From a virus: DNA of 64,000 nt. Under the pieces are notes generated by a model. It had not been told where the DNA came from. It did not search any database and saw only the letters and a program-made list of their open reading frames with translations. This document shows, one piece after another, positions 1 through 64,000 of the stretch (the first letter of the stretch is position 1; the number at the start of each line of letters is the position of its first letter). The stretch is from the IMG/VR virus record IMGVR_UViG_3300047546_001496, positions 31,379 to 95,378 of that record. One strand, 5' to 3'. A program made the position numbers and the translations under genes.

Positions 1-380
1 ATAGGTGGTCTTACTGTACAAAAATCTTTATACATTGTATTTTCAACTTTAACATCTAAAGATCCAGCACTATTTTTGGTAAATATTAAATCACATGGTG
101 TCTTGAAAACATATCCAGTCATAAAGGCATCCATAATTGCAGGACATGCCTTCCATGTTGGTATCATTCCATAGTCGTCTACTGTACCCTCTTTAGGAAA
201 TGGACAAACTTCCTTTGGTGCCTTATAATATTCTCCGCTAATTGGGTTTTTAGCAAACCTATCTGCATCTTTATACCATTGTGGGATTTCTTTTTGTGTT
301 GATGAAGGTGTAGACTTACTTTCTTTTGTAAGCCACGGTCTATAAGATTTAAATATTACTGGTTTATAATTAGTATCCAC
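1..380 (-). CDS. Partial protein of a three-member phage family (3' end outside window)
   Basis: The reading frame is open from a GTG at 378-380 to the window edge, so the C-terminus is missing. The start overlaps the stop of the upstream oxygenase gene by about 10 bases, which suggests translational coupling. The segment PTWKACPAIMDAF and the following TPCDLIF closely match PSWKSCPAILDIF and TPCDITF in the protein at 42090-42857, so the two are paralogues. Function is unknown; members here sit next to 2-oxoglutarate oxygenase genes. Confidence 0.75.
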   Translation of the reverse strand, partial: MDTNYKPVIFKSYRPWLTKESKSTPSSTQKEIPQWYKDADRFAKNPISGEYYKAPKEVCPFPKEGTVDDYGMIPTWKACPAIMDAFMTGYVFKTPCDLIFTKNSAGSLDVKVENTMYKDFCTVRPP

Positions 381-1092
381 CCTTATGTCCTAACTCATTA
401 ATATCAGTCATGATTACGACACAATACTTTGTACCGCTCTTCATTGGAAGAGATGCATGCTCATAAATGTAGTTAGATGGAAAGATAGCGATATCTCCTA
501 CTTTTGGAGTAAGGGTATATCCATCCAATCTTGGAAATTGAATTTCTCCACCCTCATAATCATCGTTTATATATATAACTGCAGAAACTGTAGCATTATA
601 TGCTGGACCATGATCTGCATGAATATTGAAGTGTTTTCCTTCGCCCTCATACTTTACAAAATTAAATGCTTCATAATAGATAACATTAATTCCCCAATAT
701 CTTGCATAATCATCTATACAAAATTTTAGTTTTTGATATATTTCTTCATGAAGATCAATAAGTTCGCCATTAAATTCATCTCTTGGACCAAGGTTTTCTT
801 GCTTATATTTAAAATCTACACAGTCTCTTGCTCTCTTGATAGGGGTTGAAGAATTTGTTACTTGCGCTTCAGACCATTTATATCTTTTTGTTCCATCAAG
901 ATTTGACTCAAGAGTTTTTATATATCTATCTGCATCATCTTGAGAAAATACATTTCTATAAATATTTAGGCCAAGTCCTGGATTTTCTACAACTATACCA
1001 TTTGATAAAGTTTTTGTAGGATATCTATTTGATGCAGTTTCTGACCTATCTTTTGTAAACCAAGGATTTTGATTTTCATCATAAATTTCCAT
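370..1092 (-). CDS. 2-oxoglutarate/Fe(II)-dependent oxygenase (prolyl 4-hydroxylase-like)
   Basis: This 240-residue protein carries the double-stranded beta-helix signature of P4Hc-type oxygenases. An iron-binding HAD is seen in NIHADHGPAYN, a conserved YINDDYEGGEIQF strand follows, and the distal histidine lies in YEHAS. The residue expected to bind 2-oxoglutarate appears as Lys in GTKYCVV rather than the more common Arg. Such enzymes hydroxylate protein side chains or small molecules; the substrate here is unknown. It lies at the end of the fibre gene block and overlaps the partial gene downstream. Confidence 0.85.
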   Translation of the reverse strand: MEIYDENQNPWFTKDRSETASNRYPTKTLSNGIVVENPGLGLNIYRNVFSQDDADRYIKTLESNLDGTKRYKWSEAQVTNSSTPIKRARDCVDFKYKQENLGPRDEFNGELIDLHEEIYQKLKFCIDDYARYWGINVIYYEAFNFVKYEGEGKHFNIHADHGPAYNATVSAVIYINDDYEGGEIQFPRLDGYTLTPKVGDIAIFPSNYIYEHASLPMKSGTKYCVVIMTDINELGHKGGY

Positions 1093-1117
1093 TTGACTAA
1101 CCTTTCAGTAATTAAAG

Positions 1118-1555
1118 TTATGCTATTTCGCTAAAAGAAGTTCCATCCCAGTTATAAGAAAATCCTAACAAAAGATTTTGACTTGATGGTACCTTAAGCA
1201 AACTCATACCTGTCGCAACTGCTGCTGCATACATTTCTTTTTTTGGGCTATTTGTTGCAATTGCTACTCTAGCAACAACAGTATTATTAGATAAAAATGC
1301 ATATAGGTCAAATGAATCTAGTTCTTCTTGTGTTGCACTTGCTAAATTTGGACCTGCTGTTCCACCAGAAAAAGATGATCCGTTCCAGGTCGCTCCATAA
1401 AGTGCTGTTTGTTTATATGAACTTGCATCAATTGCTGTTATTGGTAAACCAGTTTCCCATGCAGAATCTAAAGTTTCCATTACCTCATTTTTTTGATGAC
1501 TAAAAAATCCAATGACATCATATACATTATCATTTTTTACTACAACTGCATACAT
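1118..1555 (-). CDS. Hypothetical fibre-associated protein
   Basis: This 145-residue protein has no motif that I recognise. It is rich in Ala, Ser and Thr with alternating short strands and ends in a WDGTSFSEIA-type segment. That composition resembles the small structural or fibre accessory proteins around it. It has its own start after a purine-rich site, and nothing indicates an enzyme. Confidence 0.6.
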   Translation of the reverse strand: MYAVVVKNDNVYDVIGFFSHQKNEVMETLDSAWETGLPITAIDASSYKQTALYGATWNGSSFSGGTAGPNLASATQEELDSFDLYAFLSNNTVVARVAIATNSPKKEMYAAAVATGMSLLKVPSSQNLLLGFSYNWDGTSFSEIA

Positions 1556-1631
1556 TAATAGTCTCCTTTAGTACTTTTATTATAGCACATGTTAGTTATT
1601 GGGTACATATTTTTGTATGTACCCGCTAACT

Positions 1632-2582
1632 TTAACAAGCACATGTTCTTCCTGGACAACATACGTTACATCTCCAGCAATATCCGCAGAAACAGCCTCC
1701 GAAAGATGGTGGGAAGAATGGGAAGTAAGGGAAGAATGGGAAGAATGGTGGGAAGAATGGGAAGTAAGGGAAGTAAGGGAAGAATGGTGGGAAGAATGGG
1801 AAGTAAGGGAAGTAAGGGAAGAATGGTGGGAAGAATGGGAAGTAAGGGAAGAATGGGAAGAATGGTGGGAAGAATGGGAAGTAAGGGAAGAATGGGAAGA
1901 ATGGTGGGAAGAATGGGAAGAATGGAAAGAATGGGAAAAACGGCGGGAAGAATGGGAAATAAGGTGGGGTAGTGGTAACATTGTTTGTAGTTACACCAGT
2001 TGATTCTCCGCATGCATTTGTTAGATAAATTGTATATGTTTGTGATCCTGGAGATGATCCAGGGTCATTAGCAGCATATGATGTAGCAGATCCAGATATA
2101 CCAGTATAACTTGATCCATCTGAACCAGTAATTCTGATCGATGTTATTGTGCTACCTCCAGTTGCTGATCCGCTTGGAAGAGTCCATGATATTGTATTTG
2201 TATTAGCAGATGTAGCAGATGCTGAAACTCCTGTAGCATTGCTTGGACTTGTTGTAACTGTTACTGAAGATGAAGCAGATGATGCTGCTGATGTTCCAGA
2301 AGCATTTGTTGCTGTTACTGTAAATGTAGGTGTTGCTCCTGCAGCAATGCCAGTTACAGTAATTGGGGATGATGCTCCTGATGCTGACTGACCAGTGCTT
2401 GCATAAACAGTATAAGAAGTTGCTGGAGGGGATCCTGCAGGCAATGCAAAAGCAACTGATACAGCACCGTCATTATATGCTCTACCAGTACATACGTTGG
2501 TTGGAACAACACTAATTGGTGGCTTTGGCTCTAAGAAGTCGTTTGCTGCTGCTGACTTTTTACCTACTTTTTTATTTGCCAT
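1632..2582 (-). CDS. Adhesin-like fibre protein: FnIII-like domains, Phe-Pro repeats, Cys-rich tail
   Basis: This is a 316-residue modular protein. Residues of about 20-205 look like two fibronectin type III-like beta domains rich in Ser, Thr and Gly. Next come about 90 residues of aromatic-proline repeats ([13 protein letters not shown]-like unit, 39 bp in DNA). The protein ends in a cysteine-dense tail, [13 protein letters not shown], with further Cys at the end. The same tail ends the protein encoded at 13179-14624. The repeat DNA is open in several other frames, but only this frame joins it to a good N-terminal domain and start. It is likely exposed on the virion surface; the ligand is unknown. 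Confidence 0.8.
   Translation of the reverse strand: MANKKVGKKSAAANDFLEPKPPISVVPTNVCTGRAYNDGAVSVAFALPAGSPPATSYTVYASTGQSASGASSPITVTGIAAGATPTFTVTATNASGTSAASSASSSVTVTTSPSNATGVSASATSANTNTISWTLPSGSATGGSTITSIRITGSDGSSYTGISGSATSYAANDPGSSPGSQTYTIYLTNACGESTGVTTNNVTTTPPYFPFFPPFFPFFPFFPFFPPFFPFFPYFPFFPPFFPFFPYFPFFPPFFPYFPYFPFFPPFFPYFPYFPFFPPFFPFFPYFPFFPPSFGGCFCGYCWRCNVCCPGRTCAC
1706..1945 (-). repeat. Tandem repeat coding for Phe-Pro units
   Basis: The plus strand shows a G/A-rich array of units built from GGGAAGAATGG and GGGAAGTAAGG with a period near 39 bp. It lies wholly inside the adhesin gene. A shorter related array lies at 13318-13450. Such arrays can gain or lose units by slippage. Confidence 0.85.
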
Positions 2583-2608
2583 TATTTATTCCCCTTTTTT
2601 ATTGTAAA

Positions 2609-5209
2609 TTATTTAAGATCTCCGTAAACAACCCAAGTATTTGCTGCTCTCTTCAAGAGAGTTGCAGATGACCATTGTGTACGTAAAGTTAATCCTGGAG
2701 TAGCATTTACTGTTACTCCTGCGCCTGCTGCAATTGCAACTCCGCCTGTATTTGTCTGAAGAACATCGATAGAAGTTCCGACTGGGAAATTCAATGTCGA
2801 GTCTGCAGGAATTGTAACGTTTACTGCTGAACCGCCAGTGTGAGAAACCTCAATAAGTGAGTCTCTTTCTGTTAGCGCTCCAAGAGTATACGCTGCTGTT
2901 TTCTGAATAATTGGTGTGCGTGAAGGTACACCTTCTTTTGTCTGTGTACCATCTGTAAAAATGATACCTGAAGAATCTACAGTAACTCCACCAGTAAATG
3001 ATGGTGCTGCAAGGTTTGCCTTAAGTGCAAGGCTTGATGAAAGACCTGAGATCTTTGATTGATCGATTGCTGCTGAAGCGCTAATGTCTCCGTTTACAAT
3101 TGTCCCATCTGCGATCATTGCTGATGTAACTCCACCAGTTGCGATATCAAGTGTTCCTGGTGTAGATTCTGTTAAACCAGAACCTGCTGTTACAGCCTTA
3201 GCAGCATTGAATGCTGCATATGTAACATTTGTTGTTCCAATTGTAATTGCTGATGTATTAGAGCAAACATATCCGTAACCTGAGTTTACTGTACCTTCAA
3301 GAACAAGAGTGAAGTCTCCACCCTTTAGTTCTCCATCTGGTGTATTGTCTGCATCTGTTGCTCTTGTCCATGAACCTGAAGCAACTACATAAATACCATT
3401 TTGTGTTTGTGTGGTTTGATCTTTTACGAGAACACGATCTCCAGCGATTACTGCTACGCCATCAATTGTTTGTGTTCCACTAAGTGTAATATTTCCTGTT
3501 GTAGCAACACGAACTGGCTGATGAAAATTAATTCCTGCAGTTACATTGTCTACATATGCTTTTGTTGCTGCATGTAGGTCAGAACTTGGTGCACCTGAAA
3601 GTGTGAGTGCTCCTGTCATTGTTCCGCCAGCAAGTGACAACTTAGAATCAATCTGTGTCTGAATTGCTGATGTTACGCCATCAACATATCCAAGTTCTGT
3701 TGCTGAAACATTTCCAATAGATGTTGTGCTTGGAAGAACAACTGTTCCTGTAAATGTTGGGCCAGCAAGGTTAGCCTTTAGATCAAGTGCTGTTTGTGTA
3801 GCAGTTGAAACTGGCTTATTAGCATCTGAAGTATTATCTACGTTGCCAAGACCAACCATTGACTTTGTGATACCTGAAACAGTACCAGTAAATGTTGGTG
3901 AAGCAAGATCAGCCTTTGCTGCTAAATCTGTTGTAAGGTTTGCAATCTTTGACTGTGCAATTGCTGCTGATGCATTTATATCAGCATTAACAATTGTTCC
4001 ATCTGCAATCTTAGCAGAAGTTACTGCTCCATCAAGAATTTTTGCTGTTGTTACAGAATCTCCAGCCAACTTATCTGCAGTTACATTGCTATTAACAATC
4101 TTTGCAGTTGTAACTGTGTTATCTGTTGGTGTTCTTGTATCAGATAAGCGAGAATCATTTGTAAGTACAAGATCTGCTGTGTCTGCAATACCGTGTACGC
4201 TTGTTGTATCTAATCTATGTGCTTCAATATCTGCAGTTAGTGCTAAGGCTGTAGTATCTGCAATTCCATGCACATTTGTTGCTGAGTTATGGTTTGATAC
4301 TGCAGTGTCTGCATAATCTTTTGTTGCAAGATCCTCAACATCAGCAATACCATGTACATTTGTTGTTAAAGCATTATGGTTTGCTACTGCTCCGTCTGCA
4401 GCATCAGAGGATGTATTGTCTACATATTCTTTTGTAGCAGCATCATCAGCATTTATAGGTGCTCCGATAAGGGTAAGCATGCCTGTCATTGTTCCACCAG
4501 TTATAGGAAGTTTGCTGCTTAATCCATTAGCCACAGTTGTTGCAAAGTTTTCATCATTAGCAATAGCATTTGAAAGTTCATTTAATGTATTTAATAGTTC
4601 TGGTGAACCAGCAACTATTGAATTAATTCTGCCTTGTACGAATTCGGTTGTTGCAATTTTTGTTGTATTATCAGTTCCAGCCTGAGTAGTTGCTACTGAA
4701 GTAGAACCAAGATCTGCACCTGTTAATGTTTTATTTGTTAGTGTTTGTGTTCCAGTCAGAGTTACTACTGTTGAATCAATATCAAATTGTTCTGAGCCTG
4801 AGTTCCAGTCAATACCTACACCAGCAAGCGCTGATTGATCAACTGTTGCGTTTGAAACAGCATCTGCTACATAATCTTTTGTAGCAAGATCGTCTGTATC
4901 TGCAATACCGTGCACATTTGTAGTAGCATCTGTGTGATCGGAGAGATTGTTTGCCACTGTGGTAAAGAAAGCAGGATCGTCGCCAAGAGAGGCAGCAAGT
5001 TCGTTAAGTGTATCCAATACACCTGGTGCACCATCTAGTATCGCATTTGCGTCTACATAATAGTTAAGTGCGGACCATGCTGATGATCCATTACCAATTT
5101 TAAATTTACCTGTGTCGGTTTCATAACCGATTTCACCTGCTGCTAGAGTTGGGTTTGCTCCCGTCCATTGGGCTGCAGTTCCTCTGCGCTGTTGCATTCT
5201 TGTTGCCAT
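2609..5209 (-). CDS. Long tail fibre protein
   Basis: This 866-residue fibre begins with MATRMQQRRGTAAQWTGANP, the N-terminal module of many phage tail fibres that ends in KFKIGNGSSAW. A long shaft follows, made of repeated ATKDYV, NVHGIAD and VTTAKI motifs typical of beta-helical trimeric fibres. The C-terminal part (LLKRAANTWVVYGDL) resembles the end of the N-terminal part of the protein at 14744-16210. It should be part of the host-recognition structure. Confidence 0.9.
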   Translation of the reverse strand: MATRMQQRRGTAAQWTGANPTLAAGEIGYETDTGKFKIGNGSSAWSALNYYVDANAILDGAPGVLDTLNELAASLGDDPAFFTTVANNLSDHTDATTNVHGIADTDDLATKDYVADAVSNATVDQSALAGVGIDWNSGSEQFDIDSTVVTLTGTQTLTNKTLTGADLGSTSVATTQAGTDNTTKIATTEFVQGRINSIVAGSPELLNTLNELSNAIANDENFATTVANGLSSKLPITGGTMTGMLTLIGAPINADDAATKEYVDNTSSDAADGAVANHNALTTNVHGIADVEDLATKDYADTAVSNHNSATNVHGIADTTALALTADIEAHRLDTTSVHGIADTADLVLTNDSRLSDTRTPTDNTVTTAKIVNSNVTADKLAGDSVTTAKILDGAVTSAKIADGTIVNADINASAAIAQSKIANLTTDLAAKADLASPTFTGTVSGITKSMVGLGNVDNTSDANKPVSTATQTALDLKANLAGPTFTGTVVLPSTTSIGNVSATELGYVDGVTSAIQTQIDSKLSLAGGTMTGALTLSGAPSSDLHAATKAYVDNVTAGINFHQPVRVATTGNITLSGTQTIDGVAVIAGDRVLVKDQTTQTQNGIYVVASGSWTRATDADNTPDGELKGGDFTLVLEGTVNSGYGYVCSNTSAITIGTTNVTYAAFNAAKAVTAGSGLTESTPGTLDIATGGVTSAMIADGTIVNGDISASAAIDQSKISGLSSSLALKANLAAPSFTGGVTVDSSGIIFTDGTQTKEGVPSRTPIIQKTAAYTLGALTERDSLIEVSHTGGSAVNVTIPADSTLNFPVGTSIDVLQTNTGGVAIAAGAGVTVNATPGLTLRTQWSSATLLKRAANTWVVYGDLK

Positions 5210-5267
5210 TTATCTCTCCTTGTGGTATTTCTACCGTTTTATTTCTGTGCTTATTATAACATCAATT

Positions 5268-5723
5268 TTAGTTGAAGTTATCTGTTGCTACACCACCATC
5301 ATAGGTTGCTGTCCATGAGTTGGTGTTGTAATCTCCTCCAGAAACTGGTGTTCCTTGAGGATCATTAAAACTACCAGCGCTAACAAACTGGGATACTATG
5401 AAACCAGTTCCATCAATCGCTGTATCGTGAATATGCTGTGGAAGATTAAGGGTATCGTCAATTGTAGCCATGGTTAGCCATGAGCCATTGTAATAAACAT
5501 TAACTCTTGAGGTTAATGTATCAAACCATTGATCTCCATTTTCTGGTGTAGAGGGAGCGGTAGAACCGACAACCATGCTTCCTGCTACTGAGTCTACATA
5601 TTCCTTTGTAGCAGCATGATTATTTTCAGTAGGAGTACCTACGATTACAGATCCTCCGAAACTACCGCCGTTTCCGACCTGTAGTCCATTCTTGACTTTG
5701 AAATCTTTGTCTACTGTTGCCAA
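5268..5723 (-). CDS. Short tail fibre protein
   Basis: The 151-residue protein begins with MATVDKDFKVKNGLQVGN, nearly the same opening as the 515-residue fibre encoded next to it. It has one HAATKEYVDS shaft repeat and a WFDTLTSRVNVYYNGSW segment, a pattern common in phage fibre proteins. It probably attaches at the same site as its longer neighbour. Confidence 0.85.
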   Translation of the reverse strand: MATVDKDFKVKNGLQVGNGGSFGGSVIVGTPTENNHAATKEYVDSVAGSMVVGSTAPSTPENGDQWFDTLTSRVNVYYNGSWLTMATIDDTLNLPQHIHDTAIDGTGFIVSQFVSAGSFNDPQGTPVSGGDYNTNSWTATYDGGVATDNFN

Positions 5724-5753
5724 GATTTACCACTCCCTCTTTTATTTATTTTT

Positions 5754-7301
5754 TTACTTCAAAAGTGTTCCAACAACAGCCACTGTTGAGTTGTTGTTGA
5801 GAGTTGCTACACGAAGGCGTACATCTGAACCGTTTACATCTGCTGAAACAGATCCAAGTGAGCCGTTTGTTCCTACCATCGCATATTCTGTGATTGCCAC
5901 ATTGTCAGAAGTATCAAGAGTCAAAATAACTTTTGAAACTTCAGTATGTGAACCTTGAGCAATCTTTACAAGGAATTCAGCAGACTTGTAATCTGCCTTA
6001 GCCCATGAGACTGCTGTGCTTGTGCTTGCAGTTGCAACAGAAGCCTCTGCTGCTACCTGCTTTGCAATGCTTGCAATTTCTACTGCAGGGAAGTCAGGTG
6101 TGACTGCCTCAAGAGCAGATACTGCACGAGCATTTGTAAAGTAAAGGTTTGAAGAACCTTCTACAAGATCATCTGTATCAGAATCTGCAACACCGTTTTC
6201 TGCGGTAATTGTAAGACCAGATCCATTTCCAGTAATCTGAATGTTTGTAAGTGTTGCACTTGTTAGAAGTGCTGCTGCGTCTGTCTTTGCACGAGCAGTT
6301 GTGTAATAAAGGTTTGAACCTTCTGCAACATCATCTGTATCAAGATTATTAATACGAGTATTTGTTGCTGAGTCAAGACCATCAGCATAAGACTGTGCTG
6401 CTGTCTGTGCTGCTGCTGCAGAACCTGCTGCATCATAATTTACAGCCAAACCGTCTGCATAATCCTCTGCTGCACCCTGAGCATCATCAACATATTGCTT
6501 TGTTGCTGCATGGTTTGCTGATGTTGGAGCACCTGAAAGTGTCAAAGCACCTGTCATTGTGTCTCCAGCCTTAGCAACCTTTTCACCAATCTGTGTTCCA
6601 ATTGTTGTTGCAAAGCCAGCATCTGAGTTGATTGCTGCTGCTAATTCATTAAGAGTATCAAGAAGTGCTGGTGCACCATTTACAAGTGCTGCAACCTCTT
6701 GGTCTGTGTATGCATTTGCTGCTGTAATAGCATCTGCTTCTGCAGCATCTGCATATGACTGATAGGCAGTTGTGATTGCGCCTTCACGAGTATCTGTATA
6801 TGCCTTAGCATCATTTTCTGCAGCATCTGCATAGTTTTGGTATGCAGTAGTAATTGCAGTTTCACGAGTATCTGTATAGTCATTTGCATCGCTAATTGCT
6901 TCGCCTTTTGCGGTAGCAACTTCTGCATCTGTTGCAAATGAGCCATCAATTGTTGTTGAGATTTGTACGTTTGCTGAACCATTGAATGATACAGAACCTG
7001 TAACATCTCCAGTAAGTTCAATTGTACGAGAAGTCTCAAGAGTTGTTGCTGTATCTGCATTACCAGTTACATCACCAACGAGATCTGCTGTTATTACTCC
7101 CGCAGCAAAATTGCCTGAGCCATCACGCTTTACAACCTTGTCTGCTTCATTTGCTGAGGTGGCTGTTCCACCAATTAAGTTGACGATATAATTTTGATCG
7201 TCTGTTTTCTTTGTAAGAATATCGTGGTTGTTGATGGTACCTGTTGTGCCTTCAACAATCAGACCATTCTTTACCTTAAAGTCTTTTGTGACTGTTGCCA
7301 T
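5754..7301 (-). CDS. Tail fibre protein with coiled and beta shaft repeats
   Basis: This 515-residue protein starts MATVTKDFKVKNGLIVEG and shares that module with the 151-residue gene downstream. Residues of about 130-260 contain repeated AENDAKAYTDTREGAITTAYQ units. Later parts contain LYYTTARA and LYFTNARA motifs known from fibre shafts. The C-terminus forms a beta-rich domain ending RVATLNNNSTVAVVGTLLK. It is a likely structural protein of the adsorption apparatus. Confidence 0.88.
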   Translation of the reverse strand: MATVTKDFKVKNGLIVEGTTGTINNHDILTKKTDDQNYIVNLIGGTATSANEADKVVKRDGSGNFAAGVITADLVGDVTGNADTATTLETSRTIELTGDVTGSVSFNGSANVQISTTIDGSFATDAEVATAKGEAISDANDYTDTRETAITTAYQNYADAAENDAKAYTDTREGAITTAYQSYADAAEADAITAANAYTDQEVAALVNGAPALLDTLNELAAAINSDAGFATTIGTQIGEKVAKAGDTMTGALTLSGAPTSANHAATKQYVDDAQGAAEDYADGLAVNYDAAGSAAAAQTAAQSYADGLDSATNTRINNLDTDDVAEGSNLYYTTARAKTDAAALLTSATLTNIQITGNGSGLTITAENGVADSDTDDLVEGSSNLYFTNARAVSALEAVTPDFPAVEIASIAKQVAAEASVATASTSTAVSWAKADYKSAEFLVKIAQGSHTEVSKVILTLDTSDNVAITEYAMVGTNGSLGSVSADVNGSDVRLRVATLNNNSTVAVVGTLLK

Positions 7302-7316
7302 TTTTTATCTCCTTAT

Positions 7317-7763
7317 TTACGCCTTAAGTCCAATTCGTGCATAACGAACTGTGACTGGCTTAATTGCAGGATCTGGAGTAACCGTTAAGGATACTGTATT
7401 TCCAGCCCTTGAGACGCTAATGGTGCCAATATTCCCATCGTTGTCTATTGTTCCGTATTCGCTGACATTTACATTTGTACCGTCAACTAATACGGTCAAC
7501 TCTGTTGCATAAAATTTATTGTCTCCCGCAGTTATCTTAGCGATTGAAACAATATACTTGACCATACGCCATTCTGTTGCATCAAAATTATCAATTACTG
7601 TTGGATTCTCAATACCTGTAATTGTATTTTCATTATTGCCCATAGATCCAAGATCTGTAGAACGAGCAGAGGCGGAATCAATTAAATCTTCGTAATCTTG
7701 TTGAGAGGGACGATCTCCAGTCTCAAACTTTGTCTTTAGTGTTGGTATTGATATCTTTGCCAT
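7317..7763 (-). CDS. Small fibre or baseplate protein
   Basis: This 148-residue protein has the N-terminal ISIPTLKTKFETGDRPSQQDYEDLIDS module seen in front of phage fibre domains. Its beta-rich C-terminus resembles that of the 515-residue neighbour (VRYARIGLKA versus VRLRVATLNN). It is separated from the neighbouring gene by a short ribosome-binding region and is probably in the same operon. Confidence 0.75.
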   Translation of the reverse strand: MAKISIPTLKTKFETGDRPSQQDYEDLIDSASARSTDLGSMGNNENTITGIENPTVIDNFDATEWRMVKYIVSIAKITAGDNKFYATELTVLVDGTNVNVSEYGTIDNDGNIGTISVSRAGNTVSLTVTPDPAIKPVTVRYARIGLKA

Positions 7764-7786
7764 GTTGGTATTATAACTCCTTTTTA

Positions 7787-8035
7787 TTATAAAATATAGT
7801 TGCTATATCCTATAATTTGTAGTGGGATTGGGGGTGGATTATTCTTAGAATACCCAAACGAACTAACATTAATAAACTGCACTCTAAAAGGCAAAACCTC
7901 CTGTAGTTTAACCTTTGGTGTTATATCATTTATTCTTATTGATCTTTTGTCTAATTCTTTAATCTGAGCATGTGCTAAACGATGTGTTGTATTATAAACT
8001 TCTTTATAGGCAGGGGTTAAATTTTGATTTATCAT
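7787..8035 (-). CDS. Hypothetical small protein
   Basis: The product is 82 residues with no recognised domain. Its start overlaps the stop of the 129-residue gene upstream by four bases, which ties it to the fibre operon. It may be a chaperone or connector for the fibre, but nothing in the sequence shows this. Confidence 0.6.
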   Translation of the reverse strand: MINQNLTPAYKEVYNTTHRLAHAQIKELDKRSIRINDITPKVKLQEVLPFRVQFINVSSFGYSKNNPPPIPLQIIGYSNYIL

Positions 8036-8421
8036 TCCGTAACATCTTCAATGATAACCATGGAACCTTTGGCTACCGTCCAGACTCTTCCTTCTGACAA
8101 AAGTTCTGTCAACTGAATATCAAAGATATCTCCAGTTTCTAAAAGTTCTGATTGAGATGATAATAGTGTTACAGTAAAACTTCCTTCTACATCTTGAAAT
8201 TCAATTGGTTGTGGCTCAAGAGAAATAATTACTTCGTCTGTTGATGGACGATAAATATCCATCTTAATTTCCCAATCATCTAAGTATAGTGGTTCTCTTG
8301 CATCGTTTGTTACATAAACTCTAAATGATGCAGAGTCTCCACGAACTACAGTCCATCTAACTTCTGGTGGTAAAGCACCTAATGCATATGAGTCTGTTGT
8401 CTGATTTCGGAAGGTAGTCAT
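8032..8421 (-). CDS. Baseplate/fibre Ig-like protein (paralogue 1 of 3)
   Basis: The 129-residue protein contains PPEVRWTVVRGDSASFRVYV, matching NIQWRVVRGDTATLRIAFY in the protein at 20728-21126. A related start is seen at 17884-18324. The pattern suits the immunoglobulin-like N-terminal domain of upper baseplate proteins. A TATAAT at 428-433 (8428-8433) lies exactly six bases before the ATG, so the transcript is probably leaderless. Confidence 0.75.
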   Translation of the reverse strand: MTTFRNQTTDSYALGALPPEVRWTVVRGDSASFRVYVTNDAREPLYLDDWEIKMDIYRPSTDEVIISLEPQPIEFQDVEGSFTVTLLSSQSELLETGDIFDIQLTELLSEGRVWTVAKGSMVIIEDVTE

Positions 8422-8439
8422 AATGCGATTATATCATAT

Positions 8440-8958
8440 TTAGGCTAATCCAGCCTTCAATGCTCCCCATGTTCCATTGCCTTTTGCTTGTACAACAATA
8501 ACACCAGTTGATGTTCCATTGACAGCAACAATTCCAATTGCTCCACCTGTTGTTGTATTTGTTAAAGAACCGTATTGATCTACATATAAAAGAGATCCTG
8601 GAGTTCCAAGACCACTTGTATTTACATTTGTTAATACTCCAGCAACAACAACTTCTCCACTTCCGCCATGTGTTATTTCTGATTTTGTCAAACCAAGAAA
8701 TGGTTTATCGTCTGATAATGTTGATGTAAATAATGATATAGTTGTTTTATTATTTGTATATCCTGTAGCATATACTGGTTTTGCTGAACCTATAGTTGAG
8801 CCTGAGTTATTTATTACCTTTACCCGAACATTTGAAGCATCAAGAGATGCAAGCGCATCATCAACAGTATCTGCTAGTTTTTTAATATCACCATGTACAT
8901 TAACAGGATCAGTTGATTCTGGATATTTTAAATCATATTTATTAGTTTCTTGTGCCAT
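8440..8958 (-). CDS. Tail or capsid-decoration protein
   Basis: This 172-residue protein begins with MAQETNKYDLKYPESTDPV, an N-terminal module common in phage tail proteins, followed by a short helix (IKKLADTVDDAL). The rest is a Gly/Thr-rich beta domain with SGEVVVAGVLTNV, similar to capsid decoration or fibre knob folds. A TATAAT at 8967-8972 lies eight bases upstream of the ATG, so it has its own promoter. Confidence 0.75.
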   Translation of the reverse strand: MAQETNKYDLKYPESTDPVNVHGDIKKLADTVDDALASLDASNVRVKVINNSGSTIGSAKPVYATGYTNNKTTISLFTSTLSDDKPFLGLTKSEITHGGSGEVVVAGVLTNVNTSGLGTPGSLLYVDQYGSLTNTTTGGAIGIVAVNGTSTGVIVVQAKGNGTWGALKAGLA

Positions 8959-8978
8959 AGAAAATAATTATACCATGT

Positions 8979-9008
8979 TTGACTAAATCCCCTAAATTGT
9001 GTTATACT
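8979..9008 (+). promoter_or_regulatory. Sigma70-type promoter for the lysozyme-like gene
   Basis: TTGACT (8979-8984) and TATACT (9003-9008) are 18 bases apart. The expected transcript starts near 9015. It begins with a hairpin (ATGGCACC pairing with GGTGTCAT, 9019-9043) and carries the AGGAGGAA site just before the ATG at 9065. Confidence 0.75.
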
Positions 9009-9064
9009 AGGAAGTAATATGGCACCCTTTAACAAGGTGTCATTACGTTTCTAAGGAGGAAACT

Positions 9065-9628
9065 ATGATTAACTTTATGAATAATAATAGGCAAATCATT
9101 GGCACACTCAGCATATTAGCAATGTTTGGCGTTTGGTCAAATGCTGCTAATGCTTCTGAAAACCGATTAAGTGACAGTAAATCTGTCATGCTACAGGGAT
9201 CTTTGATGGCCACGGAAGTGGCCAAAAGTGTTTCTATGGCTAAAGAAGATCAGTTAGAAAAATATAAAAGTGCTATAAATCTATCTGACAAAGACCTTAA
9301 AAACTTACTATCTTTAGTAGGTTTTGAAGGCGAAAATCTTAAGGAGGCTTGGGCTTTTGCTAAAAAAGAATCTAATGGAAGACCTTTAGCCCTTAATATT
9401 AGTAAAAGAACTGGAGATAGTTCTTATGGCTTATTTCAAATAAATATGATTGGCGACCTAGGTCCTGACCGTAGAGATAAGTTTAATTTAGAGTCCAATG
9501 TTGAACTCTTTAATCCAGTACTAAATGCTCAAGTAGCATACCACATGAGCAACGGTGGAAAAGACTGGACTGCATGGAAAGGCATTACACCAAAGGTGAA
9601 GTCGTTAATGCGTAACTTTCCCAATTAA
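9065..9628 (+). CDS. Secreted lysozyme/transglycosylase-like protein
   Basis: This 187-residue protein has a signal peptide (hydrophobic residues 10-25, cleavage likely after NAANA). Its C-terminal half resembles SLT-type lytic transglycosylases: KKESNGRP supplies the likely catalytic Glu, SYGLFQINM matches the GLFQIN motif, and NAQVAYHMSNGGKDWTAW follows. It probably cuts peptidoglycan outside the cytoplasm during lysis or entry. It stands alone on the plus strand inside a minus-strand block, with its own promoter and a strong AGGAGG site. It converges on the glycosyltransferase gene with a 4-base overlap. Confidence 0.85.
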   Translation: MINFMNNNRQIIGTLSILAMFGVWSNAANASENRLSDSKSVMLQGSLMATEVAKSVSMAKEDQLEKYKSAINLSDKDLKNLLSLVGFEGENLKEAWAFAKKESNGRPLALNISKRTGDSSYGLFQINMIGDLGPDRRDKFNLESNVELFNPVLNAQVAYHMSNGGKDWTAWKGITPKVKSLMRNFPN

Positions 9629-10362
9629 TAGTTGATAAAATTATTATGGCTTCCGTGATAATATTTTATAGGAAGACGCTTATAATCATCTTTATCAAAT
9701 AAATAGTAGAGGGCCTCCCCCCACAAGGGGAGGTCTCCCCATCTATAGATATAAATATTATTTGAATTATCAACTTTTTCTATATATTCTTTTAATTCGT
9801 TATTTGCTCTTATTTTATCTAAATTAAAACCTACTAAATTTGTATATGGTCCAGATGGACTTTTTGGACCTTTGTCTGTTTTTATATTCTCTAATGAAAA
9901 ATTGTTTAGTCCTTTTGTAACATTATCATTATCAGCAGACCATTCGCCATATACACATACATTATTTTTTAATTCGTCAAAAATATTATCAATGTTGCTT
10001 CTTATTAAACAATCATCATCAATTCTTAATACTAAATTATATGCATCTAAATATTTTAAAAAATCTATAAACCAAAAATGACACATGTGCCTATATGCCC
10101 AACTAAATCCTAAGCCAGACTCTTTATCAAATTCTATATTATTTATGGGAGTAAACTCTGGTATTGTAATAAAATTTAAACATAAAGATGTTTTAGACCT
10201 AATATGTCTTTGATTTTCAAAACTAATATTTCCTTCATGAAAAATTAAAATATCATAATTATCATTAATGTTTTCTTCAATAAATTTATTTCTAATTATA
10301 AGATTGCCATAGTCATAATTACCAGAATAACCTTTGCATAAAGTGATTATTGCTTTTTTCAT
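9625..10362 (-). CDS. Glycosyltransferase (GT15/GMA12-like)
   Basis: The 245-residue protein has the nucleotide-sugar motif LVLRIDDDCLIRSN, where DDD is the likely metal site. Later YGEWSADND and WGDLPLWGEALYYL segments resemble GT-A fold mannosyl- or galactosyltransferases. It has no membrane segment and should act in the cytoplasm. Its start overlaps the stop of the GT11-like gene, forming an operon with that gene and the GDP-mannose 3,5-epimerase. Confidence 0.75.
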   Translation of the reverse strand: MKKAIITLCKGYSGNYDYGNLIIRNKFIEENINDNYDILIFHEGNISFENQRHIRSKTSLCLNFITIPEFTPINNIEFDKESGLGFSWAYRHMCHFWFIDFLKYLDAYNLVLRIDDDCLIRSNIDNIFDELKNNVCVYGEWSADNDNVTKGLNNFSLENIKTDKGPKSPSGPYTNLVGFNLDKIRANNELKEYIEKVDNSNNIYIYRWGDLPLWGEALYYLFDKDDYKRLPIKYYHGSHNNFINY

Positions 10363-11315
10363 TAATTTTCTCCTGGTATGTCTATATATTTTATACCATC
10401 TAAATTATACATCCAGTGTGGTCTGTTGCCTTCTATAAAATTAACATTAATTTCTTCTAAACCATCTACTCCATATATAAGTCTTTTATCTATTACTGGA
10501 CTATATGTTTTTGCAGTTTTAGACAAAAAGCATGCCCACCAACTAAAACTACTATTTGCTCTAAATACTGTTCTTGCAAAATATATTTTTAAAAAGTCTT
10601 CTAGCCAGTCAAACATTAGTCCTGGTCTATAGTTAGATCCTTCGGGATATCTCCATCCAAAATTTTCTATTTTTGGCCTATCTAAATGCCAAAGATTTTT
10701 ATCATCATCTGAGATCCATAAAATTTTATTTTTATCAAAATTAAATTTTTCAAAAGCATTAAAGTAAGAATCTTTTGAAATTACAGAATATCCTTGAGTA
10801 TTATTTTTATTATAATTTACATCAGAAATATCTCCTCTTCTTAAATGAGCAACATCATATGTTCCTTGTTTATTGCTCCAATACTTGTATGCTTCTGTAT
10901 TTTTTACTTCATCTGAAAATTCAAAAACTTCTAATAAAAAATTTTTTGACATTTTACTATAAACATCAGATCCATAAGCGCATACGCTATCAAAAAATAC
11001 TGGATCTAAATATTTTGCATAATTATATGGAGCCTGTTCAGGATTTATTAAAAATGAATTTGGATAAATATCTTTTACTTTTTTTATTAGTGCATTTCTT
11101 GTATGATGTGCTGGATGACTCTGATTTAACTGATGTCTTAATTCATCATTTTCAGAAACTATATGAAATTGATTTTTAAATAATTTTGTTCCTTCCCAAT
11201 CTGATGGCAGGACAAACTGAGAACCTGTTAATTTATTGTATGTAGCGCCATAAGCATACTGGTGCATTCGATTGCCAAACCTGCCATGCCAATGTGATAA
11301 AAGTATAAAAGACAT
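10362..11315 (-). CDS. GT11-like (fucosyltransferase family) glycosyltransferase
   Basis: This 317-residue protein has three landmarks of the alpha-1,2-fucosyltransferase family: GRFGNRMHQYAYG near the N-terminus (family form GxxGNQMFQY), HLRRGDI (family HxRRGDY) and ANSSFSWWACFLS near residue 260 (family SNSSFSWW). Such enzymes use GDP-linked deoxy- or L-sugars. The adjacent epimerase would provide GDP-L-galactose, so that is a plausible donor. A TATAAT at 11322-11327 lies six bases before the ATG, suggesting a leaderless transcript. Confidence 0.88.
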   Translation of the reverse strand: MSFILLSHWHGRFGNRMHQYAYGATYNKLTGSQFVLPSDWEGTKLFKNQFHIVSENDELRHQLNQSHPAHHTRNALIKKVKDIYPNSFLINPEQAPYNYAKYLDPVFFDSVCAYGSDVYSKMSKNFLLEVFEFSDEVKNTEAYKYWSNKQGTYDVAHLRRGDISDVNYNKNNTQGYSVISKDSYFNAFEKFNFDKNKILWISDDDKNLWHLDRPKIENFGWRYPEGSNYRPGLMFDWLEDFLKIYFARTVFRANSSFSWWACFLSKTAKTYSPVIDKRLIYGVDGLEEINVNFIEGNRPHWMYNLDGIKYIDIPGEN

Positions 11316-11322
11316 AAGAATA

Positions 11323-12345
11323 TTATATCTTAGACTTTATCCATTCATATGTTTTTGTTATTCCTTCTAATAATGACATAGAATAATCCCAATTTAATTT
11401 TTCTCTAATAAGTGTATTGTCTGAATTTCTACCACGAACTCCAGTTGGTCCATCTATGTGTATTTTATTTAATTTTTTATTTTCTATAGAACATGCAATA
11501 TCCACTAACTCATTTATTGATACACGCTCTTCTGAGCCTATATTAATTGGACCAGTAAAGTTAGATTTCATTAATTGTCTGGTTGCCTCTATACATTCAT
11601 CAATATATAAAAATGATCTAGTTTGATTTCCATCTCCCCAAATTTCTATTGAGTCTGTAGCCTGTATTACTTTTCTACATATTGCTGCTGGAGCCTTTTC
11701 TTTTCCGCCCTGCCAAGTACCCTCTGGCCCATATATATTATGATATCTGGCTACTGCAACTGGTATATTATAATTTTTATTGAATGCTAAAAATATTCTT
11801 TCACTAAATAATTTTTCCCAACCATACTCGCTGTCTGGTTCTGCAGGGTATGCGTCAGACTCTTTTAATCCTAAATTATCAATGTCCATTTGTTTATATT
11901 CTGGATATGCACAGGCAGAACTTGAATAAAATATTTTAGTTTTATTTATTAATTTTTCAGAATTAAGTCTTAGTTGTGCTCTTAACAAATTAAGATTAAT
12001 TAGTGCAGAATTTTCCATAATGTTTGCATCATTGTCTCCAGTAAATATATATCCTGCTCCACCCATGTCTGCTGCAAACTGATACACCTCATCAAATGTA
12101 TCTACTAACTGATATGGTATTTCTCTATAAAAATTTCCAGAGTATCCTTTAAATTTAATTACCTTTTCCATATTTTCATAATCTGAAAGATCTCTAATGA
12201 TAAATTCATCAGCCTTCGTTTTAGAAAATGGTGGCTCTTTAATGTCAACACCTCTAACCCAATAGCCTTCTTCTTTAAGTCTATTTACCATATGGTTTCC
12301 AATAAAACCACCAGCGCCTAAGACTAATGCTGTCTTCATTGTCAT
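11323..12345 (-). CDS. GDP-mannose 3,5-epimerase
   Basis: This short-chain dehydrogenase/epimerase of about 340 residues converts GDP-D-mannose to GDP-L-galactose or GDP-L-gulose. GAGGFIGNHM is the NAD site, SSACAYPEY holds the active-site Cys region, EYGWEK is the YxxxK catalytic pair, and GTWQGGKEKAPAAICRK matches the GME lysine region. WGDGNQTRSFLYIDEC and GPTGVRGRNSDN are diagnostic of this family. An ATG overlapping the upstream TGA (TGATG) is the preferred start; a GTG three bases earlier is possible. It is coupled to an oxygenase upstream and transferases downstream. Confidence 0.92.
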   Translation of the reverse strand: MTMKTALVLGAGGFIGNHMVNRLKEEGYWVRGVDIKEPPFSKTKADEFIIRDLSDYENMEKVIKFKGYSGNFYREIPYQLVDTFDEVYQFAADMGGAGYIFTGDNDANIMENSALINLNLLRAQLRLNSEKLINKTKIFYSSSACAYPEYKQMDIDNLGLKESDAYPAEPDSEYGWEKLFSERIFLAFNKNYNIPVAVARYHNIYGPEGTWQGGKEKAPAAICRKVIQATDSIEIWGDGNQTRSFLYIDECIEATRQLMKSNFTGPINIGSEERVSINELVDIACSIENKKLNKIHIDGPTGVRGRNSDNTLIREKLNWDYSMSLLEGITKTYEWIKSKI

Positions 12346-12899
12346 CACATCGATTCTTTATCTTTTTCTTTTCTTATATGGGTATATAAATATTCTGGTC
12401 CTTCTGTAAAATACCAATGATCTGGCTTACAATAAAATAAAAATATATTACAAACCATATTATTATCTGGATCTGTAAATTCTTCTCTCCAGTGTTCTTG
12501 ATCATTACCGTATGTCATTAATGCATCATTTTCCATTAATGTGTATGGCTTTCCCTCTACCCATAAATCCCAAGGTGTCTTTTGAAATACACAAAAGTTG
12601 ATATGGTATGTACAAGCATTATCATCTTTATGCTTCCAGAGTTTTGCATCTTTACCCTCGTAAATTGACATTAAGCACCAGGAAGGTAGTATGTCGTCTT
12701 CTTCAAAATGTTCTCTTGCTAAATCTAATAACTTATTATGTAAATCTTTAAGTTCTTCTGTGTTAGCCCATTGATGTCTGCCAAAAGAATTATCATAATT
12801 TGGCTGTGTTGACCACATCCTCATGGCATATTGTTGTATTTTTTTTAAATCTTCTGCAGGCAAAATTGTTTTAACAATTTCAGGTTCTTTAATCTTCAT
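12345..12899 (-). CDS. 2-oxoglutarate/Fe(II) oxygenase-like protein
   Basis: The 184-residue protein shows LWKHKDDNACTYHINFCV with an HxD metal pair, a glycine-turn region, and a distal His in NDQEHWREEF. This layout fits the 2OG oxygenase fold, but the overall match is weaker than for the other copies here. It overlaps the epimerase start and may modify the same product. Confidence 0.7.
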   Translation of the reverse strand: MKIKEPEIVKTILPAEDLKKIQQYAMRMWSTQPNYDNSFGRHQWANTEELKDLHNKLLDLAREHFEEDDILPSWCLMSIYEGKDAKLWKHKDDNACTYHINFCVFQKTPWDLWVEGKPYTLMENDALMTYGNDQEHWREEFTDPDNNMVCNIFLFYCKPDHWYFTEGPEYLYTHIRKEKDKESM

Positions 12900-12900
12900 C

Positions 12901-13140
12901 TTACCATTTTCCTATAGGACATGTTGCTTTTTCTAATTTTGTTTTTGCTACCATAAAACAACCACATTTTTTACATTGTTTAGTTAATTTAATTAATTCT
13001 GGACATTGCTTACATATAGAATATCTTTCTTCTGCTACCTCGTCAGATGCCCACTCTGTTTCTGGATTAACCAAATCCCATGGCCTTGTATCTCCAAGAT
13101 TTTCTTTATATTTTTGCCATGCAGTTTTCTTTTCTGACAT
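12901..13140 (-). CDS. DUF6171-like four-cysteine zinc protein
   Basis: The 79-residue protein ends with CKQC, a CKKCGCFM core and CPIGKW. The same C-terminal pattern ends the 66-residue protein at 23283-23483 (CKKCGCFM...CPIGKW). The Cys pairs should bind one zinc ion. The family is common in phages and its function is unknown. It sits one base before the oxygenase gene. Confidence 0.8.
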   Translation of the reverse strand: MSEKKTAWQKYKENLGDTRPWDLVNPETEWASDEVAEERYSICKQCPELIKLTKQCKKCGCFMVAKTKLEKATCPIGKW

Positions 13141-13178
13141 AAAACTCCTTATTTTTATAAGTATTTATACATTATACA

Positions 13179-14624
13179 CTAACAAGCGCAATCTTGTCCA
13201 GGGCAGCAAACATTACATCTCCAGCAGTATCCGCAGGTACATGGACCAGTCGGTGTCGGTGTTGGTGTCGGTGATGGTGGGAAATACGGGAATGATGGTC
13301 CGACAGGTTCAAATGTTGGGAAGAACGGCGGGAAGAATGGGAAGTAAGGGAAGAATGGGAAGAACGGCGGGAAGAATGGGAAGTAAGGGAAGAATGGGAA
13401 GAACGGCGGGAAGAATGGGAAGTAAGGGAAGAATGGGAAGAACGGGAATGAAGGACCAGGTGCTGTTGTAAAACATTCTCCTAAACTACTATCCCAATAA
13501 TATCCGCAAGCCTGGCATCCACTTTGTGTTAATAACCATATATTTTCAGGAGCACATTGATTTGTAGGTGTTGGCGTAGGAGTAGGAGTTGGTGTAGGAG
13601 TAGGAGTTGGTGTAGGAGTTGGGGTTGGAGTAGGTGTAGGTGTTGGGGTTGGTGTAGGTGTAGGAGTTGGGGTAGGTGTAGGTGTTGGGGTAGGTGTTGG
13701 GGTAGGTGTTGGCGTAGGTGTTGGGGTAGGTGTTGTGCAAGATGGTGTTCCAGATTGAGGGGTAGATCCGCAAACCCATCCTATTGGAGGATAGCCGTTT
13801 GCATTTTCTTGCGTTGTGTACAAAGTAGCGCAATCAATATTAAATGGTCCAAAAGGTCCTTGTGGAGATCCATTTAACGCACAATATCCATAGTAGTTAG
13901 TAACAGAAACTGGTGTAGGTGTCGGAGTTGGAGTAGGTGTCGGAGATGGAGTTGGTGTCGGAGTAGGTGTTGGAGTTGGAGTAGGTGTCGGAGTTGGTGT
14001 CGGAGTTGGTGTCGGTGTTGGTGTTGGTGTAGGTGTTGGTGTCGGTGTTGGAGTTGGTGTTGGGTTTGAAGGCATTACGCATTCTCCCAACTGTTCATCC
14101 CAGACCAATCCACACTGAGCACATTGTGACGAACTTAATAAACTCCAGTCTCCATCACATATACTGGTTGGAGTAGGTGTTGGTGTCGGTGTCGGGGTAG
14201 GCGTTGGTGTTGGTGTCGGGGTAGGAGTTGGTGTTGGGGTTGGAGTTGAACTACACCCAATACCCTCATAGAACATTAATCCAGAAGAACCGTCTGAACA
14301 CTTATACCATTTTTGTTGATAATTGCTACATCCTGGGCAAGATCCGTCTGGACATGATCCAATATAAATACCGCCACTAACTACGCCATATGTAGCATCA
14401 TTTGGACAAATTACTGTCGGAGTTGGAGTAGGAGTTGGTGTTGGCGTAGGAGTAGGAGTTGGTGTAGGAGTTGGGGTTGGAGTAGGTGTAGGTGTTGGGG
14501 TTGGTGTAGGTGTAGGAGTTGGAGTAGGTGTAGGTGCACAACTTGCAGTTCCTTCAGATACAGTTGCACCGCAAGCCCATCCATTTGGCGGGTATCCATT
14601 TGTATAATCAAACTCATTATACAA
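13179..14624 (-). CDS. Pro-Thr-rich adhesin, C-terminal part (probably one gene with 14744-16210)
   Basis: This frame encodes long PT dipeptide runs alternating with small Cys-containing domains, then [13 protein letters not shown] repeats and a [13 protein letters not shown] tail. The only candidate start is a TTG at 14624 inside a repeat domain; the frame is open upstream to 14759. The text before that TTG ([13 protein letters not shown]) matches an internal domain of the neighbouring frame ([13 protein letters not shown]). I conclude it lacks its own start and is the 3' part of a gene split by a frameshift near 14744-14759. It is likely a flexible virion surface adhesin. Confidence 0.75.
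13318..13450 (-). repeat. Tandem repeat coding for Phe-Pro units (second copy)
   Basis: About three 39-bp units of GGGAAGAATGGGAAGTAAGG type lie inside the adhesin gene. They encode the same FFPFFPYF-type repeat as the array at 1706-1945. Confidence 0.8.
13560..13737 (-). repeat. GGTGTAGGAGTT-type repeat coding for (Pro-Thr)n
   Basis: A 6-bp period array on the plus strand encodes an uninterrupted Pro-Thr run on the minus strand. Sister arrays lie at about 13910-14066, 14165-14250, 14414-14536, 14860-14930, 15100-15150, 15350-15455 and 15505-15575. Codon choice drifts between units, so the dipeptide is under selection rather than being a fresh slippage tract. Confidence 0.85.
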
Positions 14625-14743
14625 AGTATTGCAAAGAGAAGTTACTCTATCTTGCTCTGTAGTTCCTTGTACATTTCTAGATGTATTATACGGACCAACT
14701 AATTGATATGTTCCTTGATCACAATAGGAGTACCAAACCCCCG

Positions 14744-16210
14744 TTAGATAAAAGGTGAACTACACTGTCCTCCAGACCATGTATATCCACAACTTGTACA
14801 TTGAGTTGAATTAGTTATGCTACCCGCATTCTCTGGATCTGGACATGTCAACGTGGGGGTCGGTGTCGGAGTTGGAGTTGGAGTAGGGGTAGGTGTTGGT
14901 GTCGGTGTTGGTGTTGGGGTTCCTCCACATGATAGTGTTGGAATTGTTCCAGAAACTCCAGACTGTGTTTGTGTAATAGAACCTCCAGAACATTGTGAAT
15001 TCATAGAAGCATAAGCCTCAGTAAATCCAGAACTACTTATTCCAGTTACTTGAGATCCAGTAGTGCTACAGCATCCTGTTGCCCAATATTGATTACCTAC
15101 TGGTGTAGGAGTAGGTGTAGGTGTAGGTGTTGGAGTTGGGGTAGGTGTTCCTCCACAACTTGCAGTTCCTGCTGCTTGTGTTGCTCCACAAGCCCATCCA
15201 TTTGGTGGATATCCGTTTGTATAATCCCACTCATTGTAAAGATTATTACATATTGAAGAAACTGTGCCTACTGCTGAATAAGAGTATGGTCCTGATAATT
15301 GATAAGTTCCTTGATCACACCAACTGTACCATACCGTCGTTTGGCTAGATGTAGGTGTTGGGGTAGGAGTAGGTGTTGGGGTTGGTGTTGGGGTAGGTGT
15401 AGGGGTTGGAGTAGGTGTTGGGGTAGGTGTAGGTGTAGGAGTTGGAGTTGGCGTAGGATTAAAGAATGGGAATGATGGATTAAAGAATGGGAATGATGGT
15501 GGTGTAGGAGATGGAGTAGGCGTAGGTGTTGGAGTAGGTGTTGGGGTTGGTGTGGGAGTTGGTGTCGGGGTAGGCGAAGAAGATTCTGCTATATCACCAT
15601 AAGTAATCCATGTATCTGAACCTAATTTAAGTAAAGTTATTTTTCCATATTGGGCATCAATAGAGGCAGTTCCACCTTTTGCATAAACGGTTACTCCTGG
15701 GACACCAGAAACTGTAACATTTCCAGTACCCATTCTAATAATATTTATTTTTTGTCCAACTATAAATGGAGTTGTGCTATTTAATGGAATAGAAATTGTT
15801 GTATTGGTTGCAGAATTAACAGTTATTGTTTTACCTGGATCTGAAATAGCAATTGTATAGTTTTCGTCTTTAGAGACAAATGTTTCTGTGTCTAGTAATC
15901 CAATCCATTGTGTGCCATTGTAAATTTGTAGTTGATCTATATCGGTTCCACTATCGGTTTGTCTAACAAAACAAATAATACCTTTTTGTGGATTTGTAAT
16001 TGCAGCATCTCTAGCAGTAGGATTTAAAAATAAATTAACGCCACCCTTTGCACGAATAACATCATTAAAGGTTACTGGTTGTCCGAATGTATGAACTTGT
16101 GTCCATGTATATGGAACATTTGTATTCGCAACACCAGCAAGTGCATACCACTTTTCAGTTGCAGAGTCATATGCATATACTACTTTACTACCTGGAGCGA
16201 TTTGTGCCAT
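14744..16210 (-). CDS. Pro-Thr-rich adhesin, N-terminal part
   Basis: The 488-residue frame begins with an N-terminal fibre module ([20 protein letters not shown]) and a beta domain ending [16 protein letters not shown]. Then come (PT)n linkers separating small domains such as [13 protein letters not shown] and [13 protein letters not shown]. It stops at a TAA (14744-14746) in mid-repeat. A one-base shift at AAAA (plus 14750-14753) would join it to the downstream frame and give about 1,010 residues. The stop may be a real mutation, a programmed shift or an assembly error. Confidence 0.8.
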
Positions 16211-16211
16211 T

Positions 16212-17282
16212 TTAGATTTCCTCCACTATAAAAGTATCGGAAGTTAATCCAAACTGTTGTGTAATTGTATTAGCAGAATATCCTACAGGAGTTATATTTA
16301 AAATTCTATATGTAATTGTATCTCCAGTTGTTGCTCCATGTGCGTCAATCCAAACAAAGTTAGATGTAACCAATTCTTTTGGAACAAGTCCAATTTGTAC
16401 TGTTTCATAAGATCCTGTGTTTATTTTTCTTTGTAGTCCTACAAACGCTGGAACAGATGTATCTGTAGTAGGCCTTAGTAATCCAGAAAAAGTAATTCTA
16501 GTTGTTGTTGATGATGTTGTTTTTACAACTTGAGCCTGTATTGATGATCCTAAAATTGTTTTTAATGTATCGTTTTCATTAACACCATTTGTCATAACGC
16601 TTGGATCTACTGGTGGATTAATTCCGTATGGCCCCTCTACTGGTGTTCCATAAATAACTCTTGCTGTATTTTTATTAATTTCATAATCTTGAGATGCCCA
16701 GGTAATTCCAAGCGGGGATGTAGAATCAACTGTCAAAACTTTACCATTATCTCCAGCAGACAATATATCAGTAGATCCTTGTGCAGATCCTACTAGGAGG
16801 TCTCCCTTTGCTTGAGTATATGTACCAATCTTTCTAAATCCCCCGTCATCATAAACATAAATATCTCGGTTTGGAGAATCTTTGTCTACCCATAGAACAC
16901 CGTTTGTAAGGTTTTGGGATGGTGCATCATTTTGATATATTGCTACGCCATATGTGGTTTGTACTGCTAGTCCACTTGAGTCAGAAGCAATTGCTATATA
17001 TCCATCAGTTGGAGAAGATACTGCCTGTATTTCTGAAAGTGTAAGAAAATCTGATCCAATGCCTAGGGTTTCTTGTGCAGTAACTCTATCGCTTAGTTCC
17101 TGTAAATGTTTTGCTACACCGCTACCAGCGAGAACTGCTGCTTTTTGTGCTGATGAAGATTGTGATGTATCAAAAGTATAACTACCATATAGGAATAGTT
17201 TAAGCGCAGCCTGTATATCTGCTGTATCATCATAACCTGGTTGTTTTACATTCCAGATTCCGCCAATGTCTTCTGCTGCCAC
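16212..17282 (-). CDS. Tail fibre protein
   Basis: This 356-residue protein has fibre-type modules: a short N-terminal helix region, a YGVAIYQNDAPSQ and GVLWVDKDSPNRDIYVYD segment, and a GKVLTVDSTSPLGITWAS repeat seen in fibre shafts. The C-terminal half is a beta sandwich (TRITFSGLLRPTTDTSVPAFVG). It stops one base before the start of the next adhesin and is probably co-translated with it. Confidence 0.8.
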   Translation of the reverse strand: MAAEDIGGIWNVKQPGYDDTADIQAALKLFLYGSYTFDTSQSSSAQKAAVLAGSGVAKHLQELSDRVTAQETLGIGSDFLTLSEIQAVSSPTDGYIAIASDSSGLAVQTTYGVAIYQNDAPSQNLTNGVLWVDKDSPNRDIYVYDDGGFRKIGTYTQAKGDLLVGSAQGSTDILSAGDNGKVLTVDSTSPLGITWASQDYEINKNTARVIYGTPVEGPYGINPPVDPSVMTNGVNENDTLKTILGSSIQAQVVKTTSSTTTRITFSGLLRPTTDTSVPAFVGLQRKINTGSYETVQIGLVPKELVTSNFVWIDAHGATTGDTITYRILNITPVGYSANTITQQFGLTSDTFIVEEI

Positions 17283-17299
17283 CTAGATCACCCCCTCGA

Positions 17300-17884
17300 T
17301 TATACCACCGAAATATGAAGGTTGGCTGTACGGGGTCCAGAGATATCAACCCAGTCGGTACCATCAAATTCTTTTGCATAAAATGTTATTTTTAAATTTT
17401 CAACTGAATTAAGAGAAACTATTTCTGTTTTTATTGAACTTACTATTGGTAAACCTGCTGATGTTGCAAAAGTTACATTAACACTAAAGTTTGAAGCATC
17501 TGTATTTCCTACATAAGATGGATCAACTATTGCTGTAACTGGTATATGTACATAATTAACAGAATTAAAATCAATACTTGTATTTGCAGAATAAGTATTT
17601 GGAATAAGTTTTGTAATTTCTTGCCACTGTAATCCAGTTAGTCCTGGCATATAAGAATAAATCATTAAATATTTATTGTCTGGATCAGACTTTAGCATAT
17701 TGATATAAAGATCAAATGCTTTTGGTGTTTGTCCAATTGTTAGTTCACTTGGGCTACCGTTGCCAACAAATATTAAACTTCCTCTTTCACCTTCTGGACC
17801 GTAGTCGAGTTCTATATTTAATTCTTGTGGTCCACCTAAAACAATTAAATCATCATTAGTTAACAAAACATCATAGTCTGACAT
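17300..17884 (-). CDS. Structural protein, unknown
   Basis: The 194-residue protein opens with MSDYDVLLTNDDLIVLGGP and contains ERGSLIFVGNGSPSEL, a short segment like the collagen-adjacent modules of phage fibres. The remainder is predicted beta-rich. Its start touches the stop of the 146-residue gene upstream, so the two are coupled. Confidence 0.7.
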   Translation of the reverse strand: MSDYDVLLTNDDLIVLGGPQELNIELDYGPEGERGSLIFVGNGSPSELTIGQTPKAFDLYINMLKSDPDNKYLMIYSYMPGLTGLQWQEITKLIPNTYSANTSIDFNSVNYVHIPVTAIVDPSYVGNTDASNFSVNVTFATSAGLPIVSSIKTEIVSLNSVENLKITFYAKEFDGTDWVDISGPRTANLHISVV

Positions 17885-18324
17885 TATGGGGTAACCTGTC
17901 CTTGTACTGTTATTGTTCCAGTAAGAACTGTTGTAATGATTGGAAATTGTAATGCGCCTGGATCTGTAGATCCATTTGTTGGTCTTGTAATCTGAACATC
18001 ATAAACATATTCTGTTCCTGGAGTTAAATATTGAGAATCCCCATCTTCGCCACCACGAATTGCACAATTAATATATTTTTTGTCAGAAGAAATCCATGCT
18101 GCTGCCTCATGCCAATTTGTTGATCCTCTACTAGGTGCAAATGTAAAAGTTACAGCGTCATATGGAACATTTGGTGTTGATGGATTATTATCATCATCAT
18201 AAGATCCACCACCAGTATATGGAGTTAAGTTAAATGCACTGCCATCAGCATTCTTTGGATAAATGCGAAACTGAAAGGTATCACCCTTATAATAGTTAAT
18301 GTTGTATGTGCCTGGAAATGCCAT
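17884..18324 (-). CDS. Baseplate/fibre Ig-like protein (paralogue 2 of 3)
   Basis: This 146-residue protein starts with a strand pair around YYKGDTFQFRIYPKN and ends TVLTGTITVQGQVTP. The order of features matches the proteins at 8032-8421 and 20728-21126 (RGD...FRVY and final VxGxVTP). AGGAGG precedes the ATG, and a TATAAT lies shortly upstream. Confidence 0.7.
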   Translation of the reverse strand: MAFPGTYNINYYKGDTFQFRIYPKNADGSAFNLTPYTGGGSYDDDNNPSTPNVPYDAVTFTFAPSRGSTNWHEAAAWISSDKKYINCAIRGGEDGDSQYLTPGTEYVYDVQITRPTNGSTDPGALQFPIITTVLTGTITVQGQVTP

Positions 18325-18340
18325 GAGTCCTCCTCGTAAA

Positions 18341-19060
18341 TTATATCACAGATACATATATTGAATTCATTAAAACTGATGAATCGTAGTCTGCTCTGAT
18401 TTGCGGTACTGCTCCAGAAGACCACATAGATTCGTCCTCAATAAAGAAATGCTGTGTAACATACATATTGTAAACATACTGATATTTTAGTGATGCTACA
18501 TACTGTGAAATTTCGGTGGTAGATTTAGGAAAAAGCGTTCTAATCCAAACCTCTGTATTATTACTATAAGTAGTAAGTTCAAAATTGTATGTTACAAATA
18601 CTTGGGATCCTACCTTAAGCCCGTGAAAATTAAGCATTCTTTGGTGCTCGTTCCAAAGACTAGTGCATCCTTCTGGTAAATATTTTTCGTTTGTATTACT
18701 GCCCTTCGAATCTACCCAGACACTAACCCACCCATCTTCACCCTGGTTTGCACCTAATCTTATTTCATTTCTATTTTTATTAAAATATGCTCCCCATCCC
18801 GCTTGTTGTCCAGATGAAGACAAAGAACTCTCACCGTCTTTTCCAGGAGTGCCTCTCTCGCCCTTTGGACCCTTCTCTCCGTCCTTACCAGCAGGTCCTT
18901 GAGGTCCAGGTATACCCGCAGGTCCTTGAGGCCCCATTGGGCCAGGGACAGGAACATAATTAATTAATACATCAGTATTAGTATTTTGAGTCTCTACAAC
19001 TTGTGCAGCATAACTTGATTTTTTGCTTGATGGGAAATCCATGGATTTAGACATAGCCAT
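18341..19060 (-). CDS. Collagen-like fibre protein
   Basis: This 239-residue protein has a short N-terminal region, then about 15 Gly-X-Y triplets (GPMGPQGPAGIPGPQGPAG, then GEKGPKGERGTPGKDG), then a beta-rich C-terminal domain. Collagen-like triplets form trimeric shafts in phage fibres. A start at the internal ATG six bases downstream (MSKSMDF) is also possible. Confidence 0.85.
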   Translation of the reverse strand: MAMSKSMDFPSSKKSSYAAQVVETQNTNTDVLINYVPVPGPMGPQGPAGIPGPQGPAGKDGEKGPKGERGTPGKDGESSLSSSGQQAGWGAYFNKNRNEIRLGANQGEDGWVSVWVDSKGSNTNEKYLPEGCTSLWNEHQRMLNFHGLKVGSQVFVTYNFELTTYSNNTEVWIRTLFPKSTTEISQYVASLKYQYVYNMYVTQHFFIEDESMWSSGAVPQIRADYDSSVLMNSIYVSVI

Positions 19061-19080
19061 GGGGTAATTATCTCACAATA

Positions 19081-19587
19081 TTAGCCAATTTGATTTACAG
19101 TTAAAATCACTGATGGTATTGCTGGATGTGATCCTGCAACCTGATAATCCATTTGTATTTGTGTATTATCTGGAGACCACATTAATTCATAATAATCATT
19201 TGCAGAAGCATTAACAAAAAAGTTCCATGCTGCTACTACATATGGGCTATTAGTATTTACTGAAACTCTTGTGTTTGTATCTGCTATTGCTGTACCGTTT
19301 TTTGCCAACCAAATATTAACGGTAGTTCCAGAACCTCCTCCACCATTGTTATGAAGTTGAGCAGAAAAAGCAATATTATATTTACCAGCATTTGCAATAG
19401 TAATTCTAGAATTAGAAACAACACTTACACCATTGTTAAAGTCTGTATTGTTTAAAGTTACTGCACCGATTGCATCTTTTGCCAATGATTGGTTTTGTGT
19501 ACTATAAAAAGATCCGTAATGCAAATTACTTAATACATTTCCATTACCAGAATCATCGTTAATTCCAGGGTGTGTAAAACGTGCCAT
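19081..19587 (-). CDS. C1q/TNF-like jelly-roll fibre protein
   Basis: The 168-residue protein fits a C1q-like jelly roll: ITIANAGKYNIAFSAQLHN, TVNIWLAKNGTAIADT and YVVAAWNFFVNASANDYYELMW follow the usual strand order. Such domains cap trimeric phage fibres and often bind sugars. The gene is coupled to the 93-residue gene upstream (start and stop share one base). Confidence 0.85.
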   Translation of the reverse strand: MARFTHPGINDDSGNGNVLSNLHYGSFYSTQNQSLAKDAIGAVTLNNTDFNNGVSVVSNSRITIANAGKYNIAFSAQLHNNGGGGSGTTVNIWLAKNGTAIADTNTRVSVNTNSPYVVAAWNFFVNASANDYYELMWSPDNTQIQMDYQVAGSHPAIPSVILTVNQIG

Positions 19588-19868
19588 TACATTCCTGCTT
19601 CTAGTGATGCTTTAAGAACTGCTAGTTTCATTTCATTAACAGAAGAAATGGCGTATATCGCATCATTTCCATTTAATTCAATTGAGAATGAATGGTTTGG
19701 CATAATTCTAAAACCATAGTTTGTTGATGATACTGTATTTGATCCACCAATATAAATATAACCAGAAGCATTTACATTTTGTAAAGTTATGTCCATTCCA
19801 GAATGTTTACCATTTGGAGTAAGCCTAGTTGATGTTGTGTTTGATAAAGTAATTAATGAGTGATCCAT
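19587..19868 (-). CDS. Small structural protein
   Basis: The 93-residue product is a single beta domain (GMDITLQNVNASGYIYIGGS, FSIELNGNDAIYAIS) of the type found in small phage head or tail decoration proteins. It shares one base with each neighbouring gene, which marks a tight translational unit. Confidence 0.7.
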   Translation of the reverse strand: MDHSLITLSNTTSTRLTPNGKHSGMDITLQNVNASGYIYIGGSNTVSSTNYGFRIMPNHSFSIELNGNDAIYAISSVNEMKLAVLKASLEAGM

Positions 19869-20728
19869 TATGCTTTCCTATACCAACCACTTAAATTAAA
19901 TCTAAAATATGGCATTAATGTAGCATTCTGTTCAGATTCTCCAAGAAGATTTACAATATTTGTACATGTAACTGGTTTAAAAGTATCTGTATTAATATTT
20001 ATATCATTTGGATCTTGATAATAAATTGAAATAAAATCAGAATTATTTGTAACAGGTTGATGATTTCCCCATATTGGAACAACTACAGACTCATCTGGAC
20101 CAAATGGTACTCCTGAAGTATAATCATAGTATGGTTCTGCATCTGCTCTTATAAATAATCTACCAAAACTGTTAGTTGATGAAAGCGTTGGAACATAACC
20201 ATTTATATTAATATTGATTAATGGTGCAACTTCAAATGGTGGCGCAGTTATTGACCAAGCGTGATTTGGGCTTGTTTCTTCATTAGGAAAACCAATTAAA
20301 TGAACATCCCAAAATACAATATCTCCAATTACACGATATGTACCCAAACTACTTAAAGTTTGTCCATCCATAGAACGATTTACTATTTCATTTTGTGAAT
20401 AAAAATTTGTTTCCCAAGTTCCTTGCTCATATAAATTACTCTGTCCTTTTGCAGCAAGTAAATCCCAGAATGGTCCTTCTGAGGGAGTATCTCCAACATT
20501 TCCACCATTTGCATTTTTGCGATACCAGAGTTGTCCGTCATATGTTACAACATCACCAATCACATAAGATGCACCTGGATTGTATTCTCCATTGTAATAC
20601 CAAACAGCGTCAGCACCTGCTGGACCTGTTGCACCTGTTTCACCTTGAGGACCTTGTGGGCCTACTGCTCCTGTTTCGCCTTGCTGTCCTTCTGCGCCTG
20701 GCATAGGAACAATCTTAATTACTGCCAT
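19868..20728 (-). CDS. Collagen-like fibre protein with carbohydrate-binding-like module
   Basis: The 286-residue protein has Gly-X-Y triplets at residues of about 10-40 (GETGAVGPQGPQGETGATG). Next is a module with YNPGASYVIGDVVTYDGQLWYRK that resembles chitin/cellulose-binding domains of CBM5/12 type. A beta-rich C-terminal domain ends RFNLSGWYRKA. It is probably a receptor-binding fibre. Confidence 0.85.
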   Translation of the reverse strand: MAVIKIVPMPGAEGQQGETGAVGPQGPQGETGATGPAGADAVWYYNGEYNPGASYVIGDVVTYDGQLWYRKNANGGNVGDTPSEGPFWDLLAAKGQSNLYEQGTWETNFYSQNEIVNRSMDGQTLSSLGTYRVIGDIVFWDVHLIGFPNEETSPNHAWSITAPPFEVAPLINININGYVPTLSSTNSFGRLFIRADAEPYYDYTSGVPFGPDESVVVPIWGNHQPVTNNSDFISIYYQDPNDININTDTFKPVTCTNIVNLLGESEQNATLMPYFRFNLSGWYRKA

Positions 20729-21126
20729 TATAAAGTACCTCCTGGTGTAACATCACCTAATACATAAATAGTTCCAATAACTGGAGTCCACACTGTGTCT
20801 TCAATTTCGTTTGGAATAATAACTTGTAAATCAAAAGGAAGTTCTGCAACATTTGCTGCATACTTCAATCCCCAATTTTTAGTTACTGAGGGATAAGCAG
20901 TAATATCAACATAACCAGGTTCTGATGCACAATCGAGGGCATCTAGTAAATCTCCAGACTGATCATATGCTGTTGCTCTATAAATCCATCCCTCAGTATC
21001 GTAGTAAGTAGATTCATCATCTTCGTAAAATGCTATTCGTAATGTTGCGGTATCTCCTCGTACGACTCGCCATTGTATATTTGCTGGATCAGCACCAAAT
21101 TTTTCGGGAGCACAGAGATTTGCCAT
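20728..21126 (-). CDS. Baseplate/fibre Ig-like protein (paralogue 3 of 3)
   Basis: From the internal ATG (MANLCAPEKFGAD) the product is 132 residues. The core NIQWRVVRGDTATLRIAFYE matches the paralogue at 8032-8421, and the end VWTPVIGTIYVLGDVTPG matches the others. I chose this start because a TATAAT (21136-21141) lies nine bases upstream; a longer frame starting at 21204 would run through that promoter. Confidence 0.72.
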   Translation of the reverse strand: MANLCAPEKFGADPANIQWRVVRGDTATLRIAFYEDDESTYYDTEGWIYRATAYDQSGDLLDALDCASEPGYVDITAYPSVTKNWGLKYAANVAELPFDLQVIIPNEIEDTVWTPVIGTIYVLGDVTPGGTL

Positions 21127-21155
21127 AATAGAAAGATTATACCATGAAATATAGA

Positions 21156-21201
21156 CTTGCCCCATGATCGGTGGGTATGAGAGACAGATCACGGGGACAA
21201 G
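21156..21201. repeat. Long inverted repeat upstream of the fibre operon
   Basis: CTTGCCCCATGATC (21156-21169) pairs with GATCACGGGGACAAG (21187-21201) around a 17-base loop. It lies just upstream of the -10 box of the minus-strand operon. There is no T-run, so a terminator is unlikely. An operator or RNA hairpin is possible. Confidence 0.6.
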
Positions 21202-21243
21202 CAATTAAAAGTATATCATAACAGACAAAACGGACATATGTGT

Positions 21244-21272
21244 TTGCAATAGAAAATTACTTATGGTATAGT
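21244..21272 (+). promoter_or_regulatory. Promoter without a following gene
   Basis: TTGCAA (21244-21249), 17 bases, TATAGT (21267-21272). The next plus-strand gene starts 450 bases later, while a minus-strand gene occupies 21413-21688. The transcript would start near 21279. Confidence 0.55.
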
Positions 21273-21278
21273 GTTTAA

Positions 21279-21400
21279 ATGGGTTTGTAGGGGCTTTGCA
21301 CTGAGAGATATGCAACGCTCCCTTTCTCACCATTAGATTGCAATATAAAAATCTATGGGGGGAGGGGGGGCTTTCCCTAAAAGATAAACTTTATATATAT
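21279..21400 (+). ncRNA. Candidate small RNA
   Basis: About 120 bases follow the promoter at 21244-21272 and contain no good reading frame. They include TTGCA...TGCAA complementarity (21297-21323) and a G-rich tract near 21355-21371. It could end before, or run antisense into, the minus-strand gene at 21413. This is a weak call, based on the promoter and the lack of a gene. Confidence 0.3.
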
Positions 21401-21412
21401 TATATATAGTAA

Positions 21413-21688
21413 TTACTTATCGGTTTTTGCAATGTGATTTAGCAAAACATCAAACATCTTATCGATTTTTTCATGAAGGCGTTTTCTATCTTCTTCTGCT
21501 TCTTCTGATTTTTTTTCTAGTCTATTAATTTGATCTTTCAAACTGGATCCCCCATTAGGCTTAAACTCTGCTTTCATTTCAGCAAAATAATTTTTTACAA
21601 GAAACTTGATTGCAAAGGCAATACCTGATAGAATAGTTCCTATACCTATAATTATTTCGATTATTAAAGCAGTGCCATCGAATATCAT
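21413..21688 (-). CDS. Membrane-anchored coiled-coil protein (possible holin or antiholin)
   Basis: From the ATG at 21688 the product has one hydrophobic segment (LIIEIIIGIGTILSGIAFAI) followed by a charged coiled coil (LKDQINRLEKKSEEAEEDRK). Size and layout fit small phage membrane proteins of the lysis or superinfection type. A TATAAT lies ten bases upstream of this ATG; a GTG nine bases earlier is less likely because it would almost touch that box. Confidence 0.65.
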   Translation of the reverse strand: MIFDGTALIIEIIIGIGTILSGIAFAIKFLVKNYFAEMKAEFKPNGGSSLKDQINRLEKKSEEAEEDRKRLHEKIDKMFDVLLNHIAKTDK

Positions 21689-21721
21689 GATAGGCACAAT
21701 TATAACAGGAGTTTTTATAAA

Positions 21722-22489
21722 ATGAAATCTGAAATACTGGCAACGCTAGAGTATTCTAAAAATTTAATAATCTCGCCAGACATGGACGGTTTTGTTTCGG
21801 CGCAGTTATTAAATCGTTATAACGGATATAAAGTCGTAGGCACATATGACAAGAATGTTCTTTGCCTTTCGCCAGGAATTAGTCCTAGAGATTGTTTGTT
21901 CGTTGACTGCGATATGAATCATCCAGATTATGTTTCAATTGGCAATCATATGCGTTTGCAAAATGATAATATGTCGTCGAAAAGTTTTAACCCCAATATT
22001 CATTTTGGCATAACTAAGTACAGCGACAAGTTTCCATTTGCTACAGCATATTTGATTGCATACGCAACAGGAATTAAAACATCGGCGACAGAGATGATAC
22101 GCATGGCCTACGCTGACTCCACCCTACGCAATATGGAATCTTACAGCGAGAACATGCGAACATGGTCTGATAGGATGAATTGTCCTGCAGTAGAATATGT
22201 TATCCACAACACAAATGTTGCCAAGGAAATTGACGAGGGTATACGGAACATTTATACCAAACAATCCTTCACTAATCGTCAATATGGCAAAACCCGATAT
22301 ATACAGGAATTGTCCAAAAACCTTATAGCCGAAAATGTTTCACATGAAACAATCAATAGGGCATATAAATATAAAACCGATAAAGTAGGTTTGACAACCG
22401 TAAAGAAATATATGTGTGATATTTTCTCATATGCTGAAGTATTCGGAGGAGAGTATTCTATTACGTATTATGATCGTATGGAGTGGTAA
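21722..22489 (+). CDS. DHH-like phosphoesterase candidate
   Basis: This 255-residue protein has LIISPDMDGFVSAQLL near residue 15, similar to the DxDG motif of DHH phosphoesterases, and CLFVDCDMNHPDY near residue 65, in the position of their second aspartate motif. The true DHH triad is not seen, so the assignment is tentative. An AGGAG site lies 12 bases before the ATG. Its 3' end overlaps the convergent gene at 22461 by 29 bases. Confidence 0.55.
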   Translation: MKSEILATLEYSKNLIISPDMDGFVSAQLLNRYNGYKVVGTYDKNVLCLSPGISPRDCLFVDCDMNHPDYVSIGNHMRLQNDNMSSKSFNPNIHFGITKYSDKFPFATAYLIAYATGIKTSATEMIRMAYADSTLRNMESYSENMRTWSDRMNCPAVEYVIHNTNVAKEIDEGIRNIYTKQSFTNRQYGKTRYIQELSKNLIAENVSHETINRAYKYKTDKVGLTTVKKYMCDIFSYAEVFGGEYSITYYDRMEW

Positions 22490-23237
22490 TTAGGTTCTTT
22501 TTTATTTCAGCAAGAATGAGTTCTTGACTTTGTCTACCCTCGGCTATTTGGTATCTTTCTTCTAGAGTTAAACCCATCCCGTCTCTTTTTAAAGATTTAA
22601 GAAAAGATTGTGCAAGTTCTCTGATTTGATCAGTCATCATAAATTTTTGAAAAACTATTTTGTCATCTGTCAATGCTTGAAAATAAAATAGATCATCGCC
22701 TTCTTTAATTTCAAACCTTGTATTATCTGTAGGTACAAACCAATTAAGTACAGCAGGTCGATACCATCTACCAATGTCGAATTCTCCACTAATAAGCATT
22801 GCTCCTGGAGATGGAGCAGATGGTGGATAGTTTGGTGTCGACAATCTGATGGTTAGAGGTTTGTCTGCAAACATTACATAATTAATATCATATATAAGAT
22901 CTATATATCCATCTATTGCAGACTTACGAGATTGTCTTAGTGTTACTTTATTACCAAAGTCTCCTATTGAGCCTATGCTTTGATTGGCTACCGTTTTTAG
23001 ATACCCTGCAGGAAATTTAGCGCTATCATTTTTATTTGCCTTGAATGTGTATAGATTTTTAAAGAAAGCACCTGCAGCAGGACAACCAAAAAACCCCATA
23101 TCCGCATTATCTTTATTTTCTGGTATATTATTTATAAAATAATTCTTTACTGGCTCTGGATCCTTTAAATACCATTGGTCTGGTGGAGATGGATCTCTCA
23201 ATGAAGATGACCAGTATATGGTAGTTATTTCTCGCAT
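22461..23237 (-). CDS. Hypothetical protein, possibly distant member of the CPAI family
   Basis: The 258-residue protein contains MGFFGCPAAGAFFKNLYTF, RWYRPAVLNWFVPTDNTRF and DDLFYFQALTDDK. The order (Cys-Pro-Ala segment, then a strand-rich part with a late aromatic segment) recalls the family at 1-380 and 42090-42857, but identity is low. A TATACT (23244-23249) lies exactly six bases before the ATG, so it is probably leaderless. Confidence 0.6.
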   Translation of the reverse strand: MREITTIYWSSSLRDPSPPDQWYLKDPEPVKNYFINNIPENKDNADMGFFGCPAAGAFFKNLYTFKANKNDSAKFPAGYLKTVANQSIGSIGDFGNKVTLRQSRKSAIDGYIDLIYDINYVMFADKPLTIRLSTPNYPPSAPSPGAMLISGEFDIGRWYRPAVLNWFVPTDNTRFEIKEGDDLFYFQALTDDKIVFQKFMMTDQIRELAQSFLKSLKRDGMGLTLEERYQIAEGRQSQELILAEIKKNLITTPYDHNT

Positions 23238-23282
23238 TTATTCAGTATAGCATGATTGAGACTTTTATGATAAACTGTATAG

Positions 23283-23483
23283 GTGGGTGATGATGTTAAG
23301 TTCTCTGATTTGTTTGATCCGAATCAGCCAAGAAGTGATAGAGACTTAATTGAGTCCCGCCTAAAAATATGCAATGGTTGTGAATTCTTCAATCGTCGTA
23401 TGGTAAAATGTAAGAAGTGTGGTTGTTTTATGAAACTTAAGACAACACTAAAAAGCGCAAAATGTCCTATAGGAAAGTGGTGA
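23283..23483 (+). CDS. DUF6171-like four-cysteine zinc protein
   Basis: The 66-residue product ends CNGC, CKKCGCFM and CPIGKW, the same zinc site as the protein at 12901-13140. The start is a GTG; TAAACT (23271-23276) lies exactly six bases upstream, which supports a leaderless mRNA. This promoter is divergent from that of the gene at 22461-23237, and the start codons are 46 bases apart. Confidence 0.75.
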   Translation: MGDDVKFSDLFDPNQPRSDRDLIESRLKICNGCEFFNRRMVKCKKCGCFMKLKTTLKSAKCPIGKW

Positions 23484-23486
23484 AAT

Positions 23487-23672
23487 ATGAATAAGGAAGA
23501 AGTTATTAAATTAATGTTGGAAAGCATGAATGCTGATAATAGAGAGTTATGTGAAAAGGCTGGAATAAGTTCTGAAGATGCCGAAAAACAAATTTCACAA
23601 AGTCAGCCTACATTGATTTTTATGTTTGGCAATATTTACGAAAAACTAAAAAGCAACAATATTATTGCTTAG
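23487..23672 (+). CDS. Hypothetical small protein
   Basis: The product is 61 residues, with helical segments (MNKEEVIKLMLESMNADN) and no known motif. It starts three bases after the zinc protein stop and should be on the same transcript. Confidence 0.55.
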   Translation: MNKEEVIKLMLESMNADNRELCEKAGISSEDAEKQISQSQPTLIFMFGNIYEKLKSNNIIA

Positions 23673-23673
23673 T

Positions 23674-23793
23674 TTATGATTCTTGTACATTAACTGCAGG
23701 AGCCTCATCAGTTTCCAAAGGCTTGGAACGGTGAGGTTCTGTGCATGTGCAAGCATTGCAACATTTTAATTCAGATACTGGTGTTTCGCTCAT
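23674..23793 (-). CDS. 39-residue CCxxCxC micro-protein
   Basis: The product is MSETPVSELK, then CCNACTCTEPH, then an acidic tail. The CCxxCxC cluster could bind a metal. A TATAAT-type box (23801-23806) lies seven bases before the ATG. The neighbouring 49-residue gene carries the same CCxxCxC pattern (CCDNCSC) at its end. Confidence 0.55.
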   Translation of the reverse strand: MSETPVSELKCCNACTCTEPHRSKPLETDEAPAVNVQES

Positions 23794-23810
23794 GTGGATT
23801 ATTATAGCAC

Positions 23811-23960
23811 CTATTTATCGTTCATGCAGGAACAATTATCACAGCATGCTTCTTTAAATATTTTTAATGCCAAACCATCGTTTTCTGGCCTACCTAGATC
23901 TTCCCAGAATTTCTCTCTGCCCATATTGTCATTTTCTGAAATTTTTTGTGATTCTGTCAT
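23811..23960 (-). CDS. 49-residue CCxxCxC micro-protein
   Basis: The frame ATG...TAG encodes a helical, charged N-terminus (KISENDNMGREKFWEDLG) followed by EACCDNCSCMNDK. Its ATG overlaps the stop of the upstream membrane protein gene (ATGA), which argues that it is translated. Function is unknown; metal binding is an inference. Confidence 0.6.
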   Translation of the reverse strand: MTESQKISENDNMGREKFWEDLGRPENDGLALKIFKEACCDNCSCMNDK

Positions 23961-24214
23961 ATTGACCACCACCCTACCTCTTTGTATGCCAAAGGATTCT
24001 CCTTAAGCCATTGTTGTCTTAGTTTGTTTTCTTTCTTCCAGTCAGTTTCATGACTGTCCCCGCCACAATACTGGCATGGGTTCTGTCCCACATTTCTATA
24101 GACATGTTGGCAATGTTCAAATGGCATGGATCCATTATACCAAAAATCTGAATTTTTTGTTAAAGTGTATGATGCAAGAAATAAAAATAAAAAGATCAAA
24201 AAAATAGTGAGCAC
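23957..24214 (-). CDS. Small membrane protein with zinc-like Cys/His cluster
   Basis: The product is 85 residues from a GTG. It has an N-terminal membrane segment (LTIFLIFLFLFLASYTL), then FEHCQHVYRNVG and CQYCGG with a later His. No ATG is available in frame. It is coupled to the next gene by an ATGA overlap. Confidence 0.6.
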   Translation of the reverse strand: MLTIFLIFLFLFLASYTLTKNSDFWYNGSMPFEHCQHVYRNVGQNPCQYCGGDSHETDWKKENKLRQQWLKENPLAYKEVGWWSI

Positions 24215-24243
24215 ATAAGCCCACCATTTTTTATTTATTTTTT

Positions 24244-24438
24244 TTAGATGTTTTCTCTAGATTTTGTGCCTACTACCCACCCGCTATGAATACCCACTAG
24301 TGGGGCATCAATACAAACAGCATAGCCTTTCGGTAATTGAGCAGGAAAGTAAGCGACAAACTTTTCAACATGCTCTCGGTTATAGAATGGAATTGTTTTA
24401 GTTTCTCCATTAGTCGTTGTTAGTTTTACTTGTATCAT
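24244..24438 (-). CDS. Hypothetical small protein
   Basis: The 64-residue product (MIQVKLTTTNGETKTIPFYN) looks like a small beta-rich domain. A TAGGAG site lies a few bases before the ATG, giving good support for the start. No function can be assigned. Confidence 0.65.
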   Translation of the reverse strand: MIQVKLTTTNGETKTIPFYNREHVEKFVAYFPAQLPKGYAVCIDAPLVGIHSGWVVGTKSRENI

Positions 24439-24565
24439 TTTTATTTTCTCCTAATTTTATTCTATCATTTGTTTTTGTGTAATGGCTTCTATCATAGTTA
24501 GAAAGAGTGCCACCTCTCGCAAGGTGGGCTTTTCTGCGTAGTTGCTCTGCTGAGTAGTTAGCCAT
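24410..24565 (-). CDS. Hypothetical basic micro-protein
   Basis: The 51-residue frame (MANYSAEQLRRKAHLARGG) starts inside the stop region of the upstream zinc gene and runs 29 bases into the next gene. The overlap and basic composition make it plausible but not certain. Confidence 0.4.
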   Translation of the reverse strand: MANYSAEQLRRKAHLARGGTLSNYDRSHYTKTNDRIKLGENKNDTSKTNND

Positions 24566-24677
24566 TGGCTACACACTCGCATGGCTCTATGTTGTAATCT
24601 TGGGCATCACCATAGAAAACATAGCCTCTACCATAACAGGTAGAGCAATCAAAACTTAGTGTTTTGTAGAGTTTCAT
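24558..24677 (-). CDS. DnaJ-type zinc micro-protein
   Basis: The 39-residue product contains CSTCYGRGYVFYGD and then CEC. This CxxCxGxG...CxC pattern is also seen in the 70-residue protein at 28494-28706. It probably binds one zinc ion. AAAGGAT lies upstream of the ATG. Confidence 0.6.
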   Translation of the reverse strand: MKLYKTLSFDCSTCYGRGYVFYGDAQDYNIEPCECVANG

Positions 24678-24689
24678 TTTTTATCCTTT

Positions 24690-24797
24690 CTATTTCACAA
24701 AATACAATAATGGGCAAACAACACCAACAACAATTAGAACAATCGCTAGTGCGTATTCTTCAACAAACATTTCTAGATTTTCTAGTAGGTCAAACAT
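24690..24797 (-). CDS. Single-pass membrane micro-protein
   Basis: The 35-residue product has an acidic N-terminus (MFDLLENLEMFVEEYA) and one membrane segment (LAIVLIVVGVVCPLLYF). Its ATG directly follows the stop of the next upstream gene (TAAATG), as expected for coupled genes. Confidence 0.5.
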   Translation of the reverse strand: MFDLLENLEMFVEEYALAIVLIVVGVVCPLLYFVK

Positions 24798-24965
24798 TTA
24801 TTTCACCAAACTTTCTAATTCGTCAATTCTTACACTTTGGACAGTGTATCCATGTTCTACTAGACTATCTAGTAGGTCATTTATTTGAGTTTCATTTAGC
24901 ATGAACTTATCTAGGGTGGTCAATTCCACACCCTCTTTTTCTACTGTGTAACTTAGTTTTAGCAT
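24798..24965 (-). CDS. Hypothetical small protein
   Basis: The product is 55 residues (MLKLSYTVEKEGVELTTLDK...), mixed alpha/beta, with a C-terminal helix. AAAGGTAGC lies upstream of the ATG. Translation is coupled to the membrane micro-protein that follows. Confidence 0.6.
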   Translation of the reverse strand: MLKLSYTVEKEGVELTTLDKFMLNETQINDLLDSLVEHGYTVQSVRIDELESLVK

Positions 24966-25058
24966 TTTCTTTTGCTACCTTTCTTTTTAGTAATCTAATC
25001 TTATACCCTGCCACTGACAAATTGGGGTGTCTGTGGGGTGTGTCCCCTGTGATTTACC

Positions 25059-25238
25059 TCACAAACCTACTATGTCTGTACCATAGTAGTCTATGGCTTG
25101 AGGTAGCCTCATCATACCCTTGTATTCTCTACAACTAGGGCAGAAAGCGTTCCACCCGTCTGTTATTGTTGAACAAAATACACAAACCTTATCCATGGCG
25201 CATAAGCCATTTTTTTCTATAAATTCCATTGTATCCAT
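25059..25238 (-). CDS. Small CxxC...CxxC zinc protein
   Basis: From the ATG at 25238 the product is 59 residues with CVFC and CPSC pairs, a zinc ribbon. GAAAGGAAAA precedes this ATG; the longer frame upstream lies in the leader. The promoter is TTGATT-N17-TATTAT at 25271-25299. Confidence 0.7.
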   Translation of the reverse strand: MDTMEFIEKNGLCAMDKVCVFCSTITDGWNAFCPSCREYKGMMRLPQAIDYYGTDIVGL

Positions 25239-25270
25239 TTTTAGTTTTCCTTTCTTTTTGTTATAGGAGA

Positions 25271-25299
25271 ATAATAACACAGAGGACTGACAAAATCAA
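25271..25299 (-). promoter_or_regulatory. Leftward promoter of the divergent region
   Basis: On the minus strand, TTGATT (25294-25299) and TATTAT (25271-25276) are 17 bases apart. A CGACACGCC site (25310-25318) lies ten bases upstream of the -35. Confidence 0.75.
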
Positions 25300-25309
25300 G
25301 CCCTGCTTC

Positions 25310-25318
25310 GGCGTGTCG
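25310..25318 (+). promoter_or_regulatory. GGCGTGTCG operator-like motif
   Basis: One of six identical sites, also at 26283-26291 (reverse), 27537-27545, 27615-27623, 28425-28433 and 31705-31713 (reverse). Most lie 2-20 bases upstream of a -35 box. Confidence 0.55.
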
Positions 25319-25330
25319 CTAAACTATTTT

Positions 25331-25346
25331 TGTGGTGTTAGTCACA
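25331..25346. promoter_or_regulatory. CRP/GlxR-like palindrome
   Basis: TGTGGTGTTAGTCACA follows the TGTGR-N6-YCACA pattern of CRP-family operators. Confidence 0.5.
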
Positions 25347-25374
25347 TGTCCAATATGTCCGAATTCACGTGCCC

Positions 25375-25395
25375 TGTGGATAACTATGTGGATAA
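25375..25395 (+). other. Two tandem perfect DnaA boxes (origin candidate)
   Basis: TGTGGATAA occurs at 25375-25383 and 25387-25395; its reverse complement TTATCCACA is the DnaA box consensus. The pair lies in the only long gap at a divergent transcription switch. A third perfect box (TTATCCACA) is at 27555-27563. Confidence 0.5.
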
Positions 25396-25400
25396 CCTAG

Positions 25401-25432
25401 TGTGGTATAGGTCACATGTGAGGTATATCACA
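25401..25432. promoter_or_regulatory. Two adjacent CRP/GlxR-like palindromes
   Basis: TGTGGTATAGGTCACA (25401-25416) abuts TGTGAGGTATATCACA (25417-25432). Back-to-back boxes suggest cooperative binding by a CRP-family dimer. Confidence 0.55.
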
Positions 25433-25520
25433 ATGTCCGATTTATCCTATTTATACCCTCGAAAATGTCAGACCCCTATGTTAGGATACTTGTATTAGAT
25501 AAAAAAGAAAGGACAATAAA

Positions 25521-25754
25521 ATGTCACTAGAAAAAAAATTAGATAAAGTAATCGCTTCAGGCTACCAAGCATGGAGCCATGTTCCACAATTCTACAATGA
25601 CTACAATGAAAAGGGTAATGACCCTACTTGTAAGCATGAAACTTGGACAGATAAGTGGGGCGTATCAACACGCCAACCTTACTTCAATAGATACTGCGAT
25701 ACCTGCGGATACCGAAAGTTATTCGTAAAATACGCTAAGTATTGTAAGAAATAA
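25521..25754 (+). CDS. Hypothetical CxxC protein
   Basis: The 77-residue product has DPTCKHETW and later CDTCGYRK, so a small zinc site is likely. AGAAAGGAC lies before the ATG. It is the first gene of the rightward early region and is followed by a structured RNA element. Confidence 0.65.
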   Translation: MSLEKKLDKVIASGYQAWSHVPQFYNDYNEKGNDPTCKHETWTDKWGVSTRQPYFNRYCDTCGYRKLFVKYAKYCKK

Positions 25755-25769
25755 AAAATAAATAAAAAT

Positions 25770-25807
25770 CCTGTGAGCCTTACTAAATAAGTAAGCAAAT
25801 AATCAGG
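25770..25807 (+). ncRNA. Structured leader element with TGAGC/CAAATAAT internal loop
   Basis: CCTG (25770-25773) pairs with CAGG (25804-25807), and CTTACT (25779-25784) pairs with AGTAAG (25790-25795). Between the helices TGAGC faces CAAATAAT. The same internal loop occurs twice in the element at 26351-26403. It lies between two genes, just upstream of the 25845 start. Confidence 0.6.
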
Positions 25808-25844
25808 TCAGCAAAAGAAAATCTCTTGAAAGGAGAATTGTAAA

Positions 25845-26054
25845 ATGAGTAAATTAGAAATTTTTCGTATAAATGAAAATGGTGCTGGTTGGGTTGATTT
25901 TAATCAGGCTACTACTAGCGAATTGTTAGATGTTGAATTAGGTTTAATAACTAATCAAATAAAAATGAATTGTTTCAAATGCCATGTAGAAATTCCTCGT
26001 GGTAATGTTTGTGTAAATCATAAAGATGTGAAAGGGGGAATTTACCTTGACTAA
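25845..26054 (+). CDS. Hypothetical protein with Cys/His pairs
   Basis: The 69-residue product contains CFKCHVEIPRGNVCVNH, which could bind zinc. GAAAGGAG lies upstream of the ATG. Its 3' end overlaps the TTG-started gene that follows. Confidence 0.65.
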   Translation: MSKLEIFRINENGAGWVDFNQATTSELLDVELGLITNQIKMNCFKCHVEIPRGNVCVNHKDVKGGIYLD

Positions 26055-26196
26055 AAAAAATGTTCTTATCAGTTTCATAACTGAATCAGATACAGACTTA
26101 GGTGCTGTGTTTGATCTAAATAAAATCTTTCTAGCGTTGTCAGAAAACGATTTGAAAAAGTTTGATGTATTTGATGTTCTAGATGTTGTAGAATAA
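26047..26196 (+). CDS. Hypothetical acidic micro-protein (TTG start)
   Basis: The 49-residue frame starts with TTG inside the end of the previous gene, after GGGGGA. It encodes NVLISFITESDTDLG and an acidic C-terminus. No other start is available. A stable hairpin follows it. Confidence 0.5.
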   Translation: MTKKNVLISFITESDTDLGAVFDLNKIFLALSENDLKKFDVFDVLDVVE

Positions 26197-26205
26197 AAAT
26201 AAAAA

Positions 26206-26228
26206 TTGCGGAACTAAAAATTCCGCAA
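26206..26228. terminator. Perfect hairpin after the first early operon
   Basis: TTGCGGAA (26206-26213) pairs with TTCCGCAA (26221-26228) around a 7-base loop. The flanking A-run would be a T-run for minus-strand transcripts, so it may work mainly as a leftward terminator or as an mRNA end on the plus strand. Confidence 0.55.
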
Positions 26229-26264
26229 AAATTCACGTCAATGTCCGATTTGCACCTTTTGCGG

Positions 26265-26280
26265 TGTGGTCTAAATCACA
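26265..26280. promoter_or_regulatory. CRP/GlxR-like palindrome
   Basis: TGTGGTCTAAATCACA lies 22 bases upstream of the -35 at 26302, next to a CGACACGCC site (26283-26291). Confidence 0.5.
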
Positions 26281-26301
26281 CACGACACGCCGAGAAATAA
26301 T

Positions 26302-26330
26302 TTGACTTTTTGAGATTTTTGTGATAGTAT
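26302..26330 (+). promoter_or_regulatory. Early promoter
   Basis: TTGACT, 17 bases, TAGTAT. The expected transcript starts near 26337 and carries the structured leader at 26351-26403. Confidence 0.75.
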
Positions 26331-26350
26331 TCTACTATAACAATTAAATA

Positions 26351-26403
26351 AGGGTATGAGCCTAGCAAATAATCCGAAAGGTGAGCCTAGCGAATAAGAC
26401 CCT
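26351..26403 (+). ncRNA. Structured 5' leader with two TGAGC/CRAATAAK internal loops
   Basis: AGGGT (26351-26355) pairs with ACCCT (26399-26403), the two CTAG tracts (26362-26365 and 26387-26390) pair, and CC-GAAA-GG caps the tip. TGAGC faces CGAATAAG in one internal loop and CAAATAAT in the other. It lies in the leader of a 32-residue gene, so it could be a regulatory RNA. Confidence 0.6.
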
Positions 26404-26433
26404 AAAACTACTAAAGAAAGGTTGGTTCAACTT

Positions 26434-26532
26434 ATGGACTATTTAGACTACATGGACGAAATCTATGAGGAACTCGTCTCAGAATTTGGACACGAAATTG
26501 AAGAAAAGTGTGAGCATAATCACACCGCCTAA
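26434..26532 (+). CDS. Acidic 32-residue micro-protein
   Basis: The product (MDYLDYMDEIYEELVSEFGH...) is strongly acidic and helical with a C-terminal Cys/His cluster. It follows the structured leader and a weak GAAAGG site. It could be a leader peptide or a small inhibitor. Confidence 0.5.
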   Translation: MDYLDYMDEIYEELVSEFGHEIEEKCEHNHTA

Positions 26533-26545
26533 GCGTGTTTCAGAT

Positions 26546-26574
26546 TTGACTTTTTGACAAAAAAATGAAATAAT
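26546..26574 (+). promoter_or_regulatory. Early promoter
   Basis: TTGACT, 17 bases, AATAAT, or TAATAG with a 19-base spacer, upstream of the 26607 gene. Confidence 0.6.
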
Positions 26575-26606
26575 AGATTTATTAGAAACTAAAGAAAGGA
26601 AAACTA

Positions 26607-26807
26607 ATGTCTGCTAATTTATACTCAATTGAAAGCCTACTAATAGGCAAAACTTATCGCTCAAAAACCCTAACAGGTGAAATCATTTCAGCAGAAAAAC
26701 ACCCTGCTTGTGTATGGTATGACAACGCTGAGGCGTATCTTGTCGGTGTTCGTAGCGAGGGTGGGCGTTATACCTACCGCACTATCGCAGTTAGGAATAA
26801 TGACTAA
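26607..26807 (+). CDS. Small early protein (paralogue of 27685-27885)
   Basis: The 66-residue product shares YSIESLLIGKTYR and TIAV with YSIEDLLVGQYYR and TIAV of the gene at 27685. Both are small beta barrels by pattern, with unknown function. AGAAAGGAAAA precedes the ATG. Its TAA overlaps the next ATG (TAATG). Confidence 0.65.
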   Translation: MSANLYSIESLLIGKTYRSKTLTGEIISAEKHPACVWYDNAEAYLVGVRSEGGRYTYRTIAVRNND

Positions 26808-26923
26808 TGAAATTAGATGAATTCAAGAAACTTGTTGAAAGCCAGCGAGAAATTACTCGCTTGACTAACTTAGAGAAAATCGCTACAATTGTCAATAACA
26901 CTAAAGAAAAGGAAAAGAACTAA
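26807..26923 (+). CDS. 38-residue helical micro-protein
   Basis: The product MKLDEFKKLVESQREITRL... is a charged helix, likely a coiled coil. Its ATG overlaps the previous stop by one base, and it ends just before the ribosome-binding site of the next gene. Confidence 0.55.
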   Translation: MKLDEFKKLVESQREITRLTNLEKIATIVNNTKEKEKN

Positions 26924-26924
26924 A

Positions 26925-27182
26925 ATGACAAACTTCACTTATACAGACTACCACTTTACAGCAGACGGAATAAATTTTGTCTCTCGTATCGCTGACCATT
27001 CGCCATTCTTAGGCGCACTAAAAAATATTCCTGCTGAACAATTTATTGAAATGAATATTCAAGCCGTTCAAGAATTACTAGGCAGACCTTCACTAATGAC
27101 GCAGGCAGAAATTCTCGCAGAATTAGAGCGTGTCAATGAAGGCGCAACTCATTCATGGATTTTGTTAGGAGCGAACGCCTAA
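26925..27182 (+). CDS. Hypothetical early protein
   Basis: From the ATG at 26925 the product is 85 residues (MTNFTYTDYHFTADGINF...) with a helical C-terminus. AAGAAAAGGAAAAG lies upstream. The TAA overlaps the next ATG. Confidence 0.65.
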   Translation: MTNFTYTDYHFTADGINFVSRIADHSPFLGALKNIPAEQFIEMNIQAVQELLGRPSLMTQAEILAELERVNEGATHSWILLGANA

Positions 27183-27373
27183 TGATGACAAGAAAAGACT
27201 ATGTAAAAACTTCAAACATCCTAAAAGGATTTGTGGATGAAATTCATCCGCAGGTCTTTGAGGATTTAGTAGAAGAATTTGCTCAATACTTTCAAAGCGA
27301 CAATGAAAGATTTGACAAAGCAAAATTTGAAAAGGCTTGTGGCGTTGATGAAATTGGTTTAATTCCTGTCTAA
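27182..27373 (+). CDS. Hypothetical early protein
   Basis: The product is 63 residues, with helical segments (NILKGFVDEIHPQVFEDLVEEF). The start overlaps the previous TAA, and a second ATG follows at once. The TAA overlaps the next ATG. Confidence 0.6.
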   Translation: MMTRKDYVKTSNILKGFVDEIHPQVFEDLVEEFAQYFQSDNERFDKAKFEKACGVDEIGLIPV

Positions 27374-27465
27374 TGCCTAAAACAAAATTCGCTACTTGTG
27401 AGATCTGCGGAAGAATTTTTGTCGCAGATCTAAAATGTTTTGCATGTGCTGCAAAAAATAATTAA
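27373..27465 (+). CDS. 30-residue zinc micro-protein
   Basis: The product has CEICGRIF and CFACAA: two CxxC pairs on a very small ribbon. Its ATG overlaps the previous stop (TAATG). An 11-bp inverted repeat (27387-27397 with 27464-27474) brackets most of the gene and is followed by a T-run. Confidence 0.6.
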   Translation: MPKTKFATCEICGRIFVADLKCFACAAKNN

Positions 27466-27474
27466 GTAGCGAAT
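27387..27474. terminator. 11-bp inverted repeat enclosing a micro-gene, followed by T-run
   Basis: ATTCGCTACTT (27387-27397) is the exact complement of AAGTAGCGAAT (27464-27474), and nine T follow. The loop is 66 bases, so this would be an unusual terminator that folds back on the coding sequence. Confidence 0.4.
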
Positions 27475-27554
27475 ATTTTTTTTCCTGGAATTTGCTGCTA
27501 AAAAATTTTTTCAAAAAAAATGACGTCCCGCACTCGGGCGTGTCGTCCACAGGT

Positions 27555-27563
27555 TTATCCACA
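27555..27563 (+). other. Third perfect DnaA box
   Basis: TTATCCACA, flanked by GTCCACAGG, in the 27466-27684 gap. Confidence 0.4.
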
Positions 27564-27575
27564 GGCTGTTTAAGA

Positions 27576-27591
27576 TGTGATTATTATCACA
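27576..27591. promoter_or_regulatory. CRP/GlxR-like palindrome
   Basis: TGTGATTATTATCACA is a perfect TGTGA-N6-TCACA operator, 34 bases upstream of the next -35. Confidence 0.6.
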
Positions 27592-27625
27592 CCCGAATTT
27601 TTTTCTTAAATTACGGCGTGTCGAT

Positions 27626-27654
27626 TTGATTTTACGGATAAAAAATGATACGCT
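27626..27654 (+). promoter_or_regulatory. Early promoter
   Basis: TTGATT, 17 bases, TACGCT. A GGCGTGTCG site ends two bases before the -35. Confidence 0.65.
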
Positions 27655-27684
27655 GGAAGCCTAAAAATAAAGAAAGGAAATTCA

Positions 27685-27885
27685 ATGAGAAGTTATTCAA
27701 TTGAAGATTTACTTGTAGGTCAGTATTATAGACCTACTTCTTTTGCCCGTAAATATCAGGGTGGAGAAATAAATTTCGCTGAAAAGCGTGATGATGTTTG
27801 GGTAGGTACTGATTATCAGGCTTATTCAATTCGTTTCAATGGACATAAATGGGCAACCATTGCTGTAAAAGTATCAGACCTATAA
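27685..27885 (+). CDS. Small early protein (paralogue of 26607-26807)
   Basis: The 66-residue product (YSIEDLLVGQYYRPTSFARK) matches the earlier copy in length and in both end motifs. AAAGAAAGGAAA lies before the ATG. Function is unknown. Confidence 0.65.
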   Translation: MRSYSIEDLLVGQYYRPTSFARKYQGGEINFAEKRDDVWVGTDYQAYSIRFNGHKWATIAVKVSDL

Positions 27886-27903
27886 GAAAGGAAATAAAAT
27901 AAA

Positions 27904-28401
27904 ATGGGTTTAGACATGTATCTAAGTGCTCGTAAGCACATAAATAAAATTGAATGGGATAAGTTAGATCGTGATAGCGATACTAAATATTCTGAGGCTA
28001 CCGCTCCACAATGGAACGATGTAGTAAATGCTGCTGGTGTTGATTCGCTTGTAGATAAAGAAAGTATCTATGGCGTAGATGTAATGGTAAATGTTGCCTA
28101 TTGGCGTAAGGTAAATTCTGTTCATGGCTGGTTTGTAAATAATGTACAGAATGGTGAAGATGACTGTGGTGAATACTATGTATCTCACGCTAAACTAAAA
28201 CAATTGGTAAATGACTGTACTCTAGCGGTTACTAATAAAGACCCTAGCCTAATTCCGCCTGTTGGTGGATTTTTCTTCGGCGGTACTGATATTGACCAAT
28301 GGTATTGGCAAGACCTAATGGATACCATAAATCAATTACAGCCCCTTATTGATAGACCTGATTTTGAGCGTCTGTCATTCTACTATCAGTCCTCTTGGTA
28401 G
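27904..28401 (+). CDS. Conserved phage protein (MGLDMYL family)
   Basis: The 165-residue protein begins MGLDMYLSARK and contains YWRKVNSVHGWFV, DDCGEYYVS and GFFFGGTDIDQWYW. This block order is one I know from a widespread phage family of unknown function. GAAAGGAAA lies upstream. It is co-transcribed with the 66-residue gene. Confidence 0.75.
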   Translation: MGLDMYLSARKHINKIEWDKLDRDSDTKYSEATAPQWNDVVNAAGVDSLVDKESIYGVDVMVNVAYWRKVNSVHGWFVNNVQNGEDDCGEYYVSHAKLKQLVNDCTLAVTNKDPSLIPPVGGFFFGGTDIDQWYWQDLMDTINQLQPLIDRPDFERLSFYYQSSW

Positions 28402-28436
28402 GACAAAACGGACATATCGGACAGGGCGTGTCGGAT

Positions 28437-28465
28437 TTGATTTTGTCACCCCTATCTGATAGGAT
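28437..28465 (+). promoter_or_regulatory. Early promoter
   Basis: TTGATT, 17 bases, TAGGAT. A GGCGTGTCG site ends three bases before the -35. Confidence 0.7.
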
Positions 28466-28493
28466 TTCAGTATTGAAAGAAAGGAAATAAAAA

Positions 28494-28706
28494 ATGGATA
28501 AATTGGAATACGCACTAAGGCAGATTAGAAACTGCGATTTTTGTGGTGGTAAAGGTAATCTCTATTATGGCAACGGAGAGGACTTTGATTTTGAGGTATG
28601 CCCTTGTAATACCTATGAACTAATCCTAGATGATGACGGCTCTGTAATTTGGGATAATGGACTACTAAGTGAGCCTGAACTATTCGCAACAATGGAGGCT
28701 AACTAA
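28494..28706 (+). CDS. DnaJ-type zinc small protein
   Basis: The 70-residue product has CDFCGGKGNLYYG and CPC, the same CxxCxGxG...CxC pattern as the 39-residue protein at 24558-24677. An acidic C-terminus follows. AGAAAGGAAA lies before the ATG. Confidence 0.65.
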   Translation: MDKLEYALRQIRNCDFCGGKGNLYYGNGEDFDFEVCPCNTYELILDDDGSVIWDNGLLSEPELFATMEAN

Positions 28707-28707
28707 A

Positions 28708-28989
28708 ATGGGAAGTAATTTTGCTAATGATTTGGCTCTTGCTGATAATCTTGATATTGAAACTCAGATAGGAATACACCTAAAGTCTAATCACTACCCG
28801 CCCGTTCCTGATTTCATGGTTCAACCTTGTGTTGAAGCCATAGATGCGGTGAATGATGCTGGGCTATGGGATTTGGAAATACCTATGCCTGAAGGCGTAA
28901 CCTATAAAGGCTTGACTACTGCTCCTGCGTGGGCTATTATTGAACAACACCACCTAGATGCGTGGATTATTGAAAGAGAGGAATACTAA
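28708..28989 (+). CDS. Hypothetical early protein
   Basis: From the ATG at 28708 (after GGAGG) the product is 93 residues, with TQIGIHLKSNHYPPVP. This segment is typical of an actinophage family of unknown function. It begins two bases after the previous stop. Confidence 0.65.
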   Translation: MGSNFANDLALADNLDIETQIGIHLKSNHYPPVPDFMVQPCVEAIDAVNDAGLWDLEIPMPEGVTYKGLTTAPAWAIIEQHHLDAWIIEREEY

Positions 28990-28990
28990 A

Positions 28991-29206
28991 ATGGAATATC
29001 TATATTCTGTAACCTGCACCTACGATAGCGAAACTGCCCCTAGATGGATAGGTCGTTATAGTGATGCAATTTCGGCTGTTGAAACTTATCAAAAGTTTGT
29101 TGATTGGGGAACTGCTGTTGAATACTCAACTATCAACTTATCAGAACCTAATGGCAAAATGCACACTAAGATTTTCTATAAAGACGGAAGCGTGAGTGGA
29201 AAATAA
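28991..29206 (+). CDS. Hypothetical early protein
   Basis: The product is 71 residues from ATG 28991 (MEYLYSVTCTYDSETAP), mixed alpha/beta. It starts two bases after the previous stop and ends directly at the next ATG. Confidence 0.6.
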   Translation: MEYLYSVTCTYDSETAPRWIGRYSDAISAVETYQKFVDWGTAVEYSTINLSEPNGKMHTKIFYKDGSVSGK

Positions 29207-29464
29207 ATGTCTGCTACAATGATAAGCATGGATAACTTTGTATTCGTTGATCAATTACTTCCCGACCAATTACTGGAAGGGGATTTAATTGAATTTTCTG
29301 ATGAATATGCAACCGAAATTGGAAGAGTTATTAATGTTGAATCTACATATGAAAATAATGAATATACTTATGTAATTCAAGGTAGAAATGACTTTGATGA
29401 AATTCTTGAAATTGTTGTTAATGATTCAGAATATTTAAAATTATTTATTGTGCGTGACGAATAA
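29207..29464 (+). CDS. Hypothetical early protein
   Basis: The 85-residue acidic protein has a beta-barrel-like pattern (LLEGDLIEFSDEYATEIGRV). Its ATG directly follows the previous stop, so translation is coupled. Confidence 0.6.
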   Translation: MSATMISMDNFVFVDQLLPDQLLEGDLIEFSDEYATEIGRVINVESTYENNEYTYVIQGRNDFDEILEIVVNDSEYLKLFIVRDE

Positions 29465-29513
29465 AAACCGCACGTCCCGCCCGATTTGTCCGATTTGTTA
29501 AGAACCTCCCGAT

Positions 29514-29542
29514 TTGATTTTTGTATTTTTTTATGATAAGAT
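29514..29542 (+). promoter_or_regulatory. Early promoter, leaderless start
   Basis: TTGATT, 17 bases, TAAGAT, then six bases to the ATG at 29549. Confidence 0.75.
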
Positions 29543-29548
29543 TATTTT

Positions 29549-29686
29549 ATGAGAAAGAAAACTGCTGAGGAATTAAGGCGCTTAATGGAATTGCGCCGAT
29601 CTAATGCTGCTCAACCATTAAGGAACAAAAAAAATTATTCCCGAAAGATTAAGCACAAAAAATTTGACATCTCTGAAAATAAATGA
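29549..29686 (+). CDS. 45-residue basic micro-protein
   Basis: The product (MRKKTAEELRRLMELRRSN...) is rich in Arg and Lys and could bind nucleic acid. The promoter -10 lies exactly six bases before the ATG, a strong sign that this short gene is real and leaderless. It runs into the next promoter. Confidence 0.65.
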   Translation: MRKKTAEELRRLMELRRSNAAQPLRNKKNYSRKIKHKKFDISENK

Positions 29687-29692
29687 TAAAAT
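29664..29692 (+). promoter_or_regulatory. Early promoter
   Basis: TTGACA, 17 bases, TAAAAT, close to consensus, upstream of the GP88-family gene. Confidence 0.8.
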
Positions 29693-29714
29693 AAAAGAAA
29701 AGAAAGGACCCATA

Positions 29715-30428
29715 ATGCTAAAACGCTCTATGGATAGGAAGGTGACTAATGCAGTCTCAAAAAATGGAAAGACCCCAACAATTGCCAACACTTTTGGATT
29801 ACCTGCTGGTAAAGATTTCTCGTGCCCTGGTGCCACCCCAACTTGTACAACTATTTGTTATGCAGGAAAACTCGAAAAAGTCTATAAAGGAGTAAAGGCA
29901 GTATTACTCCATAACTGGGAATTACTTAAAGACGCTAATCAAGAAACGATGATTAGTTTATTGTCTGACATGATTGCAGACTTTAGAAAAGATTGTGAAA
30001 AGAAAAATGCACCCTTACTATTTCGTATTCACTGGGATGGGGATTTCTTCTCTGATACCTATACCAATGCATGGAAAATAGTAATTCTAAATAATCCTGA
30101 CATTAAGTTTTGGGTTTATACTCGTGTACCTAGTGCAGCGACAATTCTTAATAAGATAGATAATCTATCTCTCTATTTCTCTACTGATAAAGATAACACC
30201 GAAAACGCTAAAAGTGTAAATGCGCTAGGTGTACGCCTTGCATACCTTGCAGATACTTTCGCAATAGGTCAAGCAGACTTAAAGGCTATGATTGGTAAGG
30301 TAGGCGCAAAGTGTCCTGAGAATAAAAAGGCTATTCCCTTAATTGACAAAGACGGCTCTGCCTGTGTAAAATGTAGTCTATGCGTAGATAATAAGGCAGA
30401 CATAGTATTTAGCGCAAAGAAAAGGTAG
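29715..30428 (+). CDS. GP88-family protein
   Basis: The 237-residue protein matches the actinophage gene product 88 family. Landmarks are TFGLPAGKDFSCPGATPTC, TTICYAGKLEKVY, LFRIHWDGDFFSDTY and FWVYTRVPSA, with a late CVKCSLC zinc site. Many conserved Cys suggest metal binding; the family function is not established to my knowledge. The start at ATG 29715 follows AGAAAGGACC. The frame upstream of it holds the promoter. Confidence 0.8.
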   Translation: MLKRSMDRKVTNAVSKNGKTPTIANTFGLPAGKDFSCPGATPTCTTICYAGKLEKVYKGVKAVLLHNWELLKDANQETMISLLSDMIADFRKDCEKKNAPLLFRIHWDGDFFSDTYTNAWKIVILNNPDIKFWVYTRVPSAATILNKIDNLSLYFSTDKDNTENAKSVNALGVRLAYLADTFAIGQADLKAMIGKVGAKCPENKKAIPLIDKDGSACVKCSLCVDNKADIVFSAKKR

Positions 30429-30431
30429 GCT

Positions 30432-30506
30432 ATGAGATCTGAGTATTGGATAATAATAGGGTTATTACTATTTACCCTCTCAATGTGGGGGAGTAATGGG
30501 CTATAA
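30432..30506 (+). CDS. 24-residue membrane micro-protein
   Basis: The frame (MRSEYWIIIGLLLFTLSMWG) is a single membrane helix, starting four bases after the GP88 stop. It is short and has no clear ribosome-binding site, so it may be chance. Confidence 0.35.
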   Translation: MRSEYWIIIGLLLFTLSMWGSNGL

Positions 30507-30537
30507 ATCTCAAAATGTGAGATTTTTAGATTTGGAC

Positions 30538-30566
30538 TTGACAACCAATAAAATAAATGTCATAAT
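30538..30566 (+). promoter_or_regulatory. Early promoter
   Basis: TTGACA, 17 bases, CATAAT, upstream of the 30604 gene. Confidence 0.75.
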
Positions 30567-30603
30567 AAATACAAGAAATACCAACCTAACGAAAGGAAAC
30601 AAA

Positions 30604-30771
30604 ATGGCAGTAAATACCGCAACATACAAGGTAGGCGACCTCTACACCTCACAGAAATCAAAGGTTACAGGCACTATCACAGAAATCAAGCCAAACAAAG
30701 ACGGAAACTCCGTTCGTGTCAAACTTGATGTAAATGGCTCACCTCGCTGGACAACTTGGACAGCGAAGTAA
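30604..30771 (+). CDS. Small KOW/SH3-like protein (paralogue of 31399-31566)
   Basis: The 55-residue product has YKVGDLYTSQKSKVTGTITEI, matching YQIGDLFTTSKTGITGRIEKF of the equal-length gene at 31399. The pattern suits a small barrel. CGAAAGGAAA precedes the ATG. Both copies are followed by the pseudoknot element. Confidence 0.7.
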   Translation: MAVNTATYKVGDLYTSQKSKVTGTITEIKPNKDGNSVRVKLDVNGSPRWTTWTAK

Positions 30772-30788
30772 TTTAGCAAACGCTAACC

Positions 30789-30818
30789 TGTCCTGAGCAT
30801 GACAAGGCTAAACTGCTC
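30789..30818 (+). ncRNA. 3'-end pseudoknot element, copy A
   Basis: Stem 1 is TGTC/GACA with loop CTGAGCAT; GAGCA in the loop can pair with TGCTC at 30814-30818, after TAAAC. It lies 17 bases after a stop codon and ends just before the next -35. Confidence 0.7.
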
Positions 30819-30820
30819 AC

Positions 30821-30849
30821 TTGATTTTTAGCACTAAAAATGCTAAACT
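30821..30849 (+). promoter_or_regulatory. Early promoter
   Basis: TTGATT, 17 bases, TAAACT. It starts two bases after pseudoknot copy A. Confidence 0.75.
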
Positions 30850-30886
30850 ATAAATAACCCAAAAACCCAAACGAAAGGATAAACAA

Positions 30887-31309
30887 ATGGCTAGAAATGG
30901 CAAAGCGATAAATGTAAAAATCGCTACAACTAAAGTAGTCAAGGCACTAGAAAGTGCGTTGGCTAAGTTAGATAAAGACTTCGCTTCACAAGAGGCGAAC
31001 GAGGCAAAGCACGACAAAGCAGTAAAGGCATGGAATAAAGAGGTTGCCAAACTTGCTATGGGTGCTATCAACAAGGCAGAGGATTTATCTGCTCATACAA
31101 GATACAATGGCGAAATCCAAGTATCTTTCTCACTACCTAAAGGTTCTATTGAAATCCCTGCTGAACCTAAGAAAGACTACAACTCTATCCATGAGTGGCA
31201 GTATCGTGAGCAAAAAGAGGAAATTGAGAACGCAATTCGTATTCTCAAGATGACAGATGAGGAAGTAGTTTCTACTTCTACTTACAACGCTATCGCAAGA
31301 TACTTGTAA
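30887..31309 (+). CDS. Hypothetical early coiled-coil protein
   Basis: The 140-residue protein has a basic helical N-terminal half (LESALAKLDKDFASQEAN) and a charged C-terminal helix (EWQYREQKEEIENAIRIL). No domain is recognised. CGAAAGGATAA lies before the ATG. A hairpin near 31318-31346 overlaps the next promoter. Confidence 0.7.
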   Translation: MARNGKAINVKIATTKVVKALESALAKLDKDFASQEANEAKHDKAVKAWNKEVAKLAMGAINKAEDLSAHTRYNGEIQVSFSLPKGSIEIPAEPKKDYNSIHEWQYREQKEEIENAIRILKMTDEEVVSTSTYNAIARYL

Positions 31310-31331
31310 TTAGATAGGCAGGGGAGGGTAT

Positions 31332-31360
31332 TTGACTTCCCTGCCAAAATCTAGTAAAAT
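31332..31360 (+). promoter_or_regulatory. Early promoter
   Basis: TTGACT, 17 bases, TAAAAT. The -35 lies inside the loop of a hairpin formed by GGCAGGG and CCCTGCC. Confidence 0.75.
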
Positions 31361-31398
31361 AATAATAAGACCCAATAAACAGAAAGGCAAGAAAAAAA

Positions 31399-31566
31399 AT
31401 GACATTAGGCGGATACACTTACCAAATCGGTGATTTATTCACAACAAGCAAAACAGGAATTACAGGTCGTATTGAGAAGTTCGTTCCAATGCGTCACAAT
31501 GTAACAAAGGTAATGCTTCGCTTGGCAAATAATCAAACTCGATTTGCTATGGTAAAGACATACTAA
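31399..31566 (+). CDS. Small KOW/SH3-like protein (paralogue of 30604-30771)
   Basis: The 55-residue product (YTYQIGDLFTTSKTGITGR) has the same length and pattern as the earlier copy and keeps its arrangement: promoter, gene, pseudoknot. AGAAAGGCAAG precedes the ATG. Confidence 0.7.
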   Translation: MTLGGYTYQIGDLFTTSKTGITGRIEKFVPMRHNVTKVMLRLANNQTRFAMVKTY

Positions 31567-31635
31567 GTTTCTTTCCTGATAAGCCCCGCTAAAAAATGAA
31601 GTGGCGAAAGTCCTTGCGGGTATTCCTGGAAAGAT

Positions 31636-31662
31636 CATCCTGAGCATGATGTAAAACTGCTC
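31636..31662 (+). ncRNA. 3'-end pseudoknot element, copy B
   Basis: Stem 1 is CATC/GATG with loop CTGAGCAT; GAGCA can pair with TGCTC (31658-31662) after AAAAC. It lies 69 bases after the stop of the 31399 gene. Confidence 0.7.
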
Positions 31663-31687
31663 CACCTCCAAAAACCCCACGTGGGCC

Positions 31688-31703
31688 TGTGATCTTTATC
31701 ACA
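31688..31703. promoter_or_regulatory. CRP/GlxR-like palindrome
   Basis: TGTGATCTTTATCACA, followed at once by CGACACGCC (31705-31713), upstream of the promoter at 31734. Confidence 0.6.
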
Positions 31704-31733
31704 CCGACACGCCATAAATTTTTAAGACTGGAC

Positions 31734-31762
31734 TTGTATTTTCCCCTATTTTTTGCTAGACT
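31734..31762 (+). promoter_or_regulatory. Early promoter
   Basis: TTGTAT, 17 bases, TAGACT, for the two-gene operon 31792-32506. Confidence 0.65.
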
Positions 31763-31791
31763 TGTTACAAGACCCAAAGAAAGGAAACAAA

Positions 31792-32067
31792 ATGATAGCG
31801 ACAATGCTAGGACTACAAAATGCAACACAGGAAGCGGTTCATGACCCAATTATAATGAACATGGCTTCTGCTATTTATCATCACAAAGACGAAATGTCAT
31901 CAGAGGAATTTGCTAGGGCTTTATTTGAATACTCTGCTGCTCTTTCATCTATGACAACAACTCTCGTGACCCATGTATTATTGACACAAGAACAATTAGA
32001 TGTTATGCTAGATACTATTAGAGAATTTGATGAACTAGGAAAGGACATCTCAAATGGAAACGAATAA
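31792..32067 (+). CDS. Hypothetical early protein
   Basis: From ATG 31792 (after GAAAGGAAA) the product is 91 residues, largely helical (EEFARALFEYSAALSSMTTT). Its 3' end overlaps the next gene by 14 bases. Confidence 0.65.
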   Translation: MIATMLGLQNATQEAVHDPIIMNMASAIYHHKDEMSSEEFARALFEYSAALSSMTTTLVTHVLLTQEQLDVMLDTIREFDELGKDISNGNE

Positions 32068-32506
32068 TGAAACCGTGGCTCCAGTCCACTACAACCCAAA
32101 TCAATTGGTAACCTATAAAGTTATTGATTTAGATGCAACGGACCAAACCGTACAGTACCCAACTATCAAAGTTGTAGACCTTGAATGGGAACTTGAACAG
32201 GGCCGTCGTAAGTCGAAGAGGCTGAATGAATACGTAGAAAAAGTTGGCCATGTAGAAAATAGACTGGCTGATTATTTAGAAATGGACGCAGAAGACATTG
32301 TCTCTGAACTATGCAATATTTTTGGATTCAATCCAACCAAGGAAATTGAATTTGAAGCAACCGCAACAATTACTGGAAGGGTTAGTGTTCCACTAGCGGA
32401 CCTATCAACATTTGACATTGAAGATATCGATTTGACTGTTTATGCAGATTCGCATTCACATGATGTTGATGTTGATGTAGAAGTTGACAACATCTCAATG
32501 CTATAA
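32054..32506 (+). CDS. Hypothetical acidic early protein
   Basis: The 150-residue protein has a central helical segment and a strongly acidic beta C-terminus (DSHSHDVDVDVEVD). It overlaps the upstream gene and is followed by a GC-rich hairpin. No function is recognised. Confidence 0.65.
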   Translation: METNNETVAPVHYNPNQLVTYKVIDLDATDQTVQYPTIKVVDLEWELEQGRRKSKRLNEYVEKVGHVENRLADYLEMDAEDIVSELCNIFGFNPTKEIEFEATATITGRVSVPLADLSTFDIEDIDLTVYADSHSHDVDVDVEVDNISML

Positions 32507-32510
32507 AAAT

Positions 32511-32537
32511 TTGCGGGGTTCATGAAAGGCCCCGCAA
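32511..32537 (+). terminator. GC-rich hairpin terminator candidate
   Basis: TTGCGGGG (32511-32518) pairs with CCCCGCAA (32530-32537), four bases after the stop codon. No long T-run follows. Confidence 0.5.
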
Positions 32538-32583
32538 TGTATGCAGCATCCCTCTTTCATCCTTTCTTTCAGGGATCTGCAAG

Positions 32584-32612
32584 GGACCTGAGCATGTCCA
32601 TGTAAACTGCTC
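32584..32612 (+). ncRNA. 3'-end pseudoknot element, copy C
   Basis: Stem 1 is GGAC/GTCC with loop CTGAGCAT; GAGCA can pair with TGCTC (32608-32612) after TAAAC. It lies 77 bases after the stop of the 32054 gene. Confidence 0.7.
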
Positions 32613-32695
32613 CCTCCAAAAATCCACGTCCCGCAAAGGGATTTTGTCAAGTTTACGGACAGTCTGGACAATTCGGACATTTTGCTTAACAGGAT

Positions 32696-32724
32696 TTGCT
32701 TTTGTCGCTGGGTTGTGCTAAGAT
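32696..32724 (+). promoter_or_regulatory. Early promoter
   Basis: TTGCTT, 17 bases, TAAGAT, for the DUF932 gene. Confidence 0.7.
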
Positions 32725-32755
32725 AGATTCTAAATGACCACAGAAAGGAAAAAAA

Positions 32756-33775
32756 ATGGCTCATGAATTAGAAACACAAAATGGTGTTGCTTCTTTTGCT
32801 TCTTTCAGAGAACCTGCTTGGCATGGCTTAGGCACAGTTTTCACAGAAGAAAAAAATACTAGCGAAATGCTAGTTGCTGCTAATCTAAATAATTGGAATG
32901 TTAGATTGGCTGATGTTGAAATTCCAAATACACTTACCTCAGACAAAAATTACTTTTTTGTAGTAAGAGATAATCCTACCGATAAATCACAAACAGATGT
33001 TCTTGGTGTTGTCGGTGAGCGTTATCATGTTTTACAGAATGAAGATTTATTCTCATTCGGTGATACTCTCCTAGATGGTGGTGGTCGTTGGGAAACTGCT
33101 GGCTCTATTCGTGGAGGTCGTGTTGTATTCGGCTCTCTTGCTCTTGAGCGTGAAACAGTATTAGACCCTAATGGTGTTGCGGATAAGGTAAAGACTTATC
33201 TTCTTATCAATACATCTCACGATGGTTCTATTGCTATTCAAGCATCTATCACGCCCGTTCGTGTTGTATGCGCTAACACTCTAAACCTTGCTCTTGGTGG
33301 CGTAGGTCGTAAGAAAAAAGGCGTAAAGCAATCTTTCAAGATTCGCCACACACAAACCGCTAATGGTAAAGTCCAAATTGCTCGTGAGGCTCTTGGTCTT
33401 GCTAATGCTTACATGGACGAATTCGATAAAATGGCTCATGCTATGATTCAACACGAAATCACAGCACAGCAATTTAACGATATTGTTCTTGCTGCTTATC
33501 CAAAGCCTGAAAGCGATAAGAAAATCGCACTCACCAAATGGACAAATAAAGTTGATACTATCAACGATATTTACACAGGTGAATTTAATGGCATGATTGC
33601 TGGTTCTGCTTGGGGTGCGTTCAATGCGCTAACCGAAAGATTAGATTGGCATCGTTCTGCTCGTGGTGGAAATAATGAGGCAATGCTTGCTGCTGCTTCT
33701 GGTTTTGACGCTACAATTACAGCAGAAAAAAATCGTTTGCTAAAAGTTGTAAAAGATGTTTTAGCAATAGCGTAA
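32756..33775 (+). CDS. DUF932 family protein
   Basis: The 339-residue protein is a full-length DUF932 (phage/plasmid-like) protein: REPAWHGLGTVF at the N-terminus, VVGERYHVLQNEDLFSF, and TPVRVVCANTLNLAL are family landmarks. The family is common on phages and plasmids; its biochemical role is unknown. AGAAAGGAAA precedes the ATG. A pseudoknot element follows 11 bases after the stop. Confidence 0.9.
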   Translation: MAHELETQNGVASFASFREPAWHGLGTVFTEEKNTSEMLVAANLNNWNVRLADVEIPNTLTSDKNYFFVVRDNPTDKSQTDVLGVVGERYHVLQNEDLFSFGDTLLDGGGRWETAGSIRGGRVVFGSLALERETVLDPNGVADKVKTYLLINTSHDGSIAIQASITPVRVVCANTLNLALGGVGRKKKGVKQSFKIRHTQTANGKVQIAREALGLANAYMDEFDKMAHAMIQHEITAQQFNDIVLAAYPKPESDKKIALTKWTNKVDTINDIYTGEFNGMIAGSAWGAFNALTERLDWHRSARGGNNEAMLAAASGFDATITAEKNRLLKVVKDVLAIA

Positions 33776-33786
33776 ATAAATTCGCA

Positions 33787-33813
33787 ACTCCTGAGCACGA
33801 GTATAAACTGCTC
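33787..33813 (+). ncRNA. 3'-end pseudoknot element, copy D
   Basis: Stem 1 is ACTC/GAGT with loop CTGAGCAC; GAGCA can pair with TGCTC (33809-33813) after TAAAC. A run of eight T follows, so this copy could also end transcription. Confidence 0.7.
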
Positions 33814-33919
33814 AAATTTTTTTTGCAATCGCTGATCTAAAATAAAAAATTGCAAAAAACCCCACGTGAATTCGGACATTTCGGACATAACATTTTTAGA
33901 AAATTTAATTACGAAGCGC

Positions 33920-33948
33920 TTGCTTTTTTCCCTGAATTTTGGTATGAT
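33920..33948 (+). promoter_or_regulatory. Early promoter, leaderless start
   Basis: TTGCTT, 17 bases, TATGAT, then six bases to the ATG at 33955. Confidence 0.75.
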
Positions 33949-33954
33949 TAATTC

Positions 33955-34110
33955 ATGACTCAAACCTACAAACCTTACACCGTAAACGAACTCGTTATGG
34001 CTTTATGGGAAGATAACATGTCCCATTTTGAATTTATGGAATCCATGAATGGCGGGGACTGTGATTGTGCCCTGCATACTACTATGAATACTATCTATCC
34101 TTACTTATGA
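33955..34110 (+). CDS. 51-residue micro-protein
   Basis: The product (MTQTYKPYTVNELVMALWED...) has a CDC pair near the end. The -10 six bases upstream supports the start. It ends in an ATGA overlap with the next gene. Confidence 0.65.
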   Translation: MTQTYKPYTVNELVMALWEDNMSHFEFMESMNGGDCDCALHTTMNTIYPYL

Positions 34111-34232
34111 CAGACATCGTACTTTCATGGTCTGATTTAGCAGATCTAACACATGAGACTCAGGTAGAATTATTTAATTTCTGTACCTGCGAAGACCCTG
34201 ATTATGATAAGCCATATTCTGACTGCCCTTGA
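34107..34232 (+). CDS. 41-residue acidic CxC micro-protein
   Basis: The product (MTDIVLSWSDLADLTHET...) has FCTCEDPD and a final Cys. It is coupled to the previous gene (ATGA). Its end overlaps the -35 of the next promoter. Confidence 0.6.
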   Translation: MTDIVLSWSDLADLTHETQVELFNFCTCEDPDYDKPYSDCP

Positions 34233-34257
34233 CATTCCCCTGCATTTTTGCTAAAAT
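34229..34257 (+). promoter_or_regulatory. Early promoter
   Basis: TTGACA, 17 bases, TAAAAT, close to consensus. Confidence 0.8.
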
Positions 34258-34287
34258 ATAATTACGACCTAACAGAAAGGACCCATA

Positions 34288-34974
34288 ATGCCAAATTGGT
34301 GTTATAACTATCTATCCATAGAGGGTAGTGCAAAAGATATCTCCACTATCAAGGCTCAACTCAATACTCCATTTGAGGTAATGCATGACAACTGGAATTC
34401 TGAAACAAGACAAATGGAAAAGAAAATGTATAAATACTCTAAACCAGTATTTGCATTCTGGAACATTGTCAAACCCACAAACCTAAAAGCCTATAATGGT
34501 CCACAACCTGAAACAGATTTATCTAAAGGTGTTACTTTTGAATCAGACCATTGGTATGACTGGAATGTTCGCAATTGGGGAACTAAGTGGGATGTTGCTG
34601 TATCTGATGAAGAGAAGTATTCTGAGACTGAGTTGACTGATGAGGGTAAGAAGTTTCTTTCCTATCGTTTCAACACTGCTTGGTCCCCTCCTACTGAGGC
34701 AATAACAAAACTATCTGAACAATATCCTGATTTAGTTATTACTCTATCCTTTGAGGAAGAGACTGGTTGGGGTGGAGAGATAGTTTTTGAAAATGGCGAG
34801 GGTGCAGAAACAGAATCCTATGGCTGGAAGTGTAAAGAGTGCGACCATACAGAGGAAGAAACACCATTTTGTGAAGATTGTGACTTTGACACTTGCCCAA
34901 GTTGTGGATATAATGAAGCAGATGAGGCATGCGAACAACACAGAGAGGGACATAATGCACACTTATTTGCTTGA
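34288..34974 (+). CDS. DUF1281/YubB-like protein with zinc-ribbon tail
   Basis: The 228-residue protein begins MPNWCYNYLSIEG, the hallmark of the YubB/DUF1281 ferredoxin-like family, and continues with FAFWNIVKP, WYDWNVRNWGTKWD and FNTAWSPPTEAI. The last 50 residues add CKECDH, CEDCDFD and CPSCGY, a zinc-ribbon extension that I do not expect in the basic family. The family is found on plasmids and phages; its role is unknown. AGAAAGGACC precedes the ATG. Confidence 0.85.
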   Translation: MPNWCYNYLSIEGSAKDISTIKAQLNTPFEVMHDNWNSETRQMEKKMYKYSKPVFAFWNIVKPTNLKAYNGPQPETDLSKGVTFESDHWYDWNVRNWGTKWDVAVSDEEKYSETELTDEGKKFLSYRFNTAWSPPTEAITKLSEQYPDLVITLSFEEETGWGGEIVFENGEGAETESYGWKCKECDHTEEETPFCEDCDFDTCPSCGYNEADEACEQHREGHNAHLFA

Positions 34975-35164
34975 ATATATGAAGGCACATCTAATTAGTT
35001 TAGAACAAGACCAAGAAGAGATAGAAAAACAAATGGAAAATTTAGATATGAATTCTAAAGAGTTCCTAGAGTTAGATTTTGAATTTAACTGGTTGGGTGG
35101 GCAGGCTATTGCTACCCGCCACTTTATAAAAATAGCAGAGGAGTATAATGGAACTGCAGCCTAG
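34955..35164 (+). CDS. Hypothetical coiled-coil protein
   Basis: The product is 69 residues from ATG 34955 (MHTYLLEYMKAHLISLEQDQ...), a charged helix pair. AGAGAGGGA lies upstream, and the start overlaps the previous gene by 20 bases. Confidence 0.6.
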   Translation: MHTYLLEYMKAHLISLEQDQEEIEKQMENLDMNSKEFLELDFEFNWLGGQAIATRHFIKIAEEYNGTAA

Positions 35165-35417
35165 TCTACAGAGACAGGTGGACCATGGTTCATCTGGTCT
35201 TGATATATTACATGGTGCCCTTAAAGTTCTCATGGTGGACGCAGAAGATGAACTACGTATGGCCCAAGAGACCGAAGAGGCCAATGACTATGACGACGCT
35301 ATGGAATCTATGGAGCGTAAATACTGGGAGGGACAGGTAGACGCTCTTGCACATTTATATGAACTCACATATGCATTATCATTCGCTATAGCAGAAAGGG
35401 AAAGCAGCAATGCCTAA
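35148..35417 (+). CDS. Hypothetical helical protein
   Basis: The 89-residue product (ALKVLMVDAEDELRMAQETE) is mainly helical and acidic. GAGGAG-type purines precede the ATG, and both ends overlap neighbours. No domain is known. Confidence 0.6.
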   Translation: MELQPSLQRQVDHGSSGLDILHGALKVLMVDAEDELRMAQETEEANDYDDAMESMERKYWEGQVDALAHLYELTYALSFAIAERESSNA

Positions 35418-35553
35418 TTACAGCATAGAGGTTATTCATGAGCCTACGGGTACATTTATGAACTTTACTGTCGATTCAGATCTAGAAGAGGACCAGGTTT
35501 GGAACGAGGTTTTGTCCGATTTGTCCGTAGTTGCTTTTTCAAAGGATAACTGA
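35410..35553 (+). CDS. 47-residue micro-protein
   Basis: The product (MPNYSIEVIHEPTGTFMNF...) is a small acidic alpha/beta protein. It starts within the previous gene after AAAGGGAAAG and contains the -35 of the next promoter in its end. Confidence 0.55.
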   Translation: MPNYSIEVIHEPTGTFMNFTVDSDLEEDQVWNEVLSDLSVVAFSKDN

Positions 35554-35559
35554 TACAAT
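35531..35559 (+). promoter_or_regulatory. Early promoter
   Basis: TTGCTT, 17 bases, TACAAT. Confidence 0.7.
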
Positions 35560-35589
35560 GGCAATAAACCCTACAGAAAGGAAATAATA

Positions 35590-35682
35590 ATGGCTATGGA
35601 ATACATTGACGGAGAACTAGTGTTCTTTGAGGATGAAGAAATAGATTTAATTGATGAAGAGCAAGATGAGGACGAGGAGTAA
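35590..35682 (+). CDS. 30-residue highly acidic micro-protein
   Basis: About half of the residues are Asp or Glu (EDEEIDLIDEEQDEDEE). AGAAAGGAAA precedes the ATG. Strongly acidic phage mini-proteins can mimic DNA, but nothing more specific can be said. Confidence 0.55.
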   Translation: MAMEYIDGELVFFEDEEIDLIDEEQDEDEE

Positions 35683-35684
35683 TC

Positions 35685-36047
35685 GTGGGAGATAGAATCG
35701 TCTACACAATCAAACAAGATAATAATTTATCAGTTAACCTGTACAGCCACTGGGGTGGCAGCGATAGGTTTGAGTCCCTGGCGAATGCATTACATGCAGC
35801 AATGCCAAGGTGGAATGACACATCCTATGCAACACGCATTATCGTATCTCAGTTGATTGGCAACCAATGGGATGAGGAGACAGGCTTTGGTCTATGGGCC
35901 AGCAATAGTGACGGGGCATATGGAGGAGACCATCCAGATATCACTATTGATTTAATTAATAAGACTGTAGAAGATGAGACTGGCATTCATGACTTTGAAA
36001 GTTTTATTACTTATCATAAAGGCTTTGTGACGACGGTCACATCATAA
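35685..36047 (+). CDS. Hypothetical early protein
   Basis: The 120-residue protein starts with GTG two bases after the acidic micro-gene. NLYSHWGGSDRFESLANAL and TIDLINKTVEDE suggest a compact alpha/beta domain. A CRP-like palindrome (36026-36041) lies inside its 3' end. Confidence 0.65.
   Translation: MGDRIVYTIKQDNNLSVNLYSHWGGSDRFESLANALHAAMPRWNDTSYATRIIVSQLIGNQWDEETGFGLWASNSDGAYGGDHPDITIDLINKTVEDETGIHDFESFITYHKGFVTTVTS
36026..36041. promoter_or_regulatory. CRP/GlxR-like palindrome
   Basis: TGTGACGACGGTCACA is a perfect TGTGA-N6-TCACA operator, within the end of a coding region and about 55 bases upstream of the next -35. Confidence 0.5.
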
Positions 36048-36070
36048 AGAGGGTTGGGTCCCCTCTATAC

Positions 36071-36105
36071 GGGGGCGTGGGTTATCTTGCCAACTTGCGC
36101 CCCCT
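36071..36105 (+). other. GC-rich hairpin overlapping a promoter
   Basis: GGGGGCG (36071-36077) pairs with CGCCCCC (36098-36104) around a 20-base loop, just after a smaller AGAGGG/CCCTCT hairpin near 36048-36066. The -35 of the next promoter is in its 3' arm. Confidence 0.5.
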
Positions 36106-36123
36106 TCTAATTTTTGGTACAAT
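36095..36123 (+). promoter_or_regulatory. Early promoter
   Basis: TTGCGC, 17 bases, TACAAT. Confidence 0.6.
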
Positions 36124-36140
36124 CTATAGGAAGGAGCATA

Positions 36141-36395
36141 ATGTCTAGATATAGTGTTAGAAGGCCTACACATAATAAAGAATCAAGGGCAGCCGAGCAG
36201 ATTGCTAAGTTGCTTACACAAGACATGGCTCTTGACTTAGAGCGTGTTGGATATTATTTAGTCAGAAATCTTCCTAGAATTGTTTATCATCGCCTTGAAG
36301 TCATGGCCTTGTCAGCACAGGAAGAATCTGCTATACTTATGGGTGAGTATGAAAAGGATAGAGGCAGGGGAATAAGTTATGGACTTCGCAGATAA
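36141..36395 (+). CDS. Hypothetical helical protein
   Basis: From ATG 36141 (after GGAAGGAG) the product is 84 residues, basic at the N-terminus (MSRYSVRRPTHNKESRAAE) with a helical core. It overlaps the next gene by 17 bases. Confidence 0.6.
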   Translation: MSRYSVRRPTHNKESRAAEQIAKLLTQDMALDLERVGYYLVRNLPRIVYHRLEVMALSAQEESAILMGEYEKDRGRGISYGLRR

Positions 36396-36705
36396 GACAG
36401 GTGTTCTGGCACAATGCTGGATCGACTTTAGAGATGATGACAACTTCAAGGAGTTCATCAAATACAACGACCTTGGGTTGCCAATGGCTTACATGATGGC
36501 GCAGGGACTAATAAATGAACTCACACCACTAGGCGAGGAATATATAACAGAATCTTTCAAGATGCTTATAGATATCCTAGATGTTAGTGAAGAAGATATT
36601 GACGCAGTCTTGCCTAATAAAGACCTTGGCGCTATCTTAGTATTTGCCTACAATAAAAAGCGCTTCAAAGAACTAGACGAAAAAAACAAGAACAAAGATA
36701 ATTAA
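36379..36705 (+). CDS. Hypothetical early protein
   Basis: The 108-residue protein has a helical pattern (FKMLIDILDVSEEDIDAVL) and a Lys-rich tail. GGGGAATAAG precedes the ATG. It is the last gene before the operator-rich region. Confidence 0.65.
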   Translation: MDFADKTGVLAQCWIDFRDDDNFKEFIKYNDLGLPMAYMMAQGLINELTPLGEEYITESFKMLIDILDVSEEDIDAVLPNKDLGAILVFAYNKKRFKELDEKNKNKDN

Positions 36706-36952
36706 GCGGGACGTGAATTCGGACATATGGTACAAACCACCCAAACCATTATATCCAGATAGATTACGAACCAGAAGATTACGATCCCAAACCATATATC
36801 CCCAAACCTTATACCATAATATTTTTGGTTTGTCAAACCTTCAAACCATAGTGTATGATTGTATCTCTATGTATTCTATATAGGGTATTACGATCTCTTC
36901 TTTATTCCCCGCCGTTTTTTGGCGGGCTTCAAACCAGTGTTATAATGATTAT

Positions 36953-37177
36953 ATGAGTCCCCGTCACTTTGCTAAGATGTATCAAACTAAAAACCAACAC
37001 AGGCATGATCAACAATCTGATTGGGACTCGTTTACGAAAGACATGACGGTTTTGACGGGCATGTTGTATACAATTGCAAAGGCACCTCTCAAACCATTCA
37101 TCCCTGCATTCTACAAAACTGCGAGGGAAGTTAAAAAAGATTACGAACTCCTCTATAATCCCCCTAATGAAGAGTAA
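36953..37177 (+). CDS. Hypothetical early protein (leaderless)
   Basis: The 74-residue basic helical product (MSPRHFAKMYQTKNQH...) has TATAAT (36941-36946) exactly six bases before its ATG. It lies inside the AAACCAT/ATTACGA repeat region, so it may be the regulator acting there; this is inference only. Confidence 0.6.
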   Translation: MSPRHFAKMYQTKNQHRHDQQSDWDSFTKDMTVLTGMLYTIAKAPLKPFIPAFYKTAREVKKDYELLYNPPNEE

Positions 37178-37543
37178 CAAACCATATTTCCTGGTTTTCT
37201 GGTTTTTTAAAACCTTTTAAAAAGTATTACGAACTTATTCGAATTTTTCCTGGATTTTGGCAATTTTTCATCCAAAATCTATTACGAAGACACTTGACAA
37301 ACCATGGTTTTGGATGTATAATGCCAAACCTTTATACAATGGTTTGACAATATCGAGCAAATATGGTACAAGGGTTTGTCCGATATGATGGTTTGGGATA
37401 GATGGTTTGTCCAAAAGATTACGACGCCCCCTTTAAAAGCGCTCCATAACCCACTATCCTCCACTTTACTCCACTTTAACCCTATTCAATAATATAATCA
37501 GTAAGATTTATTTATGGATAACTATCTAGTGTATAATAAAAAC
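37178..37543 (+). other. 366-base non-coding operator and promoter cluster
   Basis: No convincing gene is seen. The region has three TTGxxx-N17-TAxxxx promoters (37294, 37344, 37376), a perfect AAACCATGGTTT palindrome (37299-37310), and three ATTACGA repeats (37226, 37281, 37418). It ends at the leaderless start of the methyltransferase-like gene. Confidence 0.6.
37294..37322 (+). promoter_or_regulatory. Consensus promoter with palindromic operator in its spacer
   Basis: TTGACA, 17 bases, TATAAT. AAACCATGGTTT fills the spacer. Two weaker promoters follow (TTGACA-N17-TACAAG at 37344; TTGTCC-N17-TAGATG at 37376), each with ATGGTTTG or GGGTTTG over its -35. Confidence 0.8.
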
Positions 37544-38110
37544 ATGAGTAAATTTATGGATCTTTGGCTGGGCACAGTTTATGATAAATTATCTAAAAGA
37601 GCAAATGCTTTTGACATAATAACATCAAAACTAGAAGAATTAAATAGACCAGTCATAATAATTGAAACTGGGTGTTCCAGATATGTAGATAGTTGGGAGG
37701 GTGATGGTAACTCCACTGTTATATGGGATAACTTTGTCTCTAATTTTGGCGGGGAAGTATATTCCGTAGATATTGACCCAAACCACACTGTATACGCTAA
37801 AGCCCTAGTAAGTGATAAAACCACTATAGTTACATCTGACTCTGTACAGTGGCTTAAGGGTCTAAGCCTAAATGCTGATTTACTCTATTTGGATTCATAT
37901 GACATTGATTGGAATAACCCAGAACCATCTATGAGACATCATGAGAATGAATTAATGGCCTCTATGCATATATTAAGGCCTGGATCTATAGTTGCAGTAG
38001 ACGATAACCTAGAAAATGTTGGTAAAGGCTATATAGTAGAACAAATAGCAAACCATTTAGGTTGGACTACTATAGTAGATGAGTATATTAAGGCTTGGGT
38101 AGTTATATAG
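37544..38110 (+). CDS. SAM-dependent methyltransferase-like protein
   Basis: The protein shows a Rossmann pattern typical of class I methyltransferases of the Methyltransf_24 type: VIIIETGCSRYV is motif I, VYSVDIDPNH is the acidic loop after strand 2, and ADLLYLDSYDIDW is motif IV. The C-terminus has MHILRPGSIVAVDDN. I chose the ATG at 37544 because TATAAT (37532-37537) lies exactly six bases upstream; an ATG at 37514 would add ten residues. The substrate is unknown. Confidence 0.7.
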   Translation: MSKFMDLWLGTVYDKLSKRANAFDIITSKLEELNRPVIIIETGCSRYVDSWEGDGNSTVIWDNFVSNFGGEVYSVDIDPNHTVYAKALVSDKTTIVTSDSVQWLKGLSLNADLLYLDSYDIDWNNPEPSMRHHENELMASMHILRPGSIVAVDDNLENVGKGYIVEQIANHLGWTTIVDEYIKAWVVI

Positions 38111-38129
38111 GGGTTAGTGGGTATATTCT

Positions 38130-38957
38130 CTATACCGCCCCAATTTTATCCTTATATCCCCAGATACCCCTAAACTCTCTATCTTCTGGTCTAAAACCAC
38201 CTGTAACGGCATGGGCTAACTTGAACATATCTGGTATGACTAAGTCCCCCTGTTGCCACTTATGGACAATACGTATATCCTCATTATTCCAGATAATATC
38301 TTCAATCTTTCTAACCACAATCTCAAAATGATCTAAATTGTCCTGTGTTGGCACTTCACCTTTATAAGATACAAGTTTGACAATATGTGGTTTGGGCAAT
38401 AGGGTAAGTCTGATAATTGGTTTGTTCGTTAGCCAGTGTTCGGTAACAATAGGATAGTTATCTGCAAAGTTTAATGTGCTACTTGCAAAACCATGTTTTA
38501 ATTGTGCCTCTTTTAGAAAGTCTGGCTCAGTAATTCTACATCCCAAAAGAAAGTCTTTTTCCTCATCTGTAAGCATTTCAAAAACCACATTAGTATCAAC
38601 AAAATAAGTTTTGCCATTTTCATTGTCTGTCTTGAAATTATACATATTCCAAGTAGAGGCTACGATAGGGTTAACATAATAGGTATGTTCAACATGCCAC
38701 TCTACAATAATATCATCTGGTCCAGATTTTATTTCTGACTTCCGCTCATGATTTTCTATGTATTTACTTTCATCATTGATTAAATACCACCCAATTAATT
38801 CACCTAATTTTTTAGCAAAAGCAAATTGTTCTTTTTCAGTTAGATTGGCATTTCTAAAACATATAACAGAATCATTAATAAGTTTATTTTTATAGTAATT
38901 AGCATTATCCAATACCTGATCAATTCCAGGAAATTCTATAGGCTCTACATATTTCAT
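38130..38957 (-). CDS. TauD/TfdA-like 2-oxoglutarate dioxygenase
   Basis: From ATG 38957 (after AAAGGAGA) the product is 275 residues. IIVEWHVEHTYY has the metal-binding H with an acidic partner, LLPKPHIVKL follows, and the end has GDLVIPDMFKLAHAVTGGF with the distal His. ReFRGIW-type text supplies the Arg. This order is that of the TauD family, which oxidises small substrates or amino acids; the target is unknown. Confidence 0.8.
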   Translation of the reverse strand: MKYVEPIEFPGIDQVLDNANYYKNKLINDSVICFRNANLTEKEQFAFAKKLGELIGWYLINDESKYIENHERKSEIKSGPDDIIVEWHVEHTYYVNPIVASTWNMYNFKTDNENGKTYFVDTNVVFEMLTDEEKDFLLGCRITEPDFLKEAQLKHGFASSTLNFADNYPIVTEHWLTNKPIIRLTLLPKPHIVKLVSYKGEVPTQDNLDHFEIVVRKIEDIIWNNEDIRIVHKWQQGDLVIPDMFKLAHAVTGGFRPEDREFRGIWGYKDKIGAV

Positions 38958-39331
38958 TTTTTTTCTCCTTTGGCTGTGCAAGGCTCTTCTACCCTATGGG
39001 CTACATATGCCCCACAACGACAAGATGTTGTAGTGCATTGACAATCCCAGGTTCTTGTCTGCTTGTCTGGCTCATCATTAATAACATCACATGGCTCATC
39101 TGCTGGATGGGTAATGTAGTCACCGCATGGACAAAACCCAGGTGCATCATTACAAACAGTTGGATCTATATCAGCATAGGTGCTTACTTCAGGTGGAAAT
39201 GGTAATTTATTTTTATTTTCTTCAGTTACTAAAGTAAAAATAATTGATTGACAAGCACCACAGATCAAACCATTTTCTATTTCTGAAGAAATATGATTGC
39301 CACAATTATTACATCTATATATATATTCCAT
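38954..39331 (-). CDS. Cys-rich multi-zinc protein
   Basis: The 125-residue product begins MEYIYRCNNCGNHI and has further CGAC, CPCGD, CQC and CRCGA groups, enough for three zinc sites. Two internal segments (CPCGDYITHPADEPC and CRCGAYVAHRVEEPC) are repeats of one another. I chose this ATG because TATACT (39339-39344) lies seven bases upstream. It overlaps the oxygenase start. Confidence 0.7.
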   Translation of the reverse strand: MEYIYRCNNCGNHISSEIENGLICGACQSIIFTLVTEENKNKLPFPPEVSTYADIDPTVCNDAPGFCPCGDYITHPADEPCDVINDEPDKQTRTWDCQCTTTSCRCGAYVAHRVEEPCTAKGEKK

Positions 39332-39369
39332 TATCATTAGTATATCAGATAGGCAATGTAGATTATATT

Positions 39370-39404
39370 TACCCTTATTGCTCGTTTAGAGCATGAATAG
39401 GGTA
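39370..39404. other. Hairpin between divergent genes
   Basis: TACCCT (39370-39375) pairs with AGGGTA (39399-39404), and TGCTC (39379-39383) pairs with GAGCA (39389-39393) around GTTTA. It sits between two divergent leaderless promoters and may be an operator. Confidence 0.45.
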
Positions 39405-39451
39405 TTTATTTCTATTTACCGCCGAATTTAAAACCTGCTATAATTGAACAT

Positions 39452-40201
39452 ATGAATGATAATCTATCCATCGCCGAACTTCAAAAAATTTGGGAACCCC
39501 GCAAAGAGTACATCGAAAAAGATCTTTGGGTAATCCGCAATTTTTTAACACAAGAAGAGTTAGATTTACTTAATAAAGAAGCAAATGATCCAGAAGGTTG
39601 GTATCCTACAATGCGCTCACCTTATGGACAAAATACAAAAAATAAATTTATAGGATATATTCCAGAATATACTGAAACTGGCGAACTACTTGTTCCTCAT
39701 GCAGGATCAAAATGGAAGGATAGAGACTGGATGTCTTTAATTGAAAAAAGAATAGAGGCCGTTGTGCCAAAATATTTTGGTGGCGCAGGCGCTTTGCAAT
39801 CTTTTTTTGAAGTTTCTGATGAAGATATATTTAAAGAAATAGGATATATTCCAGACTTTGCAATGAATTGGCATTATGAAAGAGATCATGACGACGATGA
39901 AGAATCTCAAAAAACTGTAGTTGAACATTCTAAAACTCAAGGAAAACAAATACTAAGTAAAGGTAAAATTTCAGCATCCTTTAATGTTTATATTAATGAT
40001 AATTTTGATGGTGGAATTCTTGAGTTTCAAAATAAAGATTATGTTATTAAACCAGAAGTTGGTATGCTTGTAAATATTCCAATTTATAAAGAGTTTATGC
40101 ATAGAGTTACTAAGGTTACTAATGGCAATAGACATACTATTTATGGAAGATGTTGGGATACCCCTGATGGTAAATATTTTTCAACAAATGAAGATTGTTA
40201 A
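39452..40201 (+). CDS. 2-oxoglutarate/Fe(II) oxygenase (paralogue of 44322-45005)
   Basis: The 249-residue protein shares GWYPTMRSPY near residue 50 with the copy at 44322. MNWHYERDHDDD supplies the metal site, VYINDNFDGGILEF a core strand, FMHRVTKV the distal His, and GNRHTIYGR the likely 2OG-binding Arg. TATAAT (39439-39444) lies seven bases before the ATG. The substrate is unknown. Confidence 0.85.
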   Translation: MNDNLSIAELQKIWEPRKEYIEKDLWVIRNFLTQEELDLLNKEANDPEGWYPTMRSPYGQNTKNKFIGYIPEYTETGELLVPHAGSKWKDRDWMSLIEKRIEAVVPKYFGGAGALQSFFEVSDEDIFKEIGYIPDFAMNWHYERDHDDDEESQKTVVEHSKTQGKQILSKGKISASFNVYINDNFDGGILEFQNKDYVIKPEVGMLVNIPIYKEFMHRVTKVTNGNRHTIYGRCWDTPDGKYFSTNEDC

Positions 40202-40431
40202 TGAATAAGCGCACATTAAAAGACGGAACTGAAGTACCTTCATATGATCACCCAATTGATCTTATTATTCATACCAAGGCTCCCGCTAAATGGAAACTAA
40301 TAGACCTTGAGACAGGGCAAGAATATATAGGTTCTGAAATAACACACCCATCCTTTGGAGAAATGTTAAGACAAAGGGTTATGGAGTGTAAAATAGGCTC
40401 TTGGATCAAGACAAAATATAAGGATAAATAG
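40201..40431 (+). CDS. Hypothetical protein linked to oxygenase
   Basis: The 76-residue product (MNKRTLKDGTEVPSYDHP...) starts at an ATG overlapping the oxygenase stop (TAATG). It has WKLIDLETGQEYIGSE, like a small beta barrel. It may assist the oxygenase, but this is inference. Confidence 0.65.
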   Translation: MNKRTLKDGTEVPSYDHPIDLIIHTKAPAKWKLIDLETGQEYIGSEITHPSFGEMLRQRVMECKIGSWIKTKYKDK

Positions 40432-40452
40432 TAGTGTTATAATGGGTTTGCC

Positions 40453-40608
40453 ATGTTATCTCACGAAGCCCTTGTCCAAACCATCTCAGATGTCATTTAC
40501 GACCACATAAAGGGCAAACATAAAGATAAGATAGCCAGAGATCTGGCAGAACAGATTATTGATATTTTAGATTTAGATGAGCCAGAAAGTTGGTATACAC
40601 ATGGGTAA
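40453..40608 (+). CDS. 51-residue helical micro-protein
   Basis: The product (MLSHEALVQTISDVIYDHIKG...) is helical and charged. TATAAT (40438-40443) lies nine bases before the ATG. It overlaps the next gene by eight bases. Confidence 0.6.
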   Translation: MLSHEALVQTISDVIYDHIKGKHKDKIARDLAEQIIDILDLDEPESWYTHG

Positions 40609-40711
40609 GTTAACATTAAATGTTTTATGTTATAGGTGTGGGGTTATGTTTACGGTTTCTGTAGATACCCCGAACATTATGCAGTCTTGTCCAAGATGCT
40701 ATAATAAATAG
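40601..40711 (+). CDS. 36-residue zinc-ribbon micro-protein
   Basis: The product has CYRCGVMF and SCPRCYNK, a minimal zinc ribbon. Its start lies inside the end of the previous gene. Confidence 0.6.
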   Translation: MGKLTLNVLCYRCGVMFTVSVDTPNIMQSCPRCYNK

Positions 40712-40825
40712 ATGACAAAATGTTTTTATTGTGATGATAAGGCAGAGTTTAACCAGCCTGAAAAAGAAACTGGCAAGATTATAGATGTGTGCAAAAAGCA
40801 CTTTACTTGGATGCATGCTGGATAG
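40712..40825 (+). CDS. 37-residue zinc micro-protein
   Basis: The product has CFYCDDKAEF and CKKHFTWMH, a CxxC...CxxH site. The ATG directly follows the previous TAG, so it is coupled. Confidence 0.6.
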   Translation: MTKCFYCDDKAEFNQPEKETGKIIDVCKKHFTWMHAG

Positions 40826-40833
40826 GAGAAACC

Positions 40834-40932
40834 ATGAATACCGAAGAATGGCCATATAAAACAAAGAAAAAGTTTGTTATTTTTATGGGCTTAATAGTAC
40901 TATCATTTATAATTCTTGGACTTTTAAGTTAA
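40834..40932 (+). CDS. 32-residue membrane micro-protein
   Basis: One membrane helix (VIFMGLIVLSFIILGLL) follows a basic N-terminus. AGGAG lies six bases before the ATG, which supports translation. Confidence 0.6.
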   Translation: MNTEEWPYKTKKKFVIFMGLIVLSFIILGLLS

Positions 40933-40969
40933 ACTTTACAAACTAAGTCTTTTACGCTATAATAGATAG

Positions 40970-41140
40970 ATGAGCGAAAAAGATAAGGTAGATTGGATGA
41001 TGTCTCCTGAGTTTAAAGAGGCATACTGGGCACTTAAAAAAAATAAAGCACTGATTAATTCTACATATAGAGGTACATCAGCATATAAAAAATATGATTA
41101 TAAGATGCAAACAAAAAGAAAAAATGGTCCAATGTCATGA
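40970..41140 (+). CDS. 56-residue basic micro-protein
   Basis: The product (MSEKDKVDWMMSPEFKEAY...) is Lys-rich. TATAAT (40958-40963) is exactly six bases before the ATG. It ends in an ATGA overlap with the C2H2 micro-gene. Confidence 0.65.
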   Translation: MSEKDKVDWMMSPEFKEAYWALKKNKALINSTYRGTSAYKKYDYKMQTKRKNGPMS

Positions 41141-41244
41141 GTAATAAAGTTGTTATATGCAATGTTTGTAAAAAAGAAATTGAAGTTAGATGGGGTATTT
41201 TTGCTCATGATACACTTAGTAGACATATGAAGGAGCACAAGTGA
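41137..41244 (+). CDS. 35-residue single C2H2 zinc-finger protein
   Basis: The product is almost only a zinc finger: CNVCKKEIEV, then SRHMKEH, giving CxxC and HxxxH with a helix between. It could bind DNA. ATGA and GTGA overlaps tie it to both neighbours. Single C2H2 fingers are rare in bacterial viruses. Confidence 0.65.
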   Translation: MSNKVVICNVCKKEIEVRWGIFAHDTLSRHMKEHK

Positions 41245-41408
41245 AGCCATATAAGTTTCCAGATCCAGATTACGAAGGGTATGAAATCGAGATTCCTGTC
41301 CCAGTAGTCAAAGATATTATTCTTGATTATTTAAGAAAAACTTATTATTGGTCGGTGGCAATACTATCTGCTATGGTTGGATTTTTAGTTGGAGTATTAG
41401 TAAAGTGA
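41241..41408 (+). CDS. 55-residue membrane protein (GTG start)
   Basis: The product has a proline-rich head (MKPYKFPDPDYEGYEI...) and a C-terminal membrane helix (VAILSAMVGFLVGVLV). The GTG overlaps the previous stop (GTGA), as does the next gene. Confidence 0.6.
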   Translation: MKPYKFPDPDYEGYEIEIPVPVVKDIILDYLRKTYYWSVAILSAMVGFLVGVLVK

Positions 41409-41569
41409 TTACACAAAAACAATTTAAACAATTAGATAAACAGATGGTTGTTAGTCTTTTTACTGACTGCCCTGAAAAATTTTTGTTGGTAGACAGAGAA
41501 ACAGGTAATGTATTTATAGCCAGAGAAACTGGAGAATGGGAGTTAATTCGAGATGGATCTATCAGATAA
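41405..41569 (+). CDS. Hypothetical small protein (GTG start)
   Basis: The 54-residue product has FLLVDRETGNVFIARETGEW, a beta-hairpin pattern. The start overlaps the previous TGA. Its end overlaps the next gene by 17 bases. Confidence 0.6.
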   Translation: MITQKQFKQLDKQMVVSLFTDCPEKFLLVDRETGNVFIARETGEWELIRDGSIR

Positions 41570-41897
41570 AGATATAAGAATTGACAATTCTCGTCCTCCA
41601 TTAAGATGGATTGCAAATTTATTTGGTTCGATATCTTGTTGGGCTATTTTGCGTCTTGCATATTTAGATGAAGATGAAAATTTTGGGTTTAGATATAAAG
41701 TATTTTCTTTTATACATAATCTTACATGGCCTTTATATCACAAGTATGGGACTTTTTATACATGGCTTGGAGATTTAGGTGGAAAAGGTTGGGACGATTA
41801 TGATAAAAATGGTCATCCCTATTGGCTTTATACAGAGTGGCAAGAAGATCCAGTTACTGGTGACGCTTGGCGATTAGTTAACAAAGGAGATAAATAA
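41553..41897 (+). CDS. Hypothetical Trp-rich protein
   Basis: The 114-residue protein has many aromatic residues (WPLYHKYGTFYTWLGDLG; DDYDKNGHPYWLY) and a possible amphipathic helix. No domain is recognised. It overlaps the gene before it and precedes the CDGSH gene by two bases. Confidence 0.65.
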   Translation: MDLSDKDIRIDNSRPPLRWIANLFGSISCWAILRLAYLDEDENFGFRYKVFSFIHNLTWPLYHKYGTFYTWLGDLGGKGWDDYDKNGHPYWLYTEWQEDPVTGDAWRLVNKGDK

Positions 41898-41898
41898 T

Positions 41899-42090
41899 AT
41901 GCAATGTGGTTGTGGGTTTTCTACAGAGTATCCAATGTGTAACGGTACACACAAAGTTGTAAAAGAAGTTAAAGAGAAAATTATTGCAGCAATTGAGGCT
42001 ATCCCAACAGAAAGTAATGGTGCTCAATTAAATGCAATTGGTATGAGAATGCTTGCTATTGAGGCTATTAAAAAGACAAAAGGTATTTAA
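41899..42090 (+). CDS. CDGSH-like iron-sulfur protein
   Basis: The 63-residue protein starts MQCGCGFSTEYPMCNGTH. This fits the CxCxxS...PxCxGxH site of CDGSH proteins, which hold a 2Fe-2S cluster, with Asn in place of the usual Asp. A helical tail follows. It may serve in electron transfer for the neighbouring oxygenases. AGGAGA lies upstream. Confidence 0.7.
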   Translation: MQCGCGFSTEYPMCNGTHKVVKEVKEKIIAAIEAIPTESNGAQLNAIGMRMLAIEAIKKTKGI

Positions 42091-42857
42091 TGAGTGAAAA
42101 TATAATTAAGTTTCATTCATGTCATCCATCTAACAATATTAATAATTTGTATAGGCCAGAACCTGTGCAAAAACATATACCTAAATGGTTTTTAGATAAG
42201 GATAAACATGCTCAAAATCCAGATGGAACATATAAAATTGATTTTTTTCGCAATAGAGAAACCGATGCTTACGAAGTACATAGAATCCCATCTTGGAAAT
42301 CTTGTCCTGCAATATTAGATATTTTTAGTTCTGGATACTATCTTTTTACTCCTTGTGATATAACATTTAAAGAAAATTTAGAAATAGAATATGATGATGA
42401 TTGGAAAAGTATTGGTGGATCTTGGGCATTTTGTTTTCCAAGAGGGGATGAGGCAGATATGCCAACACCCTACGGTTACTCAACACAAACCTTTGCATGG
42501 CACCCTAATTGGTTTATGGAAGTTCCTAAAGGATATACTGTTCTATTTACTCACCCCATGAATATACACGAGTTACCATTTAGGACTATGTCTGGATTTA
42601 TAGATGCATCAAATATTTTAACTGGAAGCGGAAATGCCTCTTTTTATATTCAGGAAAACTGGACTGGAACCATACCTGCTGGAACTCCATATGCTCAGGT
42701 AATTCCAATTAAAAATGATGCATGGGTGTCTGAAATAGTTGATCATACAAATGAAGAAATTTTAGATCATAGGAATACCAAATCAGAAAATTATCTTATT
42801 GGGCCAGGTATAACTAAATATAAGCAACTTGACTGGCTTAAAAAACATTATAAGTGA
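42090..42857 (+). CDS. Phage family protein (paralogue of 1-380)
   Basis: The 255-residue protein has IPSWKSCPAILDIF, TPCDITF, WHPNWFMEVPKGYTVLFTHP and a late IPAGTPYAQVIPI, a pattern that suggests a cupin-like beta barrel. The start shares one base with the CDGSH stop. Function is unknown. A tRNA cluster follows. Confidence 0.7.
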   Translation: MSENIIKFHSCHPSNNINNLYRPEPVQKHIPKWFLDKDKHAQNPDGTYKIDFFRNRETDAYEVHRIPSWKSCPAILDIFSSGYYLFTPCDITFKENLEIEYDDDWKSIGGSWAFCFPRGDEADMPTPYGYSTQTFAWHPNWFMEVPKGYTVLFTHPMNIHELPFRTMSGFIDASNILTGSGNASFYIQENWTGTIPAGTPYAQVIPIKNDAWVSEIVDHTNEEILDHRNTKSENYLIGPGITKYKQLDWLKKHYK

Positions 42858-42861
42858 GCAC

Positions 42862-42891
42862 TTGACAACTACCCCCATTCTGTTCTATAAT
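42862..42891 (+). promoter_or_regulatory. Promoter of the first tRNA group
   Basis: TTGACA (42862-42867), 18 bases, TATAAT (42886-42891). The expected start is within a few bases of the tRNA 5' end at 42902. Confidence 0.8.
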
Positions 42892-42901
42892 TAAATATTC
42901 A

Positions 42902-42975
42902 GGAGCAGTAGCCAAGTTGGTCAAGGCCCCGAACTCATAATTCGGCTATCGTAGGTTCAAGTCCTACCTGCTCTA
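42902..42975 (+). tRNA. tRNA with CAT anticodon (Met, or Ile2)
   Basis: Acceptor GGAGCAG/CTGCTCT, anticodon stem CCGAA/TTCGG with loop CTCATAA, T arm GTAGG/CCTAC. The sequence alone does not tell elongator Met from lysidine-type Ile. No CCA is encoded. Confidence 0.9.
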
Positions 42976-42981
42976 CTGTAT

Positions 42982-43054
42982 ACCCTCGTAACTCAGTGGA
43001 TAGAGTAGCGGACTTCTAATCCGTTTGTCGTTGGTTCAAATCCAATCGAGGGTG
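42982..43054 (+). tRNA. tRNA-Arg (TCT)
   Basis: Acceptor ACCCTCG/CGAGGGT, anticodon stem CGGA/TCCG with loop CTTCTAA, T arm GTTGG/CCAAT. It serves AGA codons, which are common in this AT-rich genome. Confidence 0.92.
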
Positions 43055-43069
43055 CTACAATAGAATAAT

Positions 43070-43142
43070 TGATCTGTAGTTCAGTTGGTAGAACACTCGA
43101 CTGTTAATCGAGATGTCGCAGGATCGAGACCTGCCAGATCAG
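43070..43142 (+). tRNA. tRNA-Asn (GTT)
   Basis: Acceptor TGATCTG/CAGATCA, anticodon stem CTCGA/TCGAG with loop CTGTTAA, T arm GCAGG/CCTGC. Confidence 0.92.
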
Positions 43143-43169
43143 CAAAAACATGTAAGGTATAATTGAAAT

Positions 43170-44024
43170 ATGAAAATTTATTATTTTGGTGGACAGGCTT
43201 CAATTTATGCAACAAATATAGATCAACTTGAAGACGCTCATTGCGATGGTATTTTATTTACATATAGACAATTACAAGGTGATTTTTTTACTATCATTGC
43301 AAGAACCCTAAATAAAAATCAAAAAATAAAATATATGGTTGCAATTAGACCTCATGCCTTGTCTGCACAATATTTAACAATGATAAATCAATCTATGAAT
43401 AGCATACAAAAAGATAGATTACAAATAAATATTATTGCTGGACATATTAAACCTGATGAAATTAATTTTGGTGGAATTGTTGGTCCTATAACTGATAGTT
43501 CTTCGATTCCAGATAGAACAAATTATATGATAGATTATATTCAAGAACTTGATAATATGAAAAACAATGGCATAGATATACCAGATTGTTATGTTTCTTG
43601 CACAAATAAATATTCCTTGGAAGCAGCAGCCAAACTTGATTATAAAATAATTTTTTCATATAAAGATTATAAATTTGGATATTTTTTAGATAAAAGCATT
43701 GAGGGCCAAGAAAAACCTGGAGATACTTTTAATTTGTCTGATAAAAAAATTATGTTGGCTATTTCTCCAATTATAAGAGATACTCAAGAAGAAATAGATA
43801 AAGAATTTCCAAAGGATGTGGTAGTTCATGTTTATGGCGGAACATCCTATAAAGATAGGCCTAGATTTGCAAAAGATACAGCATATTTCACATATGATAA
43901 ATTTGTTTCTTTTATTCAAGACTTAAAATCAAAGGGTATTAATGAGATACTTATTAATGGGGTTCCAGAATCTGAAAGAAATAATTTAATTAAATACATA
44001 AAAAAATATAAAGAAAATGAATAA
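43170..44024 (+). CDS. Luciferase-like monooxygenase-family protein
   Basis: The 284-residue protein has a TIM-barrel pattern with MVAIRPHALSAQYLTMINQS and DRLQINIIAGH. This resembles the RPG...P...A...SGGR-N-V-GG core of LLM flavin oxidoreductases. The late VVVHVYGGTSYKD and INEILINGVP segments fit the end of the barrel. The protein is shorter than most LLM enzymes, so cofactor binding is uncertain. TATAAT (43158-43163) lies exactly six bases before the ATG. Confidence 0.6.
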   Translation: MKIYYFGGQASIYATNIDQLEDAHCDGILFTYRQLQGDFFTIIARTLNKNQKIKYMVAIRPHALSAQYLTMINQSMNSIQKDRLQINIIAGHIKPDEINFGGIVGPITDSSSIPDRTNYMIDYIQELDNMKNNGIDIPDCYVSCTNKYSLEAAAKLDYKIIFSYKDYKFGYFLDKSIEGQEKPGDTFNLSDKKIMLAISPIIRDTQEEIDKEFPKDVVVHVYGGTSYKDRPRFAKDTAYFTYDKFVSFIQDLKSKGINEILINGVPESERNNLIKYIKKYKENE

Positions 44025-44025
44025 C

Positions 44026-44054
44026 TTGCAATATTATTTGAAATAGTATATACT
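44026..44054 (+). promoter_or_regulatory. Promoter of the second tRNA group
   Basis: TTGCAA, 17 bases, TATACT, ending ten bases before tRNA-Asp. Confidence 0.75.
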
Positions 44055-44063
44055 TTAATGGTT

Positions 44064-44137
44064 GGTCCGTTAGTTCAGTTGGTTAGAACGCTACCCTGTC
44101 ACGGTAGAGGTCGTGAGTTCAAGTCTCATACGGATCG
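44064..44137 (+). tRNA. tRNA-Asp (GTC)
   Basis: Acceptor GGTCCGT/ACGGATC, anticodon stem TACC/GGTA with loop CTGTCAC, T arm GTGAG/CTCAT. Confidence 0.92.
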
Positions 44138-44139
44138 CT

Positions 44140-44220
44140 GAGAAGGTAGGTGCTCTATGTGTGCCAGGGAAAAGGGAAACACATGTAAAGCAAGTTGCAA
44201 CCCTACCTTCTCCTTATTTT
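44140..44220 (+). ncRNA. Structured non-tRNA element between two tRNAs
   Basis: GAGAAGGTAGG (44140-44150) is perfectly complementary to CCTACCTTCTC (44202-44212), an 11-bp closing stem. Inside, ATGTGT (44157-44162) pairs with ACACAT (44179-44184) around a purine-rich loop with two AGGGAAA-like units. A T-rich tract follows. It has no T arm or anticodon, so it is not a tRNA. It should be transcribed with tRNA-Asp and tRNA-Glu. Confidence 0.6.
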
Positions 44221-44221
44221 T

Positions 44222-44293
44222 GGCACTATCGTCTATCGGCTAGGACATCGCCCTTTCACGGCGGAAAGACGGGTTCGATTCCCGTTAGTGCTA
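44222..44293 (+). tRNA. tRNA-Glu (TTC)
   Basis: Acceptor GGCACTA/TAGTGCT with a G-U first pair, anticodon stem CGCC/GGCG with loop CTTTCAC, T arm ACGGG/CCCGT. Confidence 0.92.
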
Positions 44294-44321
44294 CAATTTA
44301 ACAATATGGTATGATACATAT

Positions 44322-45005
44322 ATGGAAAAAGTATACCTAGATGAAGATAAAAAGGTTTGGATAATTGAAAACTTCCTTACTGAAGAAGAGTTAAATTGGT
44401 TCAAAAGACAAACAGATGATCCAAATGGTTGGTATCCAACAATGAGATCTCCATATAAAAATATATTAAATAAATTTTTGAATATTGTTCCTAAATATGA
44501 TGAAACTGGTAATATTATATTTCCAGATGAAAGTTCTGAAGTATTGCAATTAGAAGTTTTTACTAAACCTGGCGGAATTTGGGAAAGACTTGAGTCTGTA
44601 TTGCCACCAGTATACGGTAGACACGCAACATTACAAAGTTTTAAGTATATGACCGATGAAGAAATTAAAGAAAATGCAAATTATTCAACTCTAAATGAGT
44701 ACGGAGTTGATGTTTCAAACATAGATTTTGCTATGTATTGGCATCAGGATCCAGATGAAGAACAAAACATAATTTGCTCCTTTAGCCTTTACCTCAATGA
44801 TGATTTTGATGGTGGAGAGTTAGAGTTTGCAGAAGTCCCCATTAAATTAAAGCCGAAGGCTGGAACATTGGCTGTAATTCCTGGCGGATACAAGTATAGA
44901 CATAGGGTAAATAAGGTATTAGGGCCTAACTCAAGGCATACTCTATATGGCAATTCGTTTATAGATGCTTCTAAGATCCCTCAGAGCACCAAAGATGACT
45001 GCTAA
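44322..45005 (+). CDS. 2-oxoglutarate/Fe(II) oxygenase (paralogue of 39452-40201)
   Basis: The 227-residue protein has GWYPTMRSPY in common with the earlier copy, then MYWHQDPDEEQN (HxD), LYLNDDFDGGELEF, YKYRHRVNKV (distal His) and NSRHTLYGN (2OG Arg). All key residues of the P4H fold are present. TATGAT (44310-44315) lies exactly six bases before the ATG. Confidence 0.87.
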   Translation: MEKVYLDEDKKVWIIENFLTEEELNWFKRQTDDPNGWYPTMRSPYKNILNKFLNIVPKYDETGNIIFPDESSEVLQLEVFTKPGGIWERLESVLPPVYGRHATLQSFKYMTDEEIKENANYSTLNEYGVDVSNIDFAMYWHQDPDEEQNIICSFSLYLNDDFDGGELEFAEVPIKLKPKAGTLAVIPGGYKYRHRVNKVLGPNSRHTLYGNSFIDASKIPQSTKDDC

Positions 45006-45046
45006 AATAGTGTTATAATAATCCCATAACCCACAGGAGGTAATTG

Positions 45047-45859
45047 ATGAAATCAATTTACGATATCGAACTGGAATCAGCCGAAGGCGTTCCACACTTT
45101 ATGCAACAGTTTAAGGGCAAAGCAATCATGCTTATCAACACAACAGTTGGTTGCGGAAATGCTGGTCAAATGGAATCTATTCAGTGGATACAGGATGACC
45201 TTGCGGGAGAAGATTTCTCTGTTGTTGCAATCCCAACAAATGATTTCTGTGGACCAAGCATTACAAAAGGTAAATGGTCTAAAGGAATTGAAAAAGGTTT
45301 AGACTCAAAGGCTTATGGAGAAGATGTTTATCAAGTTACTTTTCCTTTCTCAGAAATGATTACATCCAATCCTGCAGAAATTCCATTGGAAGAGCCATGG
45401 GCTGGTAAGGGTCCAGGACTTAATGGAAATGGTCAACCTTTTGGAGAAAGACATGAACTTTATTTAGAAGTTTCAAGACAAGTTGAAGCAATTCAAAAGA
45501 AAGTAAGAGAACTTGGAATTGTTCAAAAAACAGATTATGAATCAAGATATTTAAATGAACATAATGGTGGAATTACAATGAATTGTAATTTTGAAAAATA
45601 TCTTATTGATAAAGATGGATATGTTGTAAAGCATTATCCTTGCACAACACTCAATTATGATGTTGAAAGAACTTTGAAAGAGGATCTTTTGGCAAAGGGA
45701 ATTGTTGCAACTATGGGTCCAGACAGATCTCCTTCTATTTTTGAAGAAGAAAATCGTGTTATTCGTGATCATATTCAGCGCCTTATGAATGGAGAAAAAT
45801 CAATTATTAATCCTAATAATGTGCTAATAGAAGCATTCCCAGAATTACTTGCAGTTTAA
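45047..45859 (+). CDS. Glutathione peroxidase-like thioredoxin-fold protein (long form)
   Basis: The 270-residue protein resembles glutathione peroxidases: MLINTTVGCGNAGQM matches the NxAS-CG active-site strand, with the Cys in place, and VVAIPTNDFCGPS matches GFPCNQFG. MNCNFEKYLIDKDGYVV matches WNFEKFL, with Cys in place of Trp. Inserts make it much longer than usual. An AGGAGG site precedes the ATG at 45047. It sits directly before a short-form paralogue. Confidence 0.75.
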   Translation: MKSIYDIELESAEGVPHFMQQFKGKAIMLINTTVGCGNAGQMESIQWIQDDLAGEDFSVVAIPTNDFCGPSITKGKWSKGIEKGLDSKAYGEDVYQVTFPFSEMITSNPAEIPLEEPWAGKGPGLNGNGQPFGERHELYLEVSRQVEAIQKKVRELGIVQKTDYESRYLNEHNGGITMNCNFEKYLIDKDGYVVKHYPCTTLNYDVERTLKEDLLAKGIVATMGPDRSPSIFEEENRVIRDHIQRLMNGEKSIINPNNVLIEAFPELLAV

Positions 45860-45873
45860 TAAAATATCAACTA

Positions 45874-45920
45874 TTTTCTCCTATGGTATACTTAATATAT
45901 AACATAGGAGAAAATTTTTT
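45874..45920 (+). promoter_or_regulatory. Hairpin with T-run that buries the next ribosome-binding site
   Basis: TTTTCTCCTATG (45874-45885) is the exact complement of CATAGGAGAAAA (45903-45914), and six T follow to the ATG at 45921. The AGGAG of the next gene is inside the 3' arm. A TATACT (45887-45892, after TGG) lies in the loop, so a new transcript from it would lack the 5' arm. Confidence 0.7.
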
Positions 45921-46355
45921 ATGAACATATACAATTTATCATTTACTGATAATAACAAAAATGTTATACAGTTAAAAACTTTTGAGGGTAAAGACATCCT
46001 TATTGTAAATACAGCCAGCCATTGTGGAAGTACACCGCAGTATGCTGATTTACAAAAAATACAAAGCGAGTCACTAGTAGTAATTGGATTTCCATGTAAT
46101 CAATTTGGCAATCAAGAGCCAGGAACTAATGAAGAAATCAAAAACTTTTGTACAACTAACTACGGTATAACTTTCCCAATGTCAGAAAAAATTGAAGTAA
46201 ATGGTCCAAATACCCATCCTATTTATAAATATCTTAAAGATAAGGCTAAAGGTGGACGGGACATCGAATGGAATTTTGAAAAATTTTTAATATCAAAAGA
46301 TGGATCTATTACTCATTACCCAACACCTCATCCAGTATCTGATATTGTAAAGTAA
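45921..46355 (+). CDS. Glutathione peroxidase
   Basis: The 144-residue protein has the full family signature: NTASHCGSTPQY with the peroxidatic Cys, VVIGFPCNQFGNQEPG with Gln, and IEWNFEKFLI with the Trp-Asn pair. It is near the normal size for bacterial GPx, which usually uses thioredoxin to reduce peroxides. Its ribosome-binding site lies in a terminator-like hairpin. Confidence 0.9.
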   Translation: MNIYNLSFTDNNKNVIQLKTFEGKDILIVNTASHCGSTPQYADLQKIQSESLVVIGFPCNQFGNQEPGTNEEIKNFCTTNYGITFPMSEKIEVNGPNTHPIYKYLKDKAKGGRDIEWNFEKFLISKDGSITHYPTPHPVSDIVK

Positions 46356-46368
46356 ATATAGATGGATT

Positions 46369-46440
46369 GCCTCCTTAACTCAGTGGTAGAGTATCCGCCT
46401 TGTAAGCGGAAAGTCGTAGGTTCAAATCCTACAGGAGGCT
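46369..46440 (+). tRNA. tRNA-Thr (TGT)
   Basis: Acceptor GCCTCCT/AGGAGGC, anticodon stem CCGC/GCGG with loop CTTGTAA, T arm GTAGG/CCTAC. Confidence 0.92.
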
Positions 46441-46443
46441 CAA

Positions 46444-46599
46444 ATGAATTTAGAAAATGAAATAAAAAATATATTATTTGAAATAGGAAAAGAAATTCAG
46501 ATCCACAAACTAATTGATGGTAATCTTATTATTGAAATAGATTATGATAAATACACAATTGAAATTATGGAACTTCTGCAAAAATATTTATCTAATTAG
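46444..46599 (+). CDS. 51-residue acidic micro-protein
   Basis: The product (MNLENEIKNILFEIGKEIQI...) is helix-strand-helix in pattern. It starts four bases after tRNA-Thr, so its mRNA would begin within the tRNA transcript. The end overlaps the convergent sulfotransferase gene by eight bases. Confidence 0.5.
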   Translation: MNLENEIKNILFEIGKEIQIHKLIDGNLIIEIDYDKYTIEIMELLQKYLSN

Positions 46600-47335
46600 G
46601 AATCCAAAATAAAGAATCGTTATCGTATATTTTTTTGTCAAAATCAAATTTTTTATATATAACTTCTTTATCTAAACTATCTAATTTATTAAATAATTTT
46701 TCTGAAGCATTATTTTTAAAGTATTGTTTATCAATTAAAGAATTATCTAAAGTTAAATTTGTTTCTATATTTAAATCATTTAAAACTTTACTTAACAATA
46801 ATGAATAATTTATATCTTTTAAATCTTTATGTCTAATCATTAAATTAGTTCTTTGTATTCTCTGCATAATAAGATCAGTATCAAAATGCTGCTTATGATT
46901 ATATAATCTTCTTGATGTATGTAGAATTGGCTCTCCATTAGGCTCTAAAAGAAAGTTTTGTGATTGAAAATTTTTCAAATATTTTAACTCTTCTAAAATA
47001 TTAAATACCTCTTGCTTATCAATATCTAAACTATTACCATTATCTTTAACAATAAAGTTTTGATTATCGTCCATCAAACCTTGCTCACTTGCAATCATAT
47101 GTGCAACAATACTTACAAAATGTTCTGCGGGATCTCTAAAAACACTAATAACATAAGTGTTGTCATCAATACATTTATCCCAGCCACCGTGCTTAAGGAC
47201 ATTATCTGGTAGTCTAACTAACTCAATATTATTTTCTTTTAATAGATTACTAATAGGATTTAAAAGATATTTTGTTACAAACCTTCCACCAGTTTTTGGA
47301 ATATGAAGAAAGTATACTTTATTGTATTGACTCAC
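46592..47335 (-). CDS. Sulfotransferase-like protein
   Basis: The 247-residue protein has VYFLHIPKTGGRFV, the 5'-phosphosulfate loop of sulfotransferases, and VISVFRDPAEHFVS, the 3'-phosphate motif (family RxPxxxxxS). The start is a GTG overlapping the previous stop (GTGA). With the APS kinase at 55147-55905 it could use phage-supplied PAPS. The acceptor, probably a glycan, is unknown. Confidence 0.8.
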   Translation of the reverse strand: MSQYNKVYFLHIPKTGGRFVTKYLLNPISNLLKENNIELVRLPDNVLKHGGWDKCIDDNTYVISVFRDPAEHFVSIVAHMIASEQGLMDDNQNFIVKDNGNSLDIDKQEVFNILEELKYLKNFQSQNFLLEPNGEPILHTSRRLYNHKQHFDTDLIMQRIQRTNLMIRHKDLKDINYSLLLSKVLNDLNIETNLTLDNSLIDKQYFKNNASEKLFNKLDSLDKEVIYKKFDFDKKIYDNDSLFWIPN

Positions 47336-47475
47336 TTGTTATTCTTTTTTCCGTACTCTCCGTACTTGCCAAGTATTGCTTTAATAGTACCGTCTTTTCT
47401 AAGACGAACAATCATCCCATCTTTAATTTGAATAGGATTAAATTTACGATGCGGTTTATATTGACCAGAAGACAT
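47332..47475 (-). CDS. 47-residue basic protein
   Basis: The product (MSSGQYKPHRKFNPIQIKDG...) is basic, with a beta pattern (GMIVRLRKDGTIKAIL). It lies two bases after the large gene upstream and is coupled to the sulfotransferase start. Confidence 0.6.
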   Translation of the reverse strand: MSSGQYKPHRKFNPIQIKDGMIVRLRKDGTIKAILGKYGEYGKKNNK

Positions 47476-47477
47476 AA

Positions 47478-48221
47478 TTACCAACCTTTTATTCTTTCAG
47501 TTTTGGATATTGTTCTACCAAAACCTTCAAATAATAACTTTTCAACTGGAATACAATTAGGAACCATTTTTCCATCTTGTTCTTTCATTCCTCTTTGTAC
47601 ATATCCTTCCCAGCATGGATCTGCTTTATTTACATCCCCGCAGCAATCGCCCTTCATTTCATTGGCTTGACAAACTGGACATAAATCACAGCAAACATTC
47701 ATATCTTTACATGTAGGACATCCGCAGCCATCATAAGTACAAGGATCATTTGATGCTTGACCAACTACAGAAATATCTTCTTTAATAACTTCATTTTTAT
47801 CCATACCAATATTTTCCTCTAACGATGGCATAACTAATACTTCAGATGCTTTATGTCCAACAAAATATTCTGTTTCTTGAAGTCCTCCATTTTCAACTTC
47901 AAATAACTGAATTAATACAGCAGGTTCTGTTGGTGTAGCCTCAATTGCATATTCTGATCCTGGCATTCCAAGCATTCCTTCATTCATTACATGAACTACA
48001 CGGCCAATATGAACTTCGCCTTCTTCGTATGGTGCTATGACCATATCCCCTTCTTTGACCATAGACTTGCCTATATTGCCCTCAGAGCGGTTTATAGCGT
48101 ATATCTGTGCTGCTGCCTCTCCTTTGGTCTTATGACAGCCCATAACCTCTCCTGTGCTTGTTTTTACAGCAGGATACCCAGAGCATCCGTGAGAACCTTT
48201 TTCACCTACAGAATATGGCAT
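47478..48221 (-). CDS. Cys-rich phage protein with head-protease-type modules
   Basis: The N-terminus (GCSGYPAVKTSTGEVMGCHKTKGEAAAQIYAI) is a module I know from phage capsid maturation proteins. The C-terminus has PCWEGYVQRGMKEQDGKMVPNC, another module common in those proteins. A middle region has ten or more Cys in CGCPTC, CCDLCPVC and CCGD groups. No protease active site is evident. TATAAT (48228-48233) lies exactly six bases before the ATG. Confidence 0.65.
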   Translation of the reverse strand: MPYSVGEKGSHGCSGYPAVKTSTGEVMGCHKTKGEAAAQIYAINRSEGNIGKSMVKEGDMVIAPYEEGEVHIGRVVHVMNEGMLGMPGSEYAIEATPTEPAVLIQLFEVENGGLQETEYFVGHKASEVLVMPSLEENIGMDKNEVIKEDISVVGQASNDPCTYDGCGCPTCKDMNVCCDLCPVCQANEMKGDCCGDVNKADPCWEGYVQRGMKEQDGKMVPNCIPVEKLLFEGFGRTISKTERIKGW

Positions 48222-48244
48222 ATTGTAATTATAGCATGTAAAAT

Positions 48245-48271
48245 GAGCAGTTTATCCACATGCTCAGGTGG
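48245..48271 (-). ncRNA. 3'-end pseudoknot element, copy E
   Basis: On the minus strand, stem 1 is CCAC/GTGG with loop CTGAGCAT; GAGCA can pair with TGCTC after TAAAC. It begins eight bases after the Hsp20 stop and ends before the leaderless promoter of the next gene. Confidence 0.72.
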
Positions 48272-48279
48272 TATTTTAT

Positions 48280-48699
48280 TTACTTGATTTTGATAGTTTT
48301 TGGTTTCTTTTCTTCGGGGATGTTTCTTTCCACAAAGACGCTAAGAATACCGTCTGCCATTTCAGCACGATCTACCTCCATATACTCTCCAAGAGCAAAG
48401 GTGCGTGTGAATTTGCGAGTTGCGATACCCTTATGGAGTACATTCTCTGTACCCTCTTCGGTTTTCTCACCCTTGACGATTAGACTTCCATTATCCACAG
48501 AAACCTCGACTTCGTCCTTGCTGAAACCAGCAATGGCCAAAGACAACTTGTAAGTGTCCTCATCGATCTTTACCACATCATATGGTGGGTAGGATTGACG
48601 AGTTGCCTCACGATGGATGTTATAGAAGCGGTCCAACTCTCTGTTGAAACCAATAAAAAAAGGATCCTTAAAAAGATCCAATGACCATGTACTTACCAT
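48280..48699 (-). CDS. Small heat shock protein Hsp20
   Basis: The 139-residue protein has the alpha-crystallin domain: YKLSLAIAGFSKDEVEVSVD, SLIVKGEKTE, and ADGILSVFVERNIPEE with the late LSVxVP-like motif. An IxI-type end (TIKIK) suits oligomer assembly. It should hold unfolded proteins during infection. AAGGAGGAA precedes the ATG. The leader has a hairpin (GTACCTGCCC/GGGGGGTAC), and a pseudoknot follows the stop. Confidence 0.93.
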   Translation of the reverse strand: MVSTWSLDLFKDPFFIGFNRELDRFYNIHREATRQSYPPYDVVKIDEDTYKLSLAIAGFSKDEVEVSVDNGSLIVKGEKTEEGTENVLHKGIATRKFTRTFALGEYMEVDRAEMADGILSVFVERNIPEEKKPKTIKIK

Positions 48700-48729
48700 T
48701 TTTCCTCCTTGTTAAGCGAGTCATTTTAA

Positions 48730-48756
48730 GTACCCCCCTTTGGGCAGGTACATATA
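48730..48756 (-). promoter_or_regulatory. Leader hairpin of the Hsp20 gene
   Basis: On the minus strand GTACCTGCCC pairs with GGGGGGTAC around AAA, about 30 bases before the ATG. It follows an extended -10 (TATGGTATAAT). It could tune stability or temperature response, but it does not cover the ribosome-binding site. Confidence 0.45.
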
Positions 48757-48758
48757 TA

Positions 48759-49628
48759 TTATACCATAATACTGTGTATGAGTTCTGCTAAGTGTAAATG
48801 ATAATGAAGCCCAAGATGGCTATTATCTGCTGCAAAATCAAAACCTTCATTATTTTTAAATTCATTATGACAGTCATATTTTTTCAAATAATCTGGGTTA
48901 AAAAAATTTACCTCAAAATAGTTTTTAGGATTTGTTAAATCTAAAAAAGGTTTTACTTGATATCCTTTTTGTATTTCATATGTTGACCAATATAACTTTA
49001 TATTATTTGATTCACAATATTGAATTAACATCTGAATAAACATAAAATTATAAAATACTGAAAACTCTCTTGGCAATATATAGTCTAAGTTATATGGTGC
49101 TTTTGCATATTTTAAAATATTTTTATTATCAAAAAAATGTTGAAATATTTCATGTCCATCTTTATTTTTTTCTTTTTCTTTCATTAAAATGTTTTTTATT
49201 TTAGGGGCTTCAAGTCTAAATACTGGTAAAAAAGCAACAATATACTCAGGATTATAAAATTCTTTAAAAAATTGAAATGCTTTTATTATTTGTGATTGGG
49301 CAGAATCACCAGGCGTTCCAAGATTTATATAATCAAGATTTAATTTTTTAGATAATATATTTGGCCAAGTACTTTCAATATTTGACCCTACCCCATAAGT
49401 ATTAGAACAACCTAAAAACATTATTTTTTGATTATTAAATTCATCACACCTATATCCATAAGAATTATGAGTATAATCAACATGATAAGAATGATTGTCT
49501 GCCCACACTGGTTTAGCATTTTTGTCATATGGTGAATTATCTTCGTTGAAATTAAATATATGACTCATTTCTTTTAAAGATCTATTGTATAGATATTTAT
49601 ATTTTAAATCAACTTCATCTTGAGCCAT
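48759..49628 (-). CDS. SGNH-hydrolase-like protein
   Basis: The 289-residue protein has IMFLGCSNTYGVGS, in which the usual GDSxTxG nucleophile motif reads GCSNTYG; INLGTPGDSAQSQ is the block 2 Gly; and DNSHLGLHYH supplies a late DxxH pair. This fits sugar acetyl-esterases or acyltransferase-linked SGNH proteins. It starts one base after the carbamoyltransferase stop, so the two may act on the same glycan. Confidence 0.75.
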   Translation of the reverse strand: MAQDEVDLKYKYLYNRSLKEMSHIFNFNEDNSPYDKNAKPVWADNHSYHVDYTHNSYGYRCDEFNNQKIMFLGCSNTYGVGSNIESTWPNILSKKLNLDYINLGTPGDSAQSQIIKAFQFFKEFYNPEYIVAFLPVFRLEAPKIKNILMKEKEKNKDGHEIFQHFFDNKNILKYAKAPYNLDYILPREFSVFYNFMFIQMLIQYCESNNIKLYWSTYEIQKGYQVKPFLDLTNPKNYFEVNFFNPDYLKKYDCHNEFKNNEGFDFAADNSHLGLHYHLHLAELIHSIMV

Positions 49629-49629
49629 A

Positions 49630-51060
49630 CTATATTTCTCCCATTATGATTTTACTATTATACTCTTTTTCCCAATTAAGTATATCATTATGATCATTTA
49701 ACAATGGTTGCCCTTTAATGTTTAAACTTGTATTAAGTAATACTGGGACTCCAGTCTGAAGATAAAATTTGTTTAGAACTCTCCACAAACCGTAATGTTG
49801 TTCCTTGGTAACTGTTTGGACTCTTGATGTTCCATCTGCATGCACAACCGATGGTATTTTTTCTGGTTGCAAACATTTAACTGTATATTGCATATACGGA
49901 CTTTCATAGTCCATATCAAACCATCTAGATGCATGTTCTGCCATGACAACTGGAGCAAATGGTCTAAATAATTCTCTTTGTTTAATCTTATTTACTTTAT
50001 CTTTAATATTTGGATCTCTAGGATCTGCAAGTATACTTCTGTTTCCTAACGCTCTTGGACCATATTCGGCTCTTCCTGATGCCACTGCTACAATTCCATC
50101 TCTTAATATACCGTCCACAATTTCTTGAATTGGATATTTTCCCCCAAGATCATGACCAAGGTACGGAGTCTTCCACTCTATGTGTTTTCCATATAATGCT
50201 GCTGCTGCACCCAAAGAACTGCCAGCATCTCCTGGATTTGGCATAATCCAAATCATATCAAATAGATTCCACAGAGATGTGTTAGCAGATGAATTTAATG
50301 CACAACCGCCCATAAAAACAAGATTCTTTTTACCAGTTATTTTTTTTGCCATGATCATAAAATCAATCAACCTTAACTCATAAACTTTTTGAACTGATGC
50401 TGCTATATCAAACCTATCTTGTTCTGTTATGGGTTGATTCCAATCATTTATTCCTTGATGATAATTATATTTTTGATAATCTATGGATGAAAAGTATGAT
50501 TCAACCTTATGATAATATTTTTTCCAATCACCGTAAGCAGCCATTCCCATCATAATATATTCCTCTTGGTTAGGTATAAGGCCTATAAGTTTAGTAAATG
50601 CAGAATAAAATAAACCAAAACTGAATGGATAATTTTTCTTATATTTTAACTTTATGTTATTTCCTTCTCCAGCCCAAATAGTAGAAGTGTTATATTCTCC
50701 TATTGCATCTAGCACAACAATTAGAGCATCATTAAAAAAACTAGTGTAATAGCCTGCTGCTGCGTGAGAATAATGATGACTAAAATATTTGGTTGGAAGA
50801 TTCATTGGAAGTTGTGGCTTCCATTCCCCCAAACCACCCTTTAAAAGCAATCTAGAAGCCTTTAAAAGCGGTTTCTCATAGTATGCTATATGAGTTGGTG
50901 TTCCATAATTTAAAGCATCTAAATAGATTTGTTTGTTGTTGTAACAATCATTTTTTTGTTTACTATATCTTTCTGCATGCCCTGCAAAAAGTATCTCTCC
51001 ATCTTTAATTAAAGATATAGATGCGTCATGTGATGTTTCATTAATACCTAAAATAATCAT
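49630..51060 (-). CDS. Carbamoyltransferase (NodU/CmcH family)
   Basis: The 476-residue protein has the kinase-like N-terminal part (ILGINETSHDASISLIKDG; HHYSHAAAGYYTS with metal-binding His; VVLDAIGEYNTST). It also has the YrdC-like C-terminal core (GRAEYGPRALGNRSILADPR). These enzymes transfer carbamoyl from carbamoyl phosphate to hydroxyls of sugars or antibiotics. It is somewhat shorter than most family members. A glycan target fits the neighbouring SGNH gene. Confidence 0.9.
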   Translation of the reverse strand: MIILGINETSHDASISLIKDGEILFAGHAERYSKQKNDCYNNKQIYLDALNYGTPTHIAYYEKPLLKASRLLLKGGLGEWKPQLPMNLPTKYFSHHYSHAAAGYYTSFFNDALIVVLDAIGEYNTSTIWAGEGNNIKLKYKKNYPFSFGLFYSAFTKLIGLIPNQEEYIMMGMAAYGDWKKYYHKVESYFSSIDYQKYNYHQGINDWNQPITEQDRFDIAASVQKVYELRLIDFMIMAKKITGKKNLVFMGGCALNSSANTSLWNLFDMIWIMPNPGDAGSSLGAAAALYGKHIEWKTPYLGHDLGGKYPIQEIVDGILRDGIVAVASGRAEYGPRALGNRSILADPRDPNIKDKVNKIKQRELFRPFAPVVMAEHASRWFDMDYESPYMQYTVKCLQPEKIPSVVHADGTSRVQTVTKEQHYGLWRVLNKFYLQTGVPVLLNTSLNIKGQPLLNDHNDILNWEKEYNSKIIMGEI

Positions 51061-51063
51061 AGT

Positions 51064-51150
51064 TTAATATATAAAGGTGTCCTTATCCTTTTTTCTGAAA
51101 AATTTTTTAATTTTATAATAAACTATATAAATATAATATCGAAATTTCAT
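51064..51150 (-). CDS. 28-residue basic aromatic micro-protein
   Basis: The product MKFRYYIYIVYYKIKKFFRK... is Lys/Tyr-rich and amphipathic. AAGGAG lies six bases before the ATG, which is the main support. It may be chance. Confidence 0.4.
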   Translation of the reverse strand: MKFRYYIYIVYYKIKKFFRKKDKDTFIY

Positions 51151-51173
51151 ATATTCTCCTTAAAAATAAAACA

Positions 51174-51195
51174 GGGATGCTCATAAGAACATCCC
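51174..51195 (-). terminator. Rho-independent terminator of the holin-like gene
   Basis: On the minus strand GGGATG pairs with CATCCC around ten bases, and TGTTTTATTTTT follows. It lies just after the stop of the 51214 gene. Confidence 0.75.
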
Positions 51196-51213
51196 CATTT
51201 TATCATAATGACC

Positions 51214-51492
51214 TTAAGCCATATTTGCTGGCTTACCGCCACCGCCAGATTTCTTTTTAGCGGGAGCCTTTTTTCTCAATTTCTTAAGTTCTGCTTCTGC
51301 TCTATCTGCAATAATGCCGAAAGCAGGATCTTTTGGATTAACTGCACGAAGTCCTGGACCTACTACTGCAATCAATGCAACAAGAAGAATGTCCTTTGGA
51401 TCATTATTTCCTTGTGAAAATGCATATGCTGCAGTTGCTGCAAATGTACGACCATACGAAGCAAGCATCTTTTTTAGTTGTTCTGTGTTCAT
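51214..51492 (-). CDS. Holin-like membrane protein
   Basis: The 92-residue protein has MLASYGRTFAATAAYAFSQG, a hydrophobic segment (DILLVALIAVVGPGLRAVNP) with the KDPAFG motif, and a Lys-rich tail (KKAPAKKKSGGGG). I know this order from actinophage holin-like proteins. It is not near the endolysin, so the role is tentative. Confidence 0.65.
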   Translation of the reverse strand: MNTEQLKKMLASYGRTFAATAAYAFSQGNNDPKDILLVALIAVVGPGLRAVNPKDPAFGIIADRAEAELKKLRKKAPAKKKSGGGGKPANMA

Positions 51493-51501
51493 TTTTTCCT
51501 C

Positions 51502-51660
51502 CTAGGATGTGAACCTTGTTATGGCATAGTAACCTAGCCATAGTCCAATTATACCAGCAACTCCAGCAAAGGCTGGGGGTGCAGGAACTGGAAGTTTAAA
51601 TGCTGCAAATGCAATACCGCAACCGAGTCCTGTTAATACTGAAAATATTACTTCTTTCAT
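51502..51660 (-). CDS. XapX-like small membrane protein
   Basis: The 52-residue product (VLTGLGCGIAFAAFKLPVPAPPAFAG, then IIGLWLGYYA) matches the XapX pattern of two membrane helices joined by a Pro-Ala-Pro-Pro turn. AAAGGAG lies upstream of the ATG, and the start overlaps the previous gene by four bases. Confidence 0.7.
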   Translation of the reverse strand: MKEVIFSVLTGLGCGIAFAAFKLPVPAPPAFAGVAGIIGLWLGYYAITRFTS

Positions 51661-51854
51661 TTTTCTCCTTTATTAAAGTTTGGATGATCTATTGGTGTTG
51701 CTACTGTAAGTAATGTTCCACATTTAGCACACTCGCCATCCAACATATATAGACCTAACTCATAATCAGATTGATCAATTTTTACATTTACTTTAAGTAA
51801 ATCAAATCCACACTCAGGGCATACTGGTGTTGGAATTCCTCTTGCATTAATCAT
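51657..51854 (-). CDS. Zinc-ribbon small protein
   Basis: From ATG 51854 the product is 65 residues with CPECGFD and CAKCGTL, a classic ribbon. The ATG overlaps the stop of the upstream gene (ATGATTAA), so this start is better than one 39 bases earlier. Confidence 0.65.
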   Translation of the reverse strand: MINARGIPTPVCPECGFDLLKVNVKIDQSDYELGLYMLDGECAKCGTLLTVATPIDHPNFNKGEK

Positions 51855-52215
51855 TTGGAATATCTTCTGGAAACATTTTTTGCAATTTAGCAAAAGCAGA
51901 TCTAAACCTGATAATAGAAAGGTCGCTTGGATTTTCTAAATCAAATTCAATTTCATTTTTATATTCTATTAATGCTTTGTGAAGATCTTCTATGTATTTA
52001 AAAGCATCTTCTCTTGTTTGTGTTAAAAAAGAAATCAAATGTTCTTTTTCTACTAAGGCATCTCCATTAAAACCTTCTCTTAAAACTTCGATGTCTTCTA
52101 TTGTTTGTCCTAGCAACATCATCAATTCTAAATTTTTATTTTTTAATCTTAATAAAACTATGCTAACAAAACAAATGGTTATGGTTGCTAATGCAAAAAT
52201 TAAAAACTCAGACAT
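51847..52215 (-). CDS. Membrane-anchored coiled-coil protein
   Basis: The 122-residue product has one membrane helix (FLIFALATITICFVSIVLL) followed by a long helix (EHLISFLTQTREDAFKYIED). The ATG at 52215 overlaps the upstream TGA. The function is unknown; a spanin or anti-holin role is possible. Confidence 0.6.
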   Translation of the reverse strand: MSEFLIFALATITICFVSIVLLRLKNKNLELMMLLGQTIEDIEVLREGFNGDALVEKEHLISFLTQTREDAFKYIEDLHKALIEYKNEIEFDLENPSDLSIIRFRSAFAKLQKMFPEDIPND

Positions 52216-52693
52216 TTCTGCCCTCATGTGTTACCCAATAATATTTACATGTAGAACAGCAAGGGCTATTATAAATGCTATGCTTGGCATAACCAAATTT
52301 AGCATAAAATAAAGGATCCTTATCAAACAAACTAGCCTTATGTGTAGTTACTACACGCATAAGTTTTGTAGAATCTGACCAAAACGATGGCTTATTATCT
52401 CCCCATGTGTCCCAGCATTGATCTTTTAGTTTATTAAGGTTTGCTTCATTGTTTTCTGTACGAATACCTCGCCCACGAGCCTCACGAATCATAGCCTGTA
52501 CATACTGCCATAAGCCACGCTCATAACCTTTCCACATAAGAACTGCAGGATGATTACGCCAGCCACCAGTTGGGGATTTGCCAGAAAGAACATTAAGAAT
52601 CTGATAACACTCAAGAATCTGCTTGTTAAGGCGCTTGCTATCTAACATACTAGCAGCAATATTTGCATTTGCGGATGGTAAAAATGTTTGCAT
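52208..52693 (-). CDS. Pyrimidine dimer DNA glycosylase-like (Pyr_excise/MSMEG_6728 type)
   Basis: The 161-residue protein has the family layout MQTFLPSANANIAASMLDSK, RLNKQILECYQILN, and WRNHPAVLMWKGYERGL. These proteins are related to the T4 endonuclease V family, thought to act on UV-damaged DNA. A C-terminal CCSTCKYYW cluster is an extra. The start overlaps the stop of the small membrane gene (TAATG). Confidence 0.75.
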   Translation of the reverse strand: MQTFLPSANANIAASMLDSKRLNKQILECYQILNVLSGKSPTGGWRNHPAVLMWKGYERGLWQYVQAMIREARGRGIRTENNEANLNKLKDQCWDTWGDNKPSFWSDSTKLMRVVTTHKASLFDKDPLFYAKFGYAKHSIYNSPCCSTCKYYWVTHEGRNV

Positions 52694-52827
52694 TATAAAT
52701 CTTCCTCATCTTCTATAGTTTCAAATATATCAAAGTTTGGAAGTTTTGTCAACTCTTTTATCCAAAAACTTATTGTAGCCCCTAGTGCAAGGGTTGCAAC
52801 TAATAATAATACTATCTTCTTTTTCAT
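52693..52827 (-). CDS. 44-residue membrane micro-protein
   Basis: The product MKKKIVLLLVATLALGATIS... has a basic head, one membrane helix and an acidic tail (ETIEDEEDL), like a small exported or anchored protein. It is coupled to the glycosylase-like gene. Confidence 0.55.
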   Translation of the reverse strand: MKKKIVLLLVATLALGATISFWIKELTKLPNFDIFETIEDEEDL

Positions 52828-52842
52828 TGGATTTCCTATCTA

Positions 52843-53127
52843 TTAGACCCAATGTTTAATTATAGCAGTTATGGCAAGAATTGTCCATAGGATATTAAAC
52901 CAAATAATTGTAGGCAAAGTCTTTACTGTTGCTGACCAAATCAGCGCAAGGCTTGACACCAACGCAAATATGTACAGCCACCACCACTGCTTGCCAAACA
53001 GAAGGCCTGGAAATATAATAGATATTTTTGTCATAAAAGCAATAAACTCTACAGTATTTGGTTTATTCCAATATTTTTTATCAAACATTGTTTTTAAGGC
53101 AGCATACCATTCTAATCTAAAACTCAT
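52843..53127 (-). CDS. Three-helix membrane protein
   Basis: The 94-residue product has segments FIAFMTKISIIFPGLLF, WLYIFALVSSLALIW and IIWFNILWTILAITAI, all likely membrane helices. It overlaps the end of the halogenase gene by 11 bases, so it may partner with it. Confidence 0.65.
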   Translation of the reverse strand: MSFRLEWYAALKTMFDKKYWNKPNTVEFIAFMTKISIIFPGLLFGKQWWWLYIFALVSSLALIWSATVKTLPTIIWFNILWTILAITAIIKHWV

Positions 53128-54649
53128 TTAATTGCTCCAAAAAGGTTTTATGATTAATACATTTGGTTTGATTAAAATTTTGAATATTAATAAAAGAATC
53201 ATAATTATCAAAACCTTTTTTATATTTATCTGAATGCTCTATATATTTTTTAGCAATATCTTTATTTGCAACATTAAGCCCAAGTGCTATTATCAACCAA
53301 CTATCAAATCCCCAAAAAGATCCACCATCACGTTTATTTGGAAATCTTTGCTGCCATAAACTTACTTTATCTTTTATTGCCTCTGGAGCATTTTCATATG
53401 TAAATTTATTCCAAAACTCTGTATCTTTTCTTTGAGTCATGTAATGTAAATAAATAAATTCTGCGACTTCTGTATTCATTTTTATTGTAATTTTATTAAA
53501 TTCTTTTCTTAATTCTTCAGATTCTCCAAATAACCATTCTGGACTAGACAATAATCTATTCAACATATTAATAGTTACCCAGATGGAGGTGGCTTCTAAT
53601 GGCTCTATAAAGTTGGCTGCAAGACCTATTGCAACACAGTTATTAATCCAAGCAGTTTCATAACATCCAGCATTAAACTTAAATCCACCCTTGTCTTTAC
53701 GAGGATATGTTGGCTCGTATCCTAAAAATTCTTCGATTTCTTTTGCTGCTTGTTCTTCTGAGATAAGTGAAGAATCATACACATACCCACATCCAAATCT
53801 TGATTGTAATGGAATTTTCCACATCCAACCATACTTCATTGCAATTGCTTCTGTGTATGGCGGTATTTCTTCTGTCATCTCAATAAAAAATGGAAGAGCA
53901 GAGTCTACTGGAAGAAAATCTTTATAAGATTTCCATTTTGCATTAAATAGTTTTCCAATAATTAATCTATTAAACCCACTGCAGTCAAATATAAAGTCAC
54001 AATTTTCTTTAGTTTTATCTTCAAAAGATACACTACTAACATTATTATTTTGATCTAAGTGTATATCATTAATGGTTTTTTCTATAACTAAAATTCCACG
54101 CTCTATTCCTATTGACTTTAATCTATCTGCAAACTTAGAAGCATTAAAGTGTATTGAATATGATCCTAAATTTTCATAATCTGATTCTAAGTTTTTAGTA
54201 TTTAAATTTTTACTTACAAATGGAATTTGATTACTTTCTGAAATTTTATTTATAAAATCAATTTCTGAAAAGTTGTTATTTTTAATAATACTAGAAATAA
54301 TTAATGGATGTGTCTGTAATCCTCCAGTTGCTGCATCAAATCCAGACATTGTGTGTGGTTTTATGTCAAAACCATGATAATAATATTGGCCATCATTATT
54401 CCAATTAGTAAACTTTATTGCATTTTTAATAGTTACATCACAATTTTGTACTAAATCGTGTAATGATATATCTAATTTATTTAAAAAATCTATTAACTGT
54501 TTTGTAGATCCTTCTCCAGCACCCAAAATTCCTATATCTTTAGATTCAACTAATGTGACATTAAAGTTTGGATATATTTTTTTTACATAAAGAGCAGTTA
54601 GCCAACCAGCACTACCTCCGCCAACAACTAATATATTTTTATTTTTCAC
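53117..54649 (-). CDS. Flavin-dependent tryptophan-type halogenase
   Basis: The 510-residue protein is a full-length flavin halogenase. VVGGGSAGWLTALYV is the FAD site, GAGEGSTKQLIDFL follows, VTIKNAIKFTNW holds the catalytic Lys, YGWMWKIPLQSRFGCG carries the WxWxIP motif that separates halogenases from monooxygenases, and IGLAANFIEPLEATSI is conserved. It would use FADH2, oxygen and halide to halogenate an aromatic or other substrate. Related viral halogenases are known from cyanophages. The target is unknown. Confidence 0.92.
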   Translation of the reverse strand: MKNKNILVVGGGSAGWLTALYVKKIYPNFNVTLVESKDIGILGAGEGSTKQLIDFLNKLDISLHDLVQNCDVTIKNAIKFTNWNNDGQYYYHGFDIKPHTMSGFDAATGGLQTHPLIISSIIKNNNFSEIDFINKISESNQIPFVSKNLNTKNLESDYENLGSYSIHFNASKFADRLKSIGIERGILVIEKTINDIHLDQNNNVSSVSFEDKTKENCDFIFDCSGFNRLIIGKLFNAKWKSYKDFLPVDSALPFFIEMTEEIPPYTEAIAMKYGWMWKIPLQSRFGCGYVYDSSLISEEQAAKEIEEFLGYEPTYPRKDKGGFKFNAGCYETAWINNCVAIGLAANFIEPLEATSIWVTINMLNRLLSSPEWLFGESEELRKEFNKITIKMNTEVAEFIYLHYMTQRKDTEFWNKFTYENAPEAIKDKVSLWQQRFPNKRDGGSFWGFDSWLIIALGLNVANKDIAKKYIEHSDKYKKGFDNYDSFINIQNFNQTKCINHKTFLEQLNEF

Positions 54650-54881
54650 TTCCGCCCGCTCTAACTAACATAACCATAGAACCATTATCTTCAAACGCCT
54701 TTTTAACTCTAACCATATATTCTACAGCACGACGCTTATCTTCATCAGCCAAACTCATAAAAGATTTTTCTGAAGCACGGACAGTAATAAAATGATCATT
54801 ATCTATTATATCTAATGTAAATCCTTTTGGACAAAAATGACTTAATGATCTAAAGGCACGGGCCATTTCAGGTGTATACAT
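54639..54881 (-). CDS. Hypothetical small protein
   Basis: The 80-residue alpha/beta product (FTLDIIDNDHFITVRASE) overlaps the halogenase start by 11 bases and the upstream gene by one. It might support the halogenase, but no domain is recognised. Confidence 0.6.
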   Translation of the reverse strand: MYTPEMARAFRSLSHFCPKGFTLDIIDNDHFITVRASEKSFMSLADEDKRRAVEYMVRVKKAFEDNGSMVMLVRAGGSEK

Positions 54882-55084
54882 TATTTTCTACCCCACTGTA
54901 TTTTATTCCATCCACGCTCATGAATATAATAAATAAATACTTTAACTACCGTCTCCCAAAAGGCGATGGCCCCAGAAAGAGTAGCATTTTGTGTTAAAAC
55001 ATAGGCTACGGCAAATGAAGATAGTGTTCCCCATATGCGATAACTTAATGCTTTAACAAATGATCTACTTCTTGTTACGGTCAT
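54881..55084 (-). CDS. DUF2061 membrane protein (copy 1)
   Basis: From ATG 55084 (after GGGAAAAAG) the product is 67 residues. RSFVKALSYRIWGTLSSF, an alanine-rich helix and VFIYYIHERGWNKIQWG are the DUF2061 landmarks. A second copy is at 60044-60244. The family has two membrane helices and unknown function. Confidence 0.8.
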   Translation of the reverse strand: MTVTRSRSFVKALSYRIWGTLSSFAVAYVLTQNATLSGAIAFWETVVKVFIYYIHERGWNKIQWGRK

Positions 55085-55163
55085 CTTTTTCCCAGACACC
55101 CCAAATTCGTTCTTCTACATCTGCAATCTTATTGTCCCATAATGGCTTAGATGCCCATTTCAC
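55065..55163 (-). CDS. 32-residue overlapping micro-protein (GTG start)
   Basis: The frame MKWASKPLWDNKIADVEER... starts at a GTG inside the end of the kinase gene and ends inside the DUF2061 gene. It bridges the gap between them, as do other small genes here. No other evidence supports it. Confidence 0.4.
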   Translation of the reverse strand: MKWASKPLWDNKIADVEERIWGVWEKDDRNKK

Positions 55164-55905
55164 GACGCTTTTGAGTCGCTGATATAGCCTCAATAGAATC
55201 TTCAAGTTTCACCTGCTCAATCTTATATCCAACATCTCTACCATAAACTATGTTTGTTATATTTGGCAATCTTAGTACAAGCGTGTCCTTAAAAGAATTA
55301 TCTTGTTTAATATATGTTGCAACTTCATCATATTTAAGTGGATCTTTTTCTGATGTTTTATAGGTATTTCGTACACCAACCAATACCTGTGAAGTTCTTT
55401 TATGTGCTTCTTCCTTTAAAGCCTGATGACCTTCATGCCAGGGCTGATATCTGCCAAGTTGCAGGGTAGTTGGAGCAGACCAATCAAACAAACCACAAGC
55501 CTGTATTACTGTGTCTACTTCTTGCTCTACAGTATACCCTTCAAGAATTCTGATATGAAAATTTATAGGATCTTTCCAAAGTTTATTAGTATCCTCAAAT
55601 CTGCCTTCTTTTATTCTGTCAACCCATACGATGATGTCTGCGAAACCAAATGCACTTCTAGTTTCATCATTAGGGCAAACAAAATCAACAATTACAGGAG
55701 CAACATTCTGTTTGGCAATTAACCTTGCCATTTCTCCCATACGCCTTGCTTGTTCGATTCTGTCGGCGGGAGTGAAAGAAAGATCTGAGTTAACTGTAGA
55801 TCTAACTTCATCTGCATTAAGATGAATAGCATTAATGCGTTCCTTAAGTGCTTTGGCCAGTTCAGTCTTTCCTGATCCTGGAAGACCTATAATCTGAATA
55901 ATCAT
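55147..55905 (-). CDS. APS kinase fused to nucleotidyltransferase
   Basis: The 252-residue protein has two parts. Residues 1-145 match adenylylsulfate kinase (P-loop GLPGSGKT, HLNADEVRSTVNSDLSF, PVIVDFVCPNDETR), which makes PAPS. From about residue 150 GRYQPWHEGHQALKEE is the HxGH site of a cytidylyl/adenylyltransferase domain. Fusions of this sort occur in T4-like aquatic phages. It is the likely PAPS source for two sulfotransferases in this window. Confidence 0.87.
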   Translation of the reverse strand: MIIQIIGLPGSGKTELAKALKERINAIHLNADEVRSTVNSDLSFTPADRIEQARRMGEMARLIAKQNVAPVIVDFVCPNDETRSAFGFADIIVWVDRIKEGRFEDTNKLWKDPINFHIRILEGYTVEQEVDTVIQACGLFDWSAPTTLQLGRYQPWHEGHQALKEEAHKRTSQVLVGVRNTYKTSEKDPLKYDEVATYIKQDNSFKDTLVLRLPNITNIVYGRDVGYKIEQVKLEDSIEAISATQKRREMGI

Positions 55906-56108
55906 TCAAAATCCCTCTGTTCCTCAAATATTTTATTTATATCTTCTTCCATTATATCAAATGGCCTATCATCATGATCTTTGCACACTGGCCTAATTGC
56001 ATACCCATCAGCAACAATAGTTATTGCAAATCCATCGCAATAATGACATTTAGATAACATTTGTTTATTTTTTTGTCTTAAAAAATCTAAGTATTGTTTA
56101 TTGTTCAT
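55902..56108 (-). CDS. Small Cys/His protein
   Basis: From ATG 56108 (after GGAGGAAG) the product is 68 residues, with CHYCDGFAI and VCKDHDD forming a likely zinc site. It overlaps both WhiB and kinase genes by four bases. Confidence 0.65.
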   Translation of the reverse strand: MNNKQYLDFLRQKNKQMLSKCHYCDGFAITIVADGYAIRPVCKDHDDRPFDIMEEDINKIFEEQRDFE

Positions 56109-56395
56109 TTGTCTTCCTCCAAGGTTAGATGTTGCCAAACATTGGCCCAATCCTGTGCTGTCTTGTGATCATTAAACTCTTTGGATGGATTACCAGCATC
56201 TAAATAAATACCGCCCCAAACGCCGTACTCTTTACTTGATACCCCTACAGCAAAACAAGTTTTTGATACTGGACACTTTAGACATAGTAAGTCTATTGCA
56301 GGCCTTAAAGAAATGTCTTCTTCATACTTATCAAAAAATAAATTTGTATCATAATCAAGGCACGATGCCTGATCTTTCCATTTAAGTTTGTGCAT
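56105..56395 (-). CDS. whiB: WhiB-family iron-sulfur regulator
   Basis: The 96-residue protein has the four WhiB cysteines at residues 12, 38, 41 and 47 (C...CxxC-x5-C) and the GVWGG turn at 58-62. These bind a 4Fe-4S cluster and contact the primary sigma factor. WhiB proteins occur only in Actinobacteria and their phages, so this is the best host marker in the window. The basic tail of typical members is weak, so DNA contact may differ. Confidence 0.9.
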   Translation of the reverse strand: MHKLKWKDQASCLDYDTNLFFDKYEEDISLRPAIDLLCLKCPVSKTCFAVGVSSKEYGVWGGIYLDAGNPSKEFNDHKTAQDWANVWQHLTLEEDK

Positions 56396-56606
56396 GTCCT
56401 AGCACGAACCTTTCTGGAATATCCCAGCCATTCCTACTTGGTTCGAATCTTTTAGACATATACCAATTACCCTTGAAGTATACGCCATGCTTGGAAGTCT
56501 TAGCCTTATCAGATCTATATCGATGAATAACTGTCCAGCCATCCCAATATAGTTCCTTGCTTTTTGCAACTACCGCTTCCATTTGCTCTAATGTTTGTAT
56601 AATCAT
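56382..56606 (-). CDS. Hypothetical small protein
   Basis: From ATG 56606 (after TAGGAG) the product is 74 residues: a helix, then strands with WTVIHRYRSDKAKTSKHG. It overlaps the WhiB start by 14 bases. Confidence 0.65.
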   Translation of the reverse strand: MIIQTLEQMEAVVAKSKELYWDGWTVIHRYRSDKAKTSKHGVYFKGNWYMSKRFEPSRNGWDIPERFVLGHAQT

Positions 56607-56613
56607 ATCTCTC

Positions 56614-56964
56614 CTAGTATTTAAATATTCCCACTTCAACATTATTTAATTGTGCCTGTGCTACTAATTTTGAATTATTTTCTTTTGGCTTAGAAAGATA
56701 AACAAAATAATTAATTTCTGAAAAATTTTCTGCAAGCCACGATGGTGCTACTTTAAACATTTTAATTTTTTTACCACGAGACTTCATGCCCTTTTCAGAA
56801 ACATTGGTAAACTCCATAACCATCTTATTTACATTTGCTGGTCCAGCCGAATAGATATAGAAGTACTCGTCATCTACTGGCATGCTTGACAGGGCTACGC
56901 CCATAGCACGGAGGAAAACCTGGTAGTCTTCAAAACTACTAGTTCCCTGTACCCCCACTATCAT
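56614..56964 (-). CDS. SLOG/DprA-like Rossmann protein
   Basis: The 116-residue product opens with MIVGVQGTSSFEDYQVFLRAM and has FYIYSAGPANVNKMVMEF, a pattern like small SLOG-family nucleotide-binding proteins. The Lys-rich middle could contact nucleic acid. The assignment is tentative. Confidence 0.5.
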   Translation of the reverse strand: MIVGVQGTSSFEDYQVFLRAMGVALSSMPVDDEYFYIYSAGPANVNKMVMEFTNVSEKGMKSRGKKIKMFKVAPSWLAENFSEINYFVYLSKPKENNSKLVAQAQLNNVEVGIFKY

Positions 56965-57361
56965 TTAAGTTCCCTTCTCGTAGACGATCCATTATGAATA
57001 TCATCTTATCTAATTGTACCTTACTCATGGTCATTGTGTCAACTACTCTTGTAGTTTCTTTATCCACTATTTCTCCAGACATATCGGCGGTATAAAAAAC
57101 ATTATCTTTAACCCAGTATGCCTGATCATCCATAATAATTACCTTAATCCTAGTCTTTTTCTCATGCTTTTGTGCCTGAGTTTCTTGCTTAGGCTTCTCA
57201 ATTCCTGGCTGTTTATCCAGGGCTGACCTAAGAAAAAGTTTATGACTTTGTGTCTTTCTGCTAGTTTCATTAAACTCATTAAAAATATTATATTTTGATT
57301 GAAGTTTTGAGACTATGTAGACGAGGAAAAATGAAAAAAGAAATCCAATATAGTACTTCAT
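56939..57361 (-). CDS. Membrane-anchored protein (leaderless)
   Basis: The 140-residue product has one N-terminal membrane helix (YYIGFLFSFFLVYIVS), a basic linker and a C-terminal domain with QAYWVKDNVFYTADMSG. TATAAT (57368-57373) lies exactly six bases before the ATG. Confidence 0.65.
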   Translation of the reverse strand: MKYYIGFLFSFFLVYIVSKLQSKYNIFNEFNETSRKTQSHKLFLRSALDKQPGIEKPKQETQAQKHEKKTRIKVIIMDDQAYWVKDNVFYTADMSGEIVDKETTRVVDTMTMSKVQLDKMIFIMDRLREGNLNDSGGTGN

Positions 57362-57373
57362 ACCACTATTATA

Positions 57374-57688
57374 CTACTGTCTTGAAAGATGTCTCTTAAC
57401 TTCTCTTAATGTATGTAAAATATCTTCATCAAGAGATTTAATTAGTTCTGGATCAAAAGCCTTTTTAGTCAATGTAACCACTGGATTTTCAGCCATTACA
57501 TTCATGCTAACCATACCTAGTTCCCACAACTTCATTATATGAGAGTCAAACATATTTGCTGCCTCTCTTGCTAGAACTGGACTAACATATTTTAACTTGT
57601 CAGTAAAATTGTATAGTAATTCTCCAGTATCTGGATCTACGCCTGCTGGCTCAATAGCACCACTCAATATTAAATCATCTAAATTCAT
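57374..57688 (-). CDS. Hypothetical protein (paralogue of 57690-57914)
   Basis: From ATG 57688 (after GGGAGAA) the product is 104 residues. LILSGAIEPAGVDPDTGELLYNF aligns with LLLQNAIEIADIDLNTGKTYYKI of the adjacent gene, so this pair arose by tandem duplication. The first half looks like a winged-helix module. Confidence 0.65.
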   Translation of the reverse strand: MNLDDLILSGAIEPAGVDPDTGELLYNFTDKLKYVSPVLAREAANMFDSHIMKLWELGMVSMNVMAENPVVTLTKKAFDPELIKSLDEDILHTLREVKRHLSRQ

Positions 57689-57689
57689 T

Positions 57690-57914
57690 TTATTCTCCCA
57701 ATCTCCATAGCATGGCTTTTGGACCACGCTTGTCTAATCTAAACAAATGATCCTTAAATTGATCTTCTAACTCTGCATAAATATGTGGAGCAATTTCTTG
57801 TAGTTTATCTGTTATCTTATAATATGTCTTGCCAGTATTCAAATCAATATCAGCAATCTCTATAGCATTTTGTAACAAAAGATGTTCTACAAGTGCATCA
57901 TTTTTTGCATTCAC
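57690..57914 (-). CDS. Hypothetical protein (paralogue of 57374-57688)
   Basis: The 74-residue product starts at a GTG overlapping the nuclease stop (TAGTG). It shares the winged-helix-like N-terminal half of its neighbour and lacks the C-terminal extension. Confidence 0.6.
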   Translation of the reverse strand: MNAKNDALVEHLLLQNAIEIADIDLNTGKTYYKITDKLQEIAPHIYAELEDQFKDHLFRLDKRGPKAMLWRLGE

Positions 57915-58321
57915 TATTTCCCAGACTTCTTTCTTTGTGCAGCAAGTGCAGCAAAATCCTTTACCTTGGTCTCTCCAAGATAACCCCAAGCATAACCATC
58001 TTCGATCATATGATCATTAACAGAAACAGTATCTCCATCAACATATAGCCATCCTAAAATACGACCATACTTTTCTGAAGAGTCTGGTTTTTCTGTTTTG
58101 ATTACTACAAGTTTAGCATCTTTTAACTTATATTTCAAGTACTCTTTTGCCTCAATACCTAAAGTTTTTTCAAACTTATCTGAAGTTCTTGACTCTGGGG
58201 TATCAATTCCAGCAAGTCTGACTCGCTGAGAAAATGAAACATTAAAGCCAAGATCAATATCGACATCTATCGTGTCTCCATCAACAACTCCAGTTACCTT
58301 TTTTACTCTATATTCATACAT
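57914..58321 (-). CDS. Staphylococcal-nuclease-like (thermonuclease) protein
   Basis: The 135-residue protein has the SNase fold: VVDGDTIDVDIDLGF, QRVRLAGIDTPES, KYGRILGWLYVDG, and SVNDHMIEDGYAW. The active-site Arg and Glu/Asp residues of VRLxGIDTPE and YGR are in place. It could degrade host DNA. It lacks a signal peptide, so it should act inside the cell. Confidence 0.9.
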   Translation of the reverse strand: MYEYRVKKVTGVVDGDTIDVDIDLGFNVSFSQRVRLAGIDTPESRTSDKFEKTLGIEAKEYLKYKLKDAKLVVIKTEKPDSSEKYGRILGWLYVDGDTVSVNDHMIEDGYAWGYLGETKVKDFAALAAQRKKSGK

Positions 58322-58339
58322 AGTTTTCTCCTTTATATA

Positions 58340-58900
58340 TTAAATTAATTCTTCGTTAGGCATTATATCAACCAATAGGTGTACTCTGTCGATGTCACTA
58401 TTATTGTCTACCCAATGAAACCTATGATTATTTATTTCCCAACATTCGCCCATTTGCATATTAACTCTTTCAGACCCCACCCCAAAAACCACATTTCCAG
58501 ATGTAATAATTGGTACATGGTTTCTTCTTGCTAACATTAAGTAGTCGCCAGCATCTTCATGTAATGCTACATCTTCTCCTGCTGGTAGTTTAATTAATAA
58601 AACATTTCCCCTAATACCATTATGAATTCTTTCTAAATCTTGCAAGATAGGTTCTAATAATTCAAGCAATTTTTCATCATTAGAAATCTTATTGGTTATA
58701 AACTTTTGCCCATGCTTCCACTGTATACTACTAGTGTACACATTGTAGGTATTGGTATGCTTATGTGGAGTGTTTGGCCTTTTCTGTCTACTTGTATCGA
58801 TCATCCACTCATCTGAAAAATTACTAATATAGTTATTAAGTTCTGTTACATCATATTGTGCATGTTTTTTAACATTAAAATCTTCTTCTGTTTTTCTCAT
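58340..58900 (-). CDS. Aspartyl/asparaginyl beta-hydroxylase-like oxygenase
   Basis: The 186-residue protein has VLLIKLPAGEDVALHEDAG with the metal-binding His, a RRNHVPIITS segment for 2OG contact, and GECWEINNHRFHWVDN with the second His, then RVHLLVDI. This is the Asp_Arg_Hydrox domain layout. Substrate is unknown. It starts two bases from the sulfotransferase stop. Confidence 0.82.
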   Translation of the reverse strand: MRKTEEDFNVKKHAQYDVTELNNYISNFSDEWMIDTSRQKRPNTPHKHTNTYNVYTSSIQWKHGQKFITNKISNDEKLLELLEPILQDLERIHNGIRGNVLLIKLPAGEDVALHEDAGDYLMLARRNHVPIITSGNVVFGVGSERVNMQMGECWEINNHRFHWVDNNSDIDRVHLLVDIMPNEELI

Positions 58901-58902
58901 TT

Positions 58903-59484
58903 TTACTCCAATGTTTTTGCAAAATCAGTTGAATAGCCAAAGATTGAAAAATCAAGGGCATAAAATTTTCTAACAATATCTATAGCAACATCAGTATATT
59001 CTTCAACATACATCTCTTTAGTATAGTTACCAATATGATGGAAGCCTAGTTCCCAATTTAGATCTTGTTCTAGTTCTTTTATATTTTCAAACCTATAAAC
59101 TTTTGTTACCTGGATATTATTTTGTGCATCAGTAATATACCAGGCCATTGGTAGGTGGAGCAAAGGGCTAATTTCTGATATTCTTTTTTCTAAAATATTA
59201 TTTAAATATTCCATAAAAGATATATTAGTCTTGTTTGCTTTATTATATTGATGATAAGAACTATACGTTCTAGTGTATGGATTTCTTACAACAGCAAAAG
59301 AAAATACTTTATCATCTATGTTGTTTTCTTTTTGCATATAAAAATATGGATCATGATGTCTTGGATATCCTCTTTTCCAATTATCAAGATTGTTGTCTTT
59401 TAATATTTTTATAATAGATGATCCAGCAGTTTTGGGTATATGAATATGCAAAACACCACTGTACTCTTTACCCAAAATATTCAT
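58903..59484 (-). CDS. Sulfotransferase-family protein
   Basis: The 193-residue protein has LHIHIPKTAGSSIIKIL, the phosphosulfate loop, and FAVVRNPYTRTYSSY, the 3'-phosphate motif, as in Sulfotransfer_2 proteins. It lies next to an Asp/Asn hydroxylase gene and about 3 kb from the APS kinase. The acceptor is unknown. Confidence 0.85.
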   Translation of the reverse strand: MNILGKEYSGVLHIHIPKTAGSSIIKILKDNNLDNWKRGYPRHHDPYFYMQKENNIDDKVFSFAVVRNPYTRTYSSYHQYNKANKTNISFMEYLNNILEKRISEISPLLHLPMAWYITDAQNNIQVTKVYRFENIKELEQDLNWELGFHHIGNYTKEMYVEEYTDVAIDIVRKFYALDFSIFGYSTDFAKTLE

Positions 59485-59486
59485 GA

Positions 59487-59744
59487 TTAGTTTTCGCTAC
59501 CAATCGTTCTGTTTTCCTGAAGTCTCTCTCTTTCATCAATAACACTTTCCATATACTTCATCATGTTATCGTAGCCAATAGCATTGTCCAATGCCTTATC
59601 ATAATGGTGCCCACAGAACAATAAATCTGAACCATTTTTACCCAAGACCTTTACATAGGCCTGAGCGCTACATCTATCGCATCTATCCCTGGCATCAAGA
59701 AGCCATACCTTTTCTTCTTCCTTAGACTTCAACATACTAAACAT
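59487..59744 (-). CDS. DUF7455-like zinc protein
   Basis: From ATG 59744 the product is 85 residues. DRCDRCSAQAYVKVL and LLFCGHHYDKA form the CxxC...CxxH site of an actinobacterial small-protein family. AGAAAGG and a TATAAT both precede this ATG. It supports an actinobacterial host. Confidence 0.75.
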   Translation of the reverse strand: MFSMLKSKEEEKVWLLDARDRCDRCSAQAYVKVLGKNGSDLLFCGHHYDKALDNAIGYDNMMKYMESVIDERERLQENRTIGSEN

Positions 59745-59745
59745 A

Positions 59746-59931
59746 TTATACCTTTCTATTGTCAGTTTTATAAAATCCAGAGCCATTGAATGTGACTCCT
59801 ACATTAGAGTATACACGAACTAAGTCCTTATTGCAAGTATCACATTTATACCCTGGATCTTCTTCGTTCATGCTTCTAACTTTGGTGTATCGCATAGCAC
59901 AAGCCATGCAGTCATATTCGTATGCTGGCAT
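59746..59931 (-). CDS. FmdB-like zinc ribbon protein
   Basis: The 61-residue product starts MPAYEYDCMACAMRY and has CDTCNKDLVRVYS and FNGSGFYKTD, as in FmdB-type ribbons. These are thought to be small regulators. Six bases separate it from the gene upstream. Confidence 0.85.
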   Translation of the reverse strand: MPAYEYDCMACAMRYTKVRSMNEEDPGYKCDTCNKDLVRVYSNVGVTFNGSGFYKTDNRKV

Positions 59932-59936
59932 AGCCT

Positions 59937-60044
59937 TTACTTCTTTTTCTTAGCCTTTACTTGCCAGACTGGTAGGTTTAGTTCATCTCCAGACCACTCA
60001 TAGCCAAGTATCTTAACAACAAACTTGATTATTTTAATTCTCAT
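59937..60044 (-). CDS. 35-residue basic micro-protein
   Basis: The product MRIKIIKFVVKILGYEWSGD... ends in a Lys run. Its ATG overlaps the DUF2061 stop (TAATG), so translation is coupled. Confidence 0.55.
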   Translation of the reverse strand: MRIKIIKFVVKILGYEWSGDELNLPVWQVKAKKKK

Positions 60045-60244
60045 TACTTTACTCCTTTGCCAAATTTGGCCCAAACTCTTTCATGGATAAAATATCCTAG
60101 TGCTTCCCAACCAATATAAAGAAGTGCTCCAAGGCTTGCATATTCCCATTCGCCAGTAAATAAATAAATTACTCCAGCAACTCCAACAAGGTGAAATGTT
60201 TCCCAACTTGCGGTTTTTAGCAATGTTCTTTTAGTAGATTCCAT
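60044..60244 (-). CDS. DUF2061 membrane protein (copy 2)
   Basis: The 66-residue protein has KTASWETFHLVGVAGVIYLF, a second helix and ALGYFIHERVWAKFG. These match DUF2061 and the copy at 54881-55084. AGGAGGAAC precedes the ATG, and a TATAAT lies about 20 bases upstream. Confidence 0.82.
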   Translation of the reverse strand: MESTKRTLLKTASWETFHLVGVAGVIYLFTGEWEYASLGALLYIGWEALGYFIHERVWAKFGKGVK

Positions 60245-60274
60245 AGTTCCTCCTATGTATATTATATCATTATT

Positions 60275-60301
60275 GGGCAGTTTTTAATCATGCCCAGGAT
60301 T
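60275..60301 (-). ncRNA. 3'-end pseudoknot element, copy F (compensated)
   Basis: On the minus strand stem 1 is AATC/GATT with loop CTGGGCAT; here GGGCA pairs with TGCCC. Both sides of the pseudoknot helix have changed together, compared with GAGCA/TGCTC elsewhere. It starts six bases after the protease stop. Confidence 0.75.
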
Positions 60302-60308
60302 TTTATAA

Positions 60309-61139
60309 TTACTTAATGAATGGATATGTTAGAAACTTAGTAAGCCCAGAAATAAACTGAGCAAACAAACTTGTTTGTCCAACATATGTTGTTGCTGCTA
60401 CAGAAGTTGCAACCGATGTTCCAGAAATATCATATGTATTATTAAGTGCTTTTCTAATATCTCCAACTGCAACAACATCAAGGCCTGGACCTGAATTTGT
60501 AACTGCCTGCAGCATACTTCCATCAAGTGTCATAGCGCCTACACCAACTGCACCTTGAACACATGCTGGAAAACCAACTTTATCTTTAAGGCTATCGTTA
60601 CCTGTAGCAATAAATGTTGGCACATTTTGGCTTTCTAAAGATTTAATTGAATTAGATATAATCAAATCTGTAGGACATGTTGTCCAATTAACTCTTGACT
60701 GACTTACGGAAACAGCATCAATACTATATTTAGATGCATTTTTAGATACCCAATCCATAGCATTAGAAAGACTTGCTCCAGAATTTAAAGTTCCACCTGT
60801 CGAAGTTACATTGGCAATTCTAACAAAAACAATCTTAATATTTGAATTAGTTTTTATTGATGCCGTAACCATTTTTAGTCCGTGATATATTGGATGAGAA
60901 AAGTTTGTAGATGTTGCCCATACGGGAGAGTTGGCAGATCCTTTACCCTCCATAAAATTAGTTTTATTTAGACATGACTTATTGTCTGTAAAGCATGCCT
61001 CATAAATAATTGAAGGAAATTGATTTGAGTCAATGGCTGTATCAATAATTGCCACAACTCTTTCATCTGCTGCCTTTGCAATTTGCATAGGTGCAAAAAT
61101 AGTTAGTGCTGTTAGTATTGTTATTAGTATTTTTTTCAT
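60309..61139 (-). CDS. Secreted subtilisin-like serine protease
   Basis: The 276-residue protein has a signal peptide (residues 1-23, ending IAKAADE). VVAIIDTAID has the catalytic Asp, HPIYHGLKMV the His, FIATGNDS the oxyanion Asn, and ISGTSVATSVAA the Ser. It lacks the usual Pro after GTSxA, so activity is likely but not certain. It is shorter than most S8 proteases and has no pro-domain. GAAAGG precedes the ATG. Confidence 0.8.
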   Translation of the reverse strand: MKKILITILTALTIFAPMQIAKAADERVVAIIDTAIDSNQFPSIIYEACFTDNKSCLNKTNFMEGKGSANSPVWATSTNFSHPIYHGLKMVTASIKTNSNIKIVFVRIANVTSTGGTLNSGASLSNAMDWVSKNASKYSIDAVSVSQSRVNWTTCPTDLIISNSIKSLESQNVPTFIATGNDSLKDKVGFPACVQGAVGVGAMTLDGSMLQAVTNSGPGLDVVAVGDIRKALNNTYDISGTSVATSVAATTYVGQTSLFAQFISGLTKFLTYPFIK

Positions 61140-61154
61140 TGTGTTACCTTTCTG

Positions 61155-61358
61155 TTAGATGAATATTCTTACTACATGTTCGCATGGGTCGCCTCCTGCT
61201 TCCCATTCTTCTATTTCTTCTTCACTCATATATTGATAGCCACCATCATGTGTGTGACAGTAGGGATCACTAATCCATCCTCTTTCGATGCCATTAGTTA
61301 ACCAAACACCAAACTCCTGTTCCTCTGGAGACAGGTCTTCCATACCCATATGATTCAT
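61155..61358 (-). CDS. Hypothetical acidic protein (leaderless)
   Basis: The 67-residue product has FGVWLTNGIERGWISDPYCH and a late CEHV. TATACT (61365-61370) lies exactly six bases before the ATG. A Cys/His set could bind metal. Confidence 0.65.
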   Translation of the reverse strand: MNHMGMEDLSPEEQEFGVWLTNGIERGWISDPYCHTHDGGYQYMSEEEIEEWEAGGDPCEHVVRIFI

Positions 61359-61373
61359 ATATTTAGTATACCT

Positions 61374-61907
61374 TTAAATGCTTAGAATGTCAATAGGACC
61401 TTTACAAGACATTGAGTGATTAATAGCAGCATTTACTGCAAGTACCGCTCTTTTTCTTGCATCTTTTTGTTTTTGTGTTGAATATAATGATCCTAATGCT
61501 AAGTCTGAACCAGAACCCATAGCAAGATAATCTTGTTCATATTGTGTCAACGACATGTCTCCTGCGTTGTGTTCATATATTTTTCCACGAACACATATAA
61601 GCATTCCAAAATCTGATGATGGAGAGGTATCAACCCACCAACCTTCATAAAAATTACGAAGTGCTTTTAAAAATTTACTATACATAAATTTATCAATACT
61701 GCCACGACCCTCAAAAACTGGCGGTACAAATAAATGTTTTATCCTATCTCCATCCATGGATCCAGCATACCCAAATAAGTATCCTTCTTTTTTCCAAATC
61801 TTAGGACTTGATGAAACATTAATTACATTGTCATCAGAGACACCACGATCTCCTGCCATCCATAGTTTATTATTTACTTTATCACGCACAACTGCTATAC
61901 AAGTCAT
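61374..61907 (-). CDS. Proteasome beta/HslV-like Ntn hydrolase
   Basis: The 177-residue protein starts MTCIAVVRDKVNNKLWMAGD, so Thr2 could be the N-terminal nucleophile after Met removal. GYLFGYAGS, YLAMGSGSDLALGSLYS and VNAAINHSMSCKGPIDIL follow the proteasome-like strand order. AGAAAGG precedes the ATG. It has no partner alpha subunit here and may be a self-contained peptidase or an autoprocessing enzyme. Confidence 0.75.
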   Translation of the reverse strand: MTCIAVVRDKVNNKLWMAGDRGVSDDNVINVSSSPKIWKKEGYLFGYAGSMDGDRIKHLFVPPVFEGRGSIDKFMYSKFLKALRNFYEGWWVDTSPSSDFGMLICVRGKIYEHNAGDMSLTQYEQDYLAMGSGSDLALGSLYSTQKQKDARKRAVLAVNAAINHSMSCKGPIDILSI

Positions 61908-61961
61908 GGTAGCCTTTCTGATCGTTTATATCAGTATATCAATTAAAAAATGTTTTGTCAA

Positions 61962-62594
61962 CTACTTCTTGACTTCTTGTCCACATGTTGGACAGGTCTT
62001 TGGTTTAACTGTTTTATTAGTAGTTGCTGTAGATTTTTCAGCAGGTTTTGCTGCTGCCCCGCCAAACTTGGGACGACCAAAACCAACTATAGAAATCATT
62101 ACATTGGCTTTATTTTTCTTATATGCACGAAGTTTTTTGCAGGCTTCTCCACCGTTTCTTTGACTACCTTTTTTACCATCTCCAGTTGTATTACCTTCAA
62201 TACACCAGACAGTTCCATCTTCGTTATCTTCAATTACAATACCAACATGTGAGATTCTATCTGCACCATCATTTGGAAAATCAAAATATGCAATATCTCC
62301 TGGTTCTGGATCTGCAACATCTCCATCAATCCATGATCCAGCCTTTTTAAATGCTGCTGCACCATTGGGTGTAAAAACTGTGTTTGGAACTTTTACTCCT
62401 GCTTCATTAGCACACCAATTAACAAATGATCCGCACCAAGGTTGAAAGTTAGCCTTTGTATATGCACCATACTTTGTTTCGTTATCTTTTGGACCCTCAA
62501 TATATCCAACTTGTGATTTAGCAACCTGAATAAATCTGCCAACTGTTCCTGGTTGATGTTTATCTACTGGTGGTACTGGAAAATTATCTGCCAT
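61962..62594 (-). CDS. CHAP-domain endolysin
   Basis: The 210-residue protein has the CHAP core: WCGSFVNWCANEAG with the catalytic Cys, RISHVGIVIED with the His, and VWCIEGNTTGDG. The C-terminus has a Pro/Lys linker and a CPTCGQE zinc-like end. It should cut peptidoglycan amide or peptide bonds. It lies three bases from a holin-like gene and near a lipoprotein gene, forming a lysis cassette. Confidence 0.9.
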   Translation of the reverse strand: MADNFPVPPVDKHQPGTVGRFIQVAKSQVGYIEGPKDNETKYGAYTKANFQPWCGSFVNWCANEAGVKVPNTVFTPNGAAAFKKAGSWIDGDVADPEPGDIAYFDFPNDGADRISHVGIVIEDNEDGTVWCIEGNTTGDGKKGSQRNGGEACKKLRAYKKNKANVMISIVGFGRPKFGGAAAKPAEKSTATTNKTVKPKTCPTCGQEVKK

Positions 62595-62596
62595 GA

Positions 62597-63040
62597 TTAC
62601 TTTTTATCCCATTCTGTATCTACTGGATGTTCTGCTGGAACTGCTCCATCTGGTTTTGCAGCAAGCCTTGCATATGTTTCTGCAAGTTCTGCATCAAGTT
62701 TATCTTCTGCCATTCTAATTTCAGACTCAAGTTTCTTGTCTGCTTGTGTATTTTTAGCATCAACTTCTTTATTATCTATTTGTGCTTTCATAATATCTTT
62801 AGCACCAGACTGACCAATTAATAATCCCGCTAATGTTCCTGTAATAAAAGTTGCAACTGATCCAAGCACATTGAAGAACATCTTATCATTTTCTGATTGT
62901 GCTCCGACTGGTTGTGTAACAAACAACAAACCATATAAAATTCCAAGTGCTGTGAATAAAAGAATTGCACCAAGTGTGCAACCTAAAATAAACTTTAAAC
63001 GAGCATCCAACTCTGCTGGTGTTAGTCTTTCTTTAGCCAT
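62597..63040 (-). CDS. Holin-like membrane protein
   Basis: From ATG 63040 (after GGAAAGAAA) the product is 147 residues with two membrane helices (LGAILLFTALGILYGLLF; VLGSVATFITGTLAGLLI) and a charged coiled-coil tail. It sits between the endolysin and lipoprotein genes, which supports a holin role. Confidence 0.75.
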   Translation of the reverse strand: MAKERLTPAELDARLKFILGCTLGAILLFTALGILYGLLFVTQPVGAQSENDKMFFNVLGSVATFITGTLAGLLIGQSGAKDIMKAQIDNKEVDAKNTQADKKLESEIRMAEDKLDAELAETYARLAAKPDGAVPAEHPVDTEWDKK

Positions 63041-63248
63041 TTTTCTTTCCGTTCTGGTAATCATCCCATACCGTCTTACCTACTAAATCTCTTGAACAAG
63101 TTCCAGAGGCTTCACATATTGGCGGATTACACTCTTTAAGTTCCCAATTTGCTGGATCTTGGCAGGAATAACGATAACCACCGTCATAGTTACAACTACT
63201 AAGACCTAATACAAGTATACACGATAAAAAAATACGAAGCGTACGCAT
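63033..63248 (-). CDS. Small lipoprotein (lysis-associated)
   Basis: The 71-residue product has a lipobox (LGLSSC) at residue 19, then a Cys-rich segment (CQDPANWELKECNPPIC) known from T4-like aquatic phages. It could act as an outer spanin-like factor. TATAAT (63255-63260) lies exactly six bases before the ATG. Confidence 0.75.
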   Translation of the reverse strand: MRTLRIFLSCILVLGLSSCNYDGGYRYSCQDPANWELKECNPPICEASGTCSRDLVGKTVWDDYQNGKKNG

Positions 63249-63268
63249 ATATGCATTATACCAATATA

Positions 63269-63478
63269 TTATTCTTTATCTTCACGAAGAGGGATGGTGA
63301 TAAGCCATAGGGCTATTGATATTAATGTGGCTACCCCCACGACCTGCTGGGCGGTACCTGTAAGGGTGAGCCAAGCAATAAAGAAACCAAGTATAGTAAA
63401 GACCTGGGCTATGCTCTCAATAATAGCAGCCTTAAACCACTTTAGTAAACCCTTAACTATCCTTTTAATCATGTTCAT
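63269..63478 (-). CDS. Two-helix membrane protein
   Basis: The 69-residue product has a basic amphipathic start (MIKRIVKGLLKWFKAA) and two membrane helices (VFTILGFFIAWLTL; VATLISIALWLITI). It is likely part of the lysis or membrane set. The start is two bases after the large gene upstream. Confidence 0.7.
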   Translation of the reverse strand: MNMIKRIVKGLLKWFKAAIIESIAQVFTILGFFIAWLTLTGTAQQVVGVATLISIALWLITIPLREDKE

Positions 63479-63479
63479 A

Positions 63480-64000
63480 TTATAACCTCCTTAGTGACAT
63501 AACTGAATTAACTATATTTCCTACCAAGATAACAGGAATAATCACTTCCTGAACCTTTTCTCTTTGATCATCCGTCATATCCTTACCCCATTCAGATGGA
63601 CTAAGAACCTTTTCTAAATCTATATTTGTTAATGCACCTATTGGATCTGACAAAAACTTATCAGCCTGTACCTCAGTAATAGCATCTGCTAATGTATAAG
63701 GCATAGGAGCATTTGCATTTTCCGCAGATTTTTCAGAAAATGTAGCAAGCGCTTCAGCAACTGACTCATTTGATTTTGCAAGGTTTGCCACTATTGCAAT
63801 TTCTGCTGGTTTGATACCAAGTGTTTGTGCTACTGCAACCTTTTGCTCTGGAGTTAATTTAGTTAATGTATCCTTACTTGTAAGATCAGAAAGTTGTTTT
63901 ATTAAATCATTTGTTTCTTCCGATGGTGTTGGAATTGCCTCGTCTGGAAATCTTGGATCATCTGGAGTAATTATTTCTGGATCAATAACAATAACTTCTG
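63480..64000 (-). CDS. Structural or accessory protein, 5' end outside window
   Basis: The minus frame is open to the window edge, so a GTG at 63791 is probably internal. The visible 173 residues include an acidic Pro-rich part (IDPEIITPDDPRFPDEA), a helical segment (LTPEQKVAVAQTLGIKPAEI) and a hydrophobic end (VIIPVILVGNIVNSVMS). Function is unknown. Confidence 0.7.
   Translation of the reverse strand, partial: EVIVIDPEIITPDDPRFPDEAIPTPSEETNDLIKQLSDLTSKDTLTKLTPEQKVAVAQTLGIKPAEIAIVANLAKSNESVAEALATFSEKSAENANAPMPYTLADAITEVQADKFLSDPIGALTNIDLEKVLSPSEWGKDMTDDQREKVQEVIIPVILVGNIVNSVMSLRRL

Follow-up and report, generated by a model that had tools for sequence, protein, structure and literature searches.

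Six copies of one element in a phage genome

The window, a 64,000-nt stretch of viral DNA (positions 31,379–95,378 of IMG/VR record IMGVR_UViG_3300047546_001496), carries six copies of a compact element (A–F) and, close behind one further gene, a stable hairpin. The copies, the genes upstream of them and the hairpin are arranged as follows, with pairing regions P1 and P2 and loops L1 and L3 given where assigned.

30604–30771 (+): gene upstream of copy A, 55 aa, weak DUF7258 match
30789–30818 (+): copy A pseudoknot, pattern match, covariance model 31.0 bits; P1 30789–30792/30801–30804 (TGTC/GACA), L1 CT 30793–30794, P2 30795–30799/30814–30818 (GAGCA/TGCTC), L3 30805–30813 (AGGCTAAAC)
31318–31345 (+): stable hairpin without a U-tract, mfe −23.1, z −6.6, behind a 140-aa gene (30887–31309)
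31399–31566 (+): gene upstream of copy B, 55 aa
31636–31662 (+): copy B pseudoknot, pattern match, 44.3 bits; P1 31636–31639/31648–31651 (CATC/GATG), P2 31642–31646/31658–31662 (GAGCA/TGCTC), L3 TAAAAC
32054–32506 (+): gene upstream of copy C, 150 aa, no family match
32584–32612 (+): copy C pseudoknot, pattern match, 28.8 bits; P1 32584–32587/32596–32599 (GGAC/GTCC), P2 32590–32594/32608–32612 (GAGCA/TGCTC), L3 ATGTAAAC
32756–33775 (+): gene upstream of copy D, DUF932, E 1.2e-49
33787–33813 (+): copy D pseudoknot, pattern match, 40.5 bits; P1 33787–33790/33799–33802 (ACTC/GAGT), P2 33793–33797/33809–33813 (GAGCA/TGCTC), L3 ATAAAC, followed by AAATTTTTTTT
48245–48271 (−): copy E pseudoknot, pattern match, 44.6 bits; P1 CCAC/GTGG, P2 GAGCA/TGCTC
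48280–48699 (−): gene upstream of copy E, Hsp20 family, E 5.1e-20
60275–60301 (−): copy F pseudoknot, 40.5 bits; P1 AATC/GATT
60309–61139 (−): gene upstream of copy F, 276 aa, no family match

Scanning the window with the pattern CTGAGCAY-N{6-9}-AAACTGCTC returned matches at 30793–30818, 31640–31662, 32588–32612 and 33791–33813 on the plus strand and at 48245–48267 on the minus strand, and 100 dinucleotide shuffles gave none. The initial annotation had described four elements built on one plan; all four match the pattern, and the window total is even larger, as a covariance model recovers exactly six copies with scores of 28.8–44.6 bits, the next match scoring 10 bits. The model spans are 30789–30821, 31636–31665, 32584–32615 and 33787–33816 for A–D (+) and 48242–48271 and 60272–60301 for E and F (−). 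The 4-bp stems, said to differ from copy to copy while pairing perfectly, do so in A–D, and copy F carries a compensated P2 (GGGCA/TGCCC). Copies A–D lie 17, 69, 77 and 11 nt past a stop codon, in agreement with the 11–77 bases first given, and E and F lie 8 and 7 nt past theirs. The genes upstream of A and B are paralogous. The proposal that the next promoter lies downstream of each element stood only in part: by eye, σ70-like boxes with 17-nt spacers lie behind all six copies, with TATAAT within about 10 nt of E and F, but a promoter consensus scan of the region found no significant excess (25 found versus 18.5 ± 5.1 expected).

Covariation supports an H-type pseudoknot

Among 165 sites, 162 pair at three or more of the four P1 positions. 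Compensatory changes occur in 7 of the 9 pairs, with a covariation score of 0.594 compared to 0.173 after shuffling. The P2 variants GAGCA/TGCTC and GGACA/TGTCC each give at least 120 matches in IMG/VR, and crossed combinations of the two are absent from 2.9 million contigs. P2 also has 6-bp variants, GAGCCA/TGGCTC. Both helices covary independently, supporting the H-type pseudoknot initially proposed. The A-rich third loop is also real, with the form NN-AAAC. In 74% of cases, the U of L1 and the A that follows could form a sixth P2 pair, by which P2 may be extended. P1 is short and not G+C-optimized, with a median stacking energy of about −6 kcal/mol, and only needs to pair, whereas across phyla hardly any change is seen in the loop bases or at most positions of P2. 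L1 (CU) and L3 (NNAAAC) probably form groove triplexes, as is usual for such pseudoknots.

Luteovirus-type mini-pseudoknots, such as the frameshift element of BWYV, combine a short P1, a 2-nt L1, a 1-nt L2 and an A-rich L3, and the geometry here is very similar on each of these points. Unlike the BWYV pseudoknot, however, the element has no slippery site or frameshift context and lies behind stop codons, outside reading frames: a single copy of 236 falls within an open reading frame of at least 100 aa, and readthrough or frameshifting at the stop codon was ruled out because the frames are not continued. The T4 gene 32 operator is likewise an H-type pseudoknot of a phage mRNA, but it sits in a 5′ leader, is bound by gp32 and has no sequence in common with the element, of which T4 has no copy.

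The near-invariance of the unpaired bases in phages that span many phyla, together with a P1 that requires pairing only, raises the possibility that a conserved host factor, such as a ribonuclease regulator, a ribosomal protein or an RNA chaperone, binds the element and protects or regulates the upstream mRNA, with CU, RRRYA/URYYY and AAAC as recognition bases. The existence of a rare chromosomal relative points the same way. No single candidate factor is common to all hosts, however, and we regard this explanation as unlikely, although deserving of some weight.

Linkage to the upstream gene

Several observations tie the element to the gene before it. First, a stop codon lies 4–9 nt upstream in 81 of 215 cases on the sense strand versus 5 of 215 on the antisense strand, and a replicate gave 41 of 96 versus 3 of 96; the minimum spacing is about 4 nt and the commonest is 5–6 nt. 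Second, a tRNA gene begins 3–14 nt downstream of the element in 19 cases and lies directly upstream in none. Where RNase P cuts at the following tRNA, the 3′ end of the upstream mRNA is all that the element can form. Third, pairs of copies with homologous upstream genes share the downstream gene as well in 30% of cases, whereas pairs with homologous downstream genes share the upstream gene in 61%. The upstream neighbour is kept and the downstream neighbours change, being mutually unrelated from copy to copy; the element therefore belongs to the upstream gene. A single family, DUF932, accounts for most of this linkage; 23 homologues of the DUF932 gene in the set compared have the element past their stop, and for Hsp20 homologues, it follows 21 of 22. 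Strand, spacing and upstream-gene association together bear out the initial placement in 3′ untranslated regions (3′ UTRs), as structured RNA on the sense strand between a stop codon and the next gene. A role at the level of DNA was rejected because orientation is strictly sense and stops and tRNAs are each found on one side only.

At some orthologous 3′ UTRs, a stable hairpin occasionally stands in for the pseudoknot. Strong hairpins follow 20 of 68 orthologues lacking the element versus 9 of 125 carrying it (P = 8e-5; controls, 28 of 250), a signal that is significant in the whole set yet partial: median 3′ UTR folding does not differ between genes with and without the element, and the strong-hairpin fraction alone does. 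Within the window, the 140-aa gene that is followed by the U-tract-free hairpin has 11 orthologues with the pseudoknot in their 3′ UTR.

Termination, antitermination and other roles

Three roles were floated in the initial annotation: 3′-end protection, termination and ligand sensing. For ligand sensing, there is no positive evidence; a preQ1-I-like riboswitch has a known aptamer core and an expression platform for the gene downstream, whereas the element has no Rfam match and its downstream genes are mutually unrelated.

A factor-independent terminator or strong pause site, in which the pseudoknot forms behind RNA polymerase and a weak, G-poor 9-nt RNA–DNA hybrid lets the transcript end, would account for the tail at +2 to +9, which is G-poor (3–9% versus 21%) and U-enriched, for the T8 directly behind copy D and for the next promoter lying downstream of the window copies. 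Copy D is the exception, however, as T runs behind the copies are mostly of three or fewer, and positions +1 to +14 contain not so much as four consecutive U in about 79% of copies. Intrinsic terminators are not enriched downstream of phage copies (3 of 210 versus 6 of 400 controls). An intrinsic terminator has a G+C-rich stem followed by a U-tract and marks the end of a transcription unit. Many copies, by contrast, lie within operons, where the next start codon is about 20–30 nt on or a tRNA begins 3–8 nt behind, leaving too little space for a promoter. Intrinsic termination is disfavoured by these operon-internal copies and by the missing U-tract in most copies, and we consider the terminator or pause reading improbable.

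Copies inside operons and before untranslated tRNA genes could instead suggest put-like antitermination, the nascent RNA binding RNA polymerase, an enzyme conserved in every host, at the point where translation ends and Rho might load. The next genes in the window nevertheless seem to have promoters of their own, a terminator often follows immediately in chromosomal relatives, and no likeness to known put or boxA sequences was found, making this reading very unlikely. The rrn boxA begins with UGCUC, as does the 3′ strand of P2; identity with boxA was ruled out, as P2 varies with compensation (UGUCC, UGCCC, UGUUC).

The intergenic, pre-tRNA placement also resembles that of phage HDV-like theta ribozymes (PMC10879173), and a small self-cleaving or processing element could separate cistrons. 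We hold this to be highly improbable: only about seven unpaired bases are conserved, the tRNA site is already cut by RNase P, and no Rfam ribozyme matches.

Type III antitoxins (ToxI, antiQ) are H-type pseudoknots of about 30–36 nt with groove triplexes (PMC5086642), similar in fold class and size to the element, and a phage 'pseudo-ToxI' is known. An antitoxin-like RNA, or a decoy for ToxN-type RNases, is nonetheless barely credible here, as the copies are single and dispersed instead of tandem, have another sequence, lie at a fixed position behind stop codons and have no adjacent toxN; a ToxN search of 25 carriers gave no match, although control genomes gave none either.

A candidate 3′-end barrier

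Of the three floated roles, 3′-end protection fits best. We propose, with about an even chance of being right, that the element is a conserved, portable H-type mini-pseudoknot which phages use as a small 3′-end barrier, setting it just past the stop codon of particular genes. A polycistronic or run-on transcript would be cut downstream of the knot, by RNase P where a tRNA follows after 3–8 nt and elsewhere by RNase E/Y or Rho, with the G-poor, U-rich tail of about 9 nt as a plausible entry or cut site. Exonucleases acting 3′ to 5′ would then trim to the pseudoknot and stall, and the upstream message (SSB, Hsp20, RNR, DUF932 or capsid-region genes) would outlive its neighbours. The spacing behind the stop could allow a terminating ribosome to finish, leaving the knot unmelted.

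A close parallel is the malE–malF intercistronic region, in which structures without U-tracts resist 3′-to-5′ exonucleases and stabilize the upstream gene (Dar and Sorek 2018, PMC5927463). Those REP-type elements and the pseudoknot share a place past the upstream stop, the lack of a U-tract or intrinsic terminator directly behind (copy D excepted), linkage to the upstream gene and the proposed exonuclease block. The malE–malF elements are hairpins without one conserved sequence, whereas the element is one conserved pseudoknot family, found in phages of many phyla. Near-invariant loops and most of P2 across phyla hint at a specific binding partner, since a purely mechanical block has no obvious need of such conservation. 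Nor does the barrier model explain the chromosomal version.

Distribution and significance

For each P2 variant, at least 120 IMG/VR stretches carry the element, as do about 100 records of isolated phages; the hosts belong to many phyla, among them Proteobacteria, Actinobacteria, Firmicutes, Cyanobacteria and Bacteroidetes. Carriers include Roseophage SIO1, Lentibacter phage ICBM1 and E. coli phage phiEcoM-GJ1. Homologues with conserved pairing, on which the initial annotation had made its reading depend, were thus found. That annotation was also correct in not recognizing the family: in Rfam 15, all copies lack a match, both at the gathering threshold and at a permissive E ≤ 10. Literature searches on the motif, phages and pseudoknots found no description of the element, a search for transcriptome studies of carrier phages gave none, and searches by its sequence (CUGAGCAU and others) returned unrelated papers only. 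The model phages T4, T7, SPO1, S-PM2, P-SSM2, Syn9 and crAss001 carry no copy. Weak model matches in T4, T7, SPO1, cyanophages and crAss001 (at most 18.6 bits) were taken as chance, the five best lacking the conserved plan. Absence from Rfam and from these model phages may be why the element has gone unnoticed.

Two further observations concern its occurrence. Three CRISPR spacers contain the element, about the number expected from uniform sampling by our own estimate. A rare chromosomal relative accompanies genes for 20-aa peptides; there the knot itself contains the stop codon and is often followed by a terminator.

What emerges is an RNA family, compact and with strong covariation, that is widespread in phages and missing from Rfam. 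More tentatively, it may be an undescribed family of thousands of phages infecting almost every bacterial group. Its near-invariant 30-nt pseudoknot would act on host machinery that is universally conserved (exonuclease, ribosome or RNA polymerase) and determine what becomes of particular phage mRNAs, as a sequence-specific 3′-end device instead of a generic hairpin, adopted in some bacteria by a conserved 20-aa peptide gene. If the element instead binds a host factor, an unknown conserved host–phage RNA interaction would be implied. If the barrier model is true, the element would be a 30-nt portable tag by which one gene of an operon can be expressed more strongly, and would explain how co-transcribed phage genes reach differing mRNA levels without terminators.

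Architecture and copies of the element

The four plus-strand copies (A–D) of the ~30-nt element, an H-type pseudoknot with helices P1 and P2, have exactly the positions and form described in the initial annotation, whose structural reading was right. Searching the window by pattern and with a covariance model whose only helix was P1, we located two additional minus-strand copies (E and F). Under this P1-only model the six copies score 28.8–44.6 bits, against 10 bits for the best remaining site; the source virus record comprises 95,378 bases in all.

Additional copies in the window
48242–48271, minus strand: pseudoknot
60272–60301, minus strand: pseudoknot

Plan of the element (primes mark 3′ strands)
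P1: 4 bp, range 3–7, innermost pair C–G
L1: CU
P2: RRRYA/URYYY, usually GAGCA/UGCUC
L2: single base, U, C or A
Order, 5′ to 3′: P1, L1, P2, L2, P1′, linker of 2 nt (0–9), AAAC, P2′

The base 3′ of P2′ is A in 74%, and this A could form an extra pair with the U of L1. Variants with a 6-bp P2 (GAGCCA/TGGCTC, GGGCCA/TGGCCT), seen near position 11791 of locus L004 and at locus L176 by a 150-aa homologue, suggest that P2 length can change with compensation.

Window region 29500–36200 is early-type, with many small genes seemingly under their own sigma70-like promoters; the promoter-like sequences combine an extended −10 box (TGnTAnnAT) with 17-nt spacing. Behind each of copies B, C and D stands a second repeat, CAAAAAyCCCACGTG or, in the case of C, the near match CAAAAATCCACGT.

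Second repeat in the window
approx. 31670
approx. 32618
approx. 33854

Covariation and distribution

First, P1, which was not demanded in the search, pairs at three or more of four positions in 162 of the 165 sites with a 6-base middle; the element pattern has 0 matches in shuffled windows. Second, the pairing combinations GAGCA/TGCTC and GGACA/TGTCC each occur in at least 120 IMG/VR stretches, and both crossed, non-pairing combinations gave zero matches across 2.9 million contigs. Third, in the GGACA set, an independent replicate, two or three of the three testable P1 pairs form at 96/96 sites. Because one single P1/linker version occurs in 42 contigs in total versus 4 among the first 120 loci, we estimate by extrapolation that the canonical P2 alone is present in of the order of a thousand contigs.

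About 100 isolated-phage records with the element, identified by short-query BLAST at weak E-values, include Roseobacter phage SIO1, Lentibacter, Celeribacter and Paracoccus phages, E. coli phage phiEcoM-GJ1 and relatives, Aeromonas, Vibrio, Nostoc and Synechococcus phages, Arthrobacter phage Molivia, Mycobacterium phage Labelle, Lactobacillus and Streptococcus phages, deep-sea thermophilic phage D6E and crAss-like cr7_1. A fixed-length pattern recovered it in nine of ten fetched phage records; Molivia falls outside because its middle is longer than the pattern covers. T4, T7, SPO1, S-PM2, P-SSM2, Syn9 and crAss001 contain no convincing copy, plasmids have almost none (7 weak matches), and the canonical element is rare in bacterial genomes (7/247 and 5/247 in two phyla). 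Loci L149, L178 and L132 are apparent CRISPR arrays (Oscillatoriaceae, Poribacteria, Melioribacter), where one spacer spans a whole phage element.

Linkage to the upstream gene

The element begins 4–9 nt after the stop codon of a same-strand ORF in 81/215 phage copies, compared with 5/215 on the opposite strand (41/96 versus 3/96 in the replicate set). Spacings below 4 nt are almost never seen, and ORFs of 100 aa or more contain only 1 of 236 copies. In 19 cases a tRNA gene begins 3–14 nt downstream, and none ends within 15 nt upstream; in Molivia the element follows the SSB gene by 6 nt and precedes tRNA-Gly by 2 nt. Both SIO1 and ICBM1 have an operon-internal copy behind the ribonucleotide reductase (RNR) gene.

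Upstream genes are varied, including Hsp20 (15), DUF932 (9), RNR, SSB/gp2.5, major head protein and polymerases; 23 copies at DUF932 genes are followed by genes of at least 12 different kinds. In a comparison dominated by DUF932, pairs with homologous downstream genes share the upstream gene in 61%, whereas pairs with homologous upstream genes share the downstream gene in 30%. The element is therefore a 3′-UTR element of the upstream gene.

Exchange with hairpins

Among phages related to the window, an orthologous gene is followed by either the pseudoknot or a strong hairpin without a U-tract. The 140-aa gene of the window (30887–31309) has the 3′ hairpin ggcaggggaggg...cttccctgcc (mfe −23.1, z −6.6), and 11/20 of its homologues have the pseudoknot. 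Across all families, strong hairpins (z < −3) follow 20/68 homologues without the element, 9/125 with it and 28/250 unrelated ORF ends. Median 3′ folding does not differ between homologues with and without the element, so replacement by a hairpin is common without being general, and the exchange is partial. Strong hairpins after the stop codon at window 31318–31360 and at orthologous places in loci L011, L017, L047, L099 and L113 overlap the −35 of the next gene's promoter-like sequence.

Proposed function

Intercistronic hairpins in E. coli have been demonstrated to stop 3′–5′ exonucleases and stabilise upstream mRNA (PMC5927463), and we propose the same role here. The element is tied to the upstream gene and has no U-tract. 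It adjoins RNase P sites, is exchangeable for a stable hairpin and is spaced to clear a terminating ribosome; given these features, it is most likely a 3′-end barrier. Exonucleases would halt at the element, placed just clear of the ribosome terminating at the upstream stop, and this halt would stabilise the upstream mRNA. Our data show the fold, its position, the upstream-gene linkage and the partial exchange with hairpins, from which the exonuclease block and the stabilisation are inferred. The 9-nt tail behind the element is G-poor and U-rich and may be a cut or entry site. The 3′-end role first offered as one possibility is the best-supported function, fitting the upstream-gene linkage, the absent U-tract and the hairpin exchange. 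A weak point of the barrier model is that P1 is short and AU-containing and the loops are near-invariant, which suggests a specific partner.

The model also leaves a chromosomal version unexplained. In Deltaproteobacteria, Actinomycetes, Aminicenantes and KSB1 MAGs, the element stands behind a stand-alone gene for a conserved 20-aa peptide (for example, MKRFTMPRTAHCSEGCKLKS; pattern M[KR]RF..PR.AHC..GC...S*, ~20 aa), whose UGA stop is mostly within the pseudoknot and is often followed by an intrinsic terminator. Judged by conservation, the peptide is real, since codon third positions vary; it has no family match in NCBIfam.

Loci with the peptide gene
UGA in pseudoknot: L131, L134, L140, L142, L146, L148, L152, L153
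UGA in pseudoknot: L156, L158, L163, L169, L170, L174, L180
Related gene, stop earlier: L139, L160

This chromosomal version may put the fold to a separate use. By the Rfam test the element is a new RNA family, which we file among 3′-UTR elements of mRNA fate; the probability that it acts by a new mechanism is substantial.
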